This document shows positions 1 through 64,000 of a stretch of 64,000 nt of DNA, one piece after another. The position numbers were made by a program, and so were the translations under genes. Within the stretch, counting starts at the first letter, position 1. Each line of letters opens with the position of its first letter. Under the pieces are notes generated by a model. The model worked only from the letters and a program-made list of their open reading frames with translations, was not told where the DNA came from and ran no database searches. This DNA comes from Elusimicrobiota bacterium (lineage in GTDB: Bacteria > Elusimicrobiota > Elusimicrobia > F11), in the NCBI GenBank assembly GCA_022072025.1, contig JAJVIP010000002.1:473356-537355 (forward strand), written 5' to 3'.

Positions 1-1
1 G

Positions 2-598
2 CCGGAGCGAATCGCGAAATATTACAAGTTGCCATTTGAAGTGGTGCCGGTGGGGTTTAAGTATGTGGCGCAAAAAATGGGGGAAGAAAAAGTCCTATTT
101 GGAGGGGAAGAATCGGGGGGATATGGCGTGGGCCTGTGGTCTCCCGAGCGAGATGGGTTGCTGTGCGCTCTTCTTTTGCTTGAAATGTTATCGATGAAAA
201 AGAAGACGCTATCAGCTCTCGTCGATGAAATGTACGTCCGGTTTGGGAAATCCTTTTTCAAAAGAGTCGATTTTCGTCAATATGCTTCATTCGATCAATC
301 TGCTTGGGTTGAACACATCAAAACAATTTTGGGGCAAAGTATCGCCGACGCTCCCATTAAATCGGTTTTGACTATGGATGGTCTTAAAATAATAACAGGC
401 GATGATTCATGGTTTCTCATGCGGCCCAGCGGAACAGAACCGTTGCTGCGCACCTATGCTGAAGCGTCAACTCCACAATTTTTGGATTCTTTGATCACTG
501 AAGCAGGAAGGTTGGCCTTAACCCAACCTCCCAGCGCAAAAAAACTTGCGGAAGAAGCCAGAAGACTCAAAAAGAAAAATTTAAAAAAGAAAAAATAG
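2..598 (+). CDS. Phosphomannomutase/phosphoglucomutase, C-terminal part (5' end outside window)
   Basis: Alpha-D-phosphohexomutase that interconverts hexose 1- and 6-phosphates for sugar-nucleotide supply; cytoplasmic. The reading frame is open from the first bases, so the start and the catalytic phosphoserine lie upstream. Visible are the sugar-specificity loop LFGGEESGGYG (about 35 residues in) and the phosphate-binding loop MRPSGTEPLLRTY near the end, which together are diagnostic of the superfamily. The protein ends in a lysine-rich tail (LKKKNLKKKK) after the last conserved domain, which is unusual and may be disordered. metK follows after 18 bases. Whether it prefers mannose or glucose phosphate cannot be told from this fragment. 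Confidence 0.9.
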   Translation, partial: PERIAKYYKLPFEVVPVGFKYVAQKMGEEKVLFGGEESGGYGVGLWSPERDGLLCALLLLEMLSMKKKTLSALVDEMYVRFGKSFFKRVDFRQYASFDQSAWVEHIKTILGQSIADAPIKSVLTMDGLKIITGDDSWFLMRPSGTEPLLRTYAEASTPQFLDSLITEAGRLALTQPPSAKKLAEEARRLKKKNLKKKK

Positions 599-616
599 AA
601 ATATCAGGAGGGTTTT

Positions 617-1783
617 GTGAGAAAAGATCGTTTTGTTTTTACGTCTGAATCTGTGACGGAAGGACACCCGGACAAATTGTGTGATCAGGTGTCGGATGCG
701 GTTCTTGATGCGGTGCTTAAGTCCGATCCCAAGGGACGGGTGGCTTGTGAATCCTTTGTTACGGTGGGGCTCATTATCGTCGGTGGTGAAATTACCACCA
801 AAAGTTATGTCGACATCGGTGAATTGGTTCGCAATGTGGTTAAAGACATCGGATACACAGACGCCAAGTATGGTTTTAATTATGAAACTTGTGCCATTGT
901 AAATGCGATCCATCAGCAGTCACCAGATATTTCACAAGGAGTGGACCGAGGCGGAGCGGGTGATCAGGGGTTGATGGTGGGGTATGCCTGCGACGAAACA
1001 CCTGAATACATGCCAATGCCTATTCAATTGGCCCATGCTCTTACGCGCAGACTCGCCGAAGTACGGAAAAAGGGAATTCTCCCTTACTTGGGGCCTGACG
1101 GTAAATCCCAAGTCACCGTTGAATACCGCGATGGAAAACCCTTTCGTATAGATACGGTGGTCTTGTCTTCTCAACATACCACTGAAATTCTCGACAAATC
1201 AGGACACCAAATTACCAATGCTGCTCGACAAGAAATAATTAATAAAGTTGCGTTGGCGGTTTTGCCCAAAAATCTTTTGGACAAAAAAACCATATTCCAC
1301 ATCAATCCGACAGGAAAATTTGTGGTTGGTGGGCCTCAATCCGACACCGGAATGACGGGGCGAAAAATTATCGTTGATACCTATGGCGGATGGTGCCCCC
1401 ATGGCGGTGGGGCTTTTTCTGGTAAAGATCCAACAAAAGTCGACCGTTCGGCGGCTTACATGGCTCGTTATGTCGCCAAAAACGTCGTTGCCGCCAGATT
1501 GGCCAAGGAATGTACGGTTCAATTGGCCTATGCGATTGGCGTGGCCAAGCCAGTTTCTGTTCTAATTGATACACAAGGGACCGGAGTGGTTCCTGACGCT
1601 ACCATCAGTCGGGCCGTTGAAAAATCATTTGATTTGACACCCCATGGAATCATTAACACGCTCAAATTAAGACGGCCCATCTTCCAAAAAACTGCGTCAT
1701 ACGGACATTTTGGACGAAACGAAGCTTCCTTCCTCTGGGAAAAAACCGATAAAACAAAAGAACTTCAAAAACTCTGCAGTTAA
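617..1783 (+). CDS. metK: S-adenosylmethionine synthetase
   Basis: Makes S-adenosylmethionine from methionine and ATP in the cytoplasm. 388 residues, the normal bacterial length. It has the N-terminal ATP/methionine motif GHPDKLCDQ (residues 16-24), the GAGDQG loop, and the phosphate-binding loop [16 protein letters not shown], all intact. The start is GTG, chosen because AGGAGG lies 5 bases upstream. ahcY follows 21 bases downstream, so synthesis of SAM and removal of its by-product SAH are encoded together, a common pairing. The gap to the upstream mutase is too short for a SAM or SAH riboswitch, so control is probably from a promoter outside the window. Confidence 0.97.
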
Positions 1784-3061
<1,278 letters not shown>

Positions 3062-3114
3062 CAGTTTGGGGGACAAATCTCTCCATCATCGTTCCCTTTC
3101 AATGAGGAGGAAAC

Positions 3115-4017
3115 ATGAAGCGATTAGCCTTGGTTGTACAAGTCCTGTGTGTTTCATTGATGTTGGGATCAATGACGAGTTGCCAAAACGGCAATTTGTT
3201 CGGGGGGTTGCATAAAAGCGGAGAATCCGGAGATACGCAGTCTCTTGTATCTGACGCTTCCATCGCACTTCGAAATCAAGATTATTCCGCTGCGCTGGAT
3301 CTGTATAACCGAGTCCTGGCTCAAGATCCCAATAACTCTGAGGCTCTTTATGGAGCGGCTGCCGCGGCTTTGGGTGGTTCTGGATTAAATTTTGGGGCCC
3401 TCATTTCAAACGTCCTCAACCAAAATGCCTCGGTCAGTGTCAGTGATATGGGCGATTTTATTTCCCACTCCCGTGGAAGACTGGGAGCCTCTGCCACCTT
3501 GGATTCGAACAGTATCCTTAAAGGTATTGATTTTACCCGCTTACGCCAAGAACTCCCTACCATTAAATCCCGGCTAGAACAGATTATTCTTGGGCTGACT
3601 GATTTAAAAATCCTTCCAGATGATGTGGATGTTCACCTTAACATTGCCGCGGTGGCTCTGATTGATGCGACTGTTGTAGCCATCGACGCTCAAATACTGG
3701 ATATCACCAATGTGAATGGGGAATTCGATATCGTGAAAGGAGCCAATTTCAACACCGCCTGTTCAGATGTCGCAACGATAAAACGAATCGGGTCCGATAT
3801 CGCCATTGCCTATTACAGTTTGACCCGTGTCATATTAAAGTTGAATTTGTCGAGCGATAAGATTATTTCCAAATTCAGAACGGATATTGCGGCCGTTGGT
3901 GATTCTCTTCTTGATCCACTGAGCGCAGATGCTTTACCTGCCGGTTGTTTGACGACTCTGGATAGTGTGGGAATCAACAAAGATACCTACAAAACCTACA
4001 CGGGCACCTTTTTATAA
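3115..4017 (+). CDS. Lipoprotein with TPR-like segment, next to PorV-like gene
   Basis: Predicted lipoprotein of unknown function. It starts with a lipoprotein signal peptide whose lipobox ends MTSC, giving lipidated Cys23. Residues about 45-80 form one recognisable TPR helix pair (ASIALRNQDYSAALDLYNR then DPNNSEALYGAAAA). The rest is helical with no family I recognise; three further cysteines are scattered. GAGGAGG sits 6 bases before the ATG. The next gene, a PorV/PorQ-family barrel, begins 10 bases after its stop with its own AAGGAG, so the two are surely co-transcribed and this protein may be a periplasmic or outer-membrane partner of that barrel. That partnership is inference from position only. 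Confidence 0.75.
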   Translation: MKRLALVVQVLCVSLMLGSMTSCQNGNLFGGLHKSGESGDTQSLVSDASIALRNQDYSAALDLYNRVLAQDPNNSEALYGAAAAALGGSGLNFGALISNVLNQNASVSVSDMGDFISHSRGRLGASATLDSNSILKGIDFTRLRQELPTIKSRLEQIILGLTDLKILPDDVDVHLNIAAVALIDATVVAIDAQILDITNVNGEFDIVKGANFNTACSDVATIKRIGSDIAIAYYSLTRVILKLNLSSDKIISKFRTDIAAVGDSLLDPLSADALPAGCLTTLDSVGINKDTYKTYTGTFL

Positions 4018-4027
4018 GGAGATATAA

Positions 4028-5392
4028 ATGAACCTCATGAAACGATTGAGCTTTGCCTTGTCAATGCTTCTAAGTTTTGAGTGTGTTTATGCTGGAGAAG
4101 TTCCTTCTGATATTCAATTCGTCCGTCCTTTGGGAATGGGTGGCGCCTTTACCGCGGTGGCCGATGATCACAACATCTTTAATTACAACCCCGCTGGACT
4201 TGTTCAGCGAACGGGAGGGCAATTGACGATGTTGGAAATTGCATTGGGGGCCGCTTCTGACACAAAAGATGCCTATGATTTCATCAAAGACAATGAAAAC
4301 GACCTGACCAACTTTGATGATTTGCCTCCCACCCGACAACAGGAATTGGTGAACGAAATCGCCACTGACATTGCACAACTGAACCCTCGTATTTATTCGG
4401 CGGGCAATGTGGCTTCCTATGTTTCGGGCCCCAACTTCTTGGGATTGCCTTTGCATGTTGGGTTTGGTGGGTTTTATGTGGTGGATGCCACCTTTAAACT
4501 TGAAAATGGGGTCCTTATCCCCACCATATCCTATGAGGTCAACAATGATATTGTGCTCCCGCTCTCAATTGCTCATCGTTGGGATATGCCTTTTCTTCCG
4601 GGGAAAATAGGAGTTGGACTTACCGGGAAAATTATTCAACGGTCTCAGGTAAAACAGGATCGATTGAGCGTGATTCAGTTGGAAGATATGGAGGCTCCCC
4701 CTTTTGCGACGGGAAAAGGATTTGGGGGGGATCTGGGGATTCTCTATCAACCCACCGATCGGACGAACTTGGGTTTCATGGTGAAGGATATTGGTGGAAC
4801 GAAATTGAAATATGACGCGGTCGCGGCCGAAAAAGGATATCCAGCCATTGCGGAACGTGAGACAGTCATTAGTCCCATTACGAATGTTGGATTATCCATG
4901 GTTCCTAAAAAAATTCTTTGGCTTATTCCTACCTCAGATCGTTGGACCTTTTCAGCTGATGTATGGGACATCTTAAATGAAGACGATCATTTGTTTTTTG
5001 AAGATGGCTTTAACAATGTCTTCGGTGAAAATCTTTACACCCATCTTCATTTAGGAGCGGAATACCGGTGGTGGTTCTTGCGGTTTCGTGGTGGAGCGAG
5101 TGAAGGATATCCCACTCTGGGGTTGGGGCTTGACTGGCCGCTCTTAAAACTTGACTATGCTTTCTATTCGCAAGAATTGGGGGAATTCGCGGGTGACCTA
5201 CGGCAAGAAAACCATGTGGTGTCTGTTGCTTTGAAATTCGGCGGTGAGGCCACCGAAAATCGAGAGCGAATAAAAAAATCCAAAGAAATCAAGCGTGGGG
5301 GGAATGAAAGTATTCCAGAGTCCGCACCATCCACGAATATTCCAGAAAGTTCGACCAATCCAGGCACTGGGGCGGAGGGGGTTCCTCAGTAA
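4028..5392 (+). CDS. PorV/PorQ-family outer-membrane beta-barrel protein
   Basis: Outer-membrane barrel of the FadL-like PorV/PorQ group. 454 residues with a signal peptide (cleavage after about residue 22, VYAGE). The hallmark just after cleavage is RPLGMGGAFTAVADD followed by NYNPAGL, the motif that defines PorV/PorQ and UPF0164-type proteins; after it comes alternating aromatic/glycine beta-strand sequence up to about residue 400. A polar, Ser/Pro/Gly-rich tail of about 50 residues follows the last strand, which is odd because barrels usually end on a terminal aromatic strand. In Bacteroidota, PorV binds SprA and hands cargo to the attachment complex; a SprA-family gene lies 2.2 kb downstream here, across lptF/lptG. 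PorV-specific function is therefore plausible but not shown. Confidence 0.8.
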   Translation: MNLMKRLSFALSMLLSFECVYAGEVPSDIQFVRPLGMGGAFTAVADDHNIFNYNPAGLVQRTGGQLTMLEIALGAASDTKDAYDFIKDNENDLTNFDDLPPTRQQELVNEIATDIAQLNPRIYSAGNVASYVSGPNFLGLPLHVGFGGFYVVDATFKLENGVLIPTISYEVNNDIVLPLSIAHRWDMPFLPGKIGVGLTGKIIQRSQVKQDRLSVIQLEDMEAPPFATGKGFGGDLGILYQPTDRTNLGFMVKDIGGTKLKYDAVAAEKGYPAIAERETVISPITNVGLSMVPKKILWLIPTSDRWTFSADVWDILNEDDHLFFEDGFNNVFGENLYTHLHLGAEYRWWFLRFRGGASEGYPTLGLGLDWPLLKLDYAFYSQELGEFAGDLRQENHVVSVALKFGGEATENRERIKKSKEIKRGGNESIPESAPSTNIPESSTNPGTGAEGVPQ

Positions 5393-5404
5393 ATAGCCCC
5401 TTTT

Positions 5405-6487
5405 TTAAGCGGCTCGCCTCATTCGCCACCATAGGAACAGGCCAATGAGGGAGAAACAGATATTCCCAAGCCACGCTCCAAACCAGGGTGGCACAAGTCG
5501 CTGGGCCATCGCCTTCCCAAATTGCATAAACCCGAGATAGAGCAATGTGAGGACAAGGCCTGCCGCGATCCCAAGGGCCGGGTTACCTTTACCGTGTAGG
5601 GCCAGTGGGATTCCGATAAACACCACAACAAAACAGGCAAAGGGATAGGAGAGTTTCATCATGAGTTCCACTCTCAAGGGCCGCGCCGGAACGCCCAAAG
5701 CTTCCATCCGATGAATGTGTCGACGAAGATTTTTGTAGGTCATTTCTTCAGCTTGAGGTTCTTGAATGCCAAAGTCCGATGGCTTTTCTGAAAAGTTAAA
5801 AACTTCCTCGGTAAATGACCGAACGTGATCGATGTTTAAACCATCTTCCTTATAGGTTCGAATGACACCATTGTTGAATTTCCAACCCTCACTGGTCCAG
5901 ACCGCAGATTCCGCGTCGATTTGGGGAGACAATCGACCTTCTTGAAGTTGATCAATCACAACTCGGTTTAACTGCCCTGTCGATTCATTCAATATTTGGA
6001 TTGTCCAGACCCGGCCATCGGCTCCTGCCACAATCAAATTTTTATATACGCTGGGACGCCAATCTCCCAGCTTCCGAATCTTTTCTCTAAAAACTGTTTT
6101 GGAGTACCGGTTAGAGGGCGGAATGATCGTTTCATTTGCCAAGAGCGCCAAAAACGAGATGAAAATGCCAGCCAAAAACAACCCTCCGAGGAATTTTTCA
6201 GGAGGGAGCCCCCCAGCGAGTCCCGCAATATACTCTCTTGAGCGTGATAAGTTTCCAACCACAAACAGGGTCCCCAACAAACAAGCCACAGGGAGTATTT
6301 GAAACGCTTGATAGGGCATTGAGGAGATAAGAAAACCCAAAACGTGATGGAAAATGACGCCTTCTGCCAAAAAACGGTCCAATCGATCAAAAATTTGAGA
6401 AACGAATATCAAGCAACACAAAGCCGCGAAAGAGGCGAGGAAAGGGCGAATAAACTTTCTTAAAACATATTTATTAAGAATGCTCAT
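5405..6487 (-). CDS. lptG: LptF/LptG-family LPS export permease (second of pair)
   Basis: Inner-membrane subunit of the LptB2FG ABC transporter, which extracts LPS and passes it to the periplasmic bridge. About 360 residues: three N-terminal membrane segments, a periplasmic jellyroll-type region (about residues 130-260), and three C-terminal membrane segments ending in WWRMRR. The start MSILNKYVLRKF is preferred over an ATG 63 bases further upstream because it overlaps the stop of lptF by 4 bases (ATGA) and matches the family N-terminus. The 3' end lies 12 bases from the convergent PorV-like gene with no clear terminator. Assignment of LptF versus LptG between the two is by order only. Confidence 0.9.
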   Translation of the reverse strand: MSILNKYVLRKFIRPFLASFAALCCLIFVSQIFDRLDRFLAEGVIFHHVLGFLISSMPYQAFQILPVACLLGTLFVVGNLSRSREYIAGLAGGLPPEKFLGGLFLAGIFISFLALLANETIIPPSNRYSKTVFREKIRKLGDWRPSVYKNLIVAGADGRVWTIQILNESTGQLNRVVIDQLQEGRLSPQIDAESAVWTSEGWKFNNGVIRTYKEDGLNIDHVRSFTEEVFNFSEKPSDFGIQEPQAEEMTYKNLRRHIHRMEALGVPARPLRVELMMKLSYPFACFVVVFIGIPLALHGKGNPALGIAAGLVLTLLYLGFMQFGKAMAQRLVPPWFGAWLGNICFSLIGLFLWWRMRRAA

Positions 6488-7569
6488 TGTTTGGCCAATC
6501 TGGCAATTAAAATTACCGCCAAGATAAAACAAGTGCCATTGCCTATCCACAAGGCCAGGTCTGAAGGGAGAATGCCTTTTTCCGCCAAGGTAAGCCCCAA
6601 AATAAGCAGCGTGTAATAAATGAAAATCACAACGATGGACACGCCAAAGCCAAATCCTTTTCCACCTCTTCTTAGAACAGTGGCGAGAGGAATGCCCACC
6701 AAGGCCAATGCCAATGGAGAAAAGGCGATGGCGATTCGAAGACTCCTTTCCGCGTTGACGGGATGAACGGGCATGCCTTTTGATTTGAGATCTTTTTGTA
6801 ATTCATTTAATTGGGGGCTGGAGAGATTTCTAAATCGGGTATTTTGTCCCGTTAATTCTTCTCTGGCGGGAATCGTGATTCGATAGGTGTCAAACGCTGT
6901 ATGGAGGATGCGGGGCGGAGAAAAGGCGTCATATTTCTCAAGTTGACCGTTCGAGAGATCGAGTTGATAAACATTGGGTTCAATGCGCAACACGCCGGTT
7001 TTCGCAAAGATGCGCTCTGGCGGCCGGCCCTCTTCGTTTGATTGAAAAACAAAAAGATTGATGAGTTGCTGCGTGTCTTTGTTAACTTCCTCAGGAAAAA
7101 GTTTGATATTTCTGATGGCAAAGAATTTTTTCTCTTGAATGTTGATTAAGGGGTCGGCATTCGCGATTTGTTCGTAAATCAAGCGAAACCCTCGGTTGGC
7201 CCACGGCGCAATATGGGTGTTAAAGGGAATCATTCCCAAGCTCAGAATCAATGTGAACAACGGGGGGAGCCAGAGCACACGAAACAACGATATCCCCGCC
7301 GAACGAACAGCCGACAATTCATTTTCTTCCGAAAGACGGCCGAAAGTAACCAAGCAGGCCAATAAACTGGCCATAGGAAGAGTCAATGGGATCACGGTGG
7401 GAACAAACAAGGCAAACAGACGAGCCACAATGATCCAATTCACGCCTTTGTTGAATATCAAATCAATAATGTCAAAAAGACGATCAAGCAAGAGGACAAA
7501 TAGAAACAAAACCGCGCCGAAAAAAAAGGGGGGAATGAACTGAAAAAAGAAGTACCGACTGAGCCTCAT
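6484..7569 (-). CDS. lptF: LptF/LptG-family LPS export permease (first of pair)
   Basis: Partner permease of the LPS exporter. 361 residues with the same layout as its neighbour: membrane segments at about 8-32, 45-75 and 95-120, a periplasmic beta domain in the middle, and three C-terminal segments. Its TGA stop overlaps the ATG of the second permease, which indicates translational coupling and equal dosage. It is divergent from the SprA-like gene, and both promoters must lie in the 69 bases between them. The presence of this pair with LptE elsewhere in the window shows an LPS-type outer membrane. Confidence 0.9.
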   Translation of the reverse strand: MRLSRYFFFQFIPPFFFGAVLFLFVLLLDRLFDIIDLIFNKGVNWIIVARLFALFVPTVIPLTLPMASLLACLVTFGRLSEENELSAVRSAGISLFRVLWLPPLFTLILSLGMIPFNTHIAPWANRGFRLIYEQIANADPLINIQEKKFFAIRNIKLFPEEVNKDTQQLINLFVFQSNEEGRPPERIFAKTGVLRIEPNVYQLDLSNGQLEKYDAFSPPRILHTAFDTYRITIPAREELTGQNTRFRNLSSPQLNELQKDLKSKGMPVHPVNAERSLRIAIAFSPLALALVGIPLATVLRRGGKGFGFGVSIVVIFIYYTLLILGLTLAEKGILPSDLALWIGNGTCFILAVILIARLAKQ

Positions 7570-7638
7570 GGCCGCTTTTATAACACATCTTGTTCGATTT
7601 TTCAGAATTGAAAATCGGCTTGAAAACTAGAGGGTTTG

Positions 7639-10600
7639 ATGATACCCTCGAATTCAGGAAAGGACCTGAACTTGCGGCAATTTGCATCAATATTGGCTCG
7701 GAATTTTTCAAATTTTCTGATCAGCACAATTCTTGCGCTGGTCTTTTTTTCAACACCCCTCTTCTCTCAAGAAACCCCCTCTTCCAGACGTTTCTCCATT
7801 GGTCCCAGCTTAGAAGAATCAGAATCAATCCCGAACCCCAAAGAACCTGAGGAAATGTTTCTGTTTAATCAAGAAGAGTGGAACAAAATGAGAAGGGTTA
7901 TCGAAGGAGAGGTTGAGCCTGTATCTGTTTCCACGTCAGCGGTTGTTTCTTCCACTGTTACGGCCACGCCTCCCAAGCCTCCCCCAGGTTTGTTGACGGT
8001 GGATTTGCCTTATGAATCCCAACTCTCCATTACGGGAAGAAAAGTAATCAAGCTGGATATCGAAAATACTCATATCAGCTCTGAGCGGGCCAGCGAATTG
8101 GGAACCAAACAAGATTCTCAATCTTTCAACATGCAACAAGAATTACAGGCTCGTATTCAAGGGACAGTGGCCAGAAAAACGACCATCAATGTTAATTTTG
8201 ATGACACCAAAGAGAATGTGAAGGATTTTTCTGTTGTGTACAAAGGTGATCCGGATGAGGTGGTTCAGGAAGCGGCGTTTGGAGATATCCTCTTGTCCTT
8301 GCCATCCACCGAATTCGTGAATTACAACAAACAACTTTTTGGTATTCGGGCAGCACTGAAATATAAAAAGGCGGGGTTTATGTTCATCGGGTCCCGCACG
8401 AAAGGAACCACCGAAACCAAACGTTTTACCGGCGCCACCACACGGCAGCAAAAATTTATCAATGATACGAGCTATGTTCGCCGTAAATTTTATGATTTGA
8501 CCTTTGCCACCGCCACGGCCATGCAGGTTCCGGCCATCCTGGGCAACCATCCTGTTCTGCCTATCAACGGCACCATCCCTGAAACGGTATTCATAGAGGA
8601 CACCACGGGATTAAATCCCTTGGCAACCAATTATATCGTCGCGACACCCACCGCTCCGGTCACCACTACATTTAATATTCGGATGCGACAACTGTCTCCT
8701 GGTGTTGATTTCAGTATTGACCGTATCAAGGGCGTCATAACGTTTGTGAACCCTGTCTCTGAAGATGTGCGCGTCGCCATTGATTTCACGCTGTCGGACG
8801 GAACGCGCCTTAGTTCTTTGTTGGGTAACCACATGGTGCTGATCAAGGATAAAACCCCCGAAGGGGCGCAGGTCAGTCAGGAAATAAAAACTTTTTATTC
8901 TGTGGGAGACCGGAACATCGTTAGAGATGATGGGTTGGGAAATTTTGTTTTAAAAGTTCTGGATAAAAATCGAGAAAATGAAATTGGAGACACGTTGAGT
9001 CCTCCTCAGCGCTACCCGGACACCATTGAAATGAAATTTGAAACGGGTATTTTTGAACTGAAACAACGCCTTCCGTTTGATGATCTGTATGCCTCCAATG
9101 TGAACACGGCGAGCCCGTTACAAGCCGTTTTTTCCGTGGAGTACCAATCTGTTATTCGAACGTTTACGTTGCGTCCCAATATCGTGCTTCAGTCCGAATC
9201 AGTGGAGGTGAATGGAAGAAAAGTGTCGCGAGATTTGGATTACTTCATTGATTACGATATCGGGATCATTACTTTTTTTAATGAAGATTTAATTCGCGAA
9301 TCAACGGTCATTGAAGTGACCTATGAATTCGCCCCTTTTGGCGGGGTGTTGGGGGAAACCTTGGTGGGCGCGCGCGGAACCTATGATATTTTCCTGAACA
9401 AAAAAGGAAGCCTGGGGGGGGTGGACTCTTGGTCGGCCGGTTCGACGGTGCTTTATAATTTTGCCGCAAAACCCTCCAGCCCGCCCGATGTTCGTTCGAC
9501 GCCGGCCAGTCTGTTGGTCACGGAAGGGGATTCGCAAGTCAAAGGTCTGACTTTCGGACGTATTCCCCTCAAAACAAATATTGCGGTTGAAGCCGCCAGG
9601 TCGGATGAAAACCCCGATTTATTCGGAAAAGCGATTGTGGACTCAATGGAAGGAATTAAACAAGAGGACAACTCCTCTCTTTTAAAAGAAGCCTGGTTAC
9701 CAGCGGCCAATCCCATCGTGTCTGGAGCCAATACCATTATGGATTTTCGTGGTAGCGAGAGCACCGTCAGTCATATTTATTGGGGAGATTTGGATGTGGA
9801 TACAACCGACCCTTCTGATGGAAGCACTCAACAAAAAGCGTTGGAAATCAATTATTCGTTGAATCCCTCTCCATCTGCCACCATGGAGCAAGTGTCCTTG
9901 GTCAATATCATATCGACTGGTGGACGTGATTTTTCGAAGAAAACGACATTGGAAGTGGAAATTGAAGGGGCCGGTTCCGATGGACAAGATGTTGAGATGC
10001 AAATTGAATATGGGAGTTTTAACGAAGATGCCGATGGAGACTCCCTGTTGGATACCGAAGATCAAATTCCGTTTGATGGTGTTTTGAACCTGGGTGAAGA
10101 TGTGGGGTATTCATTTGACGGACCCGGGCCTGATCTCACCAAAGGTGATGGATCTGATATTCCCGTTACTATTGGGGGGGGTAACAGTCGAATGGATAGC
10201 GAAGATTTTAACAATGACCGTGTTCTTTCGACCTCCGATTTGCCAGCAACTTTTTCTTTGGGTCCTCTCTTTTTATTGTCCTCCACGCGGGGGGAAACCA
10301 ATTCCACGGGGAATTTAAGAACAGACTTGAGTTTTAACGGGCGGGAACTTTTTCAAATCCCGTTGAATATCTCGAAGTTATCCGGGGAAGAACAGGCTCG
10401 ATTAACGTCCGTAAAACAAGTTCGCCTCACCATTCGCAATTCCAATCCAGCGGTGGCCAAAGCAGGGAAAATAAGGATCGTTCGACTCTCTGTTGTCGGC
10501 AATTCTTATGAGCCTGCCACGATCAATGGCAATGCGTTCAGTACCATGACGGTTCGCGCCATCAACAGCAAAGATGATGCCACCTACCAGACGCTCATAG

Positions 10601-13104
10601 GAAACCCGGCCTATAACGACCTCTATAAAAACGCCACACCCGCTTCCGATGCCAAGGAACAGGCTCTGGCCTTGGACTATGATTTGCTGGCCTTTACCAC
10701 AGCCACCACTCGCAACGCCTATAGTGCGCCCAGAGATTTTTCAAATCACGATCAATTTCGTTTCTTCGTGAGCCGCCCCGATGTTTGTGCGGGATGTAAT
10801 ACCGATGGGCAGTTTTTCTTTCAGGTGGGATCTGAGACGGAGTTTCAGCAAGCCTCCATCAATATCGTGGATATTCCCGCCAAACCCGTTTGGAAATTGG
10901 TGACAATTGAACAACAAGATTTGAATACTGATGGAACACCCGACACCTGGGTCTCCAGTGATCCCACGGTGGTCATCACTAGGACGACGGGTATACCCAA
11001 CGTCACCCAGGTGTCCCAAATTAAAATGGGAATTAAAAATAACACCGGGGGCCAAATAAAGAATCAAATCTGGGTCAATGAAATCCATGTGTCAGGGCCC
11101 CATACCCGGACCGGACATGCCAAGCGGTATTCTTTTGATAGCCAATGGCCTGGTTGGATGGATTTTGGAGGCGGGTACAGAGATGTGGATCGGAATTGGC
11201 AAACGCCCACCACCGCCATTACCAATCAGGACAGCACCCAAACCAACGCGTTTGTGAATTTTAATCGAATCGCATTTCTACCCATGACATTTAAAACCAA
11301 TCGCGATATCACGGTTACGCCGTCTGCGTTTCAGGCCAATCAGAATGCTTTGGTGTCATTTTTTGATGAAGGTCGTGTGGAGTCAATCAACAACGTTTCT
11401 ACTGCCAAACTCCTATTGCCGCGCTTGCCGATTATTGATGTGTCCTTCACAAACAATAAAAATGAAAACACTCTTACTCAGAGAAATGAGTTCAATGATA
11501 TCCTCAATATCGGGGCCACCTACGCGCCCAAATCGCGAATGGATATTCTTCCCATGGACAAATTGACATTCCGTCCTCTTCCCACTTCCATTACTTATGT
11601 GCATGTGGCCCGTCGAACCAAACTTCGGTTTCCCGATGTCTCCCGTTTGGTGGAATACAATATTTCAACTTCTCCCTTTTCCTCCACCAATCTCACCCAA
11701 TTCAGCACCGAAGATGAGGCTCGTTTGGCCTTCAAACCATGGGATGGGTTCTCTTTTAATCCCACATATAAGCTTCGAACCGACACCGAGGAACGCGATT
11801 TTAGAGAAGATGAAATAATCGCCCTGCCCTCATTGGTGGACCTTGATCAACGTACGACACCGCGATCCATGTCCCAAACCATTTCAGCTACAGGCAATTT
11901 GAAAATTTTCAAGTGGTTGGACCCTCGATATAACTATTCAATGGTGGGAACCGAAACCAATGGCTTGCCCACGCAATCGAATACCACTGGATACACCTTG
12001 AAGAACATCACGCGAAACAGCCAAGGAGAAGTATCAGGGGCGATTCAAGTCAATCAAATCTTGCCGAAATCAAAGCTCCTTAATTCCATGAATTTCAATC
12101 TCAGTTATAAAATTGAAAATGGAGACACTTACGCCGATATGCCGGAAGATTTTCAATGGCGAAACCAGTTGTGGGTGGGCCGTCCCTTGACTGTGGAGAG
12201 TTCGAGTGGAACCGGGAATGTGGCGCGACGTTTGGATGCCACCGATCGTCGAACTTTTCGGTCGAATTTGGCCTGGCAACCTTGGAGCGCCTTTAAAATT
12301 GACAATCGTCGTTTTAAGCCACTGAATACCTTGTCATTGACGAGCAACTACTTGGTTTCGACTGAAGACAGTGAAACAACCGGCACATTCCGTCACGTGA
12401 AATCAGTCACTTGGCCTGACCTCATTTTAACGATCAACGATATCGAAGATTTTTTTAAAGTGAAAAAAGCGGTTGATAATTCCCGTCTTGTGGTGAAATC
12501 CAATAAGCGCCTAACCGAAACGCGAGATGTGAGCCGCAGTATTTCCTCTTCATGGGGTACGGATTATCAATTCCAGTTCATGAAAAAATTGGATTTTTCT
12601 GCGACTTACAATCAGACAGACGCGCGTGAGGACAACTTGGTCATCAATCAATTGGTGTCAGAATCCAAGTTGGTCAATTACTCCCTTCAGACCAGAATCC
12701 CAACAAAGAATTGGGCCTACACCCCCCGTTACGAACGAGTTGAAAATGATGCCAATGATTCAGTGAGAGTCACAAATGATTTGGTGAATGATATTTTTTC
12801 GCTTCAGATTTATGGCGACATCTCAAAGCCCTTGGGTATCCGACTCGGGAGGCGGGAAATCGGATTGGCCAACAGAGCGATCCTTAATTCGACCATCAAG
12901 TGGGACAAAAAGCGTTCGAGTATCAATCCGGCGAGCAATTATCTGGATACTTATTCCGCAACTCTCTCAGGCGATTACACCATTTCTCAAAATTTCCGTT
13001 TGGCCGTTGGGGGGAATTTTAGCCAAGAACGCTATCATCCCGACTTCAAGAAATTGGATAAATCCGTTTACGGTATCAATTCCACATTGACCATTCAGTT
13101 CTAA
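7639..13104 (+). CDS. SprA-family giant outer-membrane protein (type IX translocon-like)
   Basis: 1,821 residues with an N-terminal signal peptide (hydrophobic stretch about 27-40, ending FSQE). Shortly after it comes SprA-type sequence: LQARIQGTVARKTTINVNF, then VVYKGDPDEVVQEAAFGD at about residue 199 and a SKGTTETK-like block (RTKGTTETKRFTGA). About residue 795-870 holds acidic DxDxDG-type loops (DADGDSLLDTEDQ, DFNNDRVLSTSD), as in SprA plug and cap regions. The last 700 residues are amphipathic beta strands with a final strand ending TIQF. In Bacteroidota, SprA is a 36-strand pore of about 2,400 residues for type IX secretion; this one is shorter. ATG start with AGAGGG 4 bases before; an in-frame TTG 33 bases on is an alternative that gives a tighter signal peptide. 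Confidence 0.8.
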   Translation: MIPSNSGKDLNLRQFASILARNFSNFLISTILALVFFSTPLFSQETPSSRRFSIGPSLEESESIPNPKEPEEMFLFNQEEWNKMRRVIEGEVEPVSVSTSAVVSSTVTATPPKPPPGLLTVDLPYESQLSITGRKVIKLDIENTHISSERASELGTKQDSQSFNMQQELQARIQGTVARKTTINVNFDDTKENVKDFSVVYKGDPDEVVQEAAFGDILLSLPSTEFVNYNKQLFGIRAALKYKKAGFMFIGSRTKGTTETKRFTGATTRQQKFINDTSYVRRKFYDLTFATATAMQVPAILGNHPVLPINGTIPETVFIEDTTGLNPLATNYIVATPTAPVTTTFNIRMRQLSPGVDFSIDRIKGVITFVNPVSEDVRVAIDFTLSDGTRLSSLLGNHMVLIKDKTPEGAQVSQEIKTFYSVGDRNIVRDDGLGNFVLKVLDKNRENEIGDTLSPPQRYPDTIEMKFETGIFELKQRLPFDDLYASNVNTASPLQAVFSVEYQSVIRTFTLRPNIVLQSESVEVNGRKVSRDLDYFIDYDIGIITFFNEDLIRESTVIEVTYEFAPFGGVLGETLVGARGTYDIFLNKKGSLGGVDSWSAGSTVLYNFAAKPSSPPDVRSTPASLLVTEGDSQVKGLTFGRIPLKTNIAVEAARSDENPDLFGKAIVDSMEGIKQEDNSSLLKEAWLPAANPIVSGANTIMDFRGSESTVSHIYWGDLDVDTTDPSDGSTQQKALEINYSLNPSPSATMEQVSLVNIISTGGRDFSKKTTLEVEIEGAGSDGQDVEMQIEYGSFNEDADGDSLLDTEDQIPFDGVLNLGEDVGYSFDGPGPDLTKGDGSDIPVTIGGGNSRMDSEDFNNDRVLSTSDLPATFSLGPLFLLSSTRGETNSTGNLRTDLSFNGRELFQIPLNISKLSGEEQARLTSVKQVRLTIRNSNPAVAKAGKIRIVRLSVVGNSYEPATINGNAFSTMTVRAINSKDDATYQTLIGNPAYNDLYKNATPASDAKEQALALDYDLLAFTTATTRNAYSAPRDFSNHDQFRFFVSRPDVCAGCNTDGQFFFQVGSETEFQQASINIVDIPAKPVWKLVTIEQQDLNTDGTPDTWVSSDPTVVITRTTGIPNVTQVSQIKMGIKNNTGGQIKNQIWVNEIHVSGPHTRTGHAKRYSFDSQWPGWMDFGGGYRDVDRNWQTPTTAITNQDSTQTNAFVNFNRIAFLPMTFKTNRDITVTPSAFQANQNALVSFFDEGRVESINNVSTAKLLLPRLPIIDVSFTNNKNENTLTQRNEFNDILNIGATYAPKSRMDILPMDKLTFRPLPTSITYVHVARRTKLRFPDVSRLVEYNISTSPFSSTNLTQFSTEDEARLAFKPWDGFSFNPTYKLRTDTEERDFREDEIIALPSLVDLDQRTTPRSMSQTISATGNLKIFKWLDPRYNYSMVGTETNGLPTQSNTTGYTLKNITRNSQGEVSGAIQVNQILPKSKLLNSMNFNLSYKIENGDTYADMPEDFQWRNQLWVGRPLTVESSSGTGNVARRLDATDRRTFRSNLAWQPWSAFKIDNRRFKPLNTLSLTSNYLVSTEDSETTGTFRHVKSVTWPDLILTINDIEDFFKVKKAVDNSRLVVKSNKRLTETRDVSRSISSSWGTDYQFQFMKKLDFSATYNQTDAREDNLVINQLVSESKLVNYSLQTRIPTKNWAYTPRYERVENDANDSVRVTNDLVNDIFSLQIYGDISKPLGIRLGRREIGLANRAILNSTIKWDKKRSSINPASNYLDTYSATLSGDYTISQNFRLAVGGNFSQERYHPDFKKLDKSVYGINSTLTIQF

Positions 13105-13116
13105 CTCGCCTATACT
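13087..13116 (+). promoter_or_regulatory. Sigma70-type promoter for comF
   Basis: TTGACC, 18-base spacer, TATACT. It overlaps the last codons of the SprA-like gene and predicts a start of transcription about 18 bases before the comF ATG. Confidence 0.55.
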
Positions 13117-13140
13117 GCAGGCCCCTCCTTGGAGTTTTTA

Positions 13141-13812
13141 ATGAATTCATTGGTTCGCGAATTGAGTTATTTCTTTTTTCCTGCCACCTGCATTTCCTGT
13201 AAAGAGGATTTGATCAAATGCCATGATCAGCCATTTTCACTGTGTGTGTCGTGCAGGATCAAAATAAATTGGAATAGCCATATGGAATATTTGGTGGATT
13301 CTCCCCTGGACTGTTTTATCGCCTTGGCTGAATTCAAAGGTCCCCTTCGAGAGTTGATTCACGCGTTCAAATACCGTGGAAAGGGATATTTGGCGCGGGA
13401 ATTGTCCCAGCGGCTTGTATCAACTTTACAAGACAGCGGTGTGTCTTGGGATTGTCTGGTCCCGGTGCCCATGAGCAGTTGGAAGGAATTAAAACGAGGA
13501 TATAATCCTCCTTTCCTGGTGGCGCGAGAGATGGCCAGTCAGTTGAAAAGCGCTTTTTATCCCAACTTTCTCGTTCGTAATTTTTTTTCTCGGTCTCAAA
13601 CCAAAATGGGAAGAAAAGAGAGATTTCATAACGCCGTTAAGGGGTTTAAATTAAAAAGGAGAGATAAAGTTCTCTCAGGGCAATCGGTTCTTTTGGTGGA
13701 TGATGTATCAACCACGGGGGCCACATTGGTGGTGTGCGCGCGCCTTCTCAAATCGCTTGGGGCGATACGGGTGGGGGGGATTGTTATCGCCAAAGATGTC
13801 CTTGATATTTGA
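13141..13812 (+). CDS. comF: ComF-family phosphoribosyltransferase-like protein
   Basis: Cytoplasmic ComF/GntX family; linked to handling of single-stranded DNA during natural transformation in competent bacteria, with the biochemical role still uncertain. 223 residues: an N-terminal zinc-ribbon with two CxxC pairs (CISC and CVSC, residues 15-40) and a C-terminal type I phosphoribosyltransferase fold with the PRPP loop VLLVDDVSTTGAT. The start is the ATG behind GGAG (6-base spacing) rather than the TTG 12 bases before. It stands alone between the SprA-like gene and gap. A pilT gene elsewhere in the window is compatible with DNA uptake but does not prove it. Confidence 0.9.
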   Translation: MNSLVRELSYFFFPATCISCKEDLIKCHDQPFSLCVSCRIKINWNSHMEYLVDSPLDCFIALAEFKGPLRELIHAFKYRGKGYLARELSQRLVSTLQDSGVSWDCLVPVPMSSWKELKRGYNPPFLVAREMASQLKSAFYPNFLVRNFFSRSQTKMGRKERFHNAVKGFKLKRRDKVLSGQSVLLVDDVSTTGATLVVCARLLKSLGAIRVGGIVIAKDVLDI

Positions 13813-13824
13813 GTGTTCCCTGAG

Positions 13825-13852
13825 TTGACGAAATATTTTCATTTGCTATTAT
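13825..13852 (+). promoter_or_regulatory. Sigma70-type promoter for gap-pgk-secG
   Basis: TTGACG, 16-base spacer, TATTAT, located after the comF stop. It predicts a 5' leader of about 60 bases before the gap ATG, which has AGGAGG 4 to 5 bases upstream. Confidence 0.65.
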
Positions 13853-13919
13853 CCGCATCACCTCGGAAACTCATCCCAAATAGATCGATTTTTCCGTCAA
13901 TAATATTTAGGAGGATCAC

Positions 13920-14942
13920 ATGGCAGTAAAAGTTGGTATCAATGGATTTGGCCGTATAGGTCGCTTGGCTTTGAAAGCAGGCTTGCAAAACAAAGAACTT
14001 GAATTTGTTGCAGTCAATGATCTCACCGATGCGAAGACGTTGGCCCACCTCTTCAAATATGACTCCACCTTCGGAATATATCCTGGGAACGTTGGTTCGG
14101 AGGCGGGGGCCATTGTCGTTGATGGTAAAAAAATAAAAGTTATTTCTGAACGCGATCCGGGAAAACTCCCTTGGAAAGAACTGGGAGTCGATATCGTTAT
14201 CGAATCAACCGGTCTTTTCACGGATAGCGAAAAAGCCAAATTGCATCTTCAGGCCGGCGCAAAAAAAGTGATCATTTCAGCTCCTGCCAAAGGGGAAGAT
14301 ATCACGGTTTGCATGGGGATCAATGACCAACTTTATGACAACAGCAAACACAATATTGTTTCAAATGCCTCTTGTACCACGAATGCGTTGGCTCCTCTTG
14401 TGAAGGTCCTCCATGACAATCTCAAGGTCAAGAAAGGCCTCATGACAACGATTCATTCTTTCACCAATGATCAGGTGACGCTTGATTTTCCGCATAAGGA
14501 TCTTCGTCGCGCGAGAACCGCGTCAGCCTCAATGATCCCCACGACCACCGGAGCCGCCAAAGCCATCGGCTTGGTTCTTCCTGAACTCAAAGGGAAGTTG
14601 AACGGTATGTCTATGCGTGTTCCCACACAAGATGTTTCCATTGTGGACTTGACGGTGGAAGTGGAGAAAACAACCACCAAAGAAGAAGTGATTTCTTTGT
14701 TCAAAAAAGCATCAGAGAGCAACTTGAAGGGTATCCTTCAGTTCAGTGACCTGCCCCTCGTGTCCAGGGATTTCCTTGAAAATAAGAATTCCTGTATTTT
14801 CGATGCAGATTTGACAGACGTGATGGAGGGGACGTGGGTTAAGGTTTTTGGGTGGTATGACAATGAGTGGGGCTATTCCAACCGTCTCATTGACCTGACG
14901 GCCATGGTGGCGCGTAACTTAAAAACAGCGGTTGCCGCCTAG
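13920..14942 (+). CDS. gap: Glyceraldehyde-3-phosphate dehydrogenase
   Basis: Oxidises glyceraldehyde 3-phosphate to 1,3-bisphosphoglycerate with NAD, central glycolysis. 340 residues. NAD Rossmann motif GINGFGRIGRLALK at residues 7-20; catalytic cysteine in SNASCTTNALAPL; the C-terminal KVFGWYDNEWGYSNR block is complete. Strong AGGAGG ribosome site and a good promoter upstream. pgk starts 5 bases after the stop, so consecutive glycolytic steps are made from one transcript, the usual bacterial gap-pgk order. Confidence 0.98.
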   Translation: MAVKVGINGFGRIGRLALKAGLQNKELEFVAVNDLTDAKTLAHLFKYDSTFGIYPGNVGSEAGAIVVDGKKIKVISERDPGKLPWKELGVDIVIESTGLFTDSEKAKLHLQAGAKKVIISAPAKGEDITVCMGINDQLYDNSKHNIVSNASCTTNALAPLVKVLHDNLKVKKGLMTTIHSFTNDQVTLDFPHKDLRRARTASASMIPTTTGAAKAIGLVLPELKGKLNGMSMRVPTQDVSIVDLTVEVEKTTTKEEVISLFKKASESNLKGILQFSDLPLVSRDFLENKNSCIFDADLTDVMEGTWVKVFGWYDNEWGYSNRLIDLTAMVARNLKTAVAA

Positions 14943-14947
14943 GAAAC

Positions 14948-16165
14948 ATGTCTTCAGTGGTTGAGGTCGGAATCCGAAAAAAATCATTCACATCATTGAC
15001 ACTCACCAACCAAAGGGTGTTGGTTCGTGTTGATTTTAATGTCCCTTTTGACAAAGAAGGTCGGATCACCGATGATGCCCGCTTACGGGCTCATTTGCCC
15101 ACCATTGAATACCTCATCAAAAAGAAAGCCAAGATTATTTTGATCGCGCATCTAGGGCGCCCCAAAGGTCAAGTTAATCTCAAGTACAGTCTGAAGCCTG
15201 TGGTTCAACCTCTGAGCCAACTTTTAAAAACGCAAGTTTCGTTTGCTGAGGATTGTATTGGTCCCAAAGCCTATGAAGGGGTGGCCAAATTAAAAGCTGG
15301 CGAAGTGTTATTACTCGAAAATCTTCGCTTTCATGCTGAAGAAGAAAGCAACAACCCTATTTTCGGAAAAGAAATGGCGAGCTTGGCTGACGTATTTGTT
15401 CAGGACGCCTTTGGGGCCGTACATCGGGCTCATGCTTCAACCACCCAGATTCCAGCTCATCTCCCAACGGCCTGTGGTTTCTTGTTGGAAAAAGAACTTA
15501 ACTATTTAGGAAAGTTAAAGAGTAGTCCGGTTCGCCCTTACTTGGCTCTTTTGGGAGGTGCCAAGGTTTCCGATAAAATTGGTGTGGTGGAAGCTTTTGT
15601 GGATCAAGTGGACGTGTTATTTATTGGCGGGGCTATGGCCTACACCTTTCTAAAGGCCGAAGGTTTTGATGTGGGGGATTCACGATTGGAACCCGATCTG
15701 GTGGATTTTTGCAAGGAAGTGGTGGAAAAAGCCAAATCTAAAAATGTGCGTATTGTCCTTCCTTCTGATCATCTGGTGGTGAAGGATATTGAAAATCCGG
15801 CCGAGTCCATGATAACTCCAGGTGTCGCCATTGAGTCCGGATGGAAAGGGGTTGATGTAGGACCAAAAACAATCGACGTCCTTAAACCCCTTATTTTGTC
15901 GGCCAAAACAATTTTCTGGAATGGTCCCGCAGGAATTTTTGAAATGGCACCCTATGCCCATGGAACCATGGAGATGGCTAAAACTGTCGCTCAAGCGGCT
16001 AAATTGGGTGCGACAGCCGTGGTCGGAGGCGGAGATTCTGTCGCCGCAGTTAACAAAGCAGGTGTGGCCAATCAGATGACTTATATTTCAACAGGAGGGG
16101 GAGCTTCAATGGAATTTTTAGAAGGAAAAGACTTGCCAGGCGTTAAAGTTCTCCCAGAGGCCTAA
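14948..16165 (+). CDS. pgk: Phosphoglycerate kinase
   Basis: Transfers phosphate from 1,3-bisphosphoglycerate to ADP. 405 residues. The N-terminal domain carries VLVRVDFNVPFD and the HLGRPKG substrate loop; the C-terminal nucleotide domain carries GGAKVSDKIGV and FWNGPAGIFE, and ends with the GGGDSVAAV and STGGGASMEFLEG loops. All catalytic motifs are intact. About 15 residues precede the usual family start, so an internal start is possible, but the ATG used lies just behind TAGGA and couples to gap. secG follows after one base. Confidence 0.98.
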   Translation: MSSVVEVGIRKKSFTSLTLTNQRVLVRVDFNVPFDKEGRITDDARLRAHLPTIEYLIKKKAKIILIAHLGRPKGQVNLKYSLKPVVQPLSQLLKTQVSFAEDCIGPKAYEGVAKLKAGEVLLLENLRFHAEEESNNPIFGKEMASLADVFVQDAFGAVHRAHASTTQIPAHLPTACGFLLEKELNYLGKLKSSPVRPYLALLGGAKVSDKIGVVEAFVDQVDVLFIGGAMAYTFLKAEGFDVGDSRLEPDLVDFCKEVVEKAKSKNVRIVLPSDHLVVKDIENPAESMITPGVAIESGWKGVDVGPKTIDVLKPLILSAKTIFWNGPAGIFEMAPYAHGTMEMAKTVAQAAKLGATAVVGGGDSVAAVNKAGVANQMTYISTGGGASMEFLEGKDLPGVKVLPEA

Positions 16166-16166
16166 C

Positions 16167-16481
16167 ATGTATTCCATTATTCTAACCATTCATGTCATTG
16201 TCTGTGTGTTGGTGGTGTTAATTGTTCTTGTCCAAGCGGGGCGCAGCGGGGGATTTTCAGGTTTGATGGGGGGAGGAGGGGGGGATGCGATTTTCTCAAC
16301 CAGCTCCCAACAATCAGGGCTTCGAAAAGCCACGATTATATTGGCTTCTATATTTATGGCCACTTCTCTTTTTCTAACCATTCTTTCGAGCCGTCAAACG
16401 GGACAATCGGTGTTTGAGCGGCAGTTTCCAGCGATGCCACCTATTCCAACGGCAGAGCCAGTGGCAGAAACGCCAAAATAA
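16167..16481 (+). CDS. secG: Protein-export membrane protein SecG
   Basis: Small subunit of the SecYEG translocon. 104 residues with two membrane segments (about 3-24 and 52-72) separated by the conserved glycine-rich cytoplasmic loop RSGGFSGLMGGGGGDAIF, the signature of SecG. The C-terminus is proline-rich and not conserved. It is the last gene of the gap-pgk-secG unit, an arrangement seen in many bacteria, with tRNA genes directly after. Confidence 0.95.
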   Translation: MYSIILTIHVIVCVLVVLIVLVQAGRSGGFSGLMGGGGGDAIFSTSSQQSGLRKATIILASIFMATSLFLTILSSRQTGQSVFERQFPAMPPIPTAEPVAETPK

Positions 16482-16503
16482 GTTAGATTTAATTTGATTT
16501 TCA

Positions 16504-16587
16504 GCGCGGGTGGTGGAACTGGCAGACACGCCATCTTGAGGTGGTGGTGCCCTTACGGGCTTGCAGGTTCAAGTCCTGTCCCGCGCA
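16504..16587 (+). tRNA. tRNA-Leu (anticodon GAG)
   Basis: Acceptor stem GCGCGGG pairs with CCCGCGC; D-arm TGGAACTGGCAGACAC; anticodon stem CCATC/GGTGG around loop TTGAGGT; long class II variable arm (GTGCCCTTACGGGCTT); T-arm CAGGTTCAAGTCCTG. The 3' CCA is not encoded. It reads CUC and CUU codons. It begins 22 bases after secG and may be on the same transcript. Confidence 0.97.
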
Positions 16588-16604
16588 GTCAGTTTTGATT
16601 TTTT

Positions 16605-16678
16605 GCGGGTGTGGTACAATGGTAGAACACGACCTTGCCAAGGTTGAGACGAGGGTTCGATTCCCTTCACCCGCTCCA
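16605..16678 (+). tRNA. tRNA-Gly (anticodon GCC)
   Basis: Acceptor GCGGGTG pairs with CACCCGC; anticodon loop TTGCCAA; T-arm GAGGGTTCGATTCCCTT. Unlike the other four tRNA genes in the window, the 3' CCA is encoded. Seventeen bases separate it from tRNA-Leu. Confidence 0.97.
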
Positions 16679-16695
16679 CTTCTTTCCACCTATTT

Positions 16696-17622
16696 ATGAC
16701 CTCAGAATTAACAGAACAAATTAAATCCAAAATTAATAATTTAAAAACAAAACGGAACGCCATTATTTTGGCGCACAACTACCAAATTCCAGAAGTGCAG
16801 GATGTGGCGGATTTCCTTGGAGATTCTCTCATGCTTTCGCAGAAAGCGGCCTCGACAGAAGCGGATGTTATTGTTTTTTGCGGGGTTCATTTCATGGCGG
16901 AAACAGCGGCTATTTTGGCCCCCACCAAGACAGTGTTGATTCCCGATCCCGAGGCAGGGTGTTCATTGGCTGCGACAATCACGGCGGAATCCCTTCGGAA
17001 ATGGAAACAGGAACATCCGGGTGTGGTGGTGGTTACATATGTCAACTCTACGGCGGAAGTCAAGGCGGAGTCGGATTATTGTTGTACCTCCTCCAATGCG
17101 GTCAAAGTGGTTGAATCAATTCCAAAAGACCAAGAGATTTTGTTCGCCCCTGATATGTTTTTGGGGGATTGGGTTCGAAAACAGACGGGACGGAAAATTC
17201 ATTTGTGGCCTGGATCGTGCCACGTGCATCACATGATAAAAACAGAGGAAATTGTATCTTTGAAACAGGCTCATCCACGAGCCAAGTTAATTATTCATCC
17301 AGAATGCGGATGTACGTCGTCGTCTTTGACTTTTGCAGACAAAGTGCTTTCAACCGAAGGGATGGTTCGTTACACCAAAGAAGACGCTGGAAAAGAATAT
17401 ATTGTGGCCACAGAAACAGGAATCATCAGTCGTATGGAAAGAAACAATCCGGAGAAAAAGTTTTATCCGGCCAATGCGAAGGCGGTGTGCGAATTCATGA
17501 AAATGATCACTTTGGAGAAGGTTCTGTGGTCACTTGAAGATTTGAAGTACAGAGTAACGGTTCCCAAAAAGGTAGCAAAGAAAGCTCGATTGGCCATTGA
17601 TCGTATGATGGCAGTGGTGTGA
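16696..17622 (+). CDS. nadA: Quinolinate synthase A
   Basis: Condenses iminoaspartate with dihydroxyacetone phosphate to quinolinate, the first committed NAD precursor, using a 4Fe-4S cluster. 308 residues. Substrate motif ILAHNYQIPEVQDVADF at residues 24-40. Candidate cluster cysteines sit in VFCGVHFMAE, DYCCTSSNAV and HPECGCTSS, the three expected sites. There is no Shine-Dalgarno sequence before the ATG, which lies 18 bases after the end of tRNA-Gly, so the message is probably cut from a tRNA-containing transcript. No nadB or nadC is in the window. Confidence 0.95.
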   Translation: MTSELTEQIKSKINNLKTKRNAIILAHNYQIPEVQDVADFLGDSLMLSQKAASTEADVIVFCGVHFMAETAAILAPTKTVLIPDPEAGCSLAATITAESLRKWKQEHPGVVVVTYVNSTAEVKAESDYCCTSSNAVKVVESIPKDQEILFAPDMFLGDWVRKQTGRKIHLWPGSCHVHHMIKTEEIVSLKQAHPRAKLIIHPECGCTSSSLTFADKVLSTEGMVRYTKEDAGKEYIVATETGIISRMERNNPEKKFYPANAKAVCEFMKMITLEKVLWSLEDLKYRVTVPKKVAKKARLAIDRMMAVV

Positions 17623-17641
17623 TCAATAAGAAGGAGTTGAT

Positions 17642-18241
17642 GTGAATAAAATTTCTATGAGTGAATCTGTGATGGACCAGGATCGGGTATTGGATGCATT
17701 GAAAGATAATATTGAGAATATTCTCAAGGAGTTGGGGGAAAATGCTCAAAGAGAAGGTCTTTTAAAAACTCCCTATCGCGTAGCAAAATCTTTAAGAGAC
17801 CTAACTGCAGGCTATACGGTCGATATCGATAATCTTATCAATCGGGCTATTTTTAACGAAAATTATAACGAGATGGTGGTGGTAAAAGACATAAGATTTT
17901 ATTCACTTTGTGAACATCATTTGCTGCCCTTTTTTGGAACGGCCAGTGTGGCGTATATTCCAAATGGGAAAATCATAGGACTCTCAAAAATTCCCAAGTT
18001 GGTAGAGGTTTTTGCAAAGCGTTTACAGGTTCAAGAAAGGATGACACAACAAATTGCGGAAATGCTTCAGTCAAAGCTATCTCCTTTGGGAGTCGCAGTT
18101 GTTATTGAAGCGCGTCATTTGTGTATGGAAATGCGGGGAGCGAAAAGCCAAGATTCTCCCACCATCACAAGTGCCATGTTGGGCGCCTTTCGTGAAAATG
18201 CGAGAACCCGCGAAGAGTTTCTTTCTTTTATTCATCGATAA
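17642..18241 (+). CDS. folE: GTP cyclohydrolase I
   Basis: Converts GTP to 7,8-dihydroneopterin triphosphate, the first step of folate (and other pteridine) synthesis. 199 residues. Zinc and substrate motifs are present: [12 protein letters not shown] (Cys/His ligands), [19 protein letters not shown], and the late zinc cysteine in [11 protein letters not shown]. The start is GTG behind AAGGAG with 5 bases between. nadA ends 19 bases upstream. A pteridine-reductase-like SDR and 5-formyltetrahydrofolate cyclo-ligase are encoded elsewhere in the window. Confidence 0.96.
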
Positions 18242-18256
18242 TTTTTTTTCTTTATA

Positions 18257-18916
18257 ATGAAGGATCTAAAAACCATCTTATTCGATTTGGATGGAACACT
18301 CATCGACTCTCAAGCGGACCTGGCCCATTCTGTCAATTATGCTTTAGACGTCGTTGGTAAATCACGAAAATCACATAGCGAGATTGTTCCTTATGTGGGT
18401 AATGGTTTGCGAACTTTAATGAGTCAAGTGATGGGTTCTGCCAGTGAGCATGATTTGGAAACGTCTATTCTGGCCTTTTCCTCCCATTATGCTGAACATT
18501 GTGTCGATCACACTGTTCTCTACTCTGGCGTTAAGGATGTTTTCGAAAAATGGCAGAAGAATTTTTTATTGGGTGTGGTGACCAACAAACCTGAGCGTTT
18601 TGCGAAAAAGATTCTCGCTTACTTGGGTGTGGCTGAAAAAATGTCGGTGATAATCGGGGGCGATACAACTCCCGAAAAAAAACCGCATCCGGCTCCGGTT
18701 TTAAAAGCCCTTCAGGATTTGGGTAAAACCGCCAATCAATGCTTAATGGTGGGGGATGGTTCTCAAGATATTAAGGCTGGAAAAGCTGCGGGGGTTTTAA
18801 CTTGTTTGGTTCGGTATGGATTTGGATACACGGAAGATACTGAAAAACTAAAACCTGATTTTGTAATCGATAGATTTGACCAATTAAAGGAGATTGTTTT
18901 ATGGCAACAACATTAA
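18257..18916 (+). CDS. gph: HAD-family phosphatase, phosphoglycolate phosphatase-like
   Basis: Cytoplasmic haloacid-dehalogenase hydrolase of the Gph/PGP type. 219 residues. Motif I LFDLDGTLIDS (nucleophile Asp and acid/base Asp), motif II VVTNKP, motif III lysine in PEKKPHP, and motif IV VGDGSQDIKAGKAAG are all in place, with a helical type I cap between. The probable substrate is 2-phosphoglycolate, but HAD specificity cannot be read from motifs. No Shine-Dalgarno precedes the ATG (a T-run does). Its 3' end overlaps the next gene by 16 bases. Confidence 0.85.
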   Translation: MKDLKTILFDLDGTLIDSQADLAHSVNYALDVVGKSRKSHSEIVPYVGNGLRTLMSQVMGSASEHDLETSILAFSSHYAEHCVDHTVLYSGVKDVFEKWQKNFLLGVVTNKPERFAKKILAYLGVAEKMSVIIGGDTTPEKKPHPAPVLKALQDLGKTANQCLMVGDGSQDIKAGKAAGVLTCLVRYGFGYTEDTEKLKPDFVIDRFDQLKEIVLWQQH

Positions 18917-20058
18917 GTAATGAGGAGATTCTTCGATATTCTAGACATCTTATATTGCCTGAGGTGGGAAAACCGGGACAAGAAAAATTAAAGGCGGCCA
19001 AAGTGATGTTGATTGGTTCAGGTGGGCTGGGTTCTCCCAATGCGCTTTATCTTGCGGCAGCCGGGATTGGCACCATTGGAATTATTGATTTTGATGTGGT
19101 TGATCACACAAATTTACAACGACAGTTGTTGTTTGGAACTGAATCAGTGGGACTTCCAAAGGTGGAGGGGGCTAAAAGAAGAATTCAATCAATCAACCCG
19201 AATACCATCGTCAACACCTACAATGAAAAACTTTCCAGTGAAAATGTGATGAGAATTTTCAAGGATTATGACCTAATCATTGATGGGACTGATAATTTTC
19301 CTACGCGCTATTTGGTCAATGATGCCTGTGTGTTTTTAGGAAAAACAAATATTTATGGCAGTATTTTTCGTTTCGAGGGCCAGGCCACTGTATTCAAGCC
19401 AAAGGTGGGTCCTTGTTACCGCTGCCTCTATCCGGAGCCACCTCCCCCAGGGGAAGTTCCTTCCTGCGCTGAGGGGGGAGTTCTAGGAATATTGCCCGGA
19501 TTGGTGGGAATGATTCAAGCTTCTGAGGCCGTAAAATATTTCCTTGGAAAAGGAGAGTCTTTGGTTGGACGTTTGTTGCAAATTTCAGTTCTTGATATGA
19601 CTTTTCGAGAACTCAAAATTCAGCGAGATCCTGATTGCCCTGTTTGTGGTGACAACCCCACGATAAAGGAATTGGTTGATTATGAGCAGTTCTGTGGACT
19701 GGGTATAGGACTTGAGGCCCCAGAGATCCAAACAGGCATGGTTCCAGAAATTACGCCGCAAGAACTCAAAAAATTGATCGATTCCAATGGAAAAAAGGTC
19801 AATATCATAGATGTTCGAGAACCCTACGAACATGAGATATCCAAGATTGATGGGTCCAAGTTGATTCCTTTGGGGCAGATCATGGATCGAGTAAATGAGC
19901 TTGACTCGAGTCTTGAATACATCGTTATTTGTCGGTCTGGCTCGCGATCGGCCAAAGCCATTCAACAGCTTCAAAAAATTGGGTTTAAAAAACTCAGAAA
20001 TCTTAGAGGTGGCATCAATGCATGGGCGGATATAGACCCGACTGTGGCAAAATATTAG
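18901..20058 (+). CDS. MoeB/ThiF-type adenylyltransferase fused to rhodanese (MoeZ/MOCS3-like)
   Basis: E1-like enzyme that adenylates the C-terminal glycine of a ubiquitin-fold sulfur carrier and loads sulfur on it. 385 residues. The E1 domain (about 1-250) has the ATP loop GSGGLGSPNALYLAAAG, the arginine-bearing NLQRQLLFG, DGTDNFPTRYLVND, and two zinc CxxC pairs (CYRC, CPVC). The rhodanese domain (about 285-385) has an intact active loop CRSGSRS with the sulfur-carrying cysteine. The fusion is the MoeZ/MOCS3/Uba4 layout, used for molybdopterin, thiamin, cysteine or tRNA thiolation depending on the carrier. No MoaD/ThiS/CysO gene is adjacent, so the pathway cannot be assigned. Confidence 0.9.
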   Translation: MATTLSNEEILRYSRHLILPEVGKPGQEKLKAAKVMLIGSGGLGSPNALYLAAAGIGTIGIIDFDVVDHTNLQRQLLFGTESVGLPKVEGAKRRIQSINPNTIVNTYNEKLSSENVMRIFKDYDLIIDGTDNFPTRYLVNDACVFLGKTNIYGSIFRFEGQATVFKPKVGPCYRCLYPEPPPPGEVPSCAEGGVLGILPGLVGMIQASEAVKYFLGKGESLVGRLLQISVLDMTFRELKIQRDPDCPVCGDNPTIKELVDYEQFCGLGIGLEAPEIQTGMVPEITPQELKKLIDSNGKKVNIIDVREPYEHEISKIDGSKLIPLGQIMDRVNELDSSLEYIVICRSGSRSAKAIQQLQKIGFKKLRNLRGGINAWADIDPTVAKY

Positions 20059-20125
20059 GATGCCACGCTTGTTTTAAGTGTTCCCCCTGGCAATACAACC
20101 CCATCTATTGATGAGGAGCGAAGAC

Positions 20126-20199
20126 GGTGCGGTACCCAAGCGGCCTAAGGGGAGAGTCTGCAAAACTCTTATTCGTCGGTTCAAATCCGACCCGCACCT
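20126..20199 (+). tRNA. tRNA-Cys (anticodon GCA)
   Basis: Acceptor GGTGCGG pairs with CCGCACC; anticodon stem AGAGT/ACTCT around loop CTGCAAA; T-arm GTCGGTTCAAATCCGAC. 3' CCA not encoded. A possible promoter (TTGTTT upstream near 20069) is weak. Confidence 0.96.
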
Positions 20200-20211
20200 C
20201 GCAAATTTTCA

Positions 20212-20283
20212 GCGCGATTAGCTCAGTGGTAGAGTGTTCCCTTGACATGGGAAAGGTCGTAGGTTCAATCCCTACATCGCGCA
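20212..20283 (+). tRNA. tRNA-Val (anticodon GAC)
   Basis: Acceptor GCGCGAT pairs with ATCGCGC; D-arm GCTCAGTGGTAGAGT; anticodon stem TTCCC/GGGAA around loop TTGACAT; T-arm GTAGGTTCAATCCCTAC. 3' CCA not encoded. Twelve bases from tRNA-Cys, so the two are co-transcribed. Confidence 0.96.
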
Positions 20284-20414
20284 GTCTTTGCACCTCATTT
20301 GTTCCATAAAATCGGAGCTGATATCGAAAGGCTCGTGGGTGTATTAAAAACGAAAGGGCATAAATAAAAGCGAAGGCTGTCTCCTGTACCAATAGCGGAG
20401 GGGGACCATTTATT

Positions 20415-22187
20415 ATGACATCACAAACAGAAAACAAAGAAGACTATCTCTATAAACTCCGGCACTCAGCCGCGCATGTTCTGGCTGAGGCGGTGAAGGA
20501 TCTTTTCCCAGACACCAAGCTCACCATCGGCCCCCCGACTGAAGATGGGTTCTATTATGATTTCGATAGCACGCATCGTTTTGTCCCGGAAGATCTTGAG
20601 GCAATTGAAAAAAAGATGCGTTTTAATCTTCGTTCCAACAACAAGTTCCTTGGAGAAGAGATTTCCAGGGAGAACGCTCGGAAATATTGGGCCGAGAAAA
20701 ATGAAAAATATAAAGTTGAAATCATTGATGATTTGCCTCCCGATGCAAAAATTACTCTCTATAAACATGGGAAGTTCACTGATCTTTGTAAGGGAAATCA
20801 TCTTGAAGACACCAAAGACATTAAATATTTCAAGCTGACGAAAATTGCTGGCGCCTATTGGCGAGGTGATGAAAAGCGTGAACAACTCCAAAGAATTTAT
20901 GGGACCATTTGGCCCTCCGAGCAGGAACTTAAAGACTATCTCCATCAACAAGAAGAAGCCAAAAAACGCGATCACCGCGAATTGGGGCCTCGCTTGGGGC
21001 TATTTTCTATTCATCCTGATGAAGTGGGAAGTGGGTTGGTCTTGTGGCATCCCAAAGGGGCGTTTGTTCGCCATTTGATTGAGGATTACCTGAAGGCACT
21101 TCATCTTAAGAGTGGATACCAATTGGCCGTTTCACCCCATGTAGGCTTGTCAAATTTATGGCAGACCAGCGGGCATTTAAGTTTTTATAAAGAAAACATG
21201 TTTCAGGAAATGAAGGTTGAAAATCAATCTTATTACGTTAAACCGATGACTTGCCCTTTTCATATCACCATTTATAAGACGGACCTTCACAGTTACCGTG
21301 AGCTTCCCATTCGTCTCTATGAACATGGAACCGTTTATCGTTATGAAAGAAGCGGAGTACTTCATGGTTTGTTGCGAGTCCGCGGATTTACTCAGGATGA
21401 CTCACATTTATTCTGTCGTTTTGATCAACTTCAAGAAGAAATTAGAAAAGTTCTTATGTTGGCGCGCCAAATTCTGCAGGATTTTGGATTCAACAATTAT
21501 GAAGTAAAACTTTCCACGCGACCGGATAAATATGTTGGCCAAGCCAAAATATGGGACCAAGCGGAATCTTTCCTTTCCGCGGCCCTGAAAGATGCCGGAT
21601 TTAACTATGACGTAGATCCTGGGGAGGGAACTTTCTATGGTCCCAAAATCGACCTCAAAATTAAAGATTCTTTGGGACGGAAATGGCAATGTTCCACTGT
21701 TCAATTGGATTTTAATTTACCGGAACGGTTTCAAGCCACCTATCGCAATGAAGAAGGGAAAGAAACACCTGTGGTGATGGTCCATCGTGCGATATTGGGA
21801 TCCATTGAGCGATTTTTTGGAATCTTGGTTGAACATTATGCAGGAGCTTTCCCTCTGTGGTTGGCCCCAGTTCAGGTTGCCGTTCTTCCCATTTCAGACA
21901 AGCAATTGAACTATGCCAAAGAAGTAACAGAACAAATGACGGCCGCGGGTTTTAGGACGGAATTACACGGCGAAAATGAAAAGGTTGGCGCGAAGATTAG
22001 AAAAGCCACTCTCGAAAAAATCCCCTACATGGTCGTGGTAGGCGACAAGGAAGTGGAAGCCCACACTATTGCGGTCCGAACCAGGGTCGGAAAAGACTTG
22101 GGGACTATCAATCCCAAGATCTTCTTGGCTCAATTGGCGGAAGAAGTTGCCAAAAAACGGTCTCTCAACGAAGAAATCCCAAATTGA
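20415..22187 (+). CDS. thrS: Threonyl-tRNA synthetase lacking the TGS domain
   Basis: Charges tRNA-Thr. 590 residues against about 640 for the usual bacterial enzyme: the first recognisable block (RHSAAHVLAEAVKDLFPDT, residues 16-34) is already the start of the editing domain, so the N-terminal TGS domain of about 60 residues is absent. In-frame sequence upstream reaches a stop 51 bases before the ATG, so no longer start can restore it. The catalytic core is complete: zinc ligands Cys in KPMTCPFH, His in DDSHLF and His in MVHRAILGSIERF; motif 2 RVRGFTQDD; then the anticodon-binding domain. GGAGGGGG lies 10 bases upstream. Confidence 0.96.
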   Translation: MTSQTENKEDYLYKLRHSAAHVLAEAVKDLFPDTKLTIGPPTEDGFYYDFDSTHRFVPEDLEAIEKKMRFNLRSNNKFLGEEISRENARKYWAEKNEKYKVEIIDDLPPDAKITLYKHGKFTDLCKGNHLEDTKDIKYFKLTKIAGAYWRGDEKREQLQRIYGTIWPSEQELKDYLHQQEEAKKRDHRELGPRLGLFSIHPDEVGSGLVLWHPKGAFVRHLIEDYLKALHLKSGYQLAVSPHVGLSNLWQTSGHLSFYKENMFQEMKVENQSYYVKPMTCPFHITIYKTDLHSYRELPIRLYEHGTVYRYERSGVLHGLLRVRGFTQDDSHLFCRFDQLQEEIRKVLMLARQILQDFGFNNYEVKLSTRPDKYVGQAKIWDQAESFLSAALKDAGFNYDVDPGEGTFYGPKIDLKIKDSLGRKWQCSTVQLDFNLPERFQATYRNEEGKETPVVMVHRAILGSIERFFGILVEHYAGAFPLWLAPVQVAVLPISDKQLNYAKEVTEQMTAAGFRTELHGENEKVGAKIRKATLEKIPYMVVVGDKEVEAHTIAVRTRVGKDLGTINPKIFLAQLAEEVAKKRSLNEEIPN

Positions 22188-22212
22188 CAGAAGCCCGGCC
22201 GCTTGTTACACT
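22184..22212 (+). promoter_or_regulatory. Candidate promoter for infC operon
   Basis: Perfect TTGACA overlapping the thrS stop codon, 17-base spacer, then TACACT. Transcription would start near 22219 and give a leader of about 87 bases that contains the hairpin at 22248-22276. Confidence 0.55.
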
Positions 22213-22247
22213 CCGCCCATTGATTTTTAATTTTGATTTCAAGATCA

Positions 22248-22276
22248 GGGATGGCCGATTTAGCCATCCCTTTTTT
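22248..22276 (+). terminator. Rho-independent terminator in the infC leader (attenuator or thrS terminator)
   Basis: Perfect 8-base stem GGGATGGC / GCCATCCC with a 7-base loop followed by TTTTTT. It lies 60 bases after thrS and 29 bases before the infC start codon. If the promoter just upstream is real, this is a premature terminator inside the infC-rpmI-rplT leader, where L20-dependent attenuation is known in Bacillus; otherwise it simply ends the thrS message. Confidence 0.9.
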
Positions 22277-22305
22277 AACGGTCGTAAATACGCCAGGAGG
22301 CGAGC

Positions 22306-22827
22306 ATCTCCAAACAGCCTTTAATCAGAATCAACCAATATATTCGAGCACCACAAGTTAGGCTTATAAATGAACATGGTGTGATGTTGGGAGTAAAGAA
22401 TATTCAGGAAGCGCTCCGAATGTCAGAAGACGCTGGTTATGATCTTATAGAAATAGCCCCTGGTGCGGTACCTCCAGTTTGCAAACTTGGTAATTTTTCG
22501 AAATTTCTTTATGAAAAGGAAAAAAAACATAAGGAAGCGAGAAAAAACAAAGGGGGGGGGCAAGTTAAGGAAATTCGCATTCGCCCCAAGATTGGGGAAC
22601 ATGATCTGATGGTAAAGATCAACGCGATAATTAAATTTTTGAAAGAACATCACAAAGTTCGGCTCAGCATGGTTTTTATGGGACGCGAAATGGAACATAG
22701 AGACATTGGTGAAAAAATGCTTGAGAAAATAGAGCAACATGTGGCCGAAGTGGGTGTTGTTGAATCAAGACCACAGATGTACGGAAATCGGATGATTTCG
22801 ATTTTTGTGCCTCAATCCAAAGGATAA
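22306..22827 (+). CDS. infC: Translation initiation factor IF-3, starting at a non-canonical ATC codon
   Basis: Binds the 30S subunit and checks start-codon pairing. Homology runs upstream of the first ATG/GTG (22381): the frame reads SKQPLIRINQYIRAPQVRLI before GVMLG, which matches the family N-terminus. The only codon placed for initiation is ATC at 22306, 5 bases after a perfect AGGAGG (22295-22300), and the frame is closed by a stop a few codons further up. That gives 173 residues, normal length. E. coli infC starts at AUU and IF-3 represses its own synthesis by rejecting that codon; the same autoregulation is inferred here. Conserved core FLYEKEKKHKEARKNK and MGREMEHRDIGEKML are present. 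rpmI follows after 6 bases. Confidence 0.93.
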   Translation: MSKQPLIRINQYIRAPQVRLINEHGVMLGVKNIQEALRMSEDAGYDLIEIAPGAVPPVCKLGNFSKFLYEKEKKHKEARKNKGGGQVKEIRIRPKIGEHDLMVKINAIIKFLKEHHKVRLSMVFMGREMEHRDIGEKMLEKIEQHVAEVGVVESRPQMYGNRMISIFVPQSKG

Positions 22828-22833
22828 AAGTTT

Positions 22834-23031
22834 ATGCCAAAACTAAAGTCTCACAGCGGAAGTAAAAAACGTTTTAAAATCACGGCACGCGGAAAAGTTG
22901 TCCATAAACGCGCTGGCGCTCGGCATTTGCTTCAAGGTATGTCCGCTAGCCGAAGCCGCCAACTTCGTCGACCCGATACGCTCACCAATATCCAGGCCAG
23001 AATGATTAAGTCTCTTTTGCCCTACGGATAA
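22834..23031 (+). CDS. rpmI: 50S ribosomal protein L35
   Basis: Small basic large-subunit protein. 65 residues, standard length, with the family pattern MPKLKSHSGSKKRFKITARG and GARHLLQGMSASRSRQLRR. Sits between infC and rplT in the conserved infC-rpmI-rplT order. Confidence 0.97.
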   Translation: MPKLKSHSGSKKRFKITARGKVVHKRAGARHLLQGMSASRSRQLRRPDTLTNIQARMIKSLLPYG

Positions 23032-23048
23032 ATATAAAGGAATAGATC

Positions 23049-23414
23049 ATGCGAGTTCGTAACGTTACTTATACCCGTCAAAGAAAGAAAAAACATTATC
23101 GGCGCGCCAAAGGCGCCTACGCAACGAAAAAAAATCGTTGGAGAATGGTCAAACAACATCTTCGCCGTGTTGGAATATACTCTTACGTGGGAAGAAAAGA
23201 TCGTAAATCTGATTTTAAAACCCTCTGGATCATGCGTATCAATGCCGCCGCACGAGAATTGGGCGGACTGACTTACTCACAAATGATGTATGGGCTAAAA
23301 ACAGCGAATATTGAAGTGGATAGGAAAATATTGGCAGATATGGCCGTGAATGATCCTCAATCTTTCACGGACCTGGCCAACATCGCAAAAGAAAATCAAA
23401 AACTTGCCGCTTAG
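23049..23414 (+). CDS. rplT: 50S ribosomal protein L20
   Basis: Essential early-assembly protein of the large subunit and, in several bacteria, translational or transcriptional repressor of its own operon. 121 residues. Family signatures [19 protein letters not shown] near the start and [15 protein letters not shown] in the middle. A GGAATAG site precedes the ATG. Its known regulatory role makes the terminator in the infC leader a candidate target. Confidence 0.97.
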
Positions 23415-23423
23415 ACGGCTCTC

Positions 23424-24464
23424 ATGGATCTTGAGTCGATCGAAAAGGACGCTCTAGAAGACCTGAATCAGGTAACGGCGGTATCCGATATGGAAACCGT
23501 TTACATCAAATACCTGGGGCGAAAAGAAGGTCGACTTACTGTCATCCTTCGTAATTTGGGGCAATTACCTCCCGAGGAAAAAAAGAAGGTCGGCCAGGAA
23601 GCCAATCGCGTTCGCGCCTCTTTAGAAGAAAAATTTTCAGAGAAAAAGGCATTGCTTGAATCTGCTTCTCTCTTAACTCACCTTGAAAAAGAAAAAGTGG
23701 ATTGGAGCCTTCCCGGCCTGGAGTTTCACAGAGGGACCGCGCACCCGATCTTAAACGCCATTCGAGAAATATCCGATATTTTTCGAAAAATGGGGTTTGA
23801 TATTGCTGAAGGGCCTGAGGTGGAAACAGATCAGTTTAATTTCACCGATTTGAATATTCCAGAAAATCACCCGGCTCGAGATATGCATGACACTTTTTAT
23901 CTTGAAGGTTCTCGGGTGATGCGCACCCACACCTCCCCCGTGCAAGTGCGAATAATGCGTTCAGCCCAACCCCCCATTCGTTTGATTTCTCCTGGACGCG
24001 TGTTTCGACATGAAGCCACTGATGCCACACATGCGGCCATCTTTCATCAAATTGAAGGATTGGTGGTTGATCAACACGTTAGTTTCTCTGATTTAAAAGC
24101 TGTTCTTGCTCATTTCTCTGAAGTTTACTTCGGAACTCAAACCCGTGTTCGTTTCCTGCCCAGTTACTTTCCTTTTGTGGAACCCGGCGCCCAAATGGAT
24201 GTCCAATGTTTTCTCTGTCAAGGCACCCAGAAAAACTCATCTGGACAGGCCTGTCCTCTCTGTAAAGCGACTGGATGGATTGAAATGCTGGGAGCCGGAA
24301 TGGTCCATTCGCAGGTTTTTAGAAATGTGGGGATCGACCCGGAGAAATATTCTGGGTTTGCTTTTGGTATGGGAGTCGAAAGAATACTCATGACCCGATC
24401 ACAAGTGCGAGATATTCGATATTTTCTGGAATCGGACATTCGATTTTTGAGGCAATTCAAATGA
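23424..24464 (+). CDS. pheS: Phenylalanyl-tRNA synthetase alpha subunit
   Basis: Catalytic subunit of the (alpha-beta)2 enzyme. 346 residues: N-terminal coiled coil (about 1-90), then the class II core with HPILNAIREISDIFRKMGFD, motif 2 region RTHTSPVQVR and SPGRVFRHEATDATH, and motif 3 GFAFGMGVERILM. An insert with four cysteines (CFLCQGT and CPLCKATG, about residues 255-285) forms a probable zinc-binding hairpin, seen in some but not all bacterial PheS proteins. No Shine-Dalgarno is visible; its stop overlaps pheT by 4 bases. Confidence 0.97.
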   Translation: MDLESIEKDALEDLNQVTAVSDMETVYIKYLGRKEGRLTVILRNLGQLPPEEKKKVGQEANRVRASLEEKFSEKKALLESASLLTHLEKEKVDWSLPGLEFHRGTAHPILNAIREISDIFRKMGFDIAEGPEVETDQFNFTDLNIPENHPARDMHDTFYLEGSRVMRTHTSPVQVRIMRSAQPPIRLISPGRVFRHEATDATHAAIFHQIEGLVVDQHVSFSDLKAVLAHFSEVYFGTQTRVRFLPSYFPFVEPGAQMDVQCFLCQGTQKNSSGQACPLCKATGWIEMLGAGMVHSQVFRNVGIDPEKYSGFAFGMGVERILMTRSQVRDIRYFLESDIRFLRQFK

Positions 24465-26833
24465 AAGTCAGTTTCAATTGGCTAAGAGAGTTGGTCGATA
24501 TCCCTTGGACTGCGGTAGAAACCTCTGAAAAATTGGCCCAGCTGGGTTTTCCTGTCGAATCGTTGCGTTCAGTGGGGATTCAGGTCACAGATGTAATTTC
24601 GGTAAAAATTCTCTCAATTTCAAAACATCCCAACGCTGATCGTTTACAAATTGCACAAGTGACCGATGGCAAACAAGAATATTCCATTGTGTGTGGAGCC
24701 CCCAATATTGCGGTGGGACAAATTGTGCCCTGCGCTGTTCCCGGCGCAAAATTGCCTAGTGGAATCGAAATTTCAATTTCAAAAATTCGGGGCGTGGAAT
24801 CACAAGGGATGCTTTGTTCTGAACGTGAATTGGGGTTGTCCGGAGAACATGCTGGGATTCTCCAATTACCTTCAATGGCGCCATTGGGGCGAGAGGTGAA
24901 AGATTTGCTTGGCGGAGGAGATGCCATCCTTGATATTGAGATTACGCCAAACCGTCCCGATTTGATGAGTCATGTGGGCGTGGGGCGAGAATTGGCGGCT
25001 CTGGCCAAAAAAGAAATCAAATGGCCCTCTACCAAAATAAAATCCACTCCTAAAAAATCAAAAGGATTGGTTCACATCGCCGAACTTTCACTTTGTTCTC
25101 GTTATCGGGGACAGATTATTCGCGATGTTAAAGTCGGGCCCTCTCCAGATTGGATGCAACAACGTTTATTGTCTTGTGGTATTCGTCCCATCAACAACCT
25201 TGTGGACATTACCAACTATGTTCTTTTGGAATGGGGACACCCCTTGCATGTATTCGATCTTGAAAAACTTTTAGGTCAAAAAATTATTGTCCGCAAGGCT
25301 CACCAAGGTGAAAAGATTTTGGCTCTAGATGAAAAGACGTATGAACTAACACCGGATGATTTGGTGATTTCTGACGAGAAAAATGCCGTGGCCATAGCGG
25401 GTATTATGGGGGGGCAAGTCTCTGGGGTTTCAAATTCCACCACAAATATTTTGCTTGAAAGTGCAGTGTTTGATCGTGTCTGTGTTCGAAAAACATCAAA
25501 ACGTCTTGCCTTAAGAAGCGAAAGCTCAATTCGTTTTGAAAAGGGAACAGATTCCTTTACGGCGGAAAAGGCCGCGCTACGAGCGGTTCAACTCATTCTT
25601 GATTTGGCGGGTGGCATTTTGGCCGAGTGTGCAGATGAAATCCCCTTAAAAGGAAAACCACACGCCGTGACTCTCCGGTCGAAAAAGCTGGAGGCATTGG
25701 TGGGGATAAAACCATCCGACAAAACAGTTCTTGATATTTTTACGCGCTTGGGCCTTTCTCCCAAATTAACCAAATCAGGGTGGGTGTGCAAAATTCCAGA
25801 TTATCGAAAGGATTTAATTGAAGAAGTTGATTTGATTGAAGAGGTTGTTCGTTTCATGGGTTATGACGCCATTCCGGCGAAAGTCTCTCGAATATCACTG
25901 GGAACAATATCTGAAAAATATCGACAATGGGAAAGCGAACCTTTAATAGAAACGCTTCGAGGGTTGGGATTTTCAGAAACCATCACCACGACCTTCTGTT
26001 CGATGCCCCAATTTAGAAAACTGGGGGTGGGGTTGCCGGAGGATCAATTGGTGAAGTTAGCCAATCCACTTTCTCAGGATGAATCTCTGCTTCGGCCGAA
26101 TTTGCTGATTAATCTCATCAAGGCAGTTCAGCTCAATTTAAACCATCAGGCTTCACGGGTCGCTTTATTTGAAATCGGCAATGTTTTCCAGAAAGCCCAG
26201 GGTGAAATTCAGGAGTCAAAAAAAATTGCGTGTGTTTTTGCTGGTCTTCTTTCTCAAAAAGGCATTTTTTCCGAAGAAAGTAATATCGATTTCTTTTCCA
26301 TAAAAGGATTTCTCGAACGTTTACGGAAAACCTTTCAAGCCGACTGGCAAGTGGCTCCAACAACCAAATATAAAGAATTGCATCCCCATCAAGGGCTGGT
26401 GGTGAATTGGAGGGGCCAGGAAATAGGGTTGATGGGAATGCTTCATCCTACTTTGGCCAACACTTTGGATATTCATGTGCCCTGTGGTTTTTTTGAATTA
26501 CAAGCCTCCGTTTTTCAAGTGAAACGTTCAATCCATTTAAAACCACTTCAGAAGTTTCCTTTTGTGGAACGGGATGTGGCAATAGTCGTTGAAAAATCAA
26601 CAGAATGGAAAAAACTCCATGAAATTATTATGCAGGCGGGAGGGAATCTTCTTCAAGAATCCACTCCCTTTGATATTTTTGAGGGGGGAAGCCTGAATCC
26701 TTCGCAAAAATCCATAGCTTTTCGAGTTAAACTTCAACATGGAGATCATACTTTGAGTGAGAGTGAAATCACCTCCACTGTTGACAACATCAAGAAGGCT
26801 CTTCAAAACACCTGTGGTGCTCAACTCAGGTAA
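24461..26833 (+). CDS. pheT: Phenylalanyl-tRNA synthetase beta subunit
   Basis: Editing and tRNA-binding subunit. 790 residues, full length. Order of domains: N-terminal B1 and EMAP/OB-type tRNA-binding domain (about 40-150, VKILSISKHPNADRLQIAQV), B3/B4 editing domain (about 210-390, HPLHVFDLEKL, IAGIMGG), B5 (about 400-470), the class II-like core, and the C-terminal ferredoxin-fold anticodon-binding domain (last 95 residues, KFPFVERDVAIVV). ATGA overlap with pheS shows coupled translation, as expected for a heterotetramer. Confidence 0.97.
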   Translation: MKVSFNWLRELVDIPWTAVETSEKLAQLGFPVESLRSVGIQVTDVISVKILSISKHPNADRLQIAQVTDGKQEYSIVCGAPNIAVGQIVPCAVPGAKLPSGIEISISKIRGVESQGMLCSERELGLSGEHAGILQLPSMAPLGREVKDLLGGGDAILDIEITPNRPDLMSHVGVGRELAALAKKEIKWPSTKIKSTPKKSKGLVHIAELSLCSRYRGQIIRDVKVGPSPDWMQQRLLSCGIRPINNLVDITNYVLLEWGHPLHVFDLEKLLGQKIIVRKAHQGEKILALDEKTYELTPDDLVISDEKNAVAIAGIMGGQVSGVSNSTTNILLESAVFDRVCVRKTSKRLALRSESSIRFEKGTDSFTAEKAALRAVQLILDLAGGILAECADEIPLKGKPHAVTLRSKKLEALVGIKPSDKTVLDIFTRLGLSPKLTKSGWVCKIPDYRKDLIEEVDLIEEVVRFMGYDAIPAKVSRISLGTISEKYRQWESEPLIETLRGLGFSETITTTFCSMPQFRKLGVGLPEDQLVKLANPLSQDESLLRPNLLINLIKAVQLNLNHQASRVALFEIGNVFQKAQGEIQESKKIACVFAGLLSQKGIFSEESNIDFFSIKGFLERLRKTFQADWQVAPTTKYKELHPHQGLVVNWRGQEIGLMGMLHPTLANTLDIHVPCGFFELQASVFQVKRSIHLKPLQKFPFVERDVAIVVEKSTEWKKLHEIIMQAGGNLLQESTPFDIFEGGSLNPSQKSIAFRVKLQHGDHTLSESEITSTVDNIKKALQNTCGAQLR

Positions 26834-28385
26834 TCCCATCGAATTTTCTTTCAAAACCCGCCAAGAGGATTGGCTGCATCTTAAAAAACACTGCGATCGT
26901 TCACTTGATATCGTTATTATCGGAGGCGGCATCGTAGGCGCGGGTTTGTTGCGAGAGTTGACTTTGCGAAAAGTGTCCAATGTTTGGTTGTTTGAAAAAG
27001 GTGATTTCGCCTCTGGGACCAGCAGCACTTCGAGTAAATTGATTCATGCTGGAATACGTTATCTGGAACAAGTGTGGGTTCATTTGAAGAACGGGCGATT
27101 TTCCCAAGCTTGGACCAATTTTAGGTTTGTGGTTGAATCGTCCCGGGAAAGAAAAATTTTGGGGAACATGGCGCCCCATTTGATTCGTCCCAAACCAATT
27201 TATTTTGTTCTCTCTCTCCAAGATTCCCGCACAAGCCTGAGCGTATTTTTGGGTGTTTGGCTTTATTATCTTGTTCAACTTCTTCAAGGGCAATTTTTTC
27301 CAATTCCCAAAGTTTTTATTAGTCCCGAAGGCCTTGGGAATAATTTCCCAGAGATGGACACTAAAAAAGTGAAATCTGCTTTTGTTTTTTGGGATTCGGA
27401 AACAGATGATGCCAGGCTCGTCATTGAAAACCTTCAGGATGCACATTCCAGGGGGGGGCACGCATTGAATTATGTCGAACTCCTTCGATATGAACGTGAA
27501 CAAGATCTTATCCTGTTAACATTAAAAAATAACGAGACAGATGAAATTGTTCGAGTTCAAACCAAAAAAATGATCAATGCCACCGGAGCCTTTGTTGATG
27601 AAGTCAGGGCAAAAGATAGGGAAGTCAAGACACCCCCAGAACCTCTCCTGGACCGCGTGGCTGGCTCGCACGTTGATTTGTTTCCAGCTGTGGGGAATAA
27701 GTCTTATTATCTTTCCGCCTCCGACAATCGACTGGTATTTCTTCTCAATCGAAACGAAGATGGGCTGGTTTATACCCGCGTTGGGACCACCGAACGTCCT
27801 TTAAAAAAAGAGGAGCTTAGCGAGGCCCCAGTCGCTACCCAAATAGAAATTGATTATTTAATTGGCCTGGTAAGAGAATATTTTCCACAAGTCGTCATTC
27901 ACTCAGACCGAATCATTAAAACCGATGCCGGAATTCGCCCTTTGCGGAATCAATCCACCTTGGATCCCTTCCATAAATCTCGGGAGCATGACATCGTAGA
28001 TGATCAAGGCGTGTGGCACATTGTGGGGGTTAAATTAACAGATTTTCGCCGGGTGGCTTGCGAAATTTCTGACCGGTTGTCATTGCCCGATCATCCCCCG
28101 ACGCCGCTTCGTGATCCTTCTGTTTCACGGATTTATCCAGAAACCACTGTCGAGCAGTGCGTCACTCGAACCATGGTTTTGCATTGGAATGATTATGTGT
28201 TTCGACGGCAAGGAGTGGCGCCCCTTTTACAATATCAACATGAACCCCTGTTATTCAAAAAGAAATTTGACGAATGTGCGACTCTGTTGAAATGGGATAT
28301 GGAAAAAAAAGAGCTGGAATGGAAATTATTTTGTCTCAAAACAAGGAATCCCGCGCCTGGGGGAAAAAGCGCGGGACCCTTGTAA
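26817..28385 (+). CDS. glpD: FAD-dependent glycerol-3-phosphate dehydrogenase family protein
   Basis: Peripheral membrane flavoprotein that oxidises glycerol 3-phosphate to dihydroxyacetone phosphate and feeds electrons to quinone. About 522 residues. FAD Rossmann motif VIIGGGIVGAGLLREL, then FEKGDFASGTSSTSSKLIH with GIRYLEQ, the GlpD signature; INATGAFVDEV in the middle and a GVKLTDFRR block that matches the family's C-terminal FAD contact. The start is uncertain: two adjacent GTG codons overlap the end of pheT by about 20 bases with no good ribosome site. It is convergent with the porin gene. Substrate is inferred from family only. Confidence 0.85.
   Translation: MLNSGNPIEFSFKTRQEDWLHLKKHCDRSLDIVIIGGGIVGAGLLRELTLRKVSNVWLFEKGDFASGTSSTSSKLIHAGIRYLEQVWVHLKNGRFSQAWTNFRFVVESSRERKILGNMAPHLIRPKPIYFVLSLQDSRTSLSVFLGVWLYYLVQLLQGQFFPIPKVFISPEGLGNNFPEMDTKKVKSAFVFWDSETDDARLVIENLQDAHSRGGHALNYVELLRYEREQDLILLTLKNNETDEIVRVQTKKMINATGAFVDEVRAKDREVKTPPEPLLDRVAGSHVDLFPAVGNKSYYLSASDNRLVFLLNRNEDGLVYTRVGTTERPLKKEELSEAPVATQIEIDYLIGLVREYFPQVVIHSDRIIKTDAGIRPLRNQSTLDPFHKSREHDIVDDQGVWHIVGVKLTDFRRVACEISDRLSLPDHPPTPLRDPSVSRIYPETTVEQCVTRTMVLHWNDYVFRRQGVAPLLQYQHEPLLFKKKFDECATLLKWDMEKKELEWKLFCLKTRNPAPGGKSAGPL
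28349..28376. terminator. Hairpin between convergent glpD and porin genes
   Basis: Perfect 8-base stem TCCCGCGC / GCGCGGGA with a 12-base loop, lying in the last codons of glpD. Read on the minus strand it is followed by a T-rich run (TTCCTTGTTTT), so it probably ends the porin message; on the plus strand no T-run follows. Confidence 0.5.
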
Positions 28386-28422
28386 TGGACAGGAGACTCT
28401 AACCTCCCTTTACGACAGGGGA

Positions 28423-29538
28423 TTAAAAAGTCACCAGAAACTGGAGGGCTCCAGTGGATACGCTGTCTTCCAGCATTCCTTTGTCATCCACCCATATTTT
28501 CTTGTTGGACGAATCTTGTCTGTATTCAGCCCGAACAAGAACATTGTCTGTGATTTTGTAACCCGGGGTAATGGTGATGTTGGTGGTGCTTATGTTGCGT
28601 GTTCCAGTCCGCGCTCCCTCTGGATCGGAAAAATATTCAAGGCGAGCCCCGATCGAAAACTTGTCGCCGAAATGAATAATGGGTTGGACTCCAGCGCCGC
28701 TCCAGCTCGCTCGATCGTCATTTATAGTGTCTCCATCGTTATCCACGACTTGAGCTTCGGTCCCGGCATTCGCTTGTAAATACAGGTCTACCATCGGGAT
28801 TATTTTCGTTAGAACTGTAAGGTCAATGCTGTCACGGTTAGCGCCGGAGCGGCTATCTGTGATCACTCCGCCTGAAGTCACTTGGTTTTGCTCAGGCCCA
28901 TGGGTTCCTGAAAGGGTCGCCATGAGGGGATCTCCCAAACTCAACCCAATTTTTCCGATAACCGTTTTTCCTTGGTTGTTGTCATTGGCTTGATCCCATC
29001 CATTGACCAATCCAGCGGCAAAATCCAATTTCCCTAAGACAAAAGTTGCCACGCCACCGACATGGGTGTAAGGTTCAGCCAAACCATACAGATAACCCCG
29101 GGAGATGGTGGGATTCGCATTGGTTTCGATCACCTCAATTCCTTCATAAGTGGCAAACTTTCCCACTTTAAACCCCAATTTACAGGGAGCCATGTAGGTC
29201 AAATATCCTTCTTGAAGGGCGACACCCGAAGCTGGGATGCTTCCAACAGTAGTGTTGGCGTCATGCCCGGCATCCAGGTCAACCACATAGCCAATACCCT
29301 CGCCAAATGTCCCAGCAAAAGACAAATGGACAGTGTTGGCCAACGTGTTGTCTTGAGAGTCGTAACTTCTCAGCGCCGTCGTGCCCGTGTTGGGTTTGCT
29401 GAAATTGTACCCATATTGAGTGTCGACATATCCACTCACTGTGGGTCCCTCAGCCATTAGACTACCTGTTAATCCCAACAAGAAGAGGGCCATCCCCCAT
29501 GTTTTTTTACTTTTACCCCATCGATTTTGCGTCTTCAT
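28423..29538 (-). CDS. Outer-membrane beta-barrel porin
   Basis: Predicted outer-membrane channel. 371 residues from an ATG behind AGGAGG (7-base spacing). Signal peptide with hydrophobic core about 16-30, cleavage after GSLMA. The mature protein begins SGYVDTQYGYNF and continues as alternating beta strands (about 16) ending ALQFLVTF, a terminal phenylalanine as required for Bam-dependent insertion. It resembles the BBP2/OmpL-like porin group. It has a calcium-style acidic loop (DNDGDTINDDR). It stands alone and is preceded by a leader with an intrinsic terminator, so expression is probably conditional. Substrate unknown. Confidence 0.85.
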   Translation of the reverse strand: MKTQNRWGKSKKTWGMALFLLGLTGSLMAEGPTVSGYVDTQYGYNFSKPNTGTTALRSYDSQDNTLANTVHLSFAGTFGEGIGYVVDLDAGHDANTTVGSIPASGVALQEGYLTYMAPCKLGFKVGKFATYEGIEVIETNANPTISRGYLYGLAEPYTHVGGVATFVLGKLDFAAGLVNGWDQANDNNQGKTVIGKIGLSLGDPLMATLSGTHGPEQNQVTSGGVITDSRSGANRDSIDLTVLTKIIPMVDLYLQANAGTEAQVVDNDGDTINDDRASWSGAGVQPIIHFGDKFSIGARLEYFSDPEGARTGTRNISTTNITITPGYKITDNVLVRAEYRQDSSNKKIWVDDKGMLEDSVSTGALQFLVTF

Positions 29539-29578
29539 TTTCAACCTCCTATAAGTGTTAAATCAACGGAGTTGGGGC

Positions 29579-29613
29579 AAAAAAAAACCTCTTCAGGAAA
29601 TATCCTGAAGAGG
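29579..29613 (-). terminator. Intrinsic terminator inside the porin leader
   Basis: On the minus strand: perfect 11-base stem CCTCTTCAGGA / TCCTGAAGAGG with a 4-base loop, followed by nine T residues. It lies about 40 bases upstream of the porin start codon and downstream of the only visible promoter, so it can stop transcription before the gene. Confidence 0.9.
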
Positions 29614-29690
29614 CTTCTTGGCCTACCACATCCGCTCGCATCTTGGCTCGCGATGGGAACCTCATATCAGAAAAAAAATTAACGTGTCAA
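29614..29690 (-). promoter_or_regulatory. Porin promoter and leader RNA (candidate attenuator, riboswitch or sRNA)
   Basis: Minus strand TTGACA (29690-29685), 18-base spacer, TATGAG (29666-29661). The predicted RNA of about 75 bases runs to the terminator and contains a direct repeat GCGAGC-CAAGAT-GCGAGC and possible CATC/GATG pairings. I could not match it to any riboswitch class I know. Confidence 0.5.
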
Positions 29691-29752
29691 CAGATATTTA
29701 TTGGCTGGGTGAGAGTTTGCTTGTTTTTGTGGCATTGTGATATCGTCGGGAT

Positions 29753-30034
29753 ATGGAGTTTATCGACGAATTGACATTGAAAGTTAATCAGGCCGCCGAA
29801 CAGATCATTCAGCTTAAAATGGAAAGACATAAACATGTTTCGGAGCTTGAATTACTTCGAAATCAACTTAAAAACTTTGATTCCCTCCTCCGCGAAAATG
29901 AAAAAATGAAACGCGATCAAGATTTGTTGCGCACTCGTTTGTCCCGTTTACAGAAGAAAATAGAAAAACATTTATTGGTAGAAACGACCTTGGCGGCGCA
30001 ATCAGGAGGGGCTCATGAAGAACGTTCTCAATGA
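29753..30034 (+). CDS. ZapB-like coiled-coil protein
   Basis: 93 residues, almost entirely heptad-patterned coiled coil (residues about 5-75: LTLKVNQAAEQIIQLKMER, LRNQLKNFDSLLRENEKMK), with a polar tail. It overlaps zapA by 20 bases and resembles the ZapB/'cell division protein' coiled coils often found before zapA. Role in Z-ring organisation is inferred from that position. A weak promoter (TTGCTT-18-TATCGT) would put transcription start at or next to the ATG. Confidence 0.7.
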   Translation: MEFIDELTLKVNQAAEQIIQLKMERHKHVSELELLRNQLKNFDSLLRENEKMKRDQDLLRTRLSRLQKKIEKHLLVETTLAAQSGGAHEERSQ

Positions 30035-30314
30035 CCGAGTTCGTGTTCAAATCTTTGGCCGGGAATATGAAATGGATCCGGGAGGCCTCACTGCTCTCGA
30101 AGTGCAAAGTTTGGCTTCTTTTGTGGATGAGAGGATGCGGGAAATCGCGGAGGATTTATCGATAGTTGACACTCAAAAAGTGGCCGTTCTGGCTTCGATT
30201 AATATCGCGCTTGATTACTTGCAGCTTAAAGAAAAGAATCAATCCAAGGGACAGGATGTTGGATCCCATCTGGTTCAGTTGACTCAGAAACTCAACTCTG
30301 CTTTGAACGCCTAA
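30015..30314 (+). CDS. zapA: Cell division protein ZapA
   Basis: Binds and bundles FtsZ filaments. 99 residues with the ZapA pattern: VRVQIFGREYEM (N-terminal beta-hairpin), LASFVDERMREIAEDLSIVD, and VAVLASINIALDYLQLKEKN leading into a C-terminal coiled coil. GGAGGGG lies 3 to 8 bases before the ATG, inside the upstream coiled-coil gene. rarA begins directly at the base after its stop. Confidence 0.9.
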   Translation: MKNVLNDRVRVQIFGREYEMDPGGLTALEVQSLASFVDERMREIAEDLSIVDTQKVAVLASINIALDYLQLKEKNQSKGQDVGSHLVQLTQKLNSALNA

Positions 30315-31652
30315 TTGGAACTATTTAAATCTCACCCTTCTGAAGGCAAGCCTCAAGCCAATCGACCTTCCTCAAAATCCCCTTTGGCCGCTAAAATGGC
30401 ACCCCGGGATTGGCCTGAATTCATAGGTCAAGAAAATCTGGTGTCGCCTGGCAGTCTTCTTCGTCGAGCCATCGAAGCAGACCGGTTGGGATCCAGTGTG
30501 TTTTTTGGCCCTCCGGGGACGGGTAAAACAGCCTTGGCGCGTCTTGCCGCAAAACAATCCAAATCAGCCATCGAATATTTAAATGCGGTGACAGCGGGTG
30601 TGGCGGAATTGCGAAATGTCGTTAAGCGGGCTCTCGAGCGCAAACAAATGAACGGTCAGAGAACTTTGCTGATTGTCGATGAAATTCACCACTTCAACAG
30701 AACGCAACAAGATGCCCTTTTACCGGACGTTGAACGGGGAAATTTGACCTTGATTGGGCTCACCACCGAAAATCCCTATTTTTATGTCAATGCGGCGCTC
30801 ATGTCTCGCTCAACGGCGTTTGAGTTCCAACCCTTGTCGGAGTCGTCACTGCAGAGAATTTTTGATTTGACTCTCCAAGATAAAGAGCGAGGTTTGGGTT
30901 TAATGAATTTGCATATATCACCTGAAGCCAAGGCTCATTTTATTCGTTCAGCGGACGGAGATGCGCGGCGAATGTTGAATGCGCTTGAACTGGCTGCTTC
31001 CACCACCGCGCCACAAATGGAGGGAGAGGTCATCCTTGATGAAAAGGTCGCGCAGGCATCCACTCAGAAACGATCAATCCGTTACGATAAATCGGGGGAT
31101 GAACATTACGACATCATCTCAGCTTTCATCAAATCGATGCGAGGAAGCGATCCCGATGCGGCTCTTTATTGGATGGCCAAAATGCTTTCGGCAGGTGAAG
31201 ATCCACGGTTTGTGGCAAGGCGCATCATGATTTTTGCCGCGGAAGATGTGGGAAATGCTGATCCAATGGCGCTAACCGTGGCCCATTCGGCTGCCCGTGT
31301 GGTCGAAATGGTGGGCATGCCGGAGGCTCGCATTCCGTTGGCTCAGGCGGTGACCTATTTGGCATGTTCCCCCAAATCAAACGCTGCATACTCAGCTCTG
31401 AGACGTGCCGAGGAAGAGGTAGCAAAAGGCCCGGCGCGTGAAATTCCCAATTCCATCAAGGATTCAGGCGGTGACGGAAAATCACGAGGTCATGGAATCG
31501 ATTATCTGTATCCTCACGATTATCCCGGTCATCATGTTAAACAAACGTATATGCCCAAACGGATTTATTTTTATGAACCCTCCGATCAGGGGCAGGAAGT
31601 CGAAATAAAAAAGAGACTGACAGAATGGCGGAAAGCAAACCCTTCGATTTAA
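30315..31652 (+). CDS. rarA: Replication-associated recombination protein A (AAA+ ATPase)
   Basis: RarA/MgsA/WRNIP1 family ATPase acting at stalled forks. 445 residues. PLAAKMAPRDWPEFIGQENL opens the AAA+ module; Walker A GPPGTGKTALARLAA; Walker B LLIVDEIHHFNRTQQDALLP; sensor region LIGLTTENPYFYVNAAL; then the C-terminal tetramerisation domain with DYLYPHDYPGHHVKQTYMP. The TTG start directly follows the zapA stop; the first Met (residue 28) would cut into the conserved N-terminus, so TTG or another upstream non-ATG start is needed. The 3' end overlaps the cyclo-ligase gene by 28 bases. Confidence 0.93.
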   Translation: MELFKSHPSEGKPQANRPSSKSPLAAKMAPRDWPEFIGQENLVSPGSLLRRAIEADRLGSSVFFGPPGTGKTALARLAAKQSKSAIEYLNAVTAGVAELRNVVKRALERKQMNGQRTLLIVDEIHHFNRTQQDALLPDVERGNLTLIGLTTENPYFYVNAALMSRSTAFEFQPLSESSLQRIFDLTLQDKERGLGLMNLHISPEAKAHFIRSADGDARRMLNALELAASTTAPQMEGEVILDEKVAQASTQKRSIRYDKSGDEHYDIISAFIKSMRGSDPDAALYWMAKMLSAGEDPRFVARRIMIFAAEDVGNADPMALTVAHSAARVVEMVGMPEARIPLAQAVTYLACSPKSNAAYSALRRAEEEVAKGPAREIPNSIKDSGGDGKSRGHGIDYLYPHDYPGHHVKQTYMPKRIYFYEPSDQGQEVEIKKRLTEWRKANPSI

Positions 31653-32215
31653 TCCCCGTTTATGATGTTAAACGATTTCTTCGTCGATTGTTGGTTCGCC
31701 GTCGGCAACAGATCAACTCCAAGGATCGTCTGCGCTGGAGTCAGCGTGCGGTTAAGAACCTAATAAACTCATCCTATTATACGAGAGCCAAAGTGATTGC
31801 GGCTTTTATAGGTTTTGGAAGTGAAATCATTACCGATGGGTTAATCGCTCAATGCTGGAAAGATGGGAAAAAAGTGTTAATTCCAATATCGTCGGAGGGG
31901 TTTGGTCGTCCGTTTTTTGCGCTTTTCCAAAAAGGGGACAGCTTAAAGAAAACGCCCCAAGGACCTTTCGAACTGATTCAGAAAAAAAATCCATTCCCAT
32001 TTCGATCGGTTGATTTGGTGCTTGTTCCTGGATTGGGATTTGATAAACGGGGGCATCGATTGGGCTATGGGGGAGGGGTTTATGACCGTATCTTGGCGAA
32101 AACTCCCCAGGCTCAACATGTGGGTTTTTATTTCTCTCTTCAAGAATTGACGGTGATTCCAATGGAAAACCATGATAAAAAAATGGATGCAATTGTGACG
32201 GAAAAAGGCTTATAA
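31625..32215 (+). CDS. 5-formyltetrahydrofolate cyclo-ligase
   Basis: Converts 5-formyl-THF to 5,10-methenyl-THF with ATP. 196 residues. N-terminal KRFLRRLLVRRRQQINSKDR, the AAFIGFGSEIITDGLI strand-helix, and the diagnostic DLVLVPGLGFDKRGHRLGYG followed by GGVYDR. Starts within the end of rarA and its TAA overlaps the dxs ATG by one base (TAATG). Symbol usage varies (fthC, ygfA), so none is given. Confidence 0.92.
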   Translation: MAESKPFDLIPVYDVKRFLRRLLVRRRQQINSKDRLRWSQRAVKNLINSSYYTRAKVIAAFIGFGSEIITDGLIAQCWKDGKKVLIPISSEGFGRPFFALFQKGDSLKKTPQGPFELIQKKNPFPFRSVDLVLVPGLGFDKRGHRLGYGGGVYDRILAKTPQAQHVGFYFSLQELTVIPMENHDKKMDAIVTEKGL

Positions 32216-34125
32216 TGCAGCCCTCAATGGCCCTCTTACAAATGATAAAAAAACCCTCTGATTTAAGAAATTTAAAACCCGAATTGCTGCCAGACGTCGC
32301 GAAAGAGATTCGACAAAAAATAATCGATGTGACGGCCCAAACGGGGGGACACCTTGGAGCTTCTTTGGGCGCCACGGATTTGGCTGTGGCTCTTCATTAT
32401 GTATTTGAATCGCCCACCGATAAAATAATTTGGGACACTGGACATCAAGCCTATGCTCATAAGCTTTTAACAGGACGCTGGGATAAATTTCATACCCTTC
32501 GGCAATATGGAGGAATCAGCGGGTTCTTGAATAGAAGCGAATCTGAGCATGATGCCTTCGGTGCGGGGCATGCCTCCACCGCCATTTCAGCCGCTTTGGG
32601 TTTCGCGGCCGCTCGCGACATTCTGAAACAAGATTATAAGGTTGTAGCGGTTGTGAATGACGGTTCTATCACTGGCGGAATGGCCTTTGAAGCCCTTCAG
32701 AACGCGGGAAACATGGCCTCTGATCTCATCGTGGTTTTAAATGACAATCAAATGTTTATTTCTCATCGTGTGGGAGCTGTAGGAGCGTTTTTGGCCAAGT
32801 TCCTGACCGGAGGGCTCTACACACGATTTGAAAAACGTGTTCGACAATTTTTAACCCGCCTTCATTTTTGGGGAAGCCATTTACTTCGTTTGGCCAAACG
32901 TATCCGTGTATTGCTGTTTCCAGGATTGCTGTTTGAAGAGATGGGTTTTAGTTATTTGGGCCCCTTGGACGGCCACGATTTGCCCAAACTTATCGAAGTT
33001 CTTCAAGGTGTAAAAACTTTAAAGGGCCCCATCCTCTTGCATGTGGTTACGAAAAAAGGGCGGGGTTACGACAAAGCGGAAAATGATCCGATCAAATATC
33101 ATGGGGTCAGCAAATGGAATCCGGAAACGGGGGAAATGGCCAAAGCTCCTGAAGGTCCGCCCTCCTACACAAAAGTGTTTGGTCAGTCTCTGTGTAAATT
33201 GGCCAAAGAAGATGAAAAGATCGTGGCCATTACAGCGGCGATGCCCGAAGGAACGGGGCTTGACATGTTCAGGGATAAATTTAAAGGGCGCTATTTTGAT
33301 GTGGGGTTAGGCGAACAACATGCCGTCACCTTTGCGGGAGGATTGGCTTGTGCGGGCGTCAAACCCGTGGTGGCCATCTATTCCACTTTCCTTCAACGTG
33401 GTTTTGATCAAATTGAACATGATATCGCTCTTCAAAAATTACCGGTCGTTTTTTGTTTGGACAGAGGGGGGCTTGTCGGAGATGACGGAGCCACTCATCA
33501 CGGCGTTTTTGATTTGTCTTATCTTCGGATGATTCCCAATATGACGATTATGGCCCCCAAAGATGAAAATGAGTTGCAGCATATGCTCAAAACGGCCCTC
33601 AATCATTCCGGGCCTGTGGCCATTCGATATCCGCGTGGCGCGGGTGTGGGAGTTCCTCTCGATTCAACTTTTAGGTTGTTGCCCTGGGGGCGAGGTGAGA
33701 TTCTGAGGGAAGGAAGGGATATTGCCATCCTGGGGATCGGCAACATGGTCATGCCTTCAATTGAGTCCTCCGAAAACTTGGCGAAAGAGGGAATCAATGT
33801 CAAAGTGATCAACGCACGTTTCGTCAAACCCCTTGACCGAACATGGCTTCTTGATTCCTTAAACGGAGTTCGATCCATAATTACAGTTGAAGAAAATGCG
33901 GTGGCCGGAGGATTTGGCAGTGCCATTCGTGAATTATTGGAAGGAGAACCGTTTGAGATTACTTCCATTGGAATTCCTGATAAATTTATCGAACATGGGT
34001 CTCAAGCCAAACTTCGTAGCCTGGTGGGTTTAACCCAAGAAAATATCGCTGAGACAGTCCGCCTCATACATTCCGGATCGCGACCAGTTCCCTCCAGTTC
34101 AAGCGGGAAATTTCTTCCCAACTGA
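32215..34125 (+). CDS. dxs: 1-deoxy-D-xylulose-5-phosphate synthase
   Basis: First step of the MEP isoprenoid pathway, a thiamin-diphosphate enzyme joining pyruvate and glyceraldehyde 3-phosphate. 636 residues. TPP/Mg motif VVNDGSITGGMAFEALQNAG, catalytic region GGHLGASLGATDLAVALH, and C-terminal transketolase domain with VGLGEQHAVTFAGGLA and RGGLVGDDGATHHGVFD. Full length. Coupled to the cyclo-ligase gene through TAATG; tlyA starts 6 bases later. Confidence 0.97.
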   Translation: MQPSMALLQMIKKPSDLRNLKPELLPDVAKEIRQKIIDVTAQTGGHLGASLGATDLAVALHYVFESPTDKIIWDTGHQAYAHKLLTGRWDKFHTLRQYGGISGFLNRSESEHDAFGAGHASTAISAALGFAAARDILKQDYKVVAVVNDGSITGGMAFEALQNAGNMASDLIVVLNDNQMFISHRVGAVGAFLAKFLTGGLYTRFEKRVRQFLTRLHFWGSHLLRLAKRIRVLLFPGLLFEEMGFSYLGPLDGHDLPKLIEVLQGVKTLKGPILLHVVTKKGRGYDKAENDPIKYHGVSKWNPETGEMAKAPEGPPSYTKVFGQSLCKLAKEDEKIVAITAAMPEGTGLDMFRDKFKGRYFDVGLGEQHAVTFAGGLACAGVKPVVAIYSTFLQRGFDQIEHDIALQKLPVVFCLDRGGLVGDDGATHHGVFDLSYLRMIPNMTIMAPKDENELQHMLKTALNHSGPVAIRYPRGAGVGVPLDSTFRLLPWGRGEILREGRDIAILGIGNMVMPSIESSENLAKEGINVKVINARFVKPLDRTWLLDSLNGVRSIITVEENAVAGGFGSAIRELLEGEPFEITSIGIPDKFIEHGSQAKLRSLVGLTQENIAETVRLIHSGSRPVPSSSSGKFLPN

Positions 34126-34131
34126 ACCCCT

Positions 34132-34881
34132 TTGCCTGATAATCCCAAACTCAAACGAAAAGAACGATTGGATATTTTGTTGGTTGAGCGCGGCCTGGCC
34201 TCGACGCGTACCAAAGCCCAAGCATTGATTTTGGCTGGACAAGTGAAGGTCAGAGGTGAACAGGTCCGAAAAGTGGGCTTAACCCTCCCTGTCGATGCAA
34301 ATATTCAATTGATTGCTGGGCCTCCGTTTGTGTCACGAGGGGGAGAAAAACTCGAAGGGGCTTTGGAAGATTTTAAACTTATTCCAGATAACAAAGTGTG
34401 TTTGGATGTGGGATCGTCAACGGGCGGGTTTACGGATTGCCTGCTCCAAAAAGGGGCGCGGTTGGTTTATTCCATCGATGTTGGGAGAAGGCAGTTGGCG
34501 GACTCTTTGAGGAATGATTATCGGGTTCGATCCATGGAAGAAATCCACATACTAGAAGTGAAACCTGAATTGCTGAATCCTCAACCAAACTTCTGTGTCA
34601 TTGATGTTTCTTTTATTTCATTAAAGAAAATTTTGGGGCATATCAAATCATTGATGGGGGCCGGTTCTCCTGTGTTGGCCATGGTCAAACCACAATTCGA
34701 AGTGGGAGCTAAATTTTTAAAAAAAGGGGTAGTTCGAGAGGTCGAAGTTCAAAAAAGGGCCGTTGATGATGTTATCCAATTTGCCAAAGCGGAGGGTTTT
34801 TACTATTTCGATCAATCGCCGGCTCGTCTTAAAGGGCCCAAAGGAAACCAGGAATATTTTGTTTTTCTGAAAACACCATAA
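34132..34881 (+). CDS. tlyA: TlyA-family rRNA 2'-O-methyltransferase
   Basis: S4-domain plus FtsJ-like Rossmann methyltransferase; in mycobacteria TlyA methylates C1409 of 16S and C1920 of 23S rRNA. 249 residues: S4 RNA-binding domain (about 10-70, ERLDILLVERGLASTRTKAQ), then SAM motif CLDVGSSTGGFTDCLLQKGA and catalytic VIDVSFISLKKIL with MVKPQFEVG. The start is TTG, with no clear ribosome site. A dxs-tlyA order is common in bacteria. leuS starts on the base after the stop. Confidence 0.92.
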   Translation: MPDNPKLKRKERLDILLVERGLASTRTKAQALILAGQVKVRGEQVRKVGLTLPVDANIQLIAGPPFVSRGGEKLEGALEDFKLIPDNKVCLDVGSSTGGFTDCLLQKGARLVYSIDVGRRQLADSLRNDYRVRSMEEIHILEVKPELLNPQPNFCVIDVSFISLKKILGHIKSLMGAGSPVLAMVKPQFEVGAKFLKKGVVREVEVQKRAVDDVIQFAKAEGFYYFDQSPARLKGPKGNQEYFVFLKTP

Positions 34882-37341
34882 ATGTCCATTTATAATTTCA
34901 AAGAAATCGAATCAAAATGGCAACAGATCTGGGCGGACCGACAGGTTGACACGGCCCCCCAGCCCAATGCTGATCACCCTCCGTATTACCTTTTGGTGAT
35001 GTTTCCTTATCCTTCTGGTAATTTGCACATGGGGCATGTCCGCAATTACACGATTGGTGATGTTTTGGCCAGGTTCCAAAGGCGCAAAGGCCGATCGGTT
35101 CTTCACCCCATCGGATGGGACTCGTTTGGGCTTCCCGCGGAAAATGCCGCCATCAAACACAAAACCGATCCCGCCACTTGGACTTGGAAAAATATTGAAA
35201 CGATGCGAAAACAACTCAAGGCCCTAGCGATCTCTTACGATTGGGATCGCGAAGTGGCCACCTGCCATCCCGACTATTATCGTTGGAATCAGTGGCTTTT
35301 CATCAAGATGTATGAAAAAGGGCTGGCCTATCGGAAAAAAGCTCCCGTGAATTGGTGCGACTCTTGCGTTACGGTGTTGGCCAATGAACAGGTGCATGAG
35401 GGGCGATGTTGGAGATGCGACAGTTTGGTGTCGCAAAAAGAATTGGAACAATGGTTTTTTCGGATTACTCAATACGCCGAAGAATTGCTCACGGGGCACA
35501 CTCAATTGAAAAAAACGGCTACCCAAAAAGGATGGCCGGATCAAGTTTTAACCATGCAGAACCATTGGATCGGAAAATCATGGGGAGCTCATGTTGATTT
35601 TGAAACTGATCAAGGAAATCTCAGAGTGTTCACCACTCGGCCTGATACCTTGTTTGGGGCCACTTTTATGGTCATTGCACCTGAACATCCACAACTGGAA
35701 AGTTTGACCACACCTGAAAATAAAGGCGCTGTAGAGGACTATCGGCAAAAAGCAAAGACCCTCACTCGATTTATGCGGACCGCCGAAAACCGAGAAAAAA
35801 CTGGCGTATTCACTGGTCGTTATGCCAAGAATCCATTGACAGGGTCCCTGGTTCCCATTTGGGTGGCTGATTACGTCTTAACCGATTACGGAACGGGAGC
35901 CATTATGGCGGTTCCGGCCCATGATCAGCGGGATTACGAATTTGCAACGAAATTCAATATCGACATTAATCAAGTCATCGCGCCCTCTGATGGAAAACTC
36001 CCTTCTGGACAGGCCTATGAAGGGGAAGGTTTGTTGATCAATTCAGGTCCTTATACCGGTTTGACCATCCAAGACGCCCAGAAAAAAATGTCAACCGATT
36101 TGGAAAAGTTAAACCGAGGCGCGGCGGCCGTCACCTATAAATTGCGAGATTGGTTGCTCTCTAGGCAGCGTTACTGGGGTACCCCTATTCCCATGGTCTA
36201 TTGTTCCAAATGTGGGATGATGCCCGTGAACGAAAACGAATTGCCCGTGACCTTGCCCACACAAGTTGAATTTACCGGTATAGGCGCTTCACCCTTGGCT
36301 TCGGCCGAAGAATGGATCCAAACCCCCTGTCCCAAATGTCACCAAATCGCCCGGCGCGAAACCGATACCATGGACACCTTTATTGATTCGAGTTGGTATT
36401 ACGCTCGCTATACCGATCCCCACAACGAAAAAAAACCTTTTGAGCCGGAAAAAGCCAATCAGTGGCTTCCCGTGACTCAATATGTGGGGGGAAGTGAGCA
36501 TGCGTGTATGCATCTCATTTACTCACGTTTTTTCCATAAAGTATTGCGAGATATGGGATTTGTGAAATGCGATGAACCCTTCCAATCGTTATTAACCCAA
36601 GGCATGGTAACCTTGGGAGGAAGCGCCATGTCCAAATCGAAAGGCAATGTGGTAGATCCCAATGATGTCATTGGCCGATATGGCGCTGATACCTGCCGTC
36701 TGTTCATTTTATTCGCAGCTCCACCCACACAACAACTGGAATGGTCGGACAAACAAATTGAAGGAATTTGGAGGTTTCTAAATCGGGTTTGGCGACTCGC
36801 GCATGTCTTCGTAGGCTCTGATGATGAAAAAGCGTTCAAACGAACCGAATCCGAAGAATTAATCAGTGCGGAAGAGTTGATACGGCGTGTCCATCTATGT
36901 ATTCACCGTGTCACGCGTGATATCGAAGATGATTTCGGATTTAATACCGCCATCGCTGCGATCATGGAGTTGGTCAATTCCATCTATCTCTATCCCCATT
37001 TGGGTGACGCGGTTTCAAAAGAGGCCACGGAAACCGTGGTGCAACTCCTCTCTCCTTTTGCACCGCATATGGCAGATGAATTGTGGGGGAAATTTGGCCA
37101 TCAAGACTCTCTCACTTTTGTCCCTTGGCCAAAGGCCAACACTCAAAAAATGATCAGCAGCCAAATCGAAATCGTGGTTCAGGTGAATGGAAAACTGCGA
37201 GACAAGTTGAGTATTTCACCCAATTTGAAGGAGGAGGAAGTTAAAGAAAAAGCATTGGAGTCTCTTTTGAAGAAAGGCACTTCTTTCGCTCCAAAGCGCG
37301 TTATCTATGTCCCCAATAAATTGGTAAATTTCGTCGGATAA
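34882..37341 (+). CDS. leuS: Leucyl-tRNA synthetase
   Basis: Charges tRNA-Leu. 819 residues, bacterial type. HIGH motif as HMGH in FPYPSGNLHMGHVRNYTIGD; zinc-like CDSC and CWRC pairs in the ZN1 module; CP1 editing domain with TTRPDTLFGATFMV and VPAHDQRDYEFA; a second CxxC insert (CSKCG, CPKCH); KMSKS loop as AMSKSKGNVV; C-terminal tRNA-binding domain ending VYVPNKLVNFV. ATG follows the tlyA stop with no gap. Confidence 0.97.
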   Translation: MSIYNFKEIESKWQQIWADRQVDTAPQPNADHPPYYLLVMFPYPSGNLHMGHVRNYTIGDVLARFQRRKGRSVLHPIGWDSFGLPAENAAIKHKTDPATWTWKNIETMRKQLKALAISYDWDREVATCHPDYYRWNQWLFIKMYEKGLAYRKKAPVNWCDSCVTVLANEQVHEGRCWRCDSLVSQKELEQWFFRITQYAEELLTGHTQLKKTATQKGWPDQVLTMQNHWIGKSWGAHVDFETDQGNLRVFTTRPDTLFGATFMVIAPEHPQLESLTTPENKGAVEDYRQKAKTLTRFMRTAENREKTGVFTGRYAKNPLTGSLVPIWVADYVLTDYGTGAIMAVPAHDQRDYEFATKFNIDINQVIAPSDGKLPSGQAYEGEGLLINSGPYTGLTIQDAQKKMSTDLEKLNRGAAAVTYKLRDWLLSRQRYWGTPIPMVYCSKCGMMPVNENELPVTLPTQVEFTGIGASPLASAEEWIQTPCPKCHQIARRETDTMDTFIDSSWYYARYTDPHNEKKPFEPEKANQWLPVTQYVGGSEHACMHLIYSRFFHKVLRDMGFVKCDEPFQSLLTQGMVTLGGSAMSKSKGNVVDPNDVIGRYGADTCRLFILFAAPPTQQLEWSDKQIEGIWRFLNRVWRLAHVFVGSDDEKAFKRTESEELISAEELIRRVHLCIHRVTRDIEDDFGFNTAIAAIMELVNSIYLYPHLGDAVSKEATETVVQLLSPFAPHMADELWGKFGHQDSLTFVPWPKANTQKMISSQIEIVVQVNGKLRDKLSISPNLKEEEVKEKALESLLKKGTSFAPKRVIYVPNKLVNFVG

Positions 37342-37359
37342 AAAGGAGAATCTCAGCTT

Positions 37360-37977
37360 ATGAAATTAAATTTTGCACTTTACTTTTCCGTTCTTTTTGC
37401 GATGTTTCCATTGACGGGCTGTGGCGGGCTCAGTTCAGAATATATTCCTCCTTCAATTATTCTCCCTCCGCATATCAAGTCCATTGCGGTTAAACCTTTT
37501 GAAAATCAAACTCAACAATCAGCCATTGGGAATAAATTGTGGCTGGCCACAACCGATGAGTTTATTAGAGATGGACGAATTGCCTACACCGATGATCAAA
37601 ACAAGGCTGATGGTATTGTTGAAGGAATTATTACCCAATATCGTGAAACAGAATTGTCACACGACGCCAATTTGGTTCCTCTTGAATATCAAGTCTGGAT
37701 CGTGATGAATTTAAAGTTTCTTGATAAACACAACAATCAATATTTATGGGAAGAACCCCTTCTTGAACAAAAATTAAGGTATTTCACTGAAACCCAACCG
37801 GGAGGAAAAACAGTGGAAGAGGCCAGAGAAGAATTGTGGGATCGTTTTTCTGTGGATATCGTCCGTCGGACCGTTGAAGGGTTTGGCGTGGTCACGGGGG
37901 CTTCTCCGAAAGCCGTGCCCAAAGATCAAACACCTGACAACCCAGTCCCAGTCTATCAAAGCCCTGCTCCTTATTAG
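37360..37977 (+). CDS. lptE: LptE-like lipoprotein (LPS assembly)
   Basis: Outer-membrane lipoprotein that plugs LptD and helps insert LPS. 205 residues. Lipobox LTGC with lipidated Cys21. Then the LptE/RlpB pattern: IKSIAVKPFENQTQQ, LWLATTDEFIRDGRIAYTDD, ADGIVEGIITQY, and a late EELWDRFSVDIVRRTVEGFG helix. The C-terminal 25 residues are proline-rich. The leuS-lptE-holA order matches E. coli, which strongly supports the call. AAAAGGAG 12 bases before the ATG. Confidence 0.88.
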   Translation: MKLNFALYFSVLFAMFPLTGCGGLSSEYIPPSIILPPHIKSIAVKPFENQTQQSAIGNKLWLATTDEFIRDGRIAYTDDQNKADGIVEGIITQYRETELSHDANLVPLEYQVWIVMNLKFLDKHNNQYLWEEPLLEQKLRYFTETQPGGKTVEEAREELWDRFSVDIVRRTVEGFGVVTGASPKAVPKDQTPDNPVPVYQSPAPY

Positions 37978-37979
37978 CC

Positions 37980-39023
37980 GTGCCTTCGTTTAGACCCGAT
38001 CAACTCGAACAAGTTCTCCGTTCGGGATCCATCGGGTCGCTCTATCTTTTTGATGGGCCCGAAAATTGGCTAAAGGAGAGAGCCCTCGCCAAAATGATGG
38101 ATCAATTGGTTCCCTTGGATTGCCGGGATTTTAACCTTGAAAGGTTTGATGGGAGCACTTGCCAGGCCAGTGACATTATCAATGCCATGCAAGGCCTTCC
38201 CTTTATGGGAGAAAGGCGTGTGGTGGTAGTCAATCATGCGGAAGAAATTTCCGCCGCTGATTCACGAATTGTGGGAGAAATGCTCTCACAAATCCCGAAG
38301 AGTACCTGCCTCCTGTTCCTCTATGAAGGGAAAGCCAATCTTAGAGAGGAAATCCCAGCGCAAGTGGCCTCGCATGGCGGCATTGTTACTTTTTGGACAC
38401 CTTTTCCGAATCAACTCCCGGCCTGGGTGGTGGGAGAAGCCCGTCAAAGGGGAAAAAGCATGGGCTATGAGGCGGCTCAATTGCTGGGGGAAGCCTGCCA
38501 AGATCTTCAAGAAATCTCCAATGAGATGGACAAGTTGTGTCTTTTTATTGGAAACAAAAAGAATATTGAGGTTGCCGATATTAGAGCCCATGGACTTCCT
38601 GATGAGGTGGGCGACACGCGGTTACTGGAGGATGCTCTATGGGAGAGAAATTCAGCTCAAGCTCTATCTCATGGGCGTCGACTGGCGGAAGTCGGTGTTC
38701 GAGGCGAGATGATCTTTCCTCTGTGTGAACGGGTTTTTCGCACGTTGCTTTTGGCTCAAACTCTGCAAAGCCAAAAAAAAATGTCTGTTGATGATATCTG
38801 CGGAGCGCTCAATATCAGGTCTAAAATGCATCAAACGAATCTTTTAAAAGGGCTAAAAGCCTATCGTGCCGCTGAAATTCAAGGCTCTCTTGAGAAGGTT
38901 TTACTCGCAGACCAGGATCTTAAGACAGGTCATTTGCCGAGTGAGGTGGCGGTTTCTTTGTTGTTGTGGAATTTATGTGGTGCGGGTCAGAATCAAAAAA
39001 CGTTACAACGCAGCAATTTTTGA
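37980..39023 (+). CDS. holA: DNA polymerase III delta subunit
   Basis: Clamp-loader subunit that opens the sliding clamp. 347 residues. N-terminal domain SLYLFDGPENWLKERALAKM, mid FMGERRVVVVNHAEEIS, and a C-terminal helical collar with LLLAQTLQSQ. GTG start 3 bases after the lptE stop. Its last 21 bases overlap the end of the convergent rpsT gene; a holA-rpsT neighbourhood is conserved in many bacteria. Confidence 0.92.
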   Translation: MPSFRPDQLEQVLRSGSIGSLYLFDGPENWLKERALAKMMDQLVPLDCRDFNLERFDGSTCQASDIINAMQGLPFMGERRVVVVNHAEEISAADSRIVGEMLSQIPKSTCLLFLYEGKANLREEIPAQVASHGGIVTFWTPFPNQLPAWVVGEARQRGKSMGYEAAQLLGEACQDLQEISNEMDKLCLFIGNKKNIEVADIRAHGLPDEVGDTRLLEDALWERNSAQALSHGRRLAEVGVRGEMIFPLCERVFRTLLLAQTLQSQKKMSVDDICGALNIRSKMHQTNLLKGLKAYRAAEIQGSLEKVLLADQDLKTGHLPSEVAVSLLLWNLCGAGQNQKTLQRSNF

Positions 39024-39278
39024 AGCCAAATTGCCAATTTTTCGAGAGGCCGCCTGTTTGGTGAAAATTCCAGTTTTGGCTGCTTTTTGCCAAGCTGATT
39101 GAGCCAAAATAAAACTGGCGGTTGCTGCCTCTTTGTTTTTGGCGGAGATGTCTTTGAGAACTTTTGCAGTGAGGGTTCGGACGCGGCTACGAACTTGATA
39201 GTTGAATGCTTTTCGAACCAATGATTTTCGATGTGCTTTTAACGCTGATGCATGCCGCTTGCTTTTGGGTTTTGCCAT
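39003..39278 (-). CDS. rpsT: 30S ribosomal protein S20
   Basis: Small-subunit protein binding 16S rRNA. 91 residues, basic and helical: KPKSKRHASALKAHRKS at the start, SRVRTLTAKVLKDI, and KTGIFTKQAASRKIGNLASK at the end, the family signature. AAAGGAG lies upstream but 12 bases from the ATG. Its 3' end overlaps holA tail-to-tail, so the two messages share complementary ends. Confidence 0.96.
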   Translation of the reverse strand: MAKPKSKRHASALKAHRKSLVRKAFNYQVRSRVRTLTAKVLKDISAKNKEAATASFILAQSAWQKAAKTGIFTKQAASRKIGNLASKIAAL

Positions 39279-39316
39279 AAATCGGAACGACTCCTTTGAT
39301 TAGCTGAATTTACAGG

Positions 39317-40888
39317 ATGGTAGCAATGAAATCTCGAGAGAATCAAGCTCAATTTGGTCGACGGGTCGGCAATTTTGCGAGCGCTACTCTTATCTCCAGA
39401 ATTTTGGGTTATGTGCGTGATTCGCTGGTTGCGGCCTATTTTGGTGGAGGACACCAAACCGATGCTTTTTACGCCGCCATCAAGATTCCGAATTTGTTTA
39501 GACGATTCTTGGGAGAAGGTTCCCTGACTGCCGCTTTTGTTCCCGTGTTCACCGAAACGCTGCACAAGAAAGGGAAAGAAGAAGCCTCCCGTCTTTTTTC
39601 GTCGGTTTTTTTCGGTTTAACCATCATCCTCTCAATCGTTGTGGTTTTGGGCATGATCTTTGCCCCGCAAGTGACCCGCCTCGTGTCCTGGGGCTTTGTG
39701 AATGACCCGGAAAAATTTGCGCTCACCACCCAGTTAACTCGTCTTTGTTTTCCATTTCTTCTATTAATTTGTTTGGCGGCTTTGGTTTCTGCCGTTCTTC
39801 ATTCCTGTGGGCGGTTTTTTATTCCGGCAATTTCTCCATCGGGCCTTTCTATAGGGGAAATATCTTTTATTGTGTTTTTTGCGTCTCGCATGTCCCATCC
39901 CATTGAGGGATTGGCGATCAGCGCGGTGGTGGGGGTGGGAATTCATCTTCTCTGGCAAGTTCCTTCCTTAATTCGAGAAGGCTTTTTTTTGAGATTCTCT
40001 TCGCCGTTTTCCCATCCCGAAGTCAAAAAAATATTCCTGCTGATGATTCCCACTGTCATTGGCTTGTGCGCGGACCAAGTGAATTCATTTGTGGATCAGT
40101 TTTGCGCGAGTTTTTTGAGGGAAGGTTCTATCTCTGCCTTGTACAATTCCAATCGCGTGATGCAGTTGCCGCTCGCTCTTTTCGGCGTGACTGTTTCAAG
40201 TGTCGCGCTTCCCGCTCTTTCCAGATCATCCGCTGAAAACAATTCAGCGGAGTTTAAGGACATTATTACTCATTCGCTTCGGCTGGCGAATTTTGTTCTC
40301 ATCCCGTCTTGCATAGGTTTGGCGGTGCTGGGTTTTCCCATTGTTCAAGTTCTCTTTGAACGGGGGCAATTTTTAAAGGAAAACTCCGTCATGACCTATG
40401 CCACCCTAGTCCCTTATGTGGCGGGTTTGCCAGCCTATTCCGCTATCAAAATTTTGGCCTCCGCCTTTTATGCCCACAAAAATACGCGGACCCCGGTAAA
40501 GGTGGCTTTTTTCGCCATGGGTCTCAATGTGATATTGGATGTCTTGTTTATGTGGAAATGGGAAGCGGCCGGACTCGCCTTGGCCACCACCATTTCGGCG
40601 ATTTATCAGGCTTGTGCCCTTTATTATTTTTTAAGGAAGGAATGGGGCCCCTCTGGAGGAAAAGGAATATTGAAAAGTTTTGTTTCCGCTTCGGGGGTTG
40701 GTTTGATTATGGGCGCTGTGTGTTGGTACGTGGGATTTATTGTTTTGGCCCATGCGCCTCTGGCGATTCGTGTGTTTTTGTCTATTTCTGTGGGGTGTGT
40801 TTTCTATTTTTCAATATCCAAATGGGCCAAAATCAAAGAAGTGGATGATTTTCTGAATATTCTCAAAAGAAAATCGCTGACCTCATGA
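39317..40888 (+). CDS. murJ: Lipid II flippase MurJ
   Basis: Inner-membrane flippase that moves lipid II to the periplasmic face. About 520 residues with 14 predicted membrane helices. The family N-terminus is clear: ASATLISRILGYVRDSLVAA, FGGGHQTDAFYAAIKIPNLF and RRFLGEGSLTAAFVPVF, with the essential arginines. An ATG 9 bases further in is an alternative start. uvrC overlaps its stop by 4 bases (ATGA). The divergent neighbour rpsT is a frequent murJ neighbour in bacteria. Confidence 0.95.
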   Translation: MVAMKSRENQAQFGRRVGNFASATLISRILGYVRDSLVAAYFGGGHQTDAFYAAIKIPNLFRRFLGEGSLTAAFVPVFTETLHKKGKEEASRLFSSVFFGLTIILSIVVVLGMIFAPQVTRLVSWGFVNDPEKFALTTQLTRLCFPFLLLICLAALVSAVLHSCGRFFIPAISPSGLSIGEISFIVFFASRMSHPIEGLAISAVVGVGIHLLWQVPSLIREGFFLRFSSPFSHPEVKKIFLLMIPTVIGLCADQVNSFVDQFCASFLREGSISALYNSNRVMQLPLALFGVTVSSVALPALSRSSAENNSAEFKDIITHSLRLANFVLIPSCIGLAVLGFPIVQVLFERGQFLKENSVMTYATLVPYVAGLPAYSAIKILASAFYAHKNTRTPVKVAFFAMGLNVILDVLFMWKWEAAGLALATTISAIYQACALYYFLRKEWGPSGGKGILKSFVSASGVGLIMGAVCWYVGFIVLAHAPLAIRVFLSISVGCVFYFSISKWAKIKEVDDFLNILKRKSLTS

Positions 40889-42198
40889 CATCAACGTACG
40901 CTCCCTTGCCTCCATTGCCCCATTCCCCCGGTGTTTATCTCATGCGGGATACCACAGGGTTGATTGTTTACATAGGGAAAGCCATCGATTTAAAAAAGAG
41001 AGTGTCTTCCTATTTTTCTTCTTCAAAACACAAAGACGCCAAAACGACTGCCTTGGTCGCCGTTATTCGTCATGTGGATTATGTCCCTACCTCAAGTGAA
41101 CGGGAGGCCTTGGTTGTAGAAAGGCGACTTATCAATCAATTTAAGCCCACCTTCAATATCATGTGGAAGGATGATAAAAGTTACCCCTATATTGTTCTTT
41201 CTATGAAAGAAGATTTTCCTCGGTTGTTCCTGAGTCGTCAAAAAAAAAGAGACGGATCGCTTTATTTTGGCCCTTATCCCAACGTTAGTCAGGTTCGACA
41301 TTTGCTGCATTGGGCGTGGCGAAAAAAACTATTTCCGCTGAGGCCATGTCGACTTGATATCCATGAGGGGAAAATCTGGCCTTATGAAAAAGTGAAATCT
41401 TGCCTTTATTTGCACACGGGACAATGTCCGGCGCCATGTTTGGGAAAAATTTCATCTCGGGCGTATGAGAAAATCGTCGATAAAGCGCGATGGTTTTTTG
41501 GCGGGCAAAAAGATTTATTGCTTCAACAATGGGAAAAAGAGATGAAGGCCTTGGCTCGAGTTAAAAAATATGAAGATGCCGCTAAAGTGAGAGACCGAAT
41601 TATCACCATTCAACATATGAATGAACGGGTAACCATCCGGGAAGTCAATGAGTCGATGTTGAATGCCCGAATTAAAGAAAGTCGAGCCATTCAAGACCTA
41701 ATGAGGGGATTGGGGATGCAAAAGCCTCCGATGAGAATTGAATGTTTTGACATTTCACATATTCAGGGGTCTGAAAAAGTGGCCTCTATGGTGTCTTTTG
41801 ATCGGGGGCGACCCGATAAATCACAATATCGAAAATTCATCATTAAAACGGTTCAGGGAATTGATGATTTTCAATCCATGGTGGAAGTGGTGGGCCGGCG
41901 CTATTCTCGTCTGCTGCGAGAAGGGAAAAAATTGCCGGATTTGATTCTGATTGATGGGGGGAAAGGCCAGTTAAATTCCGCTTTATCTGCTCTTGAAAAA
42001 TTGGGATTGAAGAAAATGACGGTGGCCGCTCTGGCCAAAGAAGAAGAAGAAATTTTCCTGCCGGGTCAGGCGAAGTCCATTCGTTTGGAAAAAGATTCTC
42101 CAGGACTTCTTCTTTTGCGCCACGTTCGAGATGAAGCCCACAGATTTGCCATAACGTTTCATCGCCAACGTCGACAAAAACGAGCTTTTTTGGTGTAG
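40885..42198 (+). CDS. uvrC: UvrC-family excinuclease subunit lacking the C-terminal HhH domain
   Basis: Dual-incision nuclease of nucleotide excision repair. 437 residues against about 600. Present: GIY-YIG nuclease (about 14-95, GVYLMRDTTGLIVYIGKA), cysteine cluster (CLYLHTGQCPAPC), UVR motif for UvrB (about 205-240, KKYEDAAKVRDRI), and the RNase H-like 5' nuclease with ECFDISHIQG, LILIDGGKGQ and RDEAHRFAI carrying the catalytic acids and histidine. The chain stops just after HRQRRQKRAFLV, exactly where the helix-hairpin-helix pair should start. No HhH-coding sequence is seen in the next bases, which belong to ogt. It could be a Cho-like or specialised UvrC, or an old truncation. Confidence 0.92.
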   Translation: MTSTYAPLPPLPHSPGVYLMRDTTGLIVYIGKAIDLKKRVSSYFSSSKHKDAKTTALVAVIRHVDYVPTSSEREALVVERRLINQFKPTFNIMWKDDKSYPYIVLSMKEDFPRLFLSRQKKRDGSLYFGPYPNVSQVRHLLHWAWRKKLFPLRPCRLDIHEGKIWPYEKVKSCLYLHTGQCPAPCLGKISSRAYEKIVDKARWFFGGQKDLLLQQWEKEMKALARVKKYEDAAKVRDRIITIQHMNERVTIREVNESMLNARIKESRAIQDLMRGLGMQKPPMRIECFDISHIQGSEKVASMVSFDRGRPDKSQYRKFIIKTVQGIDDFQSMVEVVGRRYSRLLREGKKLPDLILIDGGKGQLNSALSALEKLGLKKMTVAALAKEEEEIFLPGQAKSIRLEKDSPGLLLLRHVRDEAHRFAITFHRQRRQKRAFLV

Positions 42199-42208
42199 AA
42201 TCTCGCGC

Positions 42209-42511
42209 GTGGTTCCTAACACCATTAAATACAAGTTGAAAAGTTACACGGAATTCCAGCAAAAAGTTTGGACCGCTTGTGCTGAAATTCCTTCGGGTCA
42301 AACCCGAACCTACCAATGGATAGCCAGAAAGATTGGTCACCCCAAAGCTGTTAGAGCCGTAGGAGCCGCGCTTGGAAAAAACCCATTTGTTCCCATTATT
42401 CCCTGTCATCGAGTCGTTCGGTCGGATGGTAAGTTGGGGGGATATTCGGGACCCGGAGGTCTCAAAACAAAAGCGAAAATGTTGCGCGATGAGCGTGCGC
42501 GCATCAAATAA
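42209..42511 (+). CDS. ogt: Methylated-DNA--protein-cysteine methyltransferase (MGMT core)
   Basis: Suicidal repair protein that takes alkyl groups from O6-alkylguanine. 100 residues, only the C-terminal DNA-binding/catalytic domain without the usual N-terminal ribonuclease-like domain. It has the active-site block IIPCHRVVRSDGKLGGYSG with acceptor Cys66, so it is not the PWHR-type alkyltransferase-like protein. Arginine finger region RAVGAALGKNP is present. GTG start 10 bases after uvrC. The placement beside a shortened UvrC suggests a shared alkyl-damage role, since alkyltransferase-like proteins are known to hand lesions to excision repair. Confidence 0.9.
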   Translation: MVPNTIKYKLKSYTEFQQKVWTACAEIPSGQTRTYQWIARKIGHPKAVRAVGAALGKNPFVPIIPCHRVVRSDGKLGGYSGPGGLKTKAKMLRDERARIK

Positions 42512-42573
42512 TCTTTTGTATTGAAATTGACCTCGCTTTTGAGACATATTTTAGAATCATAGTCGTGCTGCAA

Positions 42574-42610
42574 AGAGTCAGGTGAGGCAATACTCACCCG
42601 AAGTGGCTCT
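42574..42610 (+). promoter_or_regulatory. Structured 5' leader hairpin before the cold-shock gene
   Basis: Two stacked perfect stems: AGAGTC/GGCTCT enclosing GGTGAG-GCAATA-CTCACC, with a small internal loop. It ends 13 bases before the AAGGGTGG ribosome site. Cold-shock mRNAs commonly have temperature-sensitive leaders, so this may modulate translation. Confidence 0.5.
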
Positions 42611-42640
42611 CGAATCAGCATCAAAAGGGTGGTAATTGCC

Positions 42641-42844
42641 TTGCGTGGAAAAGTAAAGTGGTTCAATAATCAAAAAGGTTATGGCTTCATCACAAGGGAC
42701 GATGGTTCCGGTGATGTATTTGTTCATTATTCCTCCGTTGTCGGTCAAGGGTTTAAATCCTTGGTTGAAGGTGACACGGTGGAGTTCGAAGTGGTTGATT
42801 CAGATAAGGGGCCGAAAGCGGCAAACGTCTCTAAAACCAGCTAA
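42641..42844 (+). CDS. Cold-shock domain protein (CspA family)
   Basis: Single-stranded nucleic-acid-binding OB fold that acts as an RNA chaperone. 67 residues from a TTG start ([16 protein letters not shown] is the first block), chosen over an in-frame GTG 12 bases upstream because it gives the family N-terminus and lies 8 bases after AAGGGTGG. RNP1 KGYGFI and RNP2 VFVHYSSV are intact. Monocistronic: structured leader before it and a terminator after it. Which csp paralogue it is cannot be told. Confidence 0.93.
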
Positions 42845-42864
42845 TTACTGACAATCATATAGAC

Positions 42865-42905
42865 AAAAGCCTTTCGTTCCATTCGGAAGGCTTTTGTTAT
42901 TTTTT
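42865..42905 (+). terminator. Terminator of the cold-shock gene
   Basis: 12-base stem AAAAGCCTTTCG / CGGAAGGCTTTT (one G-T pair) with a 7-base loop, followed by GTTATTTTTT. Confidence 0.9.
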
Positions 42906-42922
42906 GGGGCTTGTGTTACAAT
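42894..42922 (+). promoter_or_regulatory. Promoter of tRNA-Asn
   Basis: TTGTTA, 17-base spacer, TACAAT. The -35 box is built from the tail of the preceding terminator. Transcription would start about 35 bases before the mature tRNA. Confidence 0.65.
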
Positions 42923-42964
42923 CCCACCTGTTAATTATTGATTTAAAGGTCTCATCCCTCCAAT

Positions 42965-43036
42965 TCCCCGATAGCTCAATGGTGGAGCGTCCCGCTGTTA
43001 ACGGGAAGGTTGCTAGTTCGAGTCTAGCTCGGGGAG
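42965..43036 (+). tRNA. tRNA-Asn (anticodon GTT)
   Basis: Acceptor TCCCCGA pairs with TCGGGGA; D-arm GCTCAATGGTGGAGC; anticodon stem TCCCG/CGGGA around loop CTGTTAA; T-arm TGCTAGTTCGAGTCTAGC. 3' CCA not encoded. Confidence 0.96.
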
Positions 43037-43064
43037 CAAATTTCGCGAAAGGCACGAAATTTGC
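43036..43064 (+). terminator. Hairpin directly after tRNA-Asn
   Basis: Perfect 10-base inverted repeat GCAAATTTCG / CGAAATTTGC around a 9-base loop. The T-run after it is poor (TTGATGG), so it may be an RNA-processing signal rather than a strong terminator. Confidence 0.5.
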
Positions 43065-43165
43065 TTGATGGTCGTTTGACGATGGTCGATGGGGTAAGGA
43101 CTTATTGATAACCGACCGGCGCAAAATTTTCCCTCTATCGACGATCGACGATAAACCATCGACGC
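43065..43165. repeat. Imperfect inverted/tandem repeat rich in GATGGTCG and ATCGACG
   Basis: Left side has two copies of GATGGTCG 16 bases apart; right side has ATCGACG three times (ATCGACGATCGACGAT, then CCATCGACG). The two sides are largely reverse-complementary, enclosing about 55 bases that contain GGCGCAAAATTTTCCC, itself similar to the adjacent GCAAATTTCG hairpin. It looks like a dispersed intergenic repeat or a remnant inserted at the tRNA 3' end. Confidence 0.5.
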
Positions 43166-43444
43166 CGTTATTAATCCCTCCTTAATTGTCTTCCCTCTCA
43201 TCTAAACACACTGGAGGCTCTATGCCGCGCTGTCCTTTCCATCCCGCTGAATATCAGCGAAGGTCAAGGCCGTAGACAATTTAAATCGGGTTTGAACCAC
43301 AAGAGAAAGAGGGATTCCCGATAAAATACAGCCCCGGAGCATTCTGAAAGGAGTCAACAATAACCTCCCGTTGTCTTAATTCCGTCTATTTAAGATGTGT
43401 ACTTGATAAGGCGGTTGTTCTCGGCCAGATGTTGGTTTGTTAGA
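43166..43444. other. Gene-poor stretch with one possible 17-codon ORF
   Basis: No convincing gene of ordinary length on either strand and no RNA family I recognise (checked by eye for SRP, RNase P, tmRNA and 6S features). It holds a short perfect hairpin CGCTGA-ATA-TCAGCG and the micro-ORF listed separately. Base use is similar to flanking DNA. Confidence 0.5.
43222..43275 (+). CDS. Possible 17-residue micro-ORF
   Basis: ATG 4 bases after TGGAGG, reading MPRCPFHPAEYQRRSRP then TAG. The good ribosome site is the only support. The coding part contains the hairpin CGCTGA-ATA-TCAGCG, so it could be a leader peptide, but no downstream gene on this strand follows closely. May be chance. Confidence 0.2.
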   Translation: MPRCPFHPAEYQRRSRP

Positions 43445-43837
43445 TTAAACCCCAACTTGTGAAAATGTATTGATTACTTCTTCTTTCCAGATTACTTTCA
43501 CTCGGGTTGGATTTTCTGATCGCTCCGAAATCTTTTCAAGTGAGTAAGGGCACCCTTTGCTTCGAAGGGTGGATTCAAGGCCTATTCGGATGGTGGATTT
43601 TGCGCGGTCGTCTGAATCAATATCAACGGCCCAATTCACCACTTCTTCAAAGTTATAAAACCTCTTCCCATGATACTCCCCATAGTGATTTAAAAGACCC
43701 ATTTTGGCGAAACTGGTGAGCTCTGTAACAGGAATGCCAAGCAGAAGACTCAAATCAGCCACATTGATTAAACCATCCTTGGCATTTTGAGCCGCGTATA
43801 GTTTTTTGGGGTCATATTGTTTTGGTGACGGTTTCAT
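43445..43837 (-). CDS. MerR-like winged-helix DNA-binding protein
   Basis: 130 residues. The middle region LINVADLSLLLGIPVTELTSFAKMGLL then GKRFYNFEEVVNWAVD is a MerR/excisionase-type helix-turn-helix with wing, so DNA binding is likely. There is no C-terminal metal- or drug-binding domain typical of MerR regulators; instead a short basic tail. GGAG lies 8 bases before the ATG. It is divergent from the cysteine-rich unknown gene with 186 bases between, which may hold its operator. Targets unknown. Confidence 0.65.
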   Translation of the reverse strand: MKPSPKQYDPKKLYAAQNAKDGLINVADLSLLLGIPVTELTSFAKMGLLNHYGEYHGKRFYNFEEVVNWAVDIDSDDRAKSTIRIGLESTLRSKGCPYSLEKISERSENPTRVKVIWKEEVINTFSQVGV

Positions 43838-44023
43838 TTTTTCTCCTCTTATTGGTTGATCGTTGATTCACGTTTTTGAGACCCCCTTAGTATTGATCGA
43901 AAACGAATTAATTTCACGGGGTGTTTTAATTTTTAAAATCAGTGAATTAGTTGTCGTGCATTTCCCTTATAACTGGTATGGTGAGAATGAAAAGTGGTAA
44001 TTATTTTTTTCAAGGAGATTTCA

Positions 44024-44449
44024 TTGCCCATAAAAAAAAGACGAATAGTAAAAAGCCCCAATAAGAATTATCAGAAAACCATGCGACGACAATCAGAAGA
44101 CAACGATACCTTTGGGGGGGCGTTGAGAGATCGGTATTCCTTTGTTGAAAAGTTGGTGATCGAAATGGAGTTTTTAAATCCGGAAGGGCACATGTTGGGT
44201 TCTGAAATTCGCTCTTTTAACCCTCCAGATTCGCTGAAATTGTGGGTAACGTGTCCCGGTCAATGTGGAAATGGCCGCCTCAACCTCGAAACGAAAATAA
44301 GCCAAATTCTTTTCTCTAAAAAAACAATTTCTGAAACCAAGGATATTTGCAATGAAATAGTTCACATAGGAGCCAATGCCTCTTGCCGCTGTGAATTGCG
44401 CTGTAGAATCAATGTGGGGTACGCTGAAGAACCACAACCGCAATCCTAA
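44024..44449 (+). CDS. Cysteine-rich protein of unknown function
   Basis: 141 residues from a TTG start placed 7 bases after AAGGAG (an in-frame upstream start lacks a ribosome site). Basic N-terminus (PIKKRRIVKSPNKNYQKTMRR), then an acidic middle, then six cysteines in two groups: CPGQCGNG near residue 81 and C...CRCELRC near residues 113-130. The spacing suggests a metal-binding fold. I do not recognise the family. It is followed by a polylysine micro-ORF and a terminator, so these form one transcript. Confidence 0.65.
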   Translation: MPIKKRRIVKSPNKNYQKTMRRQSEDNDTFGGALRDRYSFVEKLVIEMEFLNPEGHMLGSEIRSFNPPDSLKLWVTCPGQCGNGRLNLETKISQILFSKKTISETKDICNEIVHIGANASCRCELRCRINVGYAEEPQPQS

Positions 44450-44485
44450 CCATTCGTAAGGAAGCTCAACTCAAAGGAGAAATTC

Positions 44486-44524
44486 ATGGCTGCCAAGTCC
44501 AAGAAAAAAAAGAAAAAGAAATAG
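44486..44524 (+). CDS. 12-residue polylysine micro-ORF
   Basis: ATG preceded by AAAGGAG (5-base spacing), reading [12 protein letters not shown] then TAG. It sits 36 bases after the cysteine-rich gene and 18 bases before a terminator stem. The strong ribosome site and compact placement suggest it is translated; a run of lysine codons rich in A can slow or stall ribosomes. Could instead be a tiny basic nucleic-acid-binding peptide. Confidence 0.4.
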
Positions 44525-44542
44525 AAAAAGTTCAAATAAAAG

Positions 44543-44583
44543 ACTCCATGACTTGGTTTATCGCCATTCATGGAGTTTTTTAT
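44543..44583 (+). terminator. Terminator after the cysteine-rich gene and micro-ORF
   Basis: 9-base perfect stem ACTCCATGA / TCATGGAGT with a 16-base loop, followed by a run of T (TTTTTTAT). Any transcript of cysD must start downstream of this. Confidence 0.88.
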
Positions 44584-44648
44584 TTACATTTTTAGTAAAT
44601 TTCACAAGTCTTTACCCCTTCCTTAAAATGGGTTCTTCGACGATAATC

Positions 44649-45551
44649 ATGGATAATCTTGATCAGCTAGAACAACAAAGCGTCTATATCATGCGAGAGG
44701 CCTTTCGTCATTTCGAACGTCTCTGCATGCTGTGGTCCATTGGGAAGGATTCCACCGTTCTCCTTTGGTTGGCCAGAAAAGCCTTTTTTGGACATGTCCC
44801 CTTCCCTCTCGTTCATATCGACACGAGTTATAAATTGCCAGAGATGATCCTCTATAGAGATCGGCTCGCCATGGAATACAAATTAACAATGGTGGTGGGA
44901 CAAAACAAAGACATTCTCTCTCAAGGTAAAACTTTCCCGAATACACAACATCTACCGGAAGGCCATCCAGATAAAATTTCCCGGGTCCAATGCTGCGGAT
45001 TTCTAAAAAAAGATGCTTTGACCCATACGTTGAATGGTACATGGCCGAGAGAAAAACTCAATCTGAAGACAGGGAAATACGAACAGGACCCTGACAAGGC
45101 CCCTTATCATGGCGTCATCGTTGGCGCCCGCGCGGATGAAGAAGGAAGCCGCTCCAAGGAACGTTACTTTTCTCCTCGAGATAAAAACAATTTGTGGGAT
45201 GTTGGCGAACAACCGCCTGAGTTTTGGAATCAATTCAAAACCGATTTCGCTCCGGGGACTCACGTTCGCATCCATCCTCTTTTGGATTGGACAGAACTCC
45301 ACATTTGGGAATACATCAAACGAGAGAAGATTCCAACCGTTTCCCTTTATTATGACCAAGGCCAGGGAACACGGTATCGAAGTTTGGGTTGTGGCCCGTG
45401 CCAGGCTCCTATTCAGAGCACGGCAAAAAATGTGGATGACATCATTGAAGAATTGAAATCCGGAAAGCTCAAAAATATCGCGGAGCGGTCAGGTCGCCTG
45501 CAAGATGGGAAACATGGTCTCGAAGAGTTGCGAAAAGAGGGGTACATGTGA
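44649..45551 (+). CDS. cysD: Sulfate adenylyltransferase subunit 2
   Basis: Catalytic subunit of ATP sulfurylase, making adenosine 5'-phosphosulfate from sulfate and ATP. 300 residues from the ATG of [20 protein letters not shown]; an in-frame ATG 21 bases upstream is possible, and neither has a clear ribosome site. PP-loop [18 protein letters not shown], then [12 protein letters not shown], the basic [14 protein letters not shown] block and the C-terminal CGPCQAPI. Overlaps cysN by 4 bases. No cysH, cysI/J or sulfate transporter is near, so the APS/PAPS may serve assimilation elsewhere in the genome or sulfation of polymers. Confidence 0.95.
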
Positions 45552-47332
45552 CCAGGGCTCAGATGAATATCGTTATTGTTGGCCACGTGGACCATGGAAA
45601 AAGCACGGTTGTGGGACGACTTTTGGCCGACACACATTCTCTCCCTGAGGGAAAACTGGAAGCGGTTCGGAAGGAATGCGAAAGGACCGGAAAACCCTTT
45701 GAATATGCTTTTCTTTTGGACGCGCTGACCGACGAACAAGACCAAGGGATCACGATTGATACTGCCCGTTGTTTTTTTAAAACAGCCAAGCGGGACTACA
45801 TCATCATCGACGCGCCAGGGCACATTGAGTTTTTAAAAAACATGATATCGGGGGCGGCGCGGGCCGAAGCCGCCGCGTTGGTTATTGATGCCAAAGAGGG
45901 GGTTCGAGAAAACAGTCGTCGCCATGGTTATATCCTATCGATGCTGGGAATCAAACAAGTGGTTGTTTGTGTCAATAAAATGGACTTGGTTGAACGCAGT
46001 CAGGAGGTTTTTGACAAGATTGAAAAAGAGTACCGTGAGTTTTTGAATAACATTGGCGCTGTTAATCCCAAGCAGTTTGTTCCGATCAGCGCTCTTCATG
46101 GTGAAAATATTTACGACCGCAGCAAAAAAATGTCTTGGTACCAAGGCCCCACTTTATTGGAATGTTTGGATGACTTCCCAAAAGCACCCCCTCTAACCGA
46201 TCGAAATTTTCGTATGCCGGTGCAGGCTGTTTATAAATTCACCAATCACGGAGATGATCGCCGCATCATTGCGGGACGCATTGAAGCGGGAACGGCAAAG
46301 GTGGGAGACAAGGTGCTATTTCATCCTTCAAATAAAATCAGCACGATAAAATCTATCGAGGGGTTTAATTCAACTCCCCGCTCAGAAATTGGAGCGGGAT
46401 GGTCAACGGGTTTTACTCTTTCCGAGGAAATTTATGTGACCCGTGGCGAATTGATGTCCCATGAAACTCAGCCACCTCAGGTGGGGACTCGGTTTAGAGC
46501 CAATTTAATTTGGTTGGGGAAAAAACCATTTGTGCCTGGCCAAGATTATAAATTGAAGATTCACACTCAATCTCAACCTGTCCGCATACACAAAATCAAC
46601 AAAGTCATAGACGCTTCCGAGGCGGGAAGGACACTTGATAAAGACCATGTGAGCCGGCATGATGTGGCTGATGTCGTTTTGGAGACCCGACAAGCGATCG
46701 CGTTTGATGTGATCTCAGAAAGTGAAACAACTGGCCGATTTGTGATTGTTGATGGCTATGATATCGCAGGCGGCGGAATTATTATTAATGCCGTCCAGGA
46801 CAATCAGGAGAATTTAAGGGCGGAGGCCCGTTTGCGGGATTTTAATTGGATCAAAGGGGGAGTATCTCAATCAGAGCGAGCCCAAAAATATAGGCACAAC
46901 CCAGCCCTCATCATGTTTATCGGGAAACCGGGTGTTGGAAAACATAAATACGCCCGGACCATTGAGAAGTCCCTTTTTGGAAAGGGTTGTTCGTCTTACA
47001 TGCTGGATGGAACCAATGTTCTTTTGGGAGTGGACGCTGATTTGGTGTGGGTGGAATCGACACAACAGGAATTGGTCCGAAGATTCGCTGAAGTGGCTCA
47101 TATTTTGTTGGACTCAGGACAAATTGTCGTATCCACCACCAATGCCATCGGCCTCGCTGACATTGCCGCTGTTCAGGCCCTTATTCCTGATTTTCAAATA
47201 TTGGTCATTGATATCGACCCTTCAGGAAAAAACATTGAATCCTGTGATATGCGTTTAAATGGCCAAGAAAAAGAATCGGATGTCTTTGAACAGATTTATT
47301 CCCTCCTGAAAAAGAAAAATATTATCAACTAA
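45548..47332 (+). CDS. cysN: Sulfate adenylyltransferase subunit 1 fused to a degenerate APS-kinase-like domain
   Basis: GTPase subunit that drives ATP sulfurylase. 594 residues. EF-Tu-like GTPase domain intact: GHVDHGKS (12-19), DAPGH, NKMD; then beta-barrel domains II and III to about 430. The C-terminal 150 residues align in place with CysC of NodQ/CysNC fusions, but the P-loop reads [11 protein letters not shown] (459-469): the Ser/Thr after GK is His, and the usual ISPFRxDR-type substrate motif is replaced by [16 protein letters not shown]. Kinase activity is therefore doubtful. GTG start behind AGAGGGG, overlapping the cysD stop. Confidence 0.92.
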
Positions 47333-47345
47333 AAATTCTTCAACC

Positions 47346-47374
47346 TTGTTAATCGCAAGTGACGGCTTTATAAT
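47346..47374 (+). promoter_or_regulatory. Near-consensus promoter for the TM-HAMP gene pair
   Basis: TTGTTA, exactly 17 bases, TATAAT. The predicted transcription start (6 to 7 bases after the -10 box) coincides with the GTG start codon of the next gene, so the message would be leaderless. Confidence 0.7.
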
Positions 47375-47380
47375 TATCGG

Positions 47381-47791
47381 GTGAATAGAAAACAAATCAT
47401 TGTTCATCGAACGTTTCAGTTCTCATTCGCTTTAGCGTTTGTTCAAGGCCTTTTTTTCGTTGTATTGGTTCCCACCGCACTATTTCTTTCTCTCTTATAT
47501 ATTGGGCAAGCAATTCCCAACCTTACTCTTTTTCAAATAAATGCATTATCAGAAGGTATAGGGAAAATTTTTTGGATGGCTTTATTTATCTGGTTGGGAG
47601 TGGGACTTGTTTTATTTTTATTGGCCCTCCGATTGTCGCACCGCTATGCAGGCCCGTTGAAGCGACTTGAATCGTGGTGTACAGTCCGTCTCTCGGGGGG
47701 GAAAACTGGACCAGTGGTTCTCCGTACAGGAGATGACATGGTTACAACCGCACAATTGTTGAACCAAGCCTTGGATTCGGACCTGAAATAG
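47381..47791 (+). CDS. Membrane protein with two TM segments and a HAMP-like domain (A)
   Basis: 136 residues. Two membrane helices (about 13-40 and 63-85), then RLSHRYAGPLKRLESWCTVR with the proline and glutamate of a HAMP first helix, and a second helix MVTTAQLLNQALDSDLK. No kinase, cyclase or methyl-accepting output domain follows. A paralogue of the same design is 2 bases downstream. GTG start with no ribosome site, directly at the predicted transcription start. Function unknown; perhaps a membrane signal relay acting on a separate partner. Confidence 0.7.
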   Translation: MNRKQIIVHRTFQFSFALAFVQGLFFVVLVPTALFLSLLYIGQAIPNLTLFQINALSEGIGKIFWMALFIWLGVGLVLFLLALRLSHRYAGPLKRLESWCTVRLSGGKTGPVVLRTGDDMVTTAQLLNQALDSDLK

Positions 47792-47793
47792 AG

Positions 47794-48225
47794 ATGCGAA
47801 CGCGACTGTTGTTACATCCCATCCTCATGAGTCGAACGGGAAAAATAATTCTTTTCCTTTATTTTTCTATCGGCGCAGGGGTGTCCTGGTTTTTCTTTAA
47901 AAGTTTCCATAACATCCTTGATGAAGCCAATATGACCCCCTCCATTCTTAAAGAGGGGCTCCCTCCGCTGATTGTTTTTTTTATGAATCCGTTTGTTTAT
48001 ATTCCCATCATTGTCGGAGGAATTCTACTGGCCGCGTCTTATACCGCGAACCGTGTGGTGGGACCCGCCCAGAGAATTGACTTGTGGCTGAAATGTTGGA
48101 TAGCAGGACAAAACCTGTCTCCCCTTCGGGCACGAAACAACGATGTTTACGCAACATTTATTGAATTATTAAATGCGCTCTATCTCAAATCAAAAAGAGA
48201 TAAGGAAACACGAAAAAAAAATTAG
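47794..48225 (+). CDS. Membrane protein with two TM segments and a HAMP-like domain (B)
   Basis: 143 residues, same layout as its neighbour: membrane helices at about 17-37 and 58-80, a periplasmic stretch between, then ANRVVGPAQRIDLWLKCWIA and VYATFIELLNALYLKSK as the two HAMP-like helices, with a basic tail. The pair may form a heterodimer. It begins 2 bases after gene A and is followed within 9 bases by a small lipoprotein gene, so all three look like one operon. Confidence 0.7.
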   Translation: MRTRLLLHPILMSRTGKIILFLYFSIGAGVSWFFFKSFHNILDEANMTPSILKEGLPPLIVFFMNPFVYIPIIVGGILLAASYTANRVVGPAQRIDLWLKCWIAGQNLSPLRARNNDVYATFIELLNALYLKSKRDKETRKKN

Positions 48226-48234
48226 GAGGATTCG

Positions 48235-48408
48235 ATGTACAAGCTTTGTTTGATTTTTTCGCTGATGGCCATGCAATGTTTGTCGGCCTGTAAAAAGGAA
48301 AAGGTCGCTCAAGCGCCTGCACCCGTTGAGGTGGCCCCTCCGGTTGCCACGCCCGTGGTCCCAGGGATGGAACATGAGAATCCGGCAGAAAAAGAAGGAA
48401 TGCCTTAA
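48235..48408 (+). CDS. Small lipoprotein (57 residues)
   Basis: Begins MYKLCLIFSLMAMQCLSACK: a lipoprotein signal peptide with lipobox LSAC and lipidated Cys19. The mature part is only 39 residues, with KKEK after the cysteine and a Pro/Val/Ala-rich segment (APAPVEVAPPVATPVVPG), like a short envelope-spanning or linker lipoprotein. AGGAGG lies 5 bases before the ATG. Last gene of the TM-HAMP unit; its last four bases overlap the end of the convergent PBP gene. Confidence 0.75.
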   Translation: MYKLCLIFSLMAMQCLSACKKEKVAQAPAPVEVAPPVATPVVPGMEHENPAEKEGMP

Positions 48409-50645
48409 CGATTTTTAAATATTTTTTTTAGCCAACCTGTAAATCCTCCCGAGTGTAATGGGCAATAAGAAGTCGGTTCGGTTCCATTAATAAACATTTC
48501 ATTTTTCTGATCAGGACATCCGATTCGGGCCAAAGCTCCTGAAATGGGGTCAATCCTGGCAGGAATAATCCCAAGGGGTTTTTTAAATTCATGAGTTATC
48601 CTCCCCCGTTGAGATTGCAACATGAATTCTCCCCAGAGCGGCAGTGCATTTATACTTCCCGATAAACCCAAGGCCTTTCCCTCATCACTGCCAACCCAAA
48701 CACCCACCAGAAGATTGGGTGTATAGCCAACAAACCAAGCGTCCTTTCCATCGTTGGTGGTTCCTGTTTTTCCAGCGGAAGGGAATTCCCATCCCATCTT
48801 TTTAAGATTTTTAGCGGTTCCCTCAGTAATGGTGGTTTCCATTAAAGAGGTCATCAGGTAGGCATGTGCCGGGTCCAAAACCGACTCTCTTTCAACATTA
48901 TTGATCTCCAGTGCGATGTCTTCGGCATCCACAACTGACAAGACAAATATCGGTGTGATCCGAAATCCTCCATTTCCAAACGGAGCATAGGCCGCTGTTA
49001 GTTCAAGAGGTGTTACCTCTGAAGTTCCCAGGGCCAGGGCCAGACTATTTTCAAGTGGGGATTCTATCCCCAATTTTCGCGCGAAACGAATAATGGTGGA
49101 TGTCCCAATTTTTTGAGCCAGATCAAGCGTCGCGCCATTGATGGATTGGGCCAAGGCGTCCCTAAAAGAAATCGAGCCCCTATGTATCCCATCAAAATTT
49201 TGGGGCGCCCAAATCTTTCCGCGATCCCGATAGACTCTTGGTTCATCCATTAAAATTGAGGCTGGTGTGAACCCATGTTCTAAACCCGCTCCGTAAATAA
49301 AAGGTTTAAAGGTACTTCCTGGTTGCCGGCTGGCCTGTGTGGCCCGGTTAAATTGGCTCTCCTGATAATTTCGACCACCCACCAACGCCAGAATCCGTCC
49401 TGTGTTCGGTTCGATGACAACCATGGCGGATTGGAATTTTTCCTTTTTGACAATTCGTTGCGCCAGTTGTTGAAACAATGGGTCCATGGTCGTATATATT
49501 CGAAGACCATACCGAAATAACACGTCCTCACTAAAACGTGGCACAAGTTGACGTAAGACTTCGGCAACAAAATAATCATGCATATGCGTTGAAGGTATTG
49601 TCCGTTTTATGGTGGAAAGAGGTTGCGCGAGGGCACGTTCATATTCCAATTCGCTGATCACATTTTCTTGCAACAATAGTTTAAGAACTGTATTTCGACG
49701 GCCTTTCGCCGAAGTTGGATTTTGAAACGGATTGTACCGATAGGGGGATCGAATAATTCCAGCCAACAAGGCGGATTCCGCTGTGTTAATCTCTCGAATG
49801 TTCTTTCCAAAATAATATTCTGCCGCCGCTTTCATTCCCGCGATGCTTACCACGCCATCTTGGCCCATATAAATATGATTGAGATAGAGAGTGAGTATTT
49901 TTTCCTTCGAATAACGTAAATCCAAATATAGAGCGAATCCCAGTTCAAGAAATTTTCTTCTAAATGTTCTCTCGTTGGACAGGAAGAAATTTTTAGCCAA
50001 TTGTTGAGTGATGGTGCTGCCGCCTTGAAGGCTTCGGTCATGACGAAGGTTGTGCCAAGCTGCCCTCATGATGCCCCTGGGGTCGATGCCATGATGTTTA
50101 TGAAACCGCTTATCTTCAACGACGATAACCGCCTCAATTAAATTGGGAGGGTAATCTTCCCACGTGGCCGGGTCACGGCGGACTTTTTGGGGCCCCGATA
50201 ATTCAGCGATCAATTCAGGTTCCAATAAAACCAAAGGGGGAGTTGAATCGTTTGGTCCAAGGAGCGACCATCGGCCATCTGGTTTTTGTGTCATCTTTAT
50301 GATGAAAGGTTCTTGTGAGTGTGTGGGGGAAGAAAAACCTCTGAGGCCCAAATACAAGTCAGGTGGAGACCAGTGATATTTTCCTTTGGAAATCCCTGTG
50401 ATCGTACTTGGCTGATAATTAAGTCTTTTGATTCGTTCCATTATTTCATCTGAAGACAAAGCCATTTCTTGGGAGAGGCTAAAGGGAATGGAATAAACTT
50501 TGGTCGGAAAACGCTCGCCTAGTCCACCCGGAACCAATTTTGACAATTTCCATTCAGAGACAATGATGATGGCAATGATTCCAAAAATCAGGAGTGCGAT
50601 TGCCCCCAATACCCAGATCAATATTTTCTTTTTAATTTTCTTCAT
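48405..50645 (-). CDS. Class A penicillin-binding protein (PBP1B type)
   Basis: Bifunctional peptidoglycan glycosyltransferase and transpeptidase anchored in the inner membrane. About 746 residues from the ATG of MKKIKKK (a GTG 21 bases upstream is possible). One N-terminal membrane helix, a UB2H-like segment (about 45-150), glycosyltransferase GT51 motifs EDKRFHKHHGIDPRG, GGSTITQQLAKNFFLS and RKFLELGFALYLD, then transpeptidase motifs SxxK in RQPGSTFKPFIYG, SxN in SINGA and KTG in GKTGTTNDGKDAWF. All catalytic residues are present. The C-terminus has two cysteines (IGCPDQ, SYCPLH) that could form a disulfide. Confidence 0.95.
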   Translation of the reverse strand: MKKIKKKILIWVLGAIALLIFGIIAIIIVSEWKLSKLVPGGLGERFPTKVYSIPFSLSQEMALSSDEIMERIKRLNYQPSTITGISKGKYHWSPPDLYLGLRGFSSPTHSQEPFIIKMTQKPDGRWSLLGPNDSTPPLVLLEPELIAELSGPQKVRRDPATWEDYPPNLIEAVIVVEDKRFHKHHGIDPRGIMRAAWHNLRHDRSLQGGSTITQQLAKNFFLSNERTFRRKFLELGFALYLDLRYSKEKILTLYLNHIYMGQDGVVSIAGMKAAAEYYFGKNIREINTAESALLAGIIRSPYRYNPFQNPTSAKGRRNTVLKLLLQENVISELEYERALAQPLSTIKRTIPSTHMHDYFVAEVLRQLVPRFSEDVLFRYGLRIYTTMDPLFQQLAQRIVKKEKFQSAMVVIEPNTGRILALVGGRNYQESQFNRATQASRQPGSTFKPFIYGAGLEHGFTPASILMDEPRVYRDRGKIWAPQNFDGIHRGSISFRDALAQSINGATLDLAQKIGTSTIIRFARKLGIESPLENSLALALGTSEVTPLELTAAYAPFGNGGFRITPIFVLSVVDAEDIALEINNVERESVLDPAHAYLMTSLMETTITEGTAKNLKKMGWEFPSAGKTGTTNDGKDAWFVGYTPNLLVGVWVGSDEGKALGLSGSINALPLWGEFMLQSQRGRITHEFKKPLGIIPARIDPISGALARIGCPDQKNEMFINGTEPTSYCPLHSGGFTGWLKKIFKNR

Positions 50646-50689
50646 GTCGGTTGTGTCCAAGGACACTTGGAATTTGATAAGAATCTGAT

Positions 50690-52246
50690 GTGAATCGTCA
50701 ACATTCGATCTTGTTTTTTGGCGCGTTATTCCTGCCTTTTTTGATTTTGTACGGTTTAACCACGAATCAGCTGTTTTCCTTTGATGCCATCACCAACGCC
50801 ATCGCCTGTGAAACCAATGAATCCATTCGATGGTTTCATCCCAATCATCCGCTTTATCCTTTTTTGGGGGTTCTTTGGTTTAAACTCGAAAGAGCGTTGG
50901 GATATGACGGGTACGCCGTTTATTCTTTGGCTCGGTTTAACACTCTCCTCATGTCCTCTGCGCTGGGGCTTCTGTGTTTAACAATTAAAAAGCAGAGCGG
51001 GTCATTTAACAGCATTGCATTGACTTTTTTCTTGGGGGTTACCTATGCGGTATGGCATTACGCTGTAGACGGAAGAGCGATCGGGGCATCGGTATTTTTC
51101 TCGGTTCTTCTGATCGTTTACCTTTTTCATTTACAAGAGTTCAAAGACTTGAATTTCACACAGTTGGTCATCATGGGCATTCTTTCTACCGCTTACGTTT
51201 TGGTCCATGGCATAGGCTTTTTTCATGCCTTTCCAGTTCTATTTTGGCTGTGGCAAAACAAACGTTCTCCTCAACAGCTGTTCGTTTATGGTCTGACCTT
51301 TTTTGGGGGGCTTTTTTTGTGTTATGTGCTGGTTTACTCCTATATTACGTCGATTAATTCAGGCTCCTCCTTCTTTCAATGGGCCCTGGGTTACGCAGGG
51401 CCCCATGGGAACACAAATATGACAGGGGGCGGTTTTTGGGGGCGGTCTTGGTTGTCGATCATAGAAGGTCTCTGGGTGGGATGGGAGCGTTCCCTCCTAA
51501 CCGTGCTTCCTTTCAAAATGGGAAAAATACTTTCCAGCGGATTGGCTGGAATATGCCTAATTTTATTCCTCACTTTGTTCGCAGGGTTTAAAAAAATTCC
51601 TACAAAGCATTCAAAACTGGCGTTTCTGTTCATTCTCTGGGGAATGGTGATGTTCCCTTTTTTGGCTTTTTGGAGTCCAGGTCAAGAGGGTTTTCGACTT
51701 CATGTGTTGATTCCATGGACTGTCGCTTTGGGAATCCTCATTGGCACTAGACGCCTTTTCTCATGGTTACTTCTTCTTATGGCAGTTGTTTTATTTTATT
51801 TAAATTTTTCTCATTGGTTTTTTAAAGCATCATTTATCGAGAACAATCAGGGTTATCAAACCCTTCGCGCAATAAGAAGTCTCGTTAAACCAGGAGATGT
51901 TATCGTGGCGGCGGAGCCTGGCTCGATCCCTGGAATCGAGGTTTTGTTACCCTATTTATTCCCGGAACTCAGCGGGGGAACCCTTTCAGGAAGGTTGATG
52001 GCTTTTCGTGAAACTTCTTTGGACCCCTTTACAAATCATTTGATCGGAAAAATTCAACGGGGGCATACTGTTTATTTTTCCGAAGATATGTTTGATGATA
52101 AGATTCAACAAGGAATTGAAAATCGGATGGCTTTGCCTGAACACTCATTCAGGAATTTGTGGTTAATATTTAAACCCGAAGAAGCTATTGAGAGTGTGAA
52201 TGGGGTAACACTGGTCCGGATGAAGCTTTTACAGAAGCCTATTTGA
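50690..52246 (+). CDS. Polytopic membrane protein, probable GT-C glycosyltransferase-like
   Basis: 518 residues with about 10 to 12 membrane helices and a soluble C-terminal domain of about 130 residues. The first periplasmic loop after helix 1 contains the acidic FSFDAITNAIACE and WFHPNHPLYPF, a layout like GT-C (ArnT/PMT or DUF2723) enzymes where an early acidic loop is catalytic. I cannot name the substrate. GTG start without ribosome site, 44 bases from the divergent PBP start. Its 3' end overlaps pilT by 8 bases tail-to-tail. Confidence 0.6.
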   Translation: MNRQHSILFFGALFLPFLILYGLTTNQLFSFDAITNAIACETNESIRWFHPNHPLYPFLGVLWFKLERALGYDGYAVYSLARFNTLLMSSALGLLCLTIKKQSGSFNSIALTFFLGVTYAVWHYAVDGRAIGASVFFSVLLIVYLFHLQEFKDLNFTQLVIMGILSTAYVLVHGIGFFHAFPVLFWLWQNKRSPQQLFVYGLTFFGGLFLCYVLVYSYITSINSGSSFFQWALGYAGPHGNTNMTGGGFWGRSWLSIIEGLWVGWERSLLTVLPFKMGKILSSGLAGICLILFLTLFAGFKKIPTKHSKLAFLFILWGMVMFPFLAFWSPGQEGFRLHVLIPWTVALGILIGTRRLFSWLLLLMAVVLFYLNFSHWFFKASFIENNQGYQTLRAIRSLVKPGDVIVAAEPGSIPGIEVLLPYLFPELSGGTLSGRLMAFRETSLDPFTNHLIGKIQRGHTVYFSEDMFDDKIQQGIENRMALPEHSFRNLWLIFKPEEAIESVNGVTLVRMKLLQKPI

Positions 52247-53327
52247 CCATCTCAAGTCCGGGGCCCCCAGCGCTTCCTTGCATTTTGAGCCGCAAATCGT
52301 TTGGGTTGGTGGCGTAATTTAAAGCATCTCCTGGCGAGATAAGTCCCGAATCAAACATGCGTAGTAAGTCCTGATCAAAGGTGTGCATTCCGTAAGCACC
52401 GCTTTTTTCAATAAGGAAACGAACCTCATTGGGACTGTTCGAAAGGATCAGTTTTTTCATCTGGGAACTTCCCAATAAGATTTCAGTGGCTGGTAAGACC
52501 ATCCGGCCATTTTTTTCTGGAACCAATCTTTGACCAATGATGGCCGTTAACACATTTGTTAATTGAAGCCGAACATAGGGTTGTTCTTGGAAATCAAACG
52601 CATTCACGATTCTCTCAACAGTGTCATAGCAGTCATTGCTATGAATGGTTCCAATAACGAGGTGACCCGATCCCGCAGCTTCTATGGCGGCCCTGAATGT
52701 ATTCCCAGACATCAATTCTCCGATCACAATTACGTCAGGATCCTGACGTAACACATGCTCTAAGCCGTCTGGAAAATTTAACACATCCCTCCCAACTTCT
52801 CGTTGAGAAATCGATGAATTTTTTCGACTGTGGACATATTCAATCGGATCTTCCAACGTGATGATGTTGTAAGAAAAATTATCATTCATGTAGTTAATAA
52901 TGGCATTAAGTGTTGTGGTTTTCCCTGCTCCCGTTACACCTGAAATTAAAAACAGTCCCCGTTTGGACCGACACAACTTCTCCAAGGTGCTTTTGGGAAG
53001 AAACAATTGGTCAAAATTCTTGGCTTCTGACGGAATCAGGCGAATGGCCAAAGCCAAAGATCCTTGTTGGCGGTAAACATTTACACGCAGCCGCCCTATC
53101 CCCTCCAACGGCATTGAAAAATCCACCCCAAATTTTTCTTTTAGTTTGGTTTTCTGAGGCTCATTCAAGAGCGATTGAATCAAGGACTCGATGCTTTCTG
53201 CGGTCATTGGGGGAATATCAACAGCCAACAATTGTCCCAAATGCCTAACAAGGGGAGGTTCATTGGCTTTCAAGTGAACGTCCGAAACTCCTGGCTTGAT
53301 GATTTGAGCGAGCAATGCGTTTAACAT
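52239..53327 (-). CDS. pilT: Type IV pilus retraction ATPase (PilT/PilU family)
   Basis: Hexameric cytoplasmic ATPase that drives pilus disassembly. 362 residues. N-terminal PAS-like domain with GVSDVHLKANEPPLVR, Walker A ISGVTGAGKTTTLNAI, Asp box ITLEDPIEYVH, Walker B-region VLRQDPDVIVIGELMSG and His box GHLVIGTIHSND. The usual GEMRD Walker B tail reads GELMSG, a departure seen in some PilT/PilU paralogues, so this may be a PilU- or PilT2-like copy rather than the main retractor. No other pilus gene is in the window. Confidence 0.92.
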   Translation of the reverse strand: MLNALLAQIIKPGVSDVHLKANEPPLVRHLGQLLAVDIPPMTAESIESLIQSLLNEPQKTKLKEKFGVDFSMPLEGIGRLRVNVYRQQGSLALAIRLIPSEAKNFDQLFLPKSTLEKLCRSKRGLFLISGVTGAGKTTTLNAIINYMNDNFSYNIITLEDPIEYVHSRKNSSISQREVGRDVLNFPDGLEHVLRQDPDVIVIGELMSGNTFRAAIEAAGSGHLVIGTIHSNDCYDTVERIVNAFDFQEQPYVRLQLTNVLTAIIGQRLVPEKNGRMVLPATEILLGSSQMKKLILSNSPNEVRFLIEKSGAYGMHTFDQDLLRMFDSGLISPGDALNYATNPNDLRLKMQGSAGGPGLEMVK

Positions 53328-53376
53328 ATCTAAGGGATAAGGGATTTGGGCTTTATTTTCAAGCGTTTTTTCAATC

Positions 53377-53405
53377 TTGCATTGGGTCGGGGTATTTCCT
53401 ACTTT
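53377..53405 (+). promoter_or_regulatory. Candidate promoter of the trmH-to-DUF4254 operon
   Basis: TTGCAT, 17-base spacer, TACTTT. The predicted transcription start is only about 4 bases before the trmH ATG, consistent with the absence of a ribosome site there. Confidence 0.4.
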
Positions 53406-53415
53406 GAATTTGCAT

Positions 53416-54213
53416 ATGGCATATAAAATTATTGATAAGCGGTCGGCTCCCCAGGTTCATTTAATCCGGCAAGTTCGTGATGCGAAAGATAGAAATATGG
53501 TTTTTTGTGAGGGAGAAAAACTTATTTCAGATTTGTTCCGTTCTCAGTGGAGACCTCGATCCTTATTTTGCACCCCAAAGAAATATGAACAAGCCAAAAA
53601 CTTAATCCCCAAAGGTTTGCCTTTGCCCATTTCGGTGTTATCTGAATCCGTTATGGAATTCTGTTCTGATTTGTCCAACCCACAGGGATTGATTGTTTTG
53701 GCAAAACCACCAGAAAATTGGACGATGCCATCAAACGCAACCAAATCTCCTTTGATTTTGGTTATTCATGGGGTTCAGCTCCCTCAAAATGTGGGGGCCC
53801 TCCTTCGCACAGCGGAAGCGGCCGGTGTCACGCATGTTTATGTGACGTCTCACAGCGCGGACGTTTGGGGCCCCAAATCTTTGAGGGGTTCATCTGGCAG
53901 TGCCTTTCGCTTACCTGTTTTTCGAATGAGCAATCTTTCCGAAACGATAGAAAGGCTTCATTCAGAACAAGTTCGATGTGTCGCCGCCAGCCAAGTTGGC
54001 CGGATTAATTATGATCAGCTGGATTGGGAAAAACCCGTGGCATTGATTGTTGGTTCAGAAGGAGGGGGATTTGCATTGAATGAAATGAAACTTTTTGATG
54101 AAACCATTCAGATCCCCATGCAAGGTCAAGTGGAATCACTTAATGTGGCCAATGCCGCTGCCGTTTGTTTATTTGAGGGCGCGAGGCAAAGACGTCATGC
54201 AATTAGAAAATAA
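53416..54213 (+). CDS. TrmH/SpoU-family RNA 2'-O-methyltransferase
   Basis: SPOUT-fold methyltransferase acting on ribose of rRNA or tRNA. 265 residues from ATG of MAYKIIDKRSAP (upstream sequence is non-conserved). Substrate-binding N-domain about 1-100, then the three SpoU motifs: LPQNVGALLRTAEAAGV, LIVGSEGGGFALNEMK and the knot SLNVANAAAVCLFEGARQR. The layout with an N-terminal L7Ae-like domain fits RlmB/TsnR-type rRNA methyltransferases; the exact target is unknown. The SDR gene starts inside its last 17 bases. Confidence 0.9.
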   Translation: MAYKIIDKRSAPQVHLIRQVRDAKDRNMVFCEGEKLISDLFRSQWRPRSLFCTPKKYEQAKNLIPKGLPLPISVLSESVMEFCSDLSNPQGLIVLAKPPENWTMPSNATKSPLILVIHGVQLPQNVGALLRTAEAAGVTHVYVTSHSADVWGPKSLRGSSGSAFRLPVFRMSNLSETIERLHSEQVRCVAASQVGRINYDQLDWEKPVALIVGSEGGGFALNEMKLFDETIQIPMQGQVESLNVANAAAVCLFEGARQRRHAIRK

Positions 54214-54931
54214 AGTGGCATTGATCACTGGCGGAGCTCGAATTGGGGCTGCAGTGGCTTTGGGTTTGGCCAAAAAAGGGTGTCATGTGGTTCTGTCTTA
54301 TCGAAATTCTCAAACGAAGGCCGAACAAACCGCCCGATTGTTGATTCAGCATGGAGTGAAGTCAATGATCGTTCATGCGGACATGTCGAAATCTGGGGAT
54401 GTGAAAAAGGTTGCCACCCTGATTAAAAAGACCTTTTCAAGATTGGATATCCTCATTAATATGGCTTCTCTCTATGAAAAGACGCCGTTTGTAAAGCTAA
54501 CAGAGAAAGATTGGAATCGTTTTATCAATGACAATCTCAAATGCACATTTTTAACTGTCCAACAAATGGCACCTCTTCTTAAAAAAAACAAAGGTCGCGT
54601 TATAAATTTTTCTGATTGGGTGGCCGCCAGCGGAAGACCTCGATATAAAAGCTTCCTTCCATACTATGCCGCAAAAATGGGAGTGGTGGGTTTGACTCAA
54701 GTTCAAGCCCTTGAGTTGGCACCCGATGTATTGGTGAACTGCATTGCTCCGGGGCCTATTTTGCCCCCCACTCGAATAAAAAATGAGGAAATCCGAAATG
54801 TTGTGAAGGTAACCCCCCTAAGGCGCTGGGGCGGAGAAGAAGAGATAAGCAAAGCCGTTCTCTTTTTTTGTGAATCGAATTTCATTACCGGGGAGTGTTT
54901 GCGCGTGGACGGTGGGCGACATCTCTATTAA
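54197..54931 (+). CDS. Short-chain dehydrogenase/reductase, pteridine-reductase-like
   Basis: NAD(P)H-dependent oxidoreductase, 244 residues from MQLENKVALITGG. The closest pattern is FolM/PTR1: IDxS-like NFSDW, catalytic Tyr and Lys in YYAAKMGVVGLTQVQALELA, and a RWGGEEEISKAVLFF end. The cofactor loop reads TGGARIGAA, one residue shorter than the TGGARRIG of pteridine reductases. folE is 36 kb away, so a dihydropteridine role is only a guess; other SDR activities are possible. Overlaps trmH by 17 bases; the downstream PilZ gene follows after 24 bases. Confidence 0.8.
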   Translation: MQLENKVALITGGARIGAAVALGLAKKGCHVVLSYRNSQTKAEQTARLLIQHGVKSMIVHADMSKSGDVKKVATLIKKTFSRLDILINMASLYEKTPFVKLTEKDWNRFINDNLKCTFLTVQQMAPLLKKNKGRVINFSDWVAASGRPRYKSFLPYYAAKMGVVGLTQVQALELAPDVLVNCIAPGPILPPTRIKNEEIRNVVKVTPLRRWGGEEEISKAVLFFCESNFITGECLRVDGGRHLY

Positions 54932-54955
54932 AATCTAATTGTATGGGTGGACATT

Positions 54956-55291
54956 ATGGATAAACAAAATCGTAAAAAAGAAAGACTAGCGGCTCATTTG
55001 TTTGCGGAACTCACTTCCTCCAATTCTGGCAAATCATTGGGTCGGGGAATTGTCGTGAATGTCAGTCTTTCAGGTTTGGGAGTCGAAACTGAAGCTGATC
55101 TTTCGATTAACGACATCATTAGTTGTCATATTGAAATTCCACTCAAGCTTGATGCCAAAGTAGTTCGAATTGAAGGAAGTGGACAACTAAGAAAATATGG
55201 GCTTTTATTTCGAAGTCAGAGTTTATTCGACAAAATTATTCTAAAAAAATTATTTTCTGGCTCTCTTAAAACCAGAAAATTGAACAAATGA
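54956..55291 (+). CDS. PilZ-domain protein (c-di-GMP effector)
   Basis: 111 residues, a single PilZ domain. RKKER at residues 4-8 gives the RxxxR motif and NVSLSGLGV gives the (D/N)xSxxG motif, so both c-di-GMP contacts are present. The remainder is beta-barrel sequence with a basic C-terminus. It may regulate motility, envelope or polysaccharide genes nearby. Its TGA overlaps the ATG of the next gene. A degenerate GGDEF protein is encoded 4 kb downstream. Confidence 0.88.
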   Translation: MDKQNRKKERLAAHLFAELTSSNSGKSLGRGIVVNVSLSGLGVETEADLSINDIISCHIEIPLKLDAKVVRIEGSGQLRKYGLLFRSQSLFDKIILKKLFSGSLKTRKLNK

Positions 55292-56172
55292 AACCTCCTA
55301 TAGGTGTCGTTGGCCTGGGAATTATGGGTTTGGCCATTGCAAAAAATGCTCAAAAAGCAGGTTTTCAAGTCTTTGTTTCTAATCGTTCCGCTGTAAAACG
55401 AGAAATCGCCAAAAGAGAGGGATTGTCGGTCGTCAATTCTCCGATGGAAGTCGCTGAACGCGCGCAGGCCATCATTATCATGGTCACCGATCCCGCAGCT
55501 GTAGAAGATGTTCTCACGGGAAGAGATGGGATATTTTCTTCTAAAAATATTAAGGGGAAAACCCTTATTCAGATGAGCACAATTGATGAGAAATCAACGT
55601 TGGAGTTTAGTGAATCGACAAATAAAAATGGCATGGTGTATATCGATTGCCCGGTTGCCGGGAGCAAAAAACAGGTTGAAGAAGCTCAGTTGATTCTTTT
55701 GGCTGGAGGAATGAAGGCTGATTTGTTGAAATGGGATGATCTTTTTAAGGCCATTGGTAAGGCGGTGGTCCACGCCGGACCGGTTGGAAAAGGTTCCGCC
55801 TTAAAGTTGTGCATGAATTTAATTGTGGCGCAAATGACCACGGCGCTTTGTGAGTCAGTGGCTTTGGCCAAAGTGCAAGATTTAAATCCGGAAAAAATAT
55901 TTGAAGTGATAAAACAAAGCCCTGCTTTGAATTGCGGGTATTTTCAAATAAAAGAAAAAACCTTGCTTGAAGAAAATTATTCGCCGGCTTTTTCTTTGAA
56001 AAACATGCTTAAAGATGTCCGCTTTATGGATGCCGTAGCTAGACAAAAAAAACTACCTATCCCTGTTACGCAAGCGGTCAAATTTTTAATGGAAGGGGCC
56101 CTGACCGAAGGGTTGGGGGATTTCGATTTAACCAGCATATCAGCTCTGTTGAAACCTGCTGGAAAAAAATAG
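55288..56172 (+). CDS. NAD-binding beta-hydroxyacid dehydrogenase (GarR/GLYR/HIBADH family)
   Basis: 294 residues. N-terminal Rossmann domain GVVGLGIMGLAIAKNAQKAG; substrate-binding DCPVAGSKKQVEEAQL; catalytic Lys in GKGSALKLCMNLIVAQ; C-terminal helical domain ending AGKK. The family reduces succinic semialdehyde, glyoxylate or tartronate semialdehyde, or oxidises 3-hydroxyisobutyrate; the substrate is not determined here. Coupled to the PilZ gene by ATGA. The role next to TolQ/TolR is not obvious. Confidence 0.9.
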   Translation: MKPPIGVVGLGIMGLAIAKNAQKAGFQVFVSNRSAVKREIAKREGLSVVNSPMEVAERAQAIIIMVTDPAAVEDVLTGRDGIFSSKNIKGKTLIQMSTIDEKSTLEFSESTNKNGMVYIDCPVAGSKKQVEEAQLILLAGGMKADLLKWDDLFKAIGKAVVHAGPVGKGSALKLCMNLIVAQMTTALCESVALAKVQDLNPEKIFEVIKQSPALNCGYFQIKEKTLLEENYSPAFSLKNMLKDVRFMDAVARQKKLPIPVTQAVKFLMEGALTEGLGDFDLTSISALLKPAGKK

Positions 56173-56181
56173 GAGGATTTC

Positions 56182-56802
56182 TTGGGAAACGTTGCTTGGG
56201 GAGGAGTTTTGGCCGCCGGTTGGCCGGTTTTATCTATTTTGTTTATTGCTTCGATTGTTACATTTGCCATTATTTTTGAGCGGTGGAAGGTCTTCTCACA
56301 AATCAAACTTCAATCGACACCATTTCTGGAATCTCTCAAGAAAACAGCTGATCCTGAAAAGATTGTTGCTTGGTGCGAAAAATCTGATCAACCGCTCGCG
56401 TCTATTGCCAAGGCTATATACAAAGCCCCTGGGAACCGGGAAGACAAAGAACGTTGGTTGGCCCGCAGCATTCAAGCTCTCGTTCAAAAATATGAAATGC
56501 GTGTGTCCATTTTGGGAACGGTGGCCAGCGTCGCTCCTTTTGTGGGGCTTTTAGGAACAGTGATTGGAATTATCCGGGCTTTTCATGCGGTGGCTTCCAC
56601 CTCATCTGAAGGGGCCAGCGCAGTGGCGATCGGTATTTCTGAGGCATTGGTGGGAACCGCGGCAGGTCTTGTTGTGGCCATTCCTGCCCTCCTCGCCTAT
56701 AACTATTTTGTGAATCAACTTCGACATTTCACCCAAGAATGGGAATTGACTGGACAAGAAATTATTGATCTTTCCTTAAAGAATGTTCGGGGGGAGTCAT
56801 GA
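56182..56802 (+). CDS. TolQ/ExbB-family proton-channel protein
   Basis: Proton-channel subunit that with TolR/ExbD energises an outer-membrane task using the proton gradient. 206 residues from a TTG start 5 bases after AGGAGG. Membrane helices at about 10-32, 112-135 and 155-180; the family core TVASVAPFVGLLGTVIGIIRAF and SEALVGTAAGLVVAIPALLAYN is intact. It lies in the order tolQ-tolR-tonB with ATGA overlaps. Confidence 0.93.
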   Translation: MGNVAWGGVLAAGWPVLSILFIASIVTFAIIFERWKVFSQIKLQSTPFLESLKKTADPEKIVAWCEKSDQPLASIAKAIYKAPGNREDKERWLARSIQALVQKYEMRVSILGTVASVAPFVGLLGTVIGIIRAFHAVASTSSEGASAVAIGISEALVGTAAGLVVAIPALLAYNYFVNQLRHFTQEWELTGQEIIDLSLKNVRGES

Positions 56803-57224
56803 AAATTGGAAGCGCCAATGGAACTGGCCGTTATCACATTCAAGCAGAAATCAACATGATTCCCTTGATTGATGTGGCCTTGGTTCTGCTTATTATTTTT
56901 ATGGTTATTTCTCCGATCTTGGTGGAATCACAATTGCGAGTAAAACTCCCCAAGGTCTCGTCATCGCCGAGTCATACCGAAGAAACCGCTTTGAAGGTTG
57001 AAATTTCCGCTGATGGAAAGTTTGCTTTGAACGGGAAAATGGTCACACGCGATGCCTTTAAAACGGCCTTGAATGTGCAACTCCCTCCGGGGCATAAGGC
57101 CTCCCTGTTGATCCAAGCCGACCGAGAATCTCGATTTAACGATGTGGTGTATGTGATGGATGTGGCCAAACAATTAAAAGTCGAAAACTTGGGTGTGGCG
57201 GTCCTTCCTGAATCAATGCACTGA
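56799..57224 (+). CDS. TolR/ExbD-family biopolymer transport protein
   Basis: Partner of the TolQ/ExbB protein. 141 residues: one membrane helix with the proton-carrying aspartate in INMIPLIDVALVLLIIFMV, then a periplasmic domain with LLIQADRESRFNDVVYVMD, the ExbD/TolR signature. Overlaps its neighbours on both sides by 4 bases and 1 base. Confidence 0.93.
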   Translation: MKIGSANGTGRYHIQAEINMIPLIDVALVLLIIFMVISPILVESQLRVKLPKVSSSPSHTEETALKVEISADGKFALNGKMVTRDAFKTALNVQLPPGHKASLLIQADRESRFNDVVYVMDVAKQLKVENLGVAVLPESMH

Positions 57225-58015
57225 TGCGGCGATACCTTCTTTCATCGGCCGGAATTCATTTTTCAATTTTGCTTCTGTTCTTTTTTTTCACCTGGTTGAA
57301 TCGGGGGAAAAATCTACTCATTATTGATGGTTTTGAATTTATAGGAGATGGCGGTGGTGGGGATGGCCGTCCTGGCGGAGGAGGGCCCAAGGCCGCTCAC
57401 ATGGGGCAAGTTGTCCCAGCCCCCGTTCGTGTTCCGATCCCTCAAAAACCAGGCCCCGTTCAAAAACCCACAAAAACTGAAGAGACCTGGAAAGTGAAAG
57501 ATCCCAAAAAAATCCCGGAGAAACCCAAAACAACGACATCTCCAGATACCCCAATTGAAACAGCTGAAACAAACCAAATTGAAAAGAGCAATATCATTCG
57601 CCGCGGTGTTGATCCAAATACCAAAGCAGGTGAAGGAGGGTTTGATTTTGGAACCGGAGAAGGCGGCGGGGGAGAGGGTGACGGAAAAGGAATGGGAATT
57701 GGCATCGGTTATGGTCCTGGTGAAGGAGGGGGGTTTGGAGGATTTGGAGGATATTTAAGAATTCTACGTCAACGAATATGGGCGGAATGGTCCCAATCCG
57801 CTGTTTATGGTTCAAATGAAGTCTGTATAGTGGGCCTCACAGTTTCAAAGGATGGTCAAGTGACAGACATAAAAGTGGAAAAACCGTCCAATAATTCTTT
57901 TTATGACAATGTGGCTTTGAGAGCGGTGCGGAACTCGTCGCCGCTTCCGCCACTGCCGGCGAGTTTTTCAAAATCCAGTCAACGTTTCAGAATTAAATTT
58001 CGTTTATTAGAGTAA
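57224..58015 (+). CDS. TonB/TolA-like periplasmic energy-transducing protein
   Basis: 263 residues: N-terminal membrane helix (about 10-26), a Pro/Lys-rich linker (about 65-110), a long glycine-rich spacer (GEGGFDFGTGEGGGGEGDGK and on to about residue 180), and a C-terminal TonB/TolA-type domain (GYLRILRQRIWAEWSQ, VGLTVSKDGQVTDIKVEKPS, NVALRAVRNSSPLPPLP). The glycine-rich segment instead of the usual Pro-Lys or Ala-Lys stretch is unusual. It follows TolR by a TGATG overlap. Whether it serves Tol (division) or TonB (uptake) is open; no TonB-dependent receptor or tolB/pal is present in the window. Confidence 0.88.
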   Translation: MRRYLLSSAGIHFSILLLFFFFTWLNRGKNLLIIDGFEFIGDGGGGDGRPGGGGPKAAHMGQVVPAPVRVPIPQKPGPVQKPTKTEETWKVKDPKKIPEKPKTTTSPDTPIETAETNQIEKSNIIRRGVDPNTKAGEGGFDFGTGEGGGGEGDGKGMGIGIGYGPGEGGGFGGFGGYLRILRQRIWAEWSQSAVYGSNEVCIVGLTVSKDGQVTDIKVEKPSNNSFYDNVALRAVRNSSPLPPLPASFSKSSQRFRIKFRLLE

Positions 58016-58019
58016 TCCC

Positions 58020-59051
58020 ATGAAAATTTTACTTATTCAGCTGCGTCGCATTGGAGACATCTTGTTAACTGGCCCGACCGCCGTTTATTTGAGAAATATA
58101 TTTCCTGAGTCCGAAATTCATATTCTGACAGAACCCGCGGGGATCCCGGTCATGGAAACAAATCCTTCTATTGATCGCGTTATGATCTACGACAAAAATC
58201 ATCCCTGGAGAATGATTCGTATGATTCGTTCAGGAAAATATGATGTGGTGTTTGATTTTATGAACAATCCTCGGACAGGTCTTTTAACACTTCTCAGTGG
58301 CGCCCGTTGGAAAGTGGGATGGAGCCACCCGGTTCGTAAAATATTTTATCAATGTGCTGTCCCTATCCCGGACTATCCTGAATATGTCCCTTTACGAAAA
58401 ATTCGAATGGTCAGAGCATGGTTGGCTAAAATCGGAAAACCCAATCCAGAACCTCAGATGCTATTGCCACAGATTAAAACCACAGCTGAGGATGAGTTGT
58501 TTGCTGATCAATGGATGGCCAAAGAAGCCTTAAAACCTCTTCAATTTGTGGTCATGGCGCCCGCCAGCCGATACGCGGTTCGCTCTTGGAGAAAAGAGGG
58601 TTATCGAAAGGTGGCTTTATCACTAATGAAGGATTTTGGTAAACGTGTTTTTATTGCCTGGGGCCCGGGAGAGGAAGATTTCGTGGAAGAAATTAGAAAG
58701 GGGGAAGGCGAGGCCATTGGTAAATTGCCCCAAACCAGTCTTCGTGAAATGGCGGCAATTTTTGCGCGGGCCTCCTTGGTCTTAACAGTTGATTGCGGCT
58801 CGATGCACACGGCCGTTTCAATGGGGACCCCGACCGTGACGCTTTACGGTCCTACGAGGCCCATAGATTGGAACCCGTCACTTTCTAATCTGGGAACCCG
58901 CGACGTGCCGGTTAATGTTCCAGATTTGGAATGTTTGGGTTGCCATCTGCATGAATGCAAGATCGGCCATATGTGCATGAATAATTTGACGGAGGAAAGA
59001 GTTTTAGAAGCCTGCAAGAAAATATTGTCAAAAGAGGAAATAAAAATATGA
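58020..59051 (+). CDS. Glycosyltransferase family 9 (heptosyltransferase-like)
   Basis: LPS core-type transferase of the WaaC/WaaF fold. 343 residues. N-terminal LLIQLRRIGDILLTGPTAVY, C-terminal nucleotide-binding LVLTVDCGSMHTAVSMGTPT and TLYGPTRPIDWNP, the GT9 signature. Four cysteines near the end (CLGCHLHEC, HMC) may bind metal. It starts 5 bases after tonB and its stop overlaps the DUF4254 N-half gene by 4 bases (ATGA), a pairing known from LPS loci. Confidence 0.9.
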   Translation: MKILLIQLRRIGDILLTGPTAVYLRNIFPESEIHILTEPAGIPVMETNPSIDRVMIYDKNHPWRMIRMIRSGKYDVVFDFMNNPRTGLLTLLSGARWKVGWSHPVRKIFYQCAVPIPDYPEYVPLRKIRMVRAWLAKIGKPNPEPQMLLPQIKTTAEDELFADQWMAKEALKPLQFVVMAPASRYAVRSWRKEGYRKVALSLMKDFGKRVFIAWGPGEEDFVEEIRKGEGEAIGKLPQTSLREMAAIFARASLVLTVDCGSMHTAVSMGTPTVTLYGPTRPIDWNPSLSNLGTRDVPVNVPDLECLGCHLHECKIGHMCMNNLTEERVLEACKKILSKEEIKI

Positions 59052-59263
59052 CGGAATCGAATCGGAAATTAGGAGCTTTGGTGGCCCATTTATGTCAAAC
59101 CAATATGGAGCTTTGGAAGGAGGAAGACAAAGCGCGAATGAGCGATGACTTGCAGGTGGTTCAAGCCAAACGAAATATCGACAAACTAAATCAAAAGAGA
59201 AATGATTTGATTGAAAAGATCGACGATTATGTTCTTCAGGTTGTGAGAGGTCCGGAGAAATAG
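59048..59263 (+). CDS. DUF4254-like protein, N-terminal half
   Basis: 71 residues. ALVAHLCQTNMELWKEEDKA then VQAKRNIDKLNQKRNDLIEK match the first half of DUF4254 proteins, which are normally about 200 residues and sit beside LPS glycosyltransferases in Bacteroidota. It ends one base before the ATG of the second half (TAG-C-ATG). Function of the family is unknown. That the two form one split protein is inference from order and from my memory of the intact family. Confidence 0.65.
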   Translation: MTESNRKLGALVAHLCQTNMELWKEEDKARMSDDLQVVQAKRNIDKLNQKRNDLIEKIDDYVLQVVRGPEK

Positions 59264-59264
59264 C

Positions 59265-59531
59265 ATGGCTGAAACTGTGGGAAGTTTGGTCGATAAAATA
59301 TCGATCATTGAATTGAAAATTTTTCATATGCAAAAACAGATCGATCGGAAAGACGCGAGTCCGGACCATCGCATGAAATGCGTTTCTCGGCTTGAAATCA
59401 TGCACGAACAACGCAATGATCTGGTCAGTGAGTTGTCAGATTTGTTCGACGCGGTCCTTTTGGGTCAAAAAAAGATGAAAGTTTATCGGCAGTTTAAGAT
59501 GTACAACGATCCGGCTTATCGAGCTTCTTGA
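59265..59531 (+). CDS. DUF4254-like protein, C-terminal half
   Basis: 88 residues. Starts at LVDKISIIELKIFHMQKQ, followed by DRKDASPDHRMKCVSRLEIM, the repeated HEQRNDLVSEL block, and the terminal KKMKVYRQFKMYNDPAY, which match the conserved end of DUF4254. Predicted all-helical. Together with the preceding 71-residue ORF it covers the whole family length. Convergent with the degenerate GGDEF gene 6 bases away. Confidence 0.7.
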   Translation: MAETVGSLVDKISIIELKIFHMQKQIDRKDASPDHRMKCVSRLEIMHEQRNDLVSELSDLFDAVLLGQKKMKVYRQFKMYNDPAYRAS

Positions 59532-59537
59532 AAAAGT

Positions 59538-60068
59538 TTAACGAGACAACTCAGCCACGTGAGCTCTCGCTCGGTTCAATAAGTCATTGACTCCCTCTCC
59601 ATCCCTGGGATAAATAGCCCAACCCACTCTGGCAAATAGGAGCGATGGATTCTGGGGCCATAAAAATTGTTGAAGAATATCGGTCCATCTGGATGTCAGG
59701 TCGTTGTAATGCCCTTGGCGAATGACATTTTGCGTGAGTGATACCAAACGCTGCGCGATGGTGTCGACTTTCGAGTGATCAACTGCATCGAATAAAAAAC
59801 CCAAGCCATCCTGATAGACCCCCACATATTGGCTGGGATGGACAGCCCGTCTGGCCGTGTTAAAGAGTTCCCTTAGAAATGAGTTGACCACGTGAGATGG
59901 ACGCTTACTCCTGAATTCACCCATATTTTCTATTTTAATCATGACGATAAAAAAAGGTTTTTTAAACTCAGCACTTTTCTGCATCGCCATTTGAATGCGC
60001 CCTATAAACTCTTGACCTGATATTTGACCACTGACTGAGACGGTCTTGTCTTGAACTTGATTGTTCAT
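59538..60068 (-). CDS. Degenerate GGDEF-like protein
   Basis: 176 residues resembling the diguanylate-cyclase fold (FFIVMIKIENMGEF, VNSFLRELFNTARR, ARVGWAIYPRDGEG with the closing DLLNRARAHV) but the catalytic GGDEF hairpin position reads YQDGLGFLF, so cyclase activity is unlikely. It could be a c-di-GMP- or GTP-sensing or scaffold domain. GGGGGG lies 7 bases before the ATG. Positioned next to a PilZ-containing operon. Confidence 0.75.
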   Translation of the reverse strand: MNNQVQDKTVSVSGQISGQEFIGRIQMAMQKSAEFKKPFFIVMIKIENMGEFRSKRPSHVVNSFLRELFNTARRAVHPSQYVGVYQDGLGFLFDAVDHSKVDTIAQRLVSLTQNVIRQGHYNDLTSRWTDILQQFLWPQNPSLLFARVGWAIYPRDGEGVNDLLNRARAHVAELSR

Positions 60069-60279
60069 ATCAACCCCCCGACGATATATGAGATATTTAT
60101 TATGACGTTGTAAGGTTCGTCGGTTGAGCTCTGTTGTTCATTCTTTATCTCACTACAGCGAGAAAAACAATGTGACAAATAGCATGGTTAATTCAGATTG
60201 ATTTGTAGGACTGTTTGTATATCGCTGATTTATCACTTTGGTTTCACCTCAATTTTACGGGCTTTGATTAGGATGTAGT
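60069..60279. other. Intergenic region, no gene seen
   Basis: Divergent upstream region of the GGDEF-like gene and of the 60-residue ORF. AT-rich. Only weak promoter-like pieces (for example TTGATT-16-TATCGC) and no clear hairpin with T-run. Confidence 0.5.
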
Positions 60280-60462
60280 ATGAATGCTTATGAAGCCAAC
60301 TGGATTCTAGCCATGCAGCGACGCGATACGTCCATCCCAGAAAACCCATCTGAGGGAGAATTGATTTATACGTTGTTCCTATCTGATTTCATTAGAATTC
60401 CTCATGTCGACTATCGAAATCTGTCGGTGGTTGACGCTCAAATTCAGACTCTCTTTAATTAA
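60280..60462 (+). CDS. Small hypothetical protein (60 residues)
   Basis: MNAYEANWILAMQRRDTSIP and on to FRIPHVDYRN-type sequence; acidic, no membrane helix, no domain I recognise. Possible ribosome site AGGATG 6 bases before the ATG. It is followed by 72 bases and then the NHL giant. Could be chance, but composition is protein-like. Confidence 0.4.
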   Translation: MNAYEANWILAMQRRDTSIPENPSEGELIYTLFLSDFIRIPHVDYRNLSVVDAQIQTLFN

Positions 60463-60534
60463 ACCTTTCCCCTGTAAAATTCCTTCTTTTCATTCCAAGC
60501 TATGGACATTGTGTTTTATCCAAGGAGAATCCTC

Positions 60535-63500
60535 GTGCGATCCATAAACTTTTCTGTGTTAAAGTTATTTTTATTCATTTTAATTCGCTCATACGTTCAA
60601 GCTTATGACGATGTGAATCTTGAAAAGACCATTCCCTTGGTCGATAAAAAAGCTGCGCCGCATGTGCTTCGGCGGGACAGTCAAAATCGAATATGGATGA
60701 TCAATAAAACAAACCAAAGTATAGAGTGCGTTGGTCAAGATGGTAAATCCCAGGTTGTTTTGATGCCTGTTAAAAACGCTTCCCTTGGATTTAAAAACCC
60801 TGTCGATTTTGGTTTCTTGTCCGATGGGTCTCTGTTGGTGGCAGACAAGGGATTCGCTCGTATCATAAAAATATCTCCGGAAAAAATATTGACCGAATCT
60901 TCAGTTAAAGAATGGAAAAAATTCAAAATCGTTCAATCCTTCGAATCTAAAGATGTGTCCGCTATGGCTGTTAGTCAGGATGATATTGTCGCCGTGGCGA
61001 ATGAAGGTGAGGCCTCCCTTGCCATTTTCACCCCCGGTGGAATTCTTCTACATCGATTGTTCGCAACAGAAAAATATCCCATCAAAGAAGTAAAGGCGAT
61101 GGCTTATTCACCCAATGGTATTTTGTGGGTTTTGGAAGCGGGGAAAGGGGTTTTGCATCGATTCTCTCCTGATCGAAGATGGTTGGGGGTTACGGAAGGT
61201 TTTGAATCTGCCCAAGGAATCGCGGTGGATGAATATGGATATGCCTACATCACCATGGGTATCGGTCGATGGAAAGAAGTTTCTCCGGACGGAGTTCTTT
61301 CGGGGGTTTTTGGAACGAAGGGTAAAAATCCTGGTGAATTGTTGGCGCCTTCAGGTGTGACAATGCAGGAGGGGACCTTGTGCGTGGCAGAGGCAGGGAA
61401 CAAAAGAATTCAAATTTTCAAGGTCCGTAACAATGAAAAAAAGATCCGTCTATTTAAAGAACCGGCCGCCTATATCCAAGCCCAACACCAGGCTCAATGG
61501 CCCCATCCAATTTCCGACGGACTTTTTCTCCCATCTGGGGAGATGTTGTTTTTAAACAATGAAAAAGGAAAGTTTGACCGGGTGGACTCACATGGGGCCA
61601 TCAAATCTACTTGGAGGAAAAAATCCAAGGGCGAGACGCGGATTGTTAAACCGCACAGCCTTGCGCTCGACGCAGAAAATAATATCTGGTTTTCAGATGA
61701 AGCGGACCATTCACTCAAATTGATATCCGATTCAGGTGAAATCACCAAGACTGTTGGACAAAAAGGAAAGAAAGAAGGCAGCCTCAAATCTCCTACTCAT
61801 CTTGTTATTCGCAACGACGGATCATTTGTGGTCGTCGACAAGGGGAATTCACGCGTTCAAGTTTTAACTCCCAATGGTTTGTTCTTATTCCAGGTTGGCT
61901 CCAATGGAAATAAAGAAGGCCAATTTTCATCCGTGGCAGGCGTTGCCGCAAACACAGACCTCATAGCGTTGTTAGACTCCAACCGGAAAGCGCTGATATT
62001 TTTCAACTCTTCAGGAAAATTTTCGTTTGAAATTGCCAATAAAGAAGGAAAGGCTCCAACCTGGATCAATCCCGTTTCTCTGGCCACCGACACCGAGGGT
62101 CGTTTTTATATCTTAGATAAAGGCGCCAACCGTGTTCGAATTTTTAATAACAAAGGTCAATTTTTGGCGGATGTTTCAGTGATGGGGGATAAAATTAAAT
62201 GTGGTCCTCAAAATAAAGTGCTTGTGTTGTCGGAAAAAGGTGTTTCACTTTATGCCTTTTATTTGATCCCACGTGCGTGTTTGAATGCAACGGCTTTTGA
62301 GGAAGCAGGAGAACTTCAAGTCGATTGGGAGTCCAATCCGGAGGCAACAGAATATGCCGTGTATCGAGCATCCAGTGCATTTTTTGTTCCTATCAGTAAA
62401 GTTAAAAAACCTCCCTTTTTTGACAGGGAGGCGATTCCTGGGATCCTTTTCACCTATGCTGTGGTGGGTGTGAATTCAAATGGCAATGAAGGCAACTGGG
62501 CTCTCACCAACTCCATAAAAGCCCCGAAGAGAAAGGACGTCTCATTAATAAGTATTGAAAAAATAGATCTCAAGCCTGTTTTTACTGCTGCGTCTAAGTT
62601 TTATGTCACCAATCCCGTTGGAGAGATTTCGTTGCGTAACAACGATGAAATCCCGTTTCGAAACGTTAAGGTATCTTTGGGTTTAAAAAAATATACCGAC
62701 TATCCGACAGAAATCATTGTTTCAGAAATTGGGCCTGGTGAGGCCAAAACCACCCAAGTGACACTAACTTTTAATGATCAGATTTTTGAACTTACAGAAG
62801 ACACACCAGTTCAAATGGATATACAAGTGTCATATTTTGAAGAGAACGAGGAAAAGAAGGTTTCTCAAAACGCTCCGATCACGTTGTATTCGCGCAACTC
62901 CATATCCTGGAATGATAAAGCACGGATATCTTCGTTCATCACACCGAAAGATCCTCCAGTGGTTGAATTTACCCGCGCTGCCATTCGTGATCAAATGTTG
63001 CTCTTGAAAGGAGCCACTGTGGGGAAGCCGCTGGCGAAAGCCGCATTATTTTATGAAGCCATCAATGCATTGGGGGTGTCATATGCGCCAGACCCCAAGA
63101 CCCCTTTTGATCAGGCTTCCCAGAAACCAGATTTGTTGGATTATGTTCAATTTCCTCGGGAAACTCTCCGGAGAAAAACAGGAGATTGCGACGATACCAC
63201 CGCGCTTTTGGCTTCTCTTCTGGAAAGCGTGGGTGTATCCGCCGCGTTGGTGGATATGCCAGGTCACGTTTTGTTGATGGCCAACACTGAAGAAACAGAT
63301 ATCAATGTATTGGGGTTGCCAGAAGAGCGGTTTGTCAATTTTGAGGGAACTTATTGGGTCCCGATAGAAACGACAAAATTGGGCCAGGGTTTCCTGAAAG
63401 CATGGCAAGCGGGGATCGCCAAGGTGACGTCTGAGATGGGTAAAAATTCAGTTCAGTTTGCCCGAATTTCAAACGCCGCTTTAACTTACCCGCCAGTCAC

Positions 63501-64000
63501 TTTGGTTGAAGTCGATAAAGAAGGGACTGTTTACCCATCAGAAAAGGTTGGCAAGGTTTTTCCAGGTTTACTCAAAGATATGGAAATGGAACGCTATCAA
63601 GGAAAACTTAAAGAAATCAATGAACGCATAAAATTAAATCCTGCCAATCGAATGCTTCATATCGAATTGGGATTAATCCATGTCGAAGGGAAAAACTTAT
63701 CTGAGGGCAATAAGGTTTTTGTATCGCTTCTTAAAGAAGATGAACCTCTCGAAGTTCAAGCGGCGGCAAGAAACAATCTGGGTAATTTGGCCTATTTGGA
63801 AGGAAATTATAAAGACGCGAAAATCCATTACGAAAAAGCCCAAAGTTTGCAACCAGATGATGGCGGCATCTATGTGAACAAGGCCCGATTGGCTTGGAAA
63901 ATGGGGGAGAAAGAATCCATCCAACCTTTTTTAGAAAAAGCCAAAGCATCTTTACCTGAGTGGCAAGAATTCGCGTCAGATATCCCAATTGAATATTTTC
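60535..64000 (+). CDS. Secreted NHL-propeller / FN3 / transglutaminase-like / TPR protein (3' truncated by window end)
   Basis: At least 1,155 residues, still open at the window edge. GTG start 7 bases after AAGGAG; signal peptide to about residue 23 (VQAYDD). Order: NHL/6-bladed-propeller repeats (about 30-560; e.g. HSLALDAENNIWFSDEADHS), fibronectin III-like domain (about 580-660), CARDB-like beta domain (about 690-760, LRNNDEIPFRNVKVSLG), a transglutaminase-like cysteine domain (about 800-950) with RKTGDCDDTTALLASLLESV (Cys885), MPGHVLLM (His911) and YWVPIETT (Glu945), and TPR repeats at the end (NNLGNLAYLEGNYKDAKIHY). Extracellular or periplasmic; a crosslinking or peptide-cleaving role is inferred only from the catalytic triad. 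Confidence 0.8.
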   Translation, partial: MRSINFSVLKLFLFILIRSYVQAYDDVNLEKTIPLVDKKAAPHVLRRDSQNRIWMINKTNQSIECVGQDGKSQVVLMPVKNASLGFKNPVDFGFLSDGSLLVADKGFARIIKISPEKILTESSVKEWKKFKIVQSFESKDVSAMAVSQDDIVAVANEGEASLAIFTPGGILLHRLFATEKYPIKEVKAMAYSPNGILWVLEAGKGVLHRFSPDRRWLGVTEGFESAQGIAVDEYGYAYITMGIGRWKEVSPDGVLSGVFGTKGKNPGELLAPSGVTMQEGTLCVAEAGNKRIQIFKVRNNEKKIRLFKEPAAYIQAQHQAQWPHPISDGLFLPSGEMLFLNNEKGKFDRVDSHGAIKSTWRKKSKGETRIVKPHSLALDAENNIWFSDEADHSLKLISDSGEITKTVGQKGKKEGSLKSPTHLVIRNDGSFVVVDKGNSRVQVLTPNGLFLFQVGSNGNKEGQFSSVAGVAANTDLIALLDSNRKALIFFNSSGKFSFEIANKEGKAPTWINPVSLATDTEGRFYILDKGANRVRIFNNKGQFLADVSVMGDKIKCGPQNKVLVLSEKGVSLYAFYLIPRACLNATAFEEAGELQVDWESNPEATEYAVYRASSAFFVPISKVKKPPFFDREAIPGILFTYAVVGVNSNGNEGNWALTNSIKAPKRKDVSLISIEKIDLKPVFTAASKFYVTNPVGEISLRNNDEIPFRNVKVSLGLKKYTDYPTEIIVSEIGPGEAKTTQVTLTFNDQIFELTEDTPVQMDIQVSYFEENEEKKVSQNAPITLYSRNSISWNDKARISSFITPKDPPVVEFTRAAIRDQMLLLKGATVGKPLAKAALFYEAINALGVSYAPDPKTPFDQASQKPDLLDYVQFPRETLRRKTGDCDDTTALLASLLESVGVSAALVDMPGHVLLMANTEETDINVLGLPEERFVNFEGTYWVPIETTKLGQGFLKAWQAGIAKVTSEMGKNSVQFARISNAALTYPPVTLVEVDKEGTVYPSEKVGKVFPGLLKDMEMERYQGKLKEINERIKLNPANRMLHIELGLIHVEGKNLSEGNKVFVSLLKEDEPLEVQAAARNNLGNLAYLEGNYKDAKIHYEKAQSLQPDDGGIYVNKARLAWKMGEKESIQPFLEKAKASLPEWQEFASDIPIEYF

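What the first reader, a model, noticed from the sequence alone, without database searches (positions are those of the whole stretch)
4028..13104. SprA-family giant barrel together with a PorV-like barrel: possible type IX-like translocon outside its usual setting
The 1,821-residue protein has SprA-type N-terminal sequence (VVYKGDPDEVVQEAAFGD, RTKGTTETKRFTGA) and acidic EF-hand-like loops, and a PorV/PorQ-family gene lies close by. In Bacteroidota, SprA forms the outer-membrane pore and PorV is its cargo-shuttle partner. Here SprA is shorter and the two are separated by the LPS-export permeases. None of the motor, ring or attachment genes (GldKLMN, PorU/Z, PorX/Y) is in the window, so this may be a reduced or ancestral form.
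Basis: partly seen in the sequence, partly recalled or inferred. Interest (0 to 1): 0.8.

Follow-up and report, generated by a model that had tools for sequence, protein, structure and literature searches.

The report
Type IX-like secretion core in Elusimicrobiota
A giant outer-membrane pore of the type IX secretion kind, described so far only in the Bacteroidota and their relatives, is a near-universal single-copy gene in a different phylum, the Elusimicrobiota, where it comes with many cargo-plus-carrier gene pairs but without a detectable motor or sortase.

Summary
The host is an Elusimicrobiota bacterium. The 1,821-residue protein is a true SprA homologue: a profile of 17 phylum homologues hits only SprA in the whole PDB (E=5e-26), and AlphaFold models of both halves match the four SprA structures first (1e-45, 9e-34), with about 37-44 long strands. 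It is intact in 92 of 100 Elusimicrobiota genomes. The neighbour at 4028-5392 is a divergent PorV-family barrel found in about a fifth of the phylum; the main PorV set lies elsewhere (about 30 genes here; their profile hits F. johnsoniae PorV at 2e-34). The genome also encodes 24 proteins ending in a type A T9SS sorting domain; 16 are followed directly, on the same strand, by a PorV-family gene (0.1 expected). Across 100 genomes PorV and sorting-domain counts correlate (rho 0.94), and SprA loss coincides with PorV loss. GldL, GldM and the C25/PorU sortase were not detected. Best reading: a T9SS-like translocon with dedicated shuttles, outside the FCB superphylum, powered in an unknown way. Transport is inferred, not shown; the negative motor result lacks a positive control; one gut family keeps SprA with mostly no recognisable cargo.

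The parts
7636..13104 (+). SprAL: SprA/Sov-family giant outer-membrane beta-barrel (1,821 aa counted from the ATG at 7639), signal-peptide-like N terminus by eye
   Evidence: TIGR04189 91 bits; profile vs PDB hits only SprA, E=5e-26; AlphaFold halves match SprA structures first; intact in 92 of 100 Elusimicrobiota genomes
8023..8493 (+). SprAL aa 130-286: SprA N-terminal homology (GRK, DDT, GDPxEVVQ, FGD, LPSTEFVxYNKQLFG, SRTKGT)
   Evidence: best TIGR04189 stretch; most conserved part of the family alignment; aligned to SprA 160-267
10024..10245 (+). SprAL aa ~797-870: acidic EF-hand-like loops
   Evidence: conserved in 17 homologues; the longest SprA-aligned stretch starts in this region
11011..13101 (+). 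SprAL aa ~1126-1822: run of 29 predicted beta-strands of 10 or more residues, ending in an outer-membrane beta-signal (TLTIQF)
   Evidence: AlphaFold model of aa 640-1822, mean pLDDT 79.7; strand count; invariant terminal QF in 17 homologues
4028..5392 (+). PorV-like (TraF_2/UPF0164-type) outer-membrane barrel with a polar, low-complexity C-terminal tail; possible carrier, lineage-restricted
   Evidence: NF033709 45 bits; PF13729; hhalign 99.8% to the PorV set of this genome; 22 of 100 genomes
3115..4017 (+). TPR lipoprotein forming a conserved two-gene unit with the PorV-like gene; SprE/PorW-like only by analogy
   Evidence: TPR matches just below Pfam cut-offs; conserved Cys after the signal sequence; found in 18 genomes, next to the PorV-like gene in 17 of them
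6484..7569 (-). LptF, LPS-export permease, divergent neighbour of SprAL
   Evidence: PF03739 7e-79; divergent LptF/G-type gene next to SprAL in 30 of 41 loci
5405..6550 (-). LptG, LPS-export permease
   Evidence: PF03739 1e-75; TIGR04408 179 bits
13129..13812 (+). ComF-type phosphoribosyltransferase, conserved downstream neighbour, probably not part of the system
   Evidence: PF00156; follows SprAL in many loci

Best explanation
SprAL is the outer-membrane translocon of a T9SS-like protein export system that is near-universal in the Elusimicrobiota. Inferred cycle: cargo enters the periplasm by Sec; its C-terminal Ig-like sorting domain (type A CTD) enters the SprAL barrel; it binds a PorV-family carrier docked at the barrel wall; carrier and cargo leave sideways into the outer membrane, so that the cargo is displayed on the cell surface held by its own carrier, often encoded by the next gene. 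Some carriers have fused LysM or OmpA domains and may tether cargo to peptidoglycan. No C25 sortase and no GldLM motor were detected, so release must be powered and finished differently; an M6 protease that itself bears a CTD and sits at the SprAL locus in several lineages is a candidate for cutting CTDs. Shown by computation: homology of SprAL, PorV and CTDs, cargo-carrier gene pairing, and co-occurrence. Inferred: the transport cycle, surface display, the role of the M6 protease and the energy source.
For: SprAL profile hits only SprA in the PDB, three collinear stretches, E=5e-26. Both AlphaFold halves match SprA structures 8gl6/8gl8/6h3i/6h3j first (best 1.5e-45 and 9.2e-34; first other hits 4.8e-5 and 6.9e-6). 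37 strands of 11+ residues, 44 of 10+, against 36 reported for SprA (PMC7463736). PorV-family proteins of this genome hit F. johnsoniae PorV at 2e-34. 24 of 25 TIGR04183 matches lie at the extreme C terminus, 22 of them ending in K or R; the profile of 20 of them hits the CTDs of PorZ (3e-9), PorU (8e-7) and, weakly, SprA-bound substrates. 16 of 25 matches have a PorV-family match within 612 bases downstream on the same strand; random placement gives mean 0.10, maximum 3 in 20,000. In the match lists from 100 genomes 27 CTDs are followed by a listed PorV on the same strand, none lies in another arrangement. PorV and CTD counts over 100 genomes: rho 0.94; intact SprAL vs PorV presence 92/0/1/7. 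M6-CTD protease and PorV genes sit at the SprAL locus of other lineages.
Against: No transport was shown. 22 of 29 genomes of family f2 keep SprAL and one to three PorV genes but no CTD at E<=0.001, so SprAL may have another or additional substrate. GldL and GldM were not detected, although in Bacteroidota energy from the motor releases the carrier (PMC10994853). The CTD fold is shared with FlgD, which scores nearly as well. Losses of SprAL are all in one family, mostly in one genus with reduced genomes, where many genes go together. The divergent PorV-like branch of the window persists in three genomes in which no SprAL was found.
Confidence: 0.82

Rival explanations
1. SprAL is a SprA-fold barrel used for envelope lipid or LPS transport rather than protein export, in line with its frequent neighbours LptF and LptG.
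For: A divergent LptF/G-type gene is next to SprAL in 30 of 41 loci. The C-terminal half also matches LptD weakly. Family f2 keeps SprAL with mostly no recognised CTD cargo.
Against: LptD matches are some 28 orders of magnitude weaker than SprA. The adjacency is missing in 11 of 41 loci. PorV and CTD sets track each other and SprAL. LptFG are inner-membrane permeases with their own outer-membrane partner in other bacteria (general knowledge; LptD was not searched here).
Confidence: 0.08
2. A complete T9SS including a GldLM-type motor is present, but GldL/GldM and the ring proteins have diverged beyond the curated models. (This concerns only the motor and is compatible with the main explanation.)
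For: SprAL itself scores far below its own cut-off, so shorter components could be missed. The GldM search rang nowhere and the GldL search only weakly, and no genome known to have them was searched.
Against: 0 of 100 genomes over cut-off for either; the three weak GldL matches look by eye like a repeat protein, an M23-type peptidase and an MlaD-like protein. SprAL, PorV and CTD models do ring in the same genomes. GldK and GldN were not searched.
Confidence: 0.35
3. The C-terminal domains are FlgD-type Ig modules that only stabilise periplasmic or surface proteins, and the PorV-like barrels are ordinary FadL-type porins.
For: The CTD profile hits FlgD structures at 2e-8; Pfam FlgD_ig often scores above Por_Secre_tail.
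Against: The domains are strictly C-terminal and 22 of 24 end in K/R; the best PDB match is the PorZ CTD; the genes are paired with PorV-family genes in a largely fixed order. The PorV set hits PorV at 2e-34 and FadL-type channels only at about 0.04.
Confidence: 0.07

Closest known systems
SprA (F. johnsoniae) / Sov (P. gingivalis), T9SS outer-membrane translocon
   Same: Sequence profile, predicted fold, strand number of the same order, acidic loops, outer-membrane location signal
   Different: 1,821 instead of about 2,400 residues; 11-13% identity in structural alignment; different phylum and gene neighbourhood (LptFG, ComF)
PorV / PorQ shuttle family
   Same: Profile of the genome's PorV set hits PorV (6h3i_F) at 2e-34; 19 genes over the NCBIfam PorV_fam cut-off
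   Different: About 30 genes in one genome; some fused to LysM, OmpA, TPR or FlgD_ig domains
T9SS type A C-terminal sorting domain (TIGR04183)
   Same: 15 matches marked over cut-off, at the protein end; related to the CTDs of PorZ and PorU
   Different: Genes paired with a downstream PorV-family gene, an arrangement that in F. johnsoniae is typical of type B cargo and SprF (PMC12618676)
Type B cargo with cognate SprF/PorP shuttle (F. johnsoniae)
   Same: Cargo gene directly followed by the gene of its own shuttle (PMC12618676); link to peptidoglycan-binding OmpA-type domains (PorE)
   Different: Here type A-like CTDs and PorV-family shuttles; peptidoglycan-binding domains fused to the shuttle itself

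Membership tests
SprA/Sov family | Over the NCBIfam TIGR04189 equivalog cut-off (200 bits) | tested here: not met
   91 bits for the protein: homologous, but below the threshold for the same-function call
SprA/Sov family | Sequence homology to SprA beyond chance | tested here: met
   Profile hits only SprA chains in the PDB, E=5e-26
SprA/Sov family | Giant (36-strand) single-chain barrel fold | tested here: met
   Two overlapping AlphaFold halves match SprA structures first; 37-44 long strands. The whole chain could not be folded at once, and TM-scores of the halves are 0.42-0.49, so the exact strand number is not settled
Type IX secretion system | PorV-family carrier proteins | tested here: met
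   About 30 genes in this genome; profile hits PorV at 2e-34
Type IX secretion system | Cargo with C-terminal type A or B sorting domain | tested here: met
   24 C-terminal domains; matches in 69 of 100 phylum genomes
Type IX secretion system | GldL/GldM (PorL/PorM) motor | tested here: inconclusive
   None over cut-off in 100 genomes, but no positive-control genome was available
Type IX secretion system | GldK/GldN (PorK/PorN) ring or track | not tested
Type IX secretion system | PorU sortase (C25 peptidase) | tested here: not met
   PF01364 in 1 of 100 genomes (G006, over cut-off, so the search can find it); none in this genome
Type IX secretion system | CTD-dependent transport of cargo across the outer membrane | not testable with these tools
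   Needs an experiment

The most novel reading that the evidence does not exclude
Elusimicrobiota run a type IX-like export system built on SprA, many dedicated PorV-family shuttles and CTD cargo, but with no GldLM motor and no C25 sortase: a motor-less or differently powered T9SS outside the FCB superphylum, possibly reflecting the translocon before the motor was added.
Probability: 0.4. Interest if true: 0.88.

Novelty: new variant of a known kind. Interest (0 to 1): 0.78.

Why it matters
[quoted passage not shown] A near-universal SprA homologue with PorV and CTD sets in the Elusimicrobiota would change the origin or spread assumed for the system. It would also be a natural test of which parts are needed: translocon, carrier and signal kept, motor and sortase apparently not. 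It gives a concrete list of likely surface proteins in a little-studied phylum.

Tried and rejected
Single-sequence searches of SprAL and the PorV-like protein against the PDB found nothing useful; profiles were needed. The profile of the window's PorV-like branch also found no PorV in the PDB. Weak GldL matches in G033, G001 and G020 were read and set aside as a repeat protein, an M23-type peptidase and an MlaD-like protein. The 25th CTD match (C7:122017, 14.9 bits) lies inside a nucleotidyltransferase-like protein and was dropped from the count of 24. Recent import was considered: the G+C of the locus (0.46-0.47) does not stand out in the window (0.43-0.47), and the gene is single copy across the phylum. 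Literature searches found no report of a T9SS in Elusimicrobiota in the held library; most subscription papers are not in it.

Full report
What is there. The window is C2:473356-537355 of a 3.64 Mb genome.

Is it SprA? The single protein reaches TIGR04189 with 91 bits, E=3e-26, under the 200-bit cut-off; PF14349 did not appear. A profile of 17 homologues searched against all PDB chains returned only F. johnsoniae SprA, E=5e-26, in three collinear stretches. AlphaFold models of residues 120-1300 and 640-1822 (46-sequence alignments; mean pLDDT 76.5 and 79.7) put the four SprA structures first, best E 1.5e-45 and 9.2e-34, with the first other hits at 4.8e-5 and 6.9e-6. TM-scores are moderate (0.42-0.49), as may be expected for halves of a barrel. 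Joining the two models gives 37 strands of 11 or more residues, or 44 of 10 or more; SprA has 36 (PMC7463736). The chain ends in TLTIQF, an outer-membrane beta-signal.

How widespread? The profile finds the gene in 93 of 100 Elusimicrobiota genomes, nearly always once and full length. One of the 93 (G017) is only a remnant with stops, so 92 were counted as having it; G048 is cut by a contig end and was counted as present. It often sits beside a divergent LptF/G-type gene (30 of 41 loci) and before a ComF gene. In several lineages the same locus also holds PorV-family genes and an M6 metalloprotease that ends in a sorting-type domain (L003, L005, L014, L020, L135, L136). That protease gene is missing at the window's locus.

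The carriers. The window's PorV-like gene is a remote family member (45 bits, cut-off 90; hhalign 99.8% to the clear set). With its TPR lipoprotein it forms a two-gene unit in about a fifth of the genomes, sometimes within 10 kb of SprAL and sometimes elsewhere, and it persists in three genomes in which no SprAL was found. So it should not be read as the main partner. The genome has 32 PorV-family matches in about 30 genes, 19 genes over the cut-off. A profile of twelve of them hits SprA-bound PorV (6h3i_F) at 2e-34, with FadL-type channels at only 0.04. Some carry LysM, OmpA, TPR or FlgD_ig domains.

The cargo. TIGR04183 gives 25 matches in this genome at E<=0.1, 15 marked over cut-off. Read one by one, 24 end within 17 residues of the stop codon and 22 of the 24 end in K or R; one is a false match. 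The profile of 20 of them matches the C-terminal domains of PorZ and PorU, SprA-bound substrates more weakly, and also FlgD. Sixteen of the 25 are followed within 612 bases on the same strand by a PorV-family match; 0.10 expected, 3 the most in 20,000 random placements on a simplified linear genome. Two further CTD genes have the PorV gene directly upstream instead (L151, L153). In the match lists from 100 genomes, which are truncated to the best matches, 27 CTDs are followed by a listed PorV and none stands in another arrangement.

Co-occurrence. Over 100 genomes the counts of PorV-family genes and CTDs correlate with rho 0.94, although PorV counts saturate near 19-20 because of the tool's scoring limit. 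Presence of SprAL and of PorV at E<=1e-10: 92 both, 0 SprAL only, 1 PorV only, 7 neither, Fisher 5e-10; within family f9 alone 22/0/1/7, 4e-6. These are not independent events: all losses are in f9, most in one genus with small genomes, and two or three of the genomes are fragmented assemblies.

What is missing. GldM: 0 of 100. GldL: none over cut-off, three weak chance-like matches. C25 peptidase: only in G006. The C25 search had a true positive; the GldL and GldM searches did not, so their absence is likely but not proven. GldK, GldN, SprE, Plug and SkpA were not searched.

Best reading. A T9SS-like translocon with dedicated carriers. In F. johnsoniae the carrier holds the CTD inside SprA and energy is needed to release the pair (PMC10994853), and type B cargo genes are commonly followed by their own shuttle gene (PMC12618676). 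The Elusimicrobiota pairing looks like that logic applied to type A-like signals and PorV-family carriers. Transport, surface display and the energy source are inference. The main unexplained point is family f2: 22 of 29 genomes keep SprAL and one to three PorV genes without a recognised CTD.

Novelty. [quoted passage not shown] No paper in the held library was found to report it for Elusimicrobiota. Public databases may already carry such annotations, and other non-FCB phyla were not tested here.

Noticed in passing
L003:5184-6878, L005:4650-6356, L014:5842-7485, L020:5793-7460, L135:3682-5628, L136:6444-8141: M6 metalloprotease with a C-terminal sorting-type domain at the SprAL locus in several lineages; a candidate substitute for the missing C25/PorU sortase. 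Absent from the window's locus.
   Followed up: partly
L142:3626-4876, L151:1301-2491, L154:4950-7349, L156:1837-3672 and 9487-11289, L157:5447-7153, L152:11928-13280: PorV-family barrels fused to LysM, OmpA plus FecR, TPR or FlgD_ig domains; possible peptidoglycan-tethered carriers.
   Followed up: partly
G017:C1:953503-954112: Degenerate SprAL remnant with five in-frame stops in a 1.1 Mb genome that also lacks PorV and CTD matches.
   Followed up: no
family f2 genomes, e.g. L133 (G036) and L134 (G034): SprAL kept beside LptFG and ComF, with one to three PorV genes but mostly no recognised CTD; substrate unknown.
   Followed up: partly
L158:6383-6733: 117-residue protein that is little more than a signal peptide plus a CTD, directly upstream of a PorV-family gene.
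   Followed up: no
L151:1301-3947 and L153:1559-3549: Two CTD genes with the PorV-family gene directly upstream, the reverse of the 16 standard pairs.
   Followed up: no
window 28423-29544 (-) and 50690-52246 (+): A BBP2-type porin (PF07642, 1e-53) and a 518-residue ORF without any Pfam match at 1e-5.
   Followed up: no

Follow-up and report, generated by a model that had tools for sequence, protein, structure and literature searches.

An exported transglutaminase-like protein of Elusimicrobiota and its small partner: a candidate enzyme-and-substrate pair common to several bacterial phyla

Introduction

The window analyzed here, a 64,000-nucleotide stretch of an Elusimicrobiota contig, closes on a gene whose product joins NHL, transglutaminase-like and TPR domains in a single, apparently exported protein. 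What might such a protein do, and on what would it act? The initial annotation, which described a secreted giant, proposed a surface crosslinking or processing enzyme. The best clue to function lies outside that annotation's view, in the next gene downstream, which encodes a small exported protein (hereafter the partner) with the near-invariant motif V[AG][AG]VRG. We propose, with evenly balanced confidence, that the large protein acts as an exported cysteine hydrolase, probably a proteolytic one, on this dedicated partner at or near the motif. The two genes suggest an undescribed enzyme-and-substrate pair common to several bacterial phyla.

Gene and domain architecture of the enzyme

Features of the locus are collected in Table 1. 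Direct reading of the sequence places an AAGGAG seven bases 5' of GTG 60535; the alternative, longer start at ATG 60502 has no AAGGAG ahead of it. The reading frame stays open up to the end of the window, and in the host contig it continues as coding sequence to 64005, followed by a stop codon at 64006-64008. Because this stop falls 8 nt past the window, the gene does not encode a truncated giant. The annotated reading frame and its start are real and the predicted length of more than 1,155 residues proved true once the downstream contig was read, but almost nothing was missing from the window and "giant" is a generous label for 1157 residues.

Table 1 Features of the enzyme gene and its partner (positions count from the first letter of the window)
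Feature	Position	Strand	Basis or remark
Shine-Dalgarno-like AAGGAG	60522..60527	+	Read directly; backs GTG 60535 as start
Enzyme gene	60535..64000 (in window)	+	1157 aa; last 2 residues and stop at 64001-64008
Apparent signal peptide, residues 1-23	60535..60603	+	By eye; hydrophobic N-terminus that closes with VQA, then YDD
NHL propeller 1, residues 25-299	60607..61431	+	Pfam NHL; structure model; Z about 30 to NHL domains
NHL propeller 2, residues 312-577	61468..62265	+	Pfam; model; Brat NHL matches over model 312-577
FN3-like domain, residues 583-653	62281..62493	+	Structure model; Pfam fn3 in relatives
Ig-like domain, residues 672-785 (initially CARDB-like)	62548..62889	+	Structure models; fold matches
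Transglutaminase-like domain, residues 790-985	62902..63489	+	Pfam DUF553/Transglut_core in members; structure models
Cys885, presumed nucleophile	63187..63189	+	Identical in 81/81 aligned sequences
His911	63265..63267	+	Identical in 81/81 aligned sequences
Glu945, third residue	63367..63369	+	Identical in 81/81 aligned sequences
TPR region, residues 1002-1150	63538..63984	+	Pfam TPR; helical in structure model
Partner gene, 160 aa, AVAAVRG and YWKG	64020-64502 (outside window)		Follows enzyme gene

In the window protein, Pfam matches above cut-off comprise NHL (3e-19) and TPR (1.7e-6). A fold search with the structure model identified two closed six-bladed NHL propellers (best Z 30.4, rmsd 2.7, 261 aligned). 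Pfam transglutaminase-like models match the window protein alone weakly (DUF553, 0.014; Transglut_core, 0.043, at 14.6 bits versus a cut-off of 23). DUF553 (PF04473) was found in 42 of 46 members of the family and Transglut_core (PF01841) in 34 of 46 at E up to 0.1; in the relative L112, Transglut_core exceeds its cut-off (5.5e-6, 27.1 bits). Pfam fn3 gave no match in the window protein itself. The label CARDB-like fell away, as the window protein has no Pfam CARDB match at E up to 1 and the fold of the region is a generic Ig-like sandwich. Conservation supports the remainder of the annotated domain list (NHL, FN3-like, transglutaminase-like and TPR). The N-terminus, judged by eye, indicates that the enzyme is probably exported, as annotated, and the apparent signal peptides of its homologues align with it. 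No paper on this combination of domains was found in the open-access literature searched. The combination is unusual in that literature, as the initial annotation held, yet it marks a conserved family, of which our search found 204 relatives.

Catalytic residues

Because Cys885, His911 and Glu945 are identical both in the 81-sequence alignment, which draws on several phyla, and in 26/26 sequences of a separate set, and because an alignment of 67 sequences has only 23 columns without change, theirs among them, they do not constitute a chance pattern. In a structure model (pLDDT 91), Cys885 opens a predicted helix (885-898), His911 opens a strand (911-917) and Glu945 directly follows another strand (939-944). 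This order of Cys-helix, His-strand and acid-strand is that expected of a transglutaminase fold. The Cys-His-acidic order of the transglutaminase-like superfamily (PF01841 clan) is likewise conserved in 81/81 sequences. The third catalytic residue of this superfamily is usually, although not universally, Asp; here it is Glu throughout. Which residue precedes the Cys varies by lineage, with D in some and Q in others. Fold-search lists were filled with matches to NHL and Ig-like domains, none independently for the enzyme domain, and no PDB relative of the Ig plus transglutaminase part was found by sequence at E up to 1. We infer from conservation and the predicted order of secondary-structure elements that the three residues are probably catalytic, which agrees with the initial annotation; of the check on triad geometry that the annotation set, the half that concerns the order of helix and strand elements agrees with the fold.

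The invariance of these residues bears on whether the domain could be merely structural, with both proteins forming a scaffold for envelope assembly or transport. Propellers and TPRs are binding modules, and the C-terminus of the partner weakly resembles YbgF (14/40 members, best E 4e-6) and BamD (9/40 members, best E 6e-4). A scaffold is nonetheless improbable, given that all 81 sequences, which span phyla, retain the Cys, the His and the Glu.

The partner protein

The partner gene starts 11 nt after the stop codon of the enzyme gene. A profile search detected a partner directly downstream of the enzyme in 74 of 80 named related loci; 59 of the 74 went into building the search model, and the other 15 are independent matches. 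In four of the six loci where none was detected, the sequence beyond the enzyme gene runs for 227 nt at most, too short to show one. As for the other two, in the L065 genome a degenerate partner that lacks the VRG core lies just downstream, and in the L087 genome the partner is present elsewhere.

Partners consist of an N-terminal helix, the stretch that contains V[AG][AG]VRG and a C-terminal TPR-like hairpin. The R of the VRG core is kept in 75/75 partners, the V in 72/75 and the G in 73/75, and the flanks of the motif differ in length so that the spacing around it varies. The motif is not the sole constraint on the partner, because an F and a P in the hairpin are also invariant. Only 2 places in the host genome encode the motif, the partner and one that seems spurious (control, 3). 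We also considered co-variation between enzyme and partner: D before the Cys accompanies YW in the partner in 36/36 cases, and Q accompanies its absence in 33/34. This was rejected, as the tree reduces it to just 2 and 3 changes and an independent-pairs test was not significant.

The partner is rich in lysine near the motif (a KKK stretch and YWKG), which, together with the transglutaminase-like domain, would suit the crosslinking half of the annotated function. A true crosslinker would join these lysines, by Gln-Lys isopeptide bonds, to glutamines of envelope proteins, or would join them to other partners. However, many Elusimicrobiota partners lack the KKK and YWKG lysines while retaining VRG, the partner has no invariant Gln or Lys, and many bacterial members of the transglutaminase-like superfamily are thought to be proteases. 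We give crosslinking a small chance; the other half of the annotation, a processing enzyme, fits better.

Enzyme and partner occur together across genomes. In the class to which the window belongs, the partner is present in 26/26 genomes with the enzyme versus 1/34 without it; in the Gallionellaceae family, the figures are 30/32 and 0/48. These 140 genomes do not amount to 140 independent tests, because presence and absence follow phylogeny. Two Gallionellaceae genomes (G217 and G223) have the enzyme with no partner detected, and G039, an incomplete genome (72%), has a partner with no enzyme detected. In G007 the two genes are both retained although they sit on separate contigs, which suggests that function rather than mere linkage holds them together. 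In the Burkholderiaceae-type family of G060, 30 of 120 genomes pass the partner search at E 1e-5, but 29 of these matches are weak (E 7e-11 or worse) and nearly all cover the C-terminal hairpin only; G060 alone has a full partner.

Such an obligate small partner, which persists unlinked in G007 and G068, might instead be devoted to inhibiting, activating or docking an enzyme whose true target is another. V[AG][AG]VRG could then be a docking or inhibitory element that sits in the cleft or on a propeller, and a short invariant motif does also suit a cleft-binding inhibitor. We consider this unlikely: no alternative target was seen, and known enzyme-substrate pairs resemble this one, in which a cysteine hydrolase is accompanied by a small exported protein whose helix is followed by a motif of small residues.

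Genomic neighborhood

Outside Elusimicrobiota, a CHASE2 receptor-cyclase gene lies directly upstream of the enzyme in 29/29 loci that have 301 nt or more of upstream sequence. The search model for the cyclase was built from 24 of these 29 loci, and Pfam confirmed the assignment in 5/5 scanned. In Elusimicrobiota, CHASE2 occurs in all 26 enzyme-bearing genomes but also in 18/34 without the enzyme, and both host copies (C10, C27) lie on contigs other than the window's. For these reasons its presence in this phylum says little, and we rejected CHASE2 as a general requirement there. ExbB/ExbD/TonB genes just upstream in the window (56182-58015) gained no support as part of the system, as no such cluster recurs among the 40 neighbor clusters listed. 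Recurring Elusimicrobiota neighbors, all named by eye, are gatB (20/80 loci), gatA and a UvrD-type helicase.

Comparison with known systems

The enzyme resembles LapG and DvhG in being an exported transglutaminase-like cysteine enzyme with a linked substrate candidate, and the window protein has GDCxD around its Cys. In DvhG, D316 and E318 around C317 are acidic calcium ligands (PMC13090378); the corresponding residues are D-C-D in the window protein and Q-C-D or Q-C-S in many relatives. The LapG cleavage consensus, [T/A/P]AAG, comes after a targeting helix (PMC13090378). In the partner, too, a helix precedes a small-residue motif, whose form is AAGGVRG, and so includes AAGG, in 6/75 partners. 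In contrast, Glu replaces the Asp of the C-H-D triad of LapG/DvhG, the LapG substrate is a large adhesin whereas the candidate here is a small protein, and LapG has LapD nearby where this enzyme has the CHASE2 cyclase. Membership in the LapG family was ruled out: PF06035 (LapG/BTLCP) matched 0/46 members at E up to 0.1, and hhalign against two PF06035 proteins gave 17-21%, around the Cys only.

The second likeness is to DUF3320/DUF4011 proteins, in which a "transglutaminase-like peptidase" is fused to an SF-I helicase and a Vsr nuclease (PMC3710099). The order of an Ig-like followed by a transglutaminase-like domain is identical. NF058533 (antiphage_ProA) matches 45/46 members over this unit, and hhalign with a plasmid DUF3320 protein gave 96.4% (E 1.4e-9, 219 columns). 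L131 has the Cys, the His and, by eye, a Glu in the context FETT. A plasmid search with the window's unit returned 6 weak matches, 5 of them DUF3320 proteins; the unit of L112 had no match among plasmids, and the whole L112 protein had none among phages. By profile and alignment, the Ig plus transglutaminase unit is common to the exported enzyme and the DUF3320/ProA anti-phage helicases. These matches raise the question of whether the enzyme is itself an envelope defense protein, which we regard as very improbable. The NF058533 score (61.5 bits, covering positions 11-289 of a 1903-position model) lies far under the curated cut-off of 1500 for ProA membership, and PADLOC matched 0/3 proteins scanned. 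DUF3320/ProA proteins are helicase-nuclease defense proteins (PMC3710099); here the unit belongs to an exported propeller and TPR protein with a partner gene, without a helicase or nuclease part, in a stable chromosomal place beside gatB in the loci counted above. No paper describing ProA was found in the literature searched.

Other models account for less of the protein. Matches of the window protein to DUF553 and Transglut_core are short as well as below cut-off, and these models include no partner gene. Exported ScyF/NHL propeller proteins (NF035926) have NHL repeats in common with it (1.6e-29), but the score is below cut-off (103 versus 350 bits) and the match includes no enzyme domain.

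Proposed mechanism

We favor a model in which the enzyme works in the periplasm or at the cell surface, where its two NHL propellers, FN3-like and Ig-like domains and TPRs would position it. Its dedicated partner would be the product of the adjoining downstream gene, the small exported protein. Cys885, helped by His911 and Glu945, would attack the partner at or beside V[AG][AG]VRG and clip it. The partner's role as substrate, cleavage at the motif and any signaling are inferred. Beyond Elusimicrobiota, the CHASE2 receptor cyclase encoded directly upstream is probably coupled to the pair.

It is tempting to speculate further, although only tentatively, that the pair constitutes a LapG-independent periplasmic proteolytic switch, in which a propeller-mounted Cys-His-Glu protease clips its partner at the motif. 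Such a switch would be old and common to Elusimicrobiota, Desulfobacterota, Betaproteobacteria and Nitrospirota. In the lineages other than Elusimicrobiota, clipping might be read or set by the CHASE2 receptor adenylate cyclase, which would couple proteolysis in the envelope to cAMP. Anti-phage helicases would use the catalytic unit as a module too.

Apart from the Lap system, we know of few periplasmic protease-substrate pairs in which a linear motif is defined. The present pair is recognizable from sequence alone, and it is directly testable because it offers one candidate substrate, one candidate motif and an adjoining candidate sensor, and because it occurs in named isolates. It gives a possible role to genes of Elusimicrobiota, iron-oxidizing Gallionellaceae and sulfate reducers that have been seen merely as NHL, TPR or hypothetical proteins, and it indicates that the catalytic unit of ProA-type defense proteins has exported relatives. 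The named isolates are Hylemonella gracilis ATCC 19624 and Curvibacter sp. PAE-UM.

The enzyme and its partner form a conserved module

A small exported partner is encoded directly downstream of the enzyme, on the same strand, at 74 of 80 loci searched with a profile built from 59 loci; in the host contig it begins 11 nt past the enzyme's stop codon. At four of the six other loci, 227 nt of sequence or less remains. The two remaining misses are L065, where a degenerate partner lacking the VRG core lies immediately downstream, and L087, which has a partner copy elsewhere in its genome. Neighbour clusters contain the partner at 46 of the 80 loci, a count lowered partly by gene calling that lost it to antisense frames.

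The two genes also occur together across genomes. Among 60 genomes of the window's class, the enzyme is present in 26 and the partner in 27, comprising all 26 and one 72%-complete genome; the class profile search returned 28 enzyme genomes, two of which (G014 and G015) match over the propellers only. In the family to which G062 belongs (its locus, L117, carries the name Gallionellaceae), 80 genomes were surveyed: 32 contain the enzyme domain, and the partner was detected in 30 genomes, every one among those 32; the 80-genome search detected no partner in the other two. Fisher p-values of 4e-16 (class) and 6e-20 (family) overstate the evidence because the genomes share kinship. Enzyme and partner lie on separate contigs in G007, and G063 and G224 carry an additional partner copy away from the enzyme locus. 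We conclude that enzyme and partner are a real, conserved module, for which no description was found in the open-access literature searched.

Features of the module, its surroundings and related loci
Feature	Sequence	Position	Strand	Remarks
Consecutive ExbB, ExbD and TonB-like genes	window	56182-58015	+	
DUF4254, seemingly split	window	59048-59531	+	two overlapping short ORFs, first to about 59266, second 59265-59531; second aligns to just 73-144 of the profile's 144 positions
Short protein	window	59538-60068	-	weak, below-cut-off GGDEF match (E 0.0015); possibly a degenerate diguanylate cyclase
Enzyme gene	window and host contig	60535 (GTG) to 64006-64008 (stop)	+	
Partner gene	host contig	64020-64502 (window numbering; outside window)	+	160 residues, apparent signal peptide
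Partner-like protein	L143	3445-4029	-	motif SVASVRG; incomplete genome (72%), enzyme gene undetected
Second, unlinked partner copy	L140 (Gallionellaceae)	3564-4010		flanked by two large ORFs resembling secreted lipoproteins
Second, unlinked partner copy	L139 (Gallionellaceae)	4104-4577		
Degenerate partner directly 3' of enzyme	L144	4324-4680		signal-like start and helix kept; VRG core and hairpin lost
DUF3320/DUF4011 helicase-type protein	L131 (Sinorhizobium alkalisoli)	2429-5708		plasmid-borne; N-terminal Ig and transglutaminase-like unit

Upstream of the enzyme, a CHASE2 receptor-cyclase gene is found at 29 of the 29 non-Elusimicrobiota loci (34 in all) that have at least 301 nt of upstream sequence, as judged with a search model derived from 24 of those 29; it points in the same direction as the enzyme in 28 and is divergent in one. 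Pfam identified CHASE2 and a nucleotide cyclase domain in all five upstream proteins scanned. This neighbour is absent at Elusimicrobiota enzyme loci, where gatB (named by eye) lies upstream (20 of 80 loci). The ExbB/ExbD/TonB-like row is probably unrelated to the enzyme, since it did not recur beside it among the 40 neighbour clusters listed for the 80 loci.

Structural analysis of the enzyme

The enzyme gene starts at a GTG with AAGGAG seven bases upstream, and its frame closes with YFPK and a stop codon 3' of the window. The enzyme is therefore 1157 residues long, and only two of these lie outside the window. The host genome comprises 3.64 Mb in 43 contigs; the nearest named relatives, about 48–50% identical, come from Elusimicrobia MAGs (L051 and L053) and Candidatus Obscuribacterium magneticum (L052). 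Pfam models for NHL and TPR matched the sequence clearly and transglutaminase-like models weakly. AlphaFold2 models were obtained for the whole enzyme with 67 input sequences (mean pLDDT 91.1, pTM 0.68) and for residues 654–1016 alone (pLDDT 91.1, pTM 0.87). The overall model contains two six-bladed NHL propellers (residues about 25–299 and 312–577), for which a fold search gave NHL structures at Z scores reaching 30, followed in order by FN3-like, Ig-like and transglutaminase-like domains and TPR helices. The FN3 region is longer in non-Elusimicrobiota homologues; two of these (L103 and L112) have Pfam fn3 matches, and their stretch aligned to residues 654–1016 is about 80 residues longer. 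The part described as CARDB-like in the initial annotation is modeled as the Ig-like domain, and its fold matches are generic: many unrelated Ig-like sandwiches (Z 9–12), eukaryotic transglutaminase β-barrels among them. These matches are uninformative on function.

A catalytic set of C885, H911 and E945 had been proposed from the sequence, and all three lie where they were placed. Along with G883 and D887, they show no variation across all 81 aligned sequences; a 67-sequence alignment has 23 invariant columns over the full protein, and these residues are among them. In the model, C885 opens helix 885–898, H911 opens strand 911–917, and E945 comes after strand 939–944. The transglutaminase fold is expected to place Cys at the start of a helix, His at a strand and the acid at a strand, and the predicted order of elements in the enzyme fits this arrangement. 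The third residue of such a set is usually Asp; in the enzyme it is Glu.

Proposed action on the partner

Conservation of the partner is small overall and comprises a helix recognized by eye close to the N-terminus, a V[AG][AG]VRG motif and a C-terminal hairpin in which F and P are invariant. Within the motif, R is present in 75 of 75 partners, V in 72 and G in 73; AVGGVRG occurs in 21/75 and AAGGVRG in 6/75. Spacing on both flanks varies among the 75 partners, which suggests from sequence that the motif probably sits in a loop. In 40 of the 75, YW follows 9–15 residues C-terminal of the motif. Co-variation of D884/Q884 with this YW was near perfect in the table, yet amounted to one main event on the tree and was set aside.

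By analogy, the module would work like a known kind of system, periplasmic transglutaminase-like proteolysis, from which it differs in its neighbours, its architecture and the family of its enzyme. Most simply, the gene product would be an exported cysteine hydrolase paired with a single dedicated exported partner, whose fixed motif would be presented on a loop. LapG, which cuts adhesins at [T/A/P]AAG after a targeting helix (PMC13090378; PMC3032545), serves as our model for an enzyme that would act on the partner, with cleavage of the partner as the proposal; alternatively, the motif may be a docking site. The two genomes that have the enzyme but no detected partner also count against this account. 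The enzyme is not LapG itself: PF06035 matched 0 of 46 members, hhalign against two PF06035 proteins was weak (17–21%, around the Cys only), and Glu replaces Asp as the acid.

Relatives of the catalytic unit

In 45 of 46 members, the unit made up of the Ig-like and transglutaminase-like domains hits the NCBIfam model antiphage_ProA within its first 290 positions; our literature search found no paper describing ProA itself. The plasmid-borne DUF3320 protein (L131) aligned to the unit over 219 columns with 96.4% probability (hhalign). A 2013 survey describes giant proteins that combine a transglutaminase-like peptidase, an SF-I helicase and a Vsr nuclease with a wHTH that overlaps DUF3320, and it proposes that their transglutaminase domain cleaves proteins (PMC3710099). 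Together, these matches and the giant proteins indicate, at the level of sequence, that the catalytic unit is portable. The unit in L131 retains the Cys, the His and, judged by eye, a Glu within FETT.
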